The position numbers and the translations under genes were made by a program. The notes beneath the pieces were generated by a model. It had not been told where the DNA came from. It made no database searches and was given only the letters and a program-made list of their open reading frames with translations. Below are positions 1-11,651 of a stretch of DNA of 11,651 bases, one piece after another (position 1 is the stretch's first letter; every line of letters begins with the position of its first letter). The DNA lies in NCBI GenBank assembly GCA_029559475.1, contig JAKQBN010000037.1, forward strand, positions 1 through 11,651, written 5' to 3'. The stretch is from a bacterium (GTDB lineage: Bacteria; UBA4055).

Positions 1-308
1 GGATTTACGAAAGCAGTTTTGTATCGCGGAACTACATAAAGGTCGCTTGATGTGGCCTCGATGAACTTAAAGAGGCTCGATCCGTCCACTCTTTCGCCGT
101 AAGTCAGGACATCCTCGAGGTGTTTAAGGCTGTTTATGACAAAGTTAAGTGTTTTCAGTCTTCCGTCACCGCCGACATAACGGAAATTTAGCATTTTTAT
201 CCCGTTATCGACGATGAACTTAATTATGTCAGCCTTCGTAAACTTATCAGCGGGCTTCTGAAGATAAGCTGCGAGCTTATTCGGATTTAATTTCAAGTTC
301 TGGTCCAT
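1..308 (-). CDS. glnA: Glutamine synthetase, N-terminal part (cut by left window edge)
   Basis: Read on the minus strand from an ATG at 308, the frame stays open for 102 codons to the window edge, so the C-terminal three quarters are missing. The visible part matches the N-terminal beta-grasp domain of type I-like glutamine synthetases of the Bacteroidota kind. A 'KFTKADIIKFI' segment is followed by 'MLNFRYVGGDGRLKTLNFV', then 'GERVDGSSLFKF' (the family's 'GxxxDGSSI' site), then 'SSDLYVVPRYKTAFVNP' (equivalent of 'DMYLIPDPxT'). The enzyme makes glutamine from glutamate, ammonia and ATP in the cytoplasm. The active-site Glu, His and Arg residues lie outside the window and cannot be checked. 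A GAGGG ribosome site lies 4 nt before the ATG. The gene starts 23 nt after the deaminase stop codon with no terminator between, so it is probably cotranscribed with that gene. Family assignment is firm; the exact subclass (ordinary GlnA versus a specialised paralogue) is not. Confidence 0.87.
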   Translation of the reverse strand, partial: MDQNLKLNPNKLAAYLQKPADKFTKADIIKFIVDNGIKMLNFRYVGGDGRLKTLNFVINSLKHLEDVLTYGERVDGSSLFKFIEATSSDLYVVPRYKTAFVN

Positions 309-331
309 TTTTCCCTCATTGAATTTTTTAT

Positions 332-1651
332 TTAAGTGTGTTTTAATGACTGTTTGAATTTCTTTATTTTTTCCGCGAGTAAGACGGTATTTTTCCTGAT
401 ACTTGTTTCATCTATGCATAAAAGAGTTCTGTTCCTCATTAATATCCTGCCGTTGATGATCACAGTATCTACATCTGAGCCTTTCGCAGCATATACAAGA
501 TGGGAGTAGGGATCGTACATCGGGGTCATGTGAAGCGATTTTGTATCTATAATGATCAGATCGGCCTTTTTCCCCGCTTCGACTGAACCCGTTATATCAT
601 CAAGACCAAGTGCTCTTGCGCCGCATATCGTCGCCATTTTTACCACATCTTTAGCAGTTACAGCGGTCGGATCCTTCAGGATACCCTTTTGCAGGATCCC
701 GGCAGTTTTCATTTCCGAGAACATGTCGAGCGTATTGTTGCTGGCCGGACCGTCGGTGCCGAGAGCTACCGTCAGCCCTGCCTTAAGCATATCATTTACC
801 CGGGCGATACCGCTTGCAAGCTTGAGATTGCTCTGCGGACAGTGTACGATCTTGACATTTCTATCCGCAAGTATTTTTATATCATTGTCAGTCAGTACCA
901 CACAGTGGACAGCGACCGTATTTCCGTCAAGGAAACCTATCCTGTCAAGATATTCTACCGGTGTCATTTTATATTTTTTCATGATATGCTCAACTTCGCT
1001 TTCCGTTTCAGAAATGTGAGTGTGAACAAGAACGCCGGTCTTTTTCGAAACTTTCTTAATGTTCTTTAAAAGAGTTTCCGAGCATGAATACGGCGAATGA
1101 GGAACAATGGAAGCAGTAACAAGACTGTTACGGCTGCCGTTCTCTGCGGTCTTTTTCCAGTGATGTTCCGTAATTTTATATACCGGAACAGGAATGTCGA
1201 TGACCGCTTCGCCGAGAACCGCTCTAATGCCGGTTTTTTCCGCCACATCGGCCGTAATATCCGAAAAAAAATACATATCGTTAAATGCCGTTGTGCCTGA
1301 CTTGATCATTTCCGCGGCTGAAAGTTCAGATGCCAGGCGAATATTTTCTTCTGTAACGAATTTTTTTTCTACAGGCCAGATGTGTTCGTTCAGCCATTCA
1401 AAGAGAGCTATATCGTCAGCCATTCCCCTGTAGATCGACATCGGGGAATGCGTGTGTGCGTTTATAAGACCGGGCATTACTATATTCCCGCCGGCATCGA
1501 TCACGGTTTCCGCTTTCACTCCTGACGATGAACCGCGGCCGATGACTTCGATCTTTGATGAGTTTATCCCGATAAAACCCTTTGGAACAATATCACAAGT
1601 CCCGTTCATAGTTATGATAAAGGCGTTTTTAATAAGTATATCGAAATTCAT
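332..1651 (-). CDS. mtaD: MTA/SAH-type deaminase, amidohydrolase family (mtaD-like)
   Basis: A 439-residue metal-dependent amidohydrolase of the length typical for 5-methylthioadenosine/S-adenosylhomocysteine deaminases. These hydrolyse the adenine amino group to give the inosine product plus ammonia, in cytoplasmic salvage of S-adenosylmethionine by-products. The metal and catalytic set is complete: His66 and His68 in 'NAHTH', His212 and Glu215 in 'HTHISETE', His249 in 'AVHC', and Asp300 in 'GTDGPASNN'. Substrate-side residues typical of the subfamily are also present: Glu95 in 'WPVEKKF' and His185 in 'PHSPYSC'. The 'CPQSNLKLASGIA' stretch matches the MtaD group well. The start at 1651 is supported by a GGAG site 8 nt upstream and a promoter at 1681-1709. 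The glutamine synthetase gene follows 23 nt downstream on the same strand. Related deaminases (guanine, s-triazine, other adenosine analogues) share the motifs, so the exact substrate is inferred. Confidence 0.88.
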   Translation of the reverse strand: MNFDILIKNAFIITMNGTCDIVPKGFIGINSSKIEVIGRGSSSGVKAETVIDAGGNIVMPGLINAHTHSPMSIYRGMADDIALFEWLNEHIWPVEKKFVTEENIRLASELSAAEMIKSGTTAFNDMYFFSDITADVAEKTGIRAVLGEAVIDIPVPVYKITEHHWKKTAENGSRNSLVTASIVPHSPYSCSETLLKNIKKVSKKTGVLVHTHISETESEVEHIMKKYKMTPVEYLDRIGFLDGNTVAVHCVVLTDNDIKILADRNVKIVHCPQSNLKLASGIARVNDMLKAGLTVALGTDGPASNNTLDMFSEMKTAGILQKGILKDPTAVTAKDVVKMATICGARALGLDDITGSVEAGKKADLIIIDTKSLHMTPMYDPYSHLVYAAKGSDVDTVIINGRILMRNRTLLCIDETSIRKNTVLLAEKIKKFKQSLKHT

Positions 1652-1680
1652 AAATACCGCTCCGGATCAGTTGGGAGTAA

Positions 1681-1709
1681 ATATTAATGAATAATAAAGT
1701 ATTTTGCAA
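1681..1709 (-). promoter_or_regulatory. Promoter of the mtaD-glnA pair
   Basis: On the minus strand there is TTGCAA (1709-1704), a 17-nt spacer, then TAATAT (1686-1681). Transcription would begin near 1674, giving a leader of about 23 nt before the ATG at 1651, which contains the GGAG ribosome site. It lies back to back with the promoter of the divergent lipoprotein, with only 10 bp between the two -35 elements. Confidence 0.5.
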
Positions 1710-1719
1710 TATTAAATTC

Positions 1720-1748
1720 TTGACATCTTTTAAGCTGTTAAATATATT
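1720..1748 (+). promoter_or_regulatory. Promoter of the small lipoprotein gene
   Basis: TTGACA (1720-1725), a 17-nt spacer, then TATATT (1743-1748): a perfect -35 and a 5/6 -10 of the housekeeping sigma-factor type. The expected transcription start, about 1755, lies after the ATG at 1687 and just before the ATG at 1771. This independently fixes the start of the gene. Confidence 0.65.
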
Positions 1749-1760
1749 TCGAAAAAAAAT

Positions 1761-1766
1761 GGAGAG
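1761..1766 (+). promoter_or_regulatory. Ribosome binding site deciding the lipoprotein start
   Basis: GGAGAG sits 4 nt before the ATG at 1771. No such site precedes the longer ATG at 1687, and from 1771 the protein begins directly with a lipoprotein signal peptide. Confidence 0.65.
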
Positions 1767-1770
1767 CATC

Positions 1771-2262
1771 ATGATAAGGCTGACCGCTATTATACTCATC
1801 GCATGTTTTATGTTCACGTCATGTTCCGCCGAAAAAAATGAAAAAAATAACGAAAAATTTCAAAAAAATGAATCGGAGAATCTAAAAAAAGATTCAGTCA
1901 GTGTTGAAAAGAAAGATTTAACCAGTTCAATTGACAAATACATACCTGAAAACTGGAAAGTTAAAAACATTATAAAGATTCCTGAAAAGAGTCTGGATTA
2001 TTATTCGGGTCTTTTCGGAGGAAAGATCAGAAGTATCGAAAACATTACTTTGTCGACATCAGGTGATTCCTTGTGGTATCAGTTCCAGATAAATGCGATT
2101 GAAGCTGCAGACAAACAGGAAGCATTAAAAATATATAAAAAGATGACCGAACAGTCTACAAATAAAGAGAAGTATGTTCAAAGCGAAAAATATATTTTCG
2201 AATTTGTCGCATCTAATGAAAAAGTCATTTCTAAATGCAAAGAAATATTCAGTAAAAAATAA
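1771..2262 (+). CDS. Small predicted lipoprotein, unknown function
   Basis: 163 residues from the ATG at 1771. The frame is open upstream to an ATG at 1687, but that codon lies ahead of the promoter and would hide the signal peptide. Residues 1-17 form a lipoprotein-type signal (MIRL, then a hydrophobic stretch) ending in a relaxed lipobox, 'FTSC', with Cys18 as the likely lipidated residue. A hydrophilic tether of about 35 residues, rich in Lys, Asn and Glu, follows and is encoded by several A7 runs. The remaining part, from about residue 55 ('YIPENWKVKNIIKIPE'), looks like a small alpha/beta domain with 'LWYQFQINAIEAADKQ' and a Lys-rich C-terminal helix. I do not recognise a family. It is probably anchored in a membrane on the periplasmic or outer face. 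It converges with the beta-propeller lipoprotein gene, with 30 bp between the stop codons and no convincing terminator there. Confidence 0.75.
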   Translation: MIRLTAIILIACFMFTSCSAEKNEKNNEKFQKNESENLKKDSVSVEKKDLTSSIDKYIPENWKVKNIIKIPEKSLDYYSGLFGGKIRSIENITLSTSGDSLWYQFQINAIEAADKQEALKIYKKMTEQSTNKEKYVQSEKYIFEFVASNEKVISKCKEIFSKK

Positions 2263-2292
2263 TGAATTCTCCGAAGTTTGTCTCAGAATGGC

Positions 2293-3417
2293 TTATTCGT
2301 AGCTGTATACTCTTACTGATCTGCCGTCAGCGGATATTACGAACAGGAAGTTCCCTGCAAGTTTAAAAGTTTCATTGCCGGTAACAAAATCCAGCACTGT
2401 TCTATTAATAAATATTCCTTCTGAAAAAATATCAATATAGGTTGAGTCTTTATTGTTTTCGGTCCTGAACACGGTCGGTTTTACCCATAATCTGTTATTT
2501 CTGTCGATCTCGATCGCGCTGACAGGCTTTTTATAATATACCGCGGTCGTATCAATATCATTAAATCCGTATGTTTTATTCATTTCATTAATAACATGCA
2601 TTTCGTAGTTATTATAAGGAACGTCTTTATTGCTTTTCTCGATTACGTATTCTGATATCCCCCTTGCGTTTATAGCATATATTCTATATGCGGATCCCTC
2701 ATTATCCGCGACATAAAAAATATCATTTTTTAAGGCAAAAGAAGTCATAATATCAGGAAAATAAAATTTATCATCAATGTACTTTTTAATATTTTTTATT
2801 ACGGTCTGAGGCTCGAATCTGCGGCTGAGGACATGAAGGTTGTTCGAAAAGTAATAAATTGAATCGGTTCTGTCTTTTCTTTTTTTAGGACAGAAAGCCG
2901 CCATATAATCCCTGCCGTTGGATTTCATGCTTCCGATCTCAGTACCGCCTGCATAGAACTCTTTTGAGAAAAGATACTGCCCGTTGCTAAGATAGTCAAG
3001 CCATTTTCCCTTTCCATATATTATTACGGTATCGCATAAAAGAACGATCTGGCTGGGTGATTTTACATATTTGACGTCATCTCCGCTCTGTTCGGGAAAA
3101 TATCTTTCAAATTCGCCCTTACTGTTATATTTTTTTACAACACCGTGAAGTTCGTCCAGAATATAAATATTGTCCAAGTCGTCGCAAACAAGATCGGCTA
3201 TCCGTCCGAATCCTTTCATCGAGTCCGGAACATTTGCAGGTCCTTTTATTTCAAATAAGAATTTCGTTTCCGGTTTATAAGCGGCTGACGGCTCGCCTGT
3301 ATTTTTATAATGTTTTATGCCGCCGATCGTTTCTATCGTGTAAGTTACAGGCTTATCCGAGCAGTTGTAAATTACGGCTGCCGCTATTAAAAAAAACAGA
3401 ATTTTATAGACATTCAT
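2293..3417 (-). CDS. Predicted lipoprotein, six-bladed beta-propeller (NHL-like)
   Basis: 374 residues. The N-terminus is a signal of 18 residues, hydrophobic from about Ile6 to Tyr17, before Cys19 in 'IYNCSDKP'. This is a lipobox with an unusual Asn at -1, so lipidation is likely but not certain. The body carries propeller-type repeats: 'IADLVCDDLDNIYILDE' followed by 'GVVKKYNSKGEF' (residues 73-103) has the NHL/6-bladed pattern of 'D..GNIYVxD....v.kfd..G'. 'FALKNDIFYVADNEGSAYRI' (227-246) and 'AIEIDRNNRLWVKP' (301-314) repeat it, and strands near 128-150, 186-200 and 345-374 fill the circle. Such lipoproteins are common in Bacteroidota and relatives and usually have unknown ligands; no catalytic residues are evident. 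A GGAG site lies 8 nt before the ATG. It is divergently arranged from the C10 peptidase gene, with 184 bp between the two starts. Confidence 0.75.
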   Translation of the reverse strand: MNVYKILFFLIAAAVIYNCSDKPVTYTIETIGGIKHYKNTGEPSAAYKPETKFLFEIKGPANVPDSMKGFGRIADLVCDDLDNIYILDELHGVVKKYNSKGEFERYFPEQSGDDVKYVKSPSQIVLLCDTVIIYGKGKWLDYLSNGQYLFSKEFYAGGTEIGSMKSNGRDYMAAFCPKKRKDRTDSIYYFSNNLHVLSRRFEPQTVIKNIKKYIDDKFYFPDIMTSFALKNDIFYVADNEGSAYRIYAINARGISEYVIEKSNKDVPYNNYEMHVINEMNKTYGFNDIDTTAVYYKKPVSAIEIDRNNRLWVKPTVFRTENNKDSTYIDIFSEGIFINRTVLDFVTGNETFKLAGNFLFVISADGRSVRVYSYE

Positions 3418-3443
3418 AGGTAAATCTCCAATTAATTGCCGAA

Positions 3444-3472
3444 AATATATATAAATTAATGAAAATAAACAA
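3444..3472 (-). promoter_or_regulatory. Possible promoter of the beta-propeller lipoprotein gene
   Basis: Minus strand TTGTTT (3472-3467), a 17-nt spacer, TATATT (3449-3444). The region is very AT-rich, so chance matches are easy. The position, about 27-55 nt before the ATG, is sensible. Confidence 0.35.
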
Positions 3473-3480
3473 GAAAGATA

Positions 3481-3509
3481 TTGACTTCACAAAATTTATA
3501 GATTATTAT
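3481..3509 (+). promoter_or_regulatory. Promoter of the first C10 peptidase gene
   Basis: TTGACT (3481-3486), a 17-nt spacer, TATTAT (3504-3509). Transcription would start near 3516, giving an untranslated leader of about 86 nt. The leader ends in a full GAGGAGG ribosome site at 3587-3593, 8 nt before the ATG at 3602. An ATG at 3595 lies only 1 nt after that site, is out of frame and is unlikely to be used. Confidence 0.55.
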
Positions 3510-3601
3510 TTAAATGCCAAACTCATAACCATGATCTTTCACAAGAGGAGAAGGACTAAAATATTAATCGGATATAAAAGTATCATGAGGAGGTATGATT
3601 T

Positions 3602-6600
3602 ATGAAGAAACTGATTTCTCTGGTGTTTGTCTTTGCCATAGCGCTTACAGCCGCTTTTGTACCTGCTGACAGGGCAAAAAAAGTCGCTGAAAATCAGTAC
3701 AGGCAGTACTGCGCCGACCAGAGCACTAAAAACGGAGCCGCAGTAAATGTCGTTGAGAACGTTTACGAAGGACAGGTGACCTGGTATGCGTTTGAGTTCG
3801 AAAAAGGATTCGTAATAGTGTCAGCCGACGATGCTGTAAGGCCGATACTGGGATATTCCGATCACGGTAAAGTTCCGAAACCTGACAGAAAAGGGGGCGA
3901 GAACTTTAAAGAGTGGTTCGGGAATTACGATAAACAGATTGCTTTCATGAGAAAAAACGGTTTCGTAGATAAAACAGGACAGAAAGCATGGAAAGACATT
4001 GAAGCCAATGTTTTCACATCATCAAAAGCAGGCGTGATCGTTGACAGACTTCTCAGATCCGAGTGGGATCAGGGATGGCCCTGGAACGATTCCTGCTATG
4101 TTGTCGGCGGAGCGCAGACCCCTGTAGGATGTATCGCAACCGCTATGGCGCAGATATCAAGATACTACAGATGGCCTGTCACAGGAACCGGCAGCAAAAG
4201 GTATAAGCCTTATTCGGGATCGGCATTTATAACCGAATATTTCAGCTCCTGCAATTTCAATTATAATCTGATGCCCGAAATACCGCCGGTCGAGTACGGA
4301 CTTTATCCCGAATACTGGGAATCGGGTATTACGCCTGAAGAAGTCGGGATGCTTGCGCATCATTCATGGATGATGGGTTTTTCGGCAGGTATGATCTATG
4401 CGGCCGACGGCTCATCAGCTACAATGACGGCAGCCTTAACTGCATTGAAGACCAACTGGTATTATACGGGATCCTCATCAGTTACTTCATTTTCCACTCC
4501 TGCTGCGGGCGGAACAGATCTGAGCTATAGTACAATTAAAACACAGCTTGACGCGAAACGTCCGTGGCAGTGGGCCGGAGGAATTCATTCTTTCGTTCTT
4601 GACGGCTACAGAGACGATTACTGGTATCATTTTAACTGGGGCTGGGGCGGAATGTATGACGGATGGTTCCACAGAAGCTCTCTGATACCTGACGGAACCG
4701 GAACGGGCGGCGGAGATGGAGATTATACTGATGGTCAGCAGGGATTTTATGTGATCCCGAATACAGACGTATATGCCGCATGGCCTGCTACAACTGTGAC
4801 CGGTTCGATCGCTAACGGCGAAGATATAACAGTTAACTGGACAGCGAAAACAGGAGCGACCGGTTACGAAGTGTGGAGAACATTCAATAAGACCGATCCG
4901 GTGAAATTAACGACAACTACTTCTTTGAGCTATACCGATAATGATCTTGTAAAAGGTCAGTATGCATATCATGTAGTTGTAAAATATGCTACAGGGGAAT
5001 CGCATATATCCAACTCGTACAGCGCTACAGTTGCAGTTGTCGGAGATTACAGGGTGCCTTCAGCTCTGGATGCCCAGTCTGTTGGCAGAACCAGTATCGA
5101 TCTCACATGGGTAAAGCCATATTGCGGAACAGCCTGGGTAAGCAATGATTTCGAGGCCGGGACTCTCACTCCGTGGGAAAAAAGAAGTTCGGGATTGTTC
5201 ACAGGGACTGTAGGATGGCAGGCTGACGACGGAACAAGATGGGGAATGAACACCGAAAAAGAGTATATCCATGACGGAGATTACTCCGCATTTATTGGAT
5301 ATCCTGCAGGTCAGGGATCTACATATCCGATGAGCTGGCTGTATTCGCCATCCTTCACGGTCGGCGCTTCGCCTTTCCTGAGTCTGTGGACTTGGTATTA
5401 TAACAATCCGCCGCAGAACTGGTATACAGATGTCTGGTTCATTTTTTATAAGGGGAATTTTACTGAAACGACAGGGGCTCAGATACAGGCCAACTGCTCT
5501 ATTCTCGCCTTCTGGGACGGTTCAACCGGACAGGCCAACAACAAATTTGAATCTGAAGTATATTTTGATATGTCCGCTTATACGGGACAGACAGGAAGAA
5601 TAGCTGTAGTATTCAACTATACCGACGGTTATCAGTTCGCAGTTGACGATATTGTCTGCGGAACTAACAACATTTCAATACCTGAACCTACAGGATATCA
5701 GGTTTTCAGGAACGGATCGCTTGCTGCTACTACAGGTGTCACAACATCATGGAGCGACACAGGATTCGCCGACGGCGACAATACTTATTATCTGAGGGCG
5801 GTTTATCCGACAGGAGTTTCAATCTGCACGCCTACGGACGCAGCTTTTATGGACGCCAACCCGAAACCCGATTACCTGTCAGGTACCGGGGGAGCAAGTG
5901 CTCAGTTAAGCTGGTACTATCCTCATCACAACGCGCCTAAATGGTACTGCTGGTACGATCCGGTTAACAGCAATACTACAGTTGACGCTCTCACTGATAC
6001 AGATTGCGCCAGAAGAAGAGTTCTGTTCACATCAGGAATGGGTTATTACTATCCCGCAACTCTCGATACTCTCGCGGCAGGGTTTTACGAATGGTCCGAC
6101 GCGCCGTGGACATCTAACCAGTTCAGATTCAGGGTATGGTGCGAAGGATACGGTGCAATGGATTCACTGTATTATGAATCTCCTCTGCTCACTGCGGTTC
6201 CCGGTCAGGTATATAAATACGCTCTGCCTGCTCCTATAGTAATGACTGAAGCTTTCAACATCGAAGTAGCCGCTTCTGACGCGACCACAGGCCATCCGGC
6301 CAATCTGGCGGGACCTTCAGAGGACGGAGACATACATTCATATTTCTATTATACTGCAGAAAGCTCTTTCTTCTACTATATCACATCGGGCGAAACATCC
6401 CTTGAATATTTCATAATGGGACATCTGACTTCTTCAGCTCCGCCGCCGATTGCCAAATCAGGATGGGTGACCGGGTCGGGATCATCAGCGGAAAAACCGT
6501 TGCGCGAATATAATGAGAACCCGCTGGCCGAAGTAAAAGGCATTCCTTATGAAGTGAAATCATTCAGAACGATCAGCAGCCCTGTAAAAGGAGTCAAGGG

Positions 6601-7054
6601 GATCGATCACTATAACATTTACAGGAACGGTTCCTCGATCGGAACTTCAACTGTTCTCAGCTATAATGATAACAGCGTGCCAGTAACGGGTGATTACACA
6701 TACAAAGTAACCGCTGCCTATACTAGCCCGGCAGGAGAATCTTTACCTTCCAACGAGATCACTCTTAATGTGACTGCAAGCGCACCGGTAATTCCGGGAG
6801 TTCCTTCGGTAACCACTTCGCTTGTAACCGGACAGGTTAAGCTTTCCTGGGGAGCATGCTCTGATGCAACGAGCTACGATATTTATTCATCGCCAACTCC
6901 TTACGGAACATTCGGTTTTCTGACCAACGTAACTGCACTTGAGTACACTTATACCGGAACAGAAACTAAAATGTTCTTCTATGTCGTATCCAAGAACAGT
7001 ACAAAGGCATCGCCGAAAGCGATAACAATATCCAATAAAAAAACCGCCAGATAG
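3602..7054 (+). CDS. Secreted C10-family (streptopain-like) cysteine peptidase with FN3 / anchor-J mosaic C-terminus
   Basis: 1150 residues. Residues 1-18 are a Sec signal peptide. Residues 20-95 match the inhibitory propeptide of C10 peptidases ('ADRAKKVAENQYRQY', then 'WYAFEFEKGFVIVSADDAVR'). The catalytic domain spans about 140-390: Cys177 in 'TPVGCIATAMAQISRYY', His329 in 'GGIHSFVLDGY', and Asn345/Trp346 in 'HFNWGWGG', so the active site looks intact. After it come FN3 #1 (393-478), FN3 #2 (485-745) split by an anchor-J/cleaved-adhesin-like domain (about 508-692), FN3 #3 (about 760-1059) split by a jelly-roll-like module (776-945) plus a charged linker (955-999), and FN3 #4 (1062-1143). 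Streptopain itself is about 400 residues, so most of this protein is accessory binding modules. Unlike the neighbour downstream, it ends without a T9SS sorting domain, so how it crosses the outer membrane is unclear. It probably degrades extracellular protein and, by its modules, binds a surface; the substrate is unknown. Confidence 0.9.
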   Translation: MKKLISLVFVFAIALTAAFVPADRAKKVAENQYRQYCADQSTKNGAAVNVVENVYEGQVTWYAFEFEKGFVIVSADDAVRPILGYSDHGKVPKPDRKGGENFKEWFGNYDKQIAFMRKNGFVDKTGQKAWKDIEANVFTSSKAGVIVDRLLRSEWDQGWPWNDSCYVVGGAQTPVGCIATAMAQISRYYRWPVTGTGSKRYKPYSGSAFITEYFSSCNFNYNLMPEIPPVEYGLYPEYWESGITPEEVGMLAHHSWMMGFSAGMIYAADGSSATMTAALTALKTNWYYTGSSSVTSFSTPAAGGTDLSYSTIKTQLDAKRPWQWAGGIHSFVLDGYRDDYWYHFNWGWGGMYDGWFHRSSLIPDGTGTGGGDGDYTDGQQGFYVIPNTDVYAAWPATTVTGSIANGEDITVNWTAKTGATGYEVWRTFNKTDPVKLTTTTSLSYTDNDLVKGQYAYHVVVKYATGESHISNSYSATVAVVGDYRVPSALDAQSVGRTSIDLTWVKPYCGTAWVSNDFEAGTLTPWEKRSSGLFTGTVGWQADDGTRWGMNTEKEYIHDGDYSAFIGYPAGQGSTYPMSWLYSPSFTVGASPFLSLWTWYYNNPPQNWYTDVWFIFYKGNFTETTGAQIQANCSILAFWDGSTGQANNKFESEVYFDMSAYTGQTGRIAVVFNYTDGYQFAVDDIVCGTNNISIPEPTGYQVFRNGSLAATTGVTTSWSDTGFADGDNTYYLRAVYPTGVSICTPTDAAFMDANPKPDYLSGTGGASAQLSWYYPHHNAPKWYCWYDPVNSNTTVDALTDTDCARRRVLFTSGMGYYYPATLDTLAAGFYEWSDAPWTSNQFRFRVWCEGYGAMDSLYYESPLLTAVPGQVYKYALPAPIVMTEAFNIEVAASDATTGHPANLAGPSEDGDIHSYFYYTAESSFFYYITSGETSLEYFIMGHLTSSAPPPIAKSGWVTGSGSSAEKPLREYNENPLAEVKGIPYEVKSFRTISSPVKGVKGIDHYNIYRNGSSIGTSTVLSYNDNSVPVTGDYTYKVTAAYTSPAGESLPSNEITLNVTASAPVIPGVPSVTTSLVTGQVKLSWGACSDATSYDIYSSPTPYGTFGFLTNVTALEYTYTGTETKMFFYVVSKNSTKASPKAITISNKKTAR

Positions 7055-7074
7055 GATACTGCACCTGATTTTTC

Positions 7075-7106
7075 AAAAAAGCTCCGCGAACAGCGGAGCT
7101 TTTTTT
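7075..7106 (+). terminator. Rho-independent terminator after the first C10 peptidase
   Basis: GCTCCGC (7081-7087) pairs with GCGGAGC (7093-7099) around a 5-nt loop and is followed by T7 (7100-7106). An A6 run just before the stem extends the pairing, so it could also work on the other strand. It starts about 20 nt after the stop codon and shows that the two large genes are separate transcription units. Confidence 0.92.
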
Positions 7107-7107
7107 G

Positions 7108-7136
7108 TTGACATTTTTTCTAACTTTTATTATAAT
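7108..7136 (+). promoter_or_regulatory. Perfect-consensus promoter of the T9SS mosaic protein gene
   Basis: TTGACA (7108-7113), exactly 17 nt, then TATAAT (7131-7136): both hexamers are perfect. The -35 begins one base after the T-tract of the upstream terminator. Transcription would start near 7143, leaving a leader of about 50 nt that includes CGGAGGA (7181-7187), 6 nt before the ATG at 7194. High basal transcription is expected. Confidence 0.8.
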
Positions 7137-7193
7137 TGAAAAGTTGTTTAAGAACACGAAGACTCAATAATAAATAAATTCGGAGGAATTATT

Positions 7194-10100
7194 ATGGTGA
7201 AGAAACTCTTAACGGCAGCGATTATCATTTTTAGTACGTACGCACTCGCGGCTGACTGGTACGGAACGAAAGAAAAGGTTGCCGGACTGAAACAAAAAGA
7301 ATCGGTAAGCAAGGATACTCTCTGGTATACTTATGCTTCCGAACTGGCTTTAGTATGGACGCTAAAAGCCGAAAGAGGGACATATTTCAACGTCAACGAT
7401 TTCGGTCTTGAGTATCCGGTTAACCTGCACGCCGTAACAGCTTATCTTTATGACGACAATTACCAGTACAACTACAGGATCTACGCTAAGAACGGCGTTG
7501 ACATTCTGTATGAAACATCAGCTGATTCGTCAATAAACGGTTACAATGACTATTATTTCGACTCGCCTTTAGTAATGAAGGACGATTTCTGGATCTCAGT
7601 CATTCCTCAGACCTCCGGTTTCCCGAGAATAGTCTCAACGGATGTTACGACAGGCGATAACAGCTACTACAAAAAAGACGGGAACTGGGCGCCGTTCTAT
7701 GAGGAAACAGAAAGATATGAATGGGCGATATTTGCCGGAATGTCTCCCTACGCCGGTGAAGACGTTTATCCCCCTGCATTAAGAGATGTTGCAGGAACAT
7801 CAGTTTTTATTAACACCGATGCAGTTCTTACGTTCATGGTACAGGACCAGACCGATGTTGTCAATCCGTCAGGAGAGTATTCTATAGACGGCGGAACTAC
7901 ATGGACTCCTTTCGCGGTAAATCCCGTGGTAAAAAAAGGTACTTTCAATCTGACAGGCACTTTACCCGGCCAGAATGACGGCGTATCAGCTCTTGTAAGG
8001 ATTTATTTGGAAGACTCCAAAGGCAACAGCGCATGGAGCGACAACTGGGAAGTAAAATGGTCAAGATACGTTCCATTGATTAGCGAGCAGTTCGAAGGCG
8101 CTTTTCCTCCTGAAGGCTGGACTCTCCAGACGGCTACAGGCGCAGGATTCGTACAAGGATTGTTTTCCGCAGGCGATCCGGTTCACTTAGGAGAAGCTTC
8201 TCTAAAACATTTCTACGAAGAAGCCGATCTTGACGACTGGATCTGGACTTACGATTTTGCAATCCCGGCTCAAGGCGCATGCGTACTTTCATTCTGGGAT
8301 ATCGCGAACTATATGGAATACTATGTGCTTCACGAAGTAGTAGTTTCGACAGACGGCGGATCGACTTATACTCAGATATGGAACGGTTCTAACAGCGCGC
8401 ACACTCCGGAAGATATAAACTTAGGAGTATGGGAACAAATAACGCTTTCGCTTAAGCCTTATTCGGGAACAACTGCGCGCATAGGGTTTCACTACATGGG
8501 TAATTATGCGACTGACTGGTATGTTGATGAAGTTTCGGTACTTTATGACGGAGACGCTCCAGCTATAACTAAAGTCATGACAAACGAGTCTCTGTACCCG
8601 AATTTATATGAGTACATTGAGAACGATATGATAGTTAGTATTACTTTTGAAGATCTGGCAGGAGTGGCTGAATGTACAGGTCACTATTCGTTTGACGGCG
8701 GAACAACGGTAAACGATGTTGTTTTCAGTAAAGCGAAAGGAACCGAGATCTGGACGGGAACTGTTCCGACAAGGACAGACGAGACTCCGGGAACTATATA
8801 TTTTACGTACAAAGATATTGGAAACAACAGCGGAACTTCAGGAAATTACGATATAAAATTTATACCTGATGTGAATTCATCTAAAATAGTCAGCTTTAGT
8901 TACGGCGCACCGGTATTCGTTGATAATGATATGACCGTAAAACTGACATTTACTGATGAATCCTCAATAACAGCAGTTTCGGGTCTTTTCAGCGACGACG
9001 GATGGGCGACTTCAAGCGCTTTCGAAATGCTGCCGTCAAAAGACCACACATATATTTACACCGGAGTACTACCTGCAAGAAGCGTAGTTACATTCGCAGA
9101 AGTTAAGTTCCATATCATTGATAAACCGGGTAATGAAATGGATTCTCCGGCCTATTTAGTAAGGTGGCTTAAAGGACAGCAAGTAGTTTTTGATGATTTC
9201 GATGCTAACCATAATCCGGATTTCTGGAACTGGGCTACACCTAACACAGCATGGGAAGTTACTGCTGCAGACAGCCACTCGCCGACTCATTCCCTGACAG
9301 ACAGTCCTGCAGGAAACTATCCGGATAAGACCAAAAACCGTATTATGACAGCACCAATGGATTTTTCAGCTTATCTGGCTGTCGAAGCATATTACTGGAT
9401 CAAATTTGACGTTGAGCCCGGCTGGGAATATGTTATGCTTCAGGGAACAACAAGTGCAGACGCTGTTCCGGACGACTCGCAGTGGACAACTCTAGCGACT
9501 TACGACGGATATCTGGCACCTTGGCAGTACTGCGCAGTGAACCTCGGTTCGTTCGCGCAGCAGAGCAATGTAAGGCTCAGATTTAAACTTGACAGCGACG
9601 CTGCTGTAAATGCCGACGGAGCATATATAGATGATTTCAGGATCATCGGTTATGAGGAAGATTATGCAGCTCCTCTGATCAAATATGACGGCCCGGCAAT
9701 TATAACAGGCGCTGATTATACTATTCCGAGAGAGTTCACTCTTCCTGTCGGAATGGGAGACTACAAATTCAACGTTGAACTTGATGATCTTTCAGGAATA
9801 TCCTTAGTCAAAGCAGTTTATTCTGTCGACGGCGGAGCAGAGCAGGAATTCATCCCGGCAGTATCATCAGGAGCATCAGGGGTTTACGAAGTGGTAATAC
9901 CTGAGCAGGCCGCAGGTTCGTATGTTGAATATAAAGTCGTAACAAAAGACAATTCAAAATACTTTAACGCTGGTGAAACAAAAATCTACAAGATCCACTT
10001 CGGTAATTATCTGTATTATCAGAACAACGATGATTATGTAGATTATCTTGACATCATCGGTACTTCAGCTCAGTCAAGTGCTCAGGCTGTAGCGGTCAGA

Positions 10101-11126
10101 GCAACAATGGGACCGATGGAGTCGGGAAAAGGCCATTACAGGTCAAACCTTGTCGGCATCACGATTGACAACTACATCGCTACAGACAACGGATATCCGA
10201 GCGACCCGATGTACGTTCATGTATGGGAAAGCGTAGGCGGCTTACCAGGCCAAGACATCATGAAACCTATTTATGTTGTTCCGGCCTGCACGGACGATTC
10301 GAACTACGAGATCACTTATGTTGATCTGAGGCCATATGCCGACAAGCTTTCTGGAATTGAAGGAGACGTATTTGTAGGCTACACTACTGCAGGCGACCAG
10401 ACACTCCTTCTTTACGAAACTAACGACGGCACCCCTGCCGGAATGGTAAAATTCGAAAGATCATGGCTCGGACTGGATAACGAAGGCGTTCTTTCATGGT
10501 CACTTGCTACAGGAACTAATTATCACATCAGTGCAGTTATAGACCATTACGAATACGTTGACGCGCCTGTTTATCCTACAGGTTTTACTGCGGCAGTAGA
10601 ACCCGATGTAGGTGTCCGTCTGGCATGGACAGGAAACGTAAAAGCCGGCATTGATCACTACAATGTGTACAGAGACATAGTTCCAAGCTTCCCGATCGGA
10701 GCTCCGCTCGCAAACGTAGCAATTCCGGCAGCCGAGTACCTGGATACTGTAGTTGACGGTACTTATTATTATAAGGTAACTGCTGTCGATTCTCTCGGAA
10801 ACGAAAGTACTCCTTCAGCAGAACTCGAAGTTGTTGTTTCAGGACTGAACGAGAACATACCTCTGGTAACCGAACTTTATCAGAACTACCCGAACCCGTT
10901 CAACCCGGAAACTTCGATAAAATTCACTTTGGCGGCCAACTCAAAAGTAAGTCTTTCGGTTTACAACACGAAAGGCGAAAAGGTTATGGCGCTTCTTGAC
11001 GGGAACATGAAAGCCGGTTACTACAACACCAGCTTTAACGGTTCGAAACTCGTCAGCGGAGTATATTACTACACTCTGAAAGTTGACGGCAAAGCGATGA
11101 CCAAAAAGATGATGCTTATCAAATAG
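7194..11126 (+). CDS. Large T9SS-secreted mosaic protein (Ig-like, anchor-J, FN3 modules; no enzyme domain seen)
   Basis: 1310 residues. A signal peptide ends near Ala20 ('TYALAADW'). Modules in order: a jelly-roll-like domain (about 22-185); Ig-like 1 (188-290) with the Asp-box-like 'YSIDGGTTW'; anchor-J/MAM-like 1 (293-452, ending 'DWYVDEVSVL'); Ig-like 2 (453-556, 'YSFDGGTT'); Ig-like 3 (557-660, 'FSDDGW'); anchor-J 2 (661-820, ending 'AYIDDFRIIGY'); Ig-like 4 (823-935, 'YSVDGGAEQ'); a second jelly-roll-like module (936-1118); FN3 (1122-1216, 'GIDHYNVYR'). The T9SS type A C-terminal domain (1225-1310) has 'LYQNYPNPFNPETSIKF', 'VSLSVYNTKGEKV' and 'GVYYYTLKVDGK'. The C-terminal domain is the export and surface-attachment signal of the type IX system. 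No catalytic motif was recognised, so an adhesin or matrix/scaffold role is the likeliest inference. It shares modules with the C10 peptidase upstream, suggesting a common extracellular job. Its own promoter and terminator make it monocistronic. Confidence 0.9.
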   Translation: MVKKLLTAAIIIFSTYALAADWYGTKEKVAGLKQKESVSKDTLWYTYASELALVWTLKAERGTYFNVNDFGLEYPVNLHAVTAYLYDDNYQYNYRIYAKNGVDILYETSADSSINGYNDYYFDSPLVMKDDFWISVIPQTSGFPRIVSTDVTTGDNSYYKKDGNWAPFYEETERYEWAIFAGMSPYAGEDVYPPALRDVAGTSVFINTDAVLTFMVQDQTDVVNPSGEYSIDGGTTWTPFAVNPVVKKGTFNLTGTLPGQNDGVSALVRIYLEDSKGNSAWSDNWEVKWSRYVPLISEQFEGAFPPEGWTLQTATGAGFVQGLFSAGDPVHLGEASLKHFYEEADLDDWIWTYDFAIPAQGACVLSFWDIANYMEYYVLHEVVVSTDGGSTYTQIWNGSNSAHTPEDINLGVWEQITLSLKPYSGTTARIGFHYMGNYATDWYVDEVSVLYDGDAPAITKVMTNESLYPNLYEYIENDMIVSITFEDLAGVAECTGHYSFDGGTTVNDVVFSKAKGTEIWTGTVPTRTDETPGTIYFTYKDIGNNSGTSGNYDIKFIPDVNSSKIVSFSYGAPVFVDNDMTVKLTFTDESSITAVSGLFSDDGWATSSAFEMLPSKDHTYIYTGVLPARSVVTFAEVKFHIIDKPGNEMDSPAYLVRWLKGQQVVFDDFDANHNPDFWNWATPNTAWEVTAADSHSPTHSLTDSPAGNYPDKTKNRIMTAPMDFSAYLAVEAYYWIKFDVEPGWEYVMLQGTTSADAVPDDSQWTTLATYDGYLAPWQYCAVNLGSFAQQSNVRLRFKLDSDAAVNADGAYIDDFRIIGYEEDYAAPLIKYDGPAIITGADYTIPREFTLPVGMGDYKFNVELDDLSGISLVKAVYSVDGGAEQEFIPAVSSGASGVYEVVIPEQAAGSYVEYKVVTKDNSKYFNAGETKIYKIHFGNYLYYQNNDDYVDYLDIIGTSAQSSAQAVAVRATMGPMESGKGHYRSNLVGITIDNYIATDNGYPSDPMYVHVWESVGGLPGQDIMKPIYVVPACTDDSNYEITYVDLRPYADKLSGIEGDVFVGYTTAGDQTLLLYETNDGTPAGMVKFERSWLGLDNEGVLSWSLATGTNYHISAVIDHYEYVDAPVYPTGFTAAVEPDVGVRLAWTGNVKAGIDHYNVYRDIVPSFPIGAPLANVAIPAAEYLDTVVDGTYYYKVTAVDSLGNESTPSAELEVVVSGLNENIPLVTELYQNYPNPFNPETSIKFTLAANSKVSLSVYNTKGEKVMALLDGNMKAGYYNTSFNGSKLVSGVYYYTLKVDGKAMTKKMMLIK

Positions 11127-11148
11127 TATTAAACGTACTGTAAAGCAG

Positions 11149-11177
11149 AAAAGGGGAAAGAATTTTTCCCCTTTTTT
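11149..11177 (+). terminator. Rho-independent terminator after the T9SS mosaic protein
   Basis: AAAAGGGGAAA (11149-11159) pairs with TTTCCCCTTTT (11165-11175) across a 5-nt loop, and the T-run continues to 11177. It lies 22 nt after the stop codon. The A/T flanks make it potentially bidirectional. Confidence 0.88.
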
Positions 11178-11184
11178 GTTTTAA

Positions 11185-11200
11185 TGTGATATTTGTCACT
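11185..11200. promoter_or_regulatory. CRP/FNR-like inverted repeat upstream of the second C10 peptidase
   Basis: TGTGA (11185-11189), 6 nt, TCACT (11196-11200) matches the TGTGA-N6-TCACA form recognised by CRP-family regulators at 9 of 10 half-site bases. Its centre is about 123 bp before the predicted transcription start at 11316. That is further upstream than the usual activating positions, so its role is uncertain. Confidence 0.35.
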
Positions 11201-11210
11201 GCATTTTTAA

Positions 11211-11226
11211 TAATAATACATTATTA
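11211..11226. repeat. Short AT palindrome in the intergenic region
   Basis: TAATAAT (11211-11217) and ATTATTA (11220-11226) form 7-bp arms with a 2-nt centre, between the terminator and the promoter of the second peptidase. It could be an operator or simply chance in AT-rich DNA. Confidence 0.3.
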
Positions 11227-11279
11227 ATATAGTGTAAAAAATCAGGGGGCATTGAATGATAATTGCGGAAATTTTTTAC

Positions 11280-11309
11280 TTGACAAAAACATCAAAATGT
11301 GTTTATATT
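11280..11309 (+). promoter_or_regulatory. Promoter of the second C10 peptidase gene
   Basis: TTGACA (11280-11285), an 18-nt spacer, TATATT (11304-11309). With TTATAT as the -10 the spacer is 17. A start near 11316 gives a leader of about 112 nt with a G-rich purine run (11334-11344) and a GAGGAGG ribosome site at 11417-11423, 4 nt before the ATG. No known riboswitch fold was recognised in this leader. Confidence 0.55.
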
Positions 11310-11427
11310 ACTTGCCGGTACTAATTTTAAACTGGAGGGGGGAGTTAACGGATAAGTTTTCAGCAAAGTTTAGAAACGTAATTTAGAATCAGTTAGGAAA
11401 CCAATAAAAACACTCAGAGGAGGAACA

Positions 11428-11651
11428 ATGAGAAAAATGATGATGCTAATAATAGTTTTAGCAGCTATGCTTTCAGCCGCGATCGTTCCGGTTGACAGAG
11501 CTAAGAAAGTTGCGGAAAACTATTATCAGTTCTACGCGCCTTCCGATGCGAAAGGCAATGTGATCGAAAAAGTGCTGACCAAAGAATATCTGGGCCAGCC
11601 GACATGGTATGTCGTAAAATTCACAAAAGGCTGGGTAATCGTAGCAGCCGA
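11428..11651 (+). CDS. Second C10-family peptidase, signal peptide and propeptide only (cut by right window edge)
   Basis: 74 complete codons from the ATG at 11428 to the window edge. Residues 1-18 form a signal peptide ('MRKMMMLIIVLAAMLSAA'). 'VPVDRAKKVAENYYQFY' then lines up with 'VPADRAKKVAENQYRQY' of the peptidase starting at 3602. The following 'YLGQPTWYVVKFTKGWVIVAA' lines up with 'YEGQVTWYAFEFEKGFVIVSA', the core of the C10 inhibitory propeptide. It is clearly a paralogue of the first peptidase, with about half of these residues identical. The catalytic domain is outside the window, so activity and C-terminal modules cannot be judged. The same order of promoter, long leader and strong ribosome site precedes both paralogues. 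Confidence 0.87.
   Translation, partial: MRKMMMLIIVLAAMLSAAIVPVDRAKKVAENYYQFYAPSDAKGNVIEKVLTKEYLGQPTWYVVKFTKGWVIVAA

Follow-up and report, generated by a model that had tools for sequence, protein, structure and literature searches.

A conserved cluster of C10 peptidases and a mosaic type IX cargo protein in Candidatus Delongbacteria, with a candidate C-terminal sorting module of FN3 fold

The signals of the type IX secretion system (T9SS) are grouped as types A, B and C, and alternative CTD classes exist (PMC10202324). Types A and B differ in their shuttle proteins, type B having shuttles of its own, and in the destinations to which they lead (PMC12618676). The type A CTD (TIGR04183 / PF18962) is C-terminal and Ig-like, and its last residue is basic. 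The gingipains RgpA/Kgp of Porphyromonas gingivalis, a T9SS organism, are secreted cysteine peptidases of family C25 with adhesin-type modules. Streptopain and interpain A belong to family C10 and feature a catalytic domain with Cys, His and NWGW motifs and an I69 propeptide. The FN3 fold has also been tied to secretion: loop 3 of the Fn3 domain was demonstrated to be a type II secretion (T2SS) signal in the pectate lyases PelI and Pel3 (PMC7949064). A literature search, in which subscription papers were thinly covered, returned no account of peptidases from Delongbacteria and none of a C-terminal sorting signal of FN3 type.

The window, the whole stretch of DNA analysed (11651 bp), is the entire contig C72 of the host assembly. 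The host family is Candidatus Delongbacteria, which is uncultured. A complete C10 (streptopain-type) peptidase gene, P1, is followed on the plus strand by the gene of a mosaic protein, M, and by the 5' part of a second peptidase gene, P2. The features of the locus are the following.

3-308: left flank, glutamine-synthetase-like ORF, which together with the amidohydrolase marks the same site in relatives
332..1651, minus strand: left flank, conserved amidohydrolase (TRZ/ATZ family)
3481..3509, plus strand: sigma-70-like promoter of P1, TTGACT-17-TATTAT (10/12)
3602..7054, plus strand: P1, C10 cysteine peptidase, predicted to be secreted, 1150 aa, with an N-terminal signal peptide and without a T9SS tail
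3653..3940, plus strand: I69 inhibitor/propeptide domain of P1, residues 18-113 (E=6e-15)
4064..4669, plus strand: Peptidase_C10 catalytic domain of P1 with motifs VGCIATAMAQ (Cys), GGIHSFVLDGY (His) and YHFNWGW
5135..5701, plus strand: anchor-J-like module of P1, residues 512-700, homologous to M 292-452 by profile-profile alignment
5894..6481, plus strand: jelly-roll-like module of P1, residues 765-960, homologous to M 20-195 by profile-profile alignment
6569..6805, plus strand: 'GIDHYN' FN3 module of P1, residues 990-1068
6806..7051, plus strand: terminal FN3-fold module of P1, candidate C-terminal sorting/anchoring domain
7075..7106, plus strand: intrinsic terminator 3' of P1 (dG -20.3, z -5.2)
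7108..7136, plus strand: promoter of M, perfect consensus TTGACA-17-TATAAT (12/12)
7194..11126, plus strand: M, 1310-aa mosaic T9SS type A cargo in which no enzymatic domain was recognised
7251..7778, plus strand: N-terminal jelly-roll-like module of M, residues 20-195 (profile alignment; low-confidence beta-rich model)
8079..8540, plus strand: choice-of-anchor J domain 1 of M, residues 296-449 (E=1.5e-13)
9171..9671, plus strand: anchor-J-like domain 2 of M, residues 660-826 (InhA-like MAM match in the orthologue of genome G011)
10536..10853, plus strand: 'GIDHYN' FN3 module of M, found in the G011 orthologue and absent from G002, G003 and G005
10887..11114, plus strand: T9SS type A sorting tail of M, residues 1232-1307
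11142..11182, plus strand: intrinsic terminator 3' of M (dG -22.3, z -5.6)
11280..11309, plus strand: promoter of P2, TTGACA-18-TATATT (11/12)
11428..11651, plus strand: P2, 5' part of a second C10-type gene, encoding the signal peptide and a portion of the I69 propeptide and truncated at the contig end

The original prediction, made from the letters of this DNA, described a peptidase, a mosaic protein and a second peptidase in tandem, each with its own promoter, and this layout is confirmed. The promoters upstream of P1, M and P2 are the three top-scoring plus-strand promoters in the window, and the terminators 3' of P1 and M are strong. The same C10-mosaic-C10 order occurs on contig C159 of G011 and contig C22 of G002, in both cases beside the same amidohydrolase / glutamine-synthetase-like flank. 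Fragments in three other genomes agree: mosaic-C10 in G009, C10-mosaic and mosaic-C10-C10 contigs in G010, and a C10-C10 contig with the same flank in G007. The anticipated continuation of the array to the right is seen in the relatives, which proceed as mosaic-C10 and in G010 as mosaic-C10-C10; unlinked genes or an unrelated right side, named beforehand as the contrary outcomes, did not occur. The cluster is a conserved set of separately transcribed proteins that are predicted to be extracellular. A search of genome contigs matched mostly the T9SS tails of other phyla.

P1 matches the Pfam Peptidase_C10 model with E=6e-38 (131 bits against a cut-off of 26) and the I69-type propeptide model with 55.9 bits (cut-off 25). 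Its Cys and His motifs and YHFNWGW are intact, and its relatives in the PDB are the streptopain zymogen and interpain A. P1 differs from these two enzymes in possessing about 770 additional C-terminal residues (FN3, anchor-J, jelly-roll-like and terminal FN3 modules) and in being encoded in a cluster, in tandem with a T9SS mosaic protein. No T9SS tail was detected on P1: neither PF18962 nor any NCBIfam family, TIGR04183 included, matched at E<=1, and the type B models PF13585 / TIGR04131 were likewise absent among matches at E<=1. The original prediction had overlooked this absence.

Only 74 aa of P2, starting from the ATG at 11428, lie in the window. They share 49% identity over 75 aa with P1 and 77% with the G009 peptidase located 3' of the mosaic orthologue; the I69 propeptide match (E=0.0026) is below the cut-off. 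The C10 domain of P2 is inferred from relatives, because the window holds only its propeptide part. The remainder of P2 was found on no other contig of the assembly, where C10 matches are confined to four contigs. The end of contig C39, which bears the terminal module, was considered as the missing part, but it is a partial ORF and the sequence gives no ground for joining. Recent duplication of P1 and P2 was also rejected: the P2 propeptide is closest to peptidases of G009, G003 and G002 (contig C114), which fall outside the P1 clade in a peptidase tree built without P2, a sequence too short to include.

The type A tail at the C-terminus of M scores above both cut-offs (TIGR04183 / PF18962; 34.5 against 23 and 37.3 against 27 bits, with E-values of 3e-9 and 1.5e-8 from the two scans), which upholds the assignment of M as a T9SS cargo, its secretion being predicted. 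A choice-of-anchor J domain is recognised with about E=2e-13. The structure model of the N-terminal module (pLDDT 59) gave only weak matches, many of them carbohydrate-binding modules, and therefore the label jelly-roll-like is unproven. Profile-profile alignment supported the earlier claim that P1 and M have three modules in common. The jelly-roll-like modules align with a probability of 98% (E 3e-14), anchor-J with 97% (9e-12), and the FN3 module of P1 with M 1115-1220 at 94% and 47% identity.

The host genome encodes SprA (638 bits with neighbours) and PorU (532 bits), both over the cut-off; a PorV-like match scores 212 bits and stays below its curated cut-off. P1 and P2 would be made as inactive zymogens with a signal peptide and an I69 inhibitory propeptide, and exported by Sec. 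After passage through the outer membrane they would mature outside, and the presumably active enzymes would digest protein there for nutrition. M would be exported by the type IX system via its type A tail and retained on the cell surface, where it would act in adhesion or as a scaffold. P1 bears another tail, a 78-aa FN3-fold module substituting for the type A tail. We estimate the probability of this explanation as a whole, in which C10 peptidases flank a non-enzymatic T9SS surface protein and P1 is sorted or anchored by its FN3-fold tail, at roughly 60%.

The terminal module, about 78 aa long and of FN3 fold, ends P1 in place of a T9SS tail. It occurs at 28 places in the host genome, every inspected copy being at the C-terminus of its ORF, and in 10-65 copies per genome in 11 of the 13 family genomes. 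Outside the family, isolated matches (1-3 per genome) were found in 4 of 48 genomes. All of the approximately 85 confident family copies examined are C-terminal; the distance to the stop is 0-40 aa in 77 confident copies (median about 4). The carriers are diverse and include C10 and two C25 peptidases, FG-GAP, LamG and beta-helix proteins. While 91 ORFs carry the module and 67 the type A tail, none carries both. Homologues with exchanged tails are represented by the pair on contig C29 (60% identity over 682 aa), by P1 and the C29 peptidase (35% over 1118 aa) and by loci L094 and L012 (49% over 754 aa). The last residue is K or R in 75% of module ORFs, 98% of type A ORFs and 28% of other ORFs. 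The module profile was built from C-terminal copies, and weaker internal FN3 matches to it exist in P1-type peptidases and L102. A terminal location is not general for FN3 modules: the GIDHYN type does not show it, the internal FN3 control (A3) having 10 copies in the host genome with none at a C-terminus, and the copies at four of the five outside-family loci are internal. G004 and G006 possess SprA and lack the module, so the module does not track the T9SS.

The terminal module is modelled as an FN3 beta-sandwich (pLDDT 72.5); its best structural matches are FN3 domains (Z about 10), and 3mpc is matched in sequence with E=1.3e-7, so that both the predicted fold and the nearest sequences are those of ordinary FN3. 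It resembles the type A CTD in position, mutual exclusivity and basic end, with no detectable sequence relation; a cryptic type A tail was discarded, since profile alignment with the T9SS-A tail gave no match. Our proposal is that the module is a C-terminal domain specific to this lineage which serves in sorting or anchoring, and in the simplest case represents an additional class of T9SS signal. The chance is somewhat short of even that it constitutes an undescribed class that evolved in Candidatus Delongbacteria from ordinary FN3 and, on dozens of secreted proteins in each genome, takes the place of the type A tail, letting homologues reach different destinations by a tail swap.

It is rather unlikely that the module only has an accessory binding role (to carbohydrate, to matrix or, dockerin-like, to a protein) and just happens to come last, with P1 leaving the cell by another route and M perhaps serving as its surface partner. 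Its closest folds and sequences include FN3 domains of glycan-active enzymes (3mpc, 5g56), in Cloacimonadota C25 and other enzymes bear dockerins at the C-terminus, for which a scaffoldin is the partner (PMC8542988), and P1 and M have modules in common. However, a binding module would be expected internally too, and no confident family copy is internal; nor would it explain the lack of co-occurrence with the type A tail across very diverse proteins, or the enrichment of a basic last residue in both tail classes.

A split of adhesion and catalysis, two functions that gingipains combine in one protein, between M and the neighbouring peptidases appears improbable. The adjacency of P1 and M is conserved and their modules are shared, yet the split fails because the peptidase bears the adhesin-type modules too: P1 and its homologue on contig C29 of the same genome both carry FN3, anchor-J and jelly-roll-like modules. 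Each gene has a separate promoter and terminator, M homologues stand without C10 neighbours in G003 (contig C219), G005 (C27) and the host genome (C79), and G001 contains no C10 match at all. P1 also departs from gingipains in being C10 rather than C25 (no PF01364 match) and in having its modules on peptidase and neighbour alike, while the true C25 members of the host genome (contigs C39 and C47) carry the terminal FN3 module at their C-terminus. P1 and M might cooperate; the real division inside the locus is that between two kinds of C-terminal tail.

Least probable is a T2SS signal: the Fn3 domains of PelI and Pel3 are among the top structural matches (VIA-align, Z 9.0-9.8), but many other FN3 domains score equally, and the Pel3/PelI signal is composite with an N-terminal Fn3 domain, in contrast to the strictly C-terminal Delongbacteria module.

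Neither C10 peptidases nor T9SS mosaic proteins are new as such, and their conserved clustering in an uncultured phylum adds modestly to what is known; the greater interest lies in the terminal module. If the sorting role is true, a recruited FN3 labelling 10-65 proteins per genome, C25 peptidases included, would show how such labels arise. It would also point to a hidden secretome, missed by current family models because, among the proteins scanned, no Pfam or NCBIfam model flags the module as a sorting signal.

The window is one entire contig (C72) of an assembly of 2.28 Mb in 83 contigs, which is 92% complete. The genes of the cluster are as follows:

3602-7054, + strand: P1, a C10 peptidase with a signal peptide, an I69 propeptide and a C10 domain
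7194-11126, + strand: M, a mosaic protein with an N-terminal jelly-roll-like module, Ig-like modules, two anchor-J-like domains, FN3 and a type A T9SS tail
11428 to the contig end, + strand: P2, the first 74 codons of a second C10-type gene

The Cys, His and NWGW motifs of the C10 domain of P1 are all intact, and the domain is followed by FN3, anchor-J-like, FN3, jelly-roll-like, FN3 and terminal FN3 modules, in that order. No T9SS tail was found in P1. The promoters of P1, M and P2 (3481, 7108 and 11280) are the top three + strand matches in the region. Terminators are present downstream of P1 and M; the scan did not list the former, which is evident in the sequence itself and has a folding energy of −20.3 kcal/mol. 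The stretch separating the amidohydrolase gene from P1 holds two ORFs that the locus lacks in G011 and G002: one is lipoprotein-like (1687-2262), and the other (2293-3417, − strand) encodes 374 aa with a lipoprotein-like N-terminus.

As a whole, the cluster is real and conserved, and its components are of known kinds. Relatives G011 (C159) and G002 (C22) feature the order amidohydrolase (opposite strand), C10, mosaic, C10, with a glutamine-synthetase-like gene farther left, as in the window; the first C10 gene of G002 is interrupted by an unresolved assembly stretch. Partial arrangements are mosaic then C10 (G009 C216), C10-mosaic (G010 C208), mosaic-C10-C10 start (G010 C122), amidohydrolase-C10-C10 (G010 C12 and G007 C14, the latter running to the contig end), a mosaic orthologue at a contig beginning (G007 C35) and the flank, then a C10 start (G005 C5, G012 C33). 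Mosaic paralogues located elsewhere (G003 C219, G005 C27, own C79) lack a C10 neighbour, and no C10 match was found in G001, a genus-mate. On own contig C79 (L091, 4143-15342), four T9SS-A proteins are encoded in tandem on the same strand; two are mosaic paralogues of full length (35%), and the run includes no peptidases. In two relatives, the last C10 gene is followed by a conserved gene of secreted type containing internal TTAGTDQNLVALPV-type repeats (L075, 18201-19090; L089, 1-865), and this may be the gene that comes next to the right of the window; neither Pfam nor NCBIfam gave a match for its G011 copy.

In a tree built from the N-terminal ~380 residues, a P1-type clade stood apart from other C10 peptidases. 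The sequences nearest to the P2 propeptide (G009_C216, 77%; G003_C109, 64%; G002_C114, 63%) were placed outside this clade; therefore, M seems to be flanked by two different C10 kinds in the window, and by two of the P1 kind in G011 and G002. The predicted sharing of modules between peptidase and mosaic protein was borne out by profile-profile alignments, which supported homology of the jelly-roll-like, anchor-J and GIDHYN FN3 modules at 98%, 97% and 94%, respectively.

The last ~78 residues of P1 have an FN3 fold (model pLDDT 72.5; FN3 matches). The profile of this terminal module gave 28 matches in the own genome and 10–65 in each of 11 of the 13 genomes of the family (Candidatus Delongbacteria); in other families, only 4 of 48 genomes gave matches (1–3 each). 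Every copy inspected in the own genome sits at the end of its ORF, and confident family copies in the examined loci end 0–40 aa from the stop. The sole internal matches within the family are weak (E 1e-6 to 4e-5), namely the first-FN3 modules of three P1-type peptidases and one in L102, and outside it four of five loci have internal copies. In the same proteins, FN3 of the GIDHYN type was never found in the terminal position.

Among the examined ORFs, the terminal module occurs in 91, the type A tail in 67 and both together in none. K or R is the final residue of 75% of the ORFs with the terminal module and 98% of those with the type A tail, compared with 28% among other ORFs. A hydrophobic N-terminus was found in 26 of 28 complete terminal-module ORFs, against a background also rich in it (210 of 311 ORFs of the same loci). 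All these figures are descriptive, because related copies are not independent. Carriers include C10, C25, FG-GAP, LamG and beta-helix proteins; two own-genome C25 (gingipain-family) peptidases (L255, 884-6586, − strand; L247, 665-2998, + strand) have the module in place of the type A CTD.

Tails are exchanged between homologues. At a second C10 locus on own contig C29 (L005), a peptidase with a T9SS-A tail (723-4232) adjoins a non-peptidase with the terminal module last (4246-6609), which is 60% identical to the C-terminal half of the peptidase over 682 aa; the window has the opposite arrangement. A 76-aa ORF beside them (6618-6848) is a lone additional copy of the module. P1 and its relatives are homologous to the C29 peptidase and bear a different tail, and an M-like protein in L094 carries the terminal module.

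Type A CTDs are Ig-like, and their C-terminal motif and lysine are conserved (PMC11285876); CTD classes with their own shuttles exist (PMC12618676). By analogy with these, we read the terminal module as a putative C-terminal sorting or anchoring domain. Alternatively, it may serve for binding or docking, or act as a T2SS signal. In the own genome, SprA and PorU scored above curated cut-offs, whereas a PorV-like protein fell below its cut-off. PorV-like genes number four in this genome (C47, C57, C58, C80), of which one is a strong match and three are weak; they are candidate shuttles for different cargo classes.

Judging from their families, P1 and P2 would be exported by Sec, fold as zymogens, pass the outer membrane, mature and act in extracellular proteolysis; M would be displayed by the T9SS. 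The original prediction that adhesion and catalysis, fused in gingipains, are divided here between neighbouring genes was not supported. The part of the locus worth following is the terminal module.
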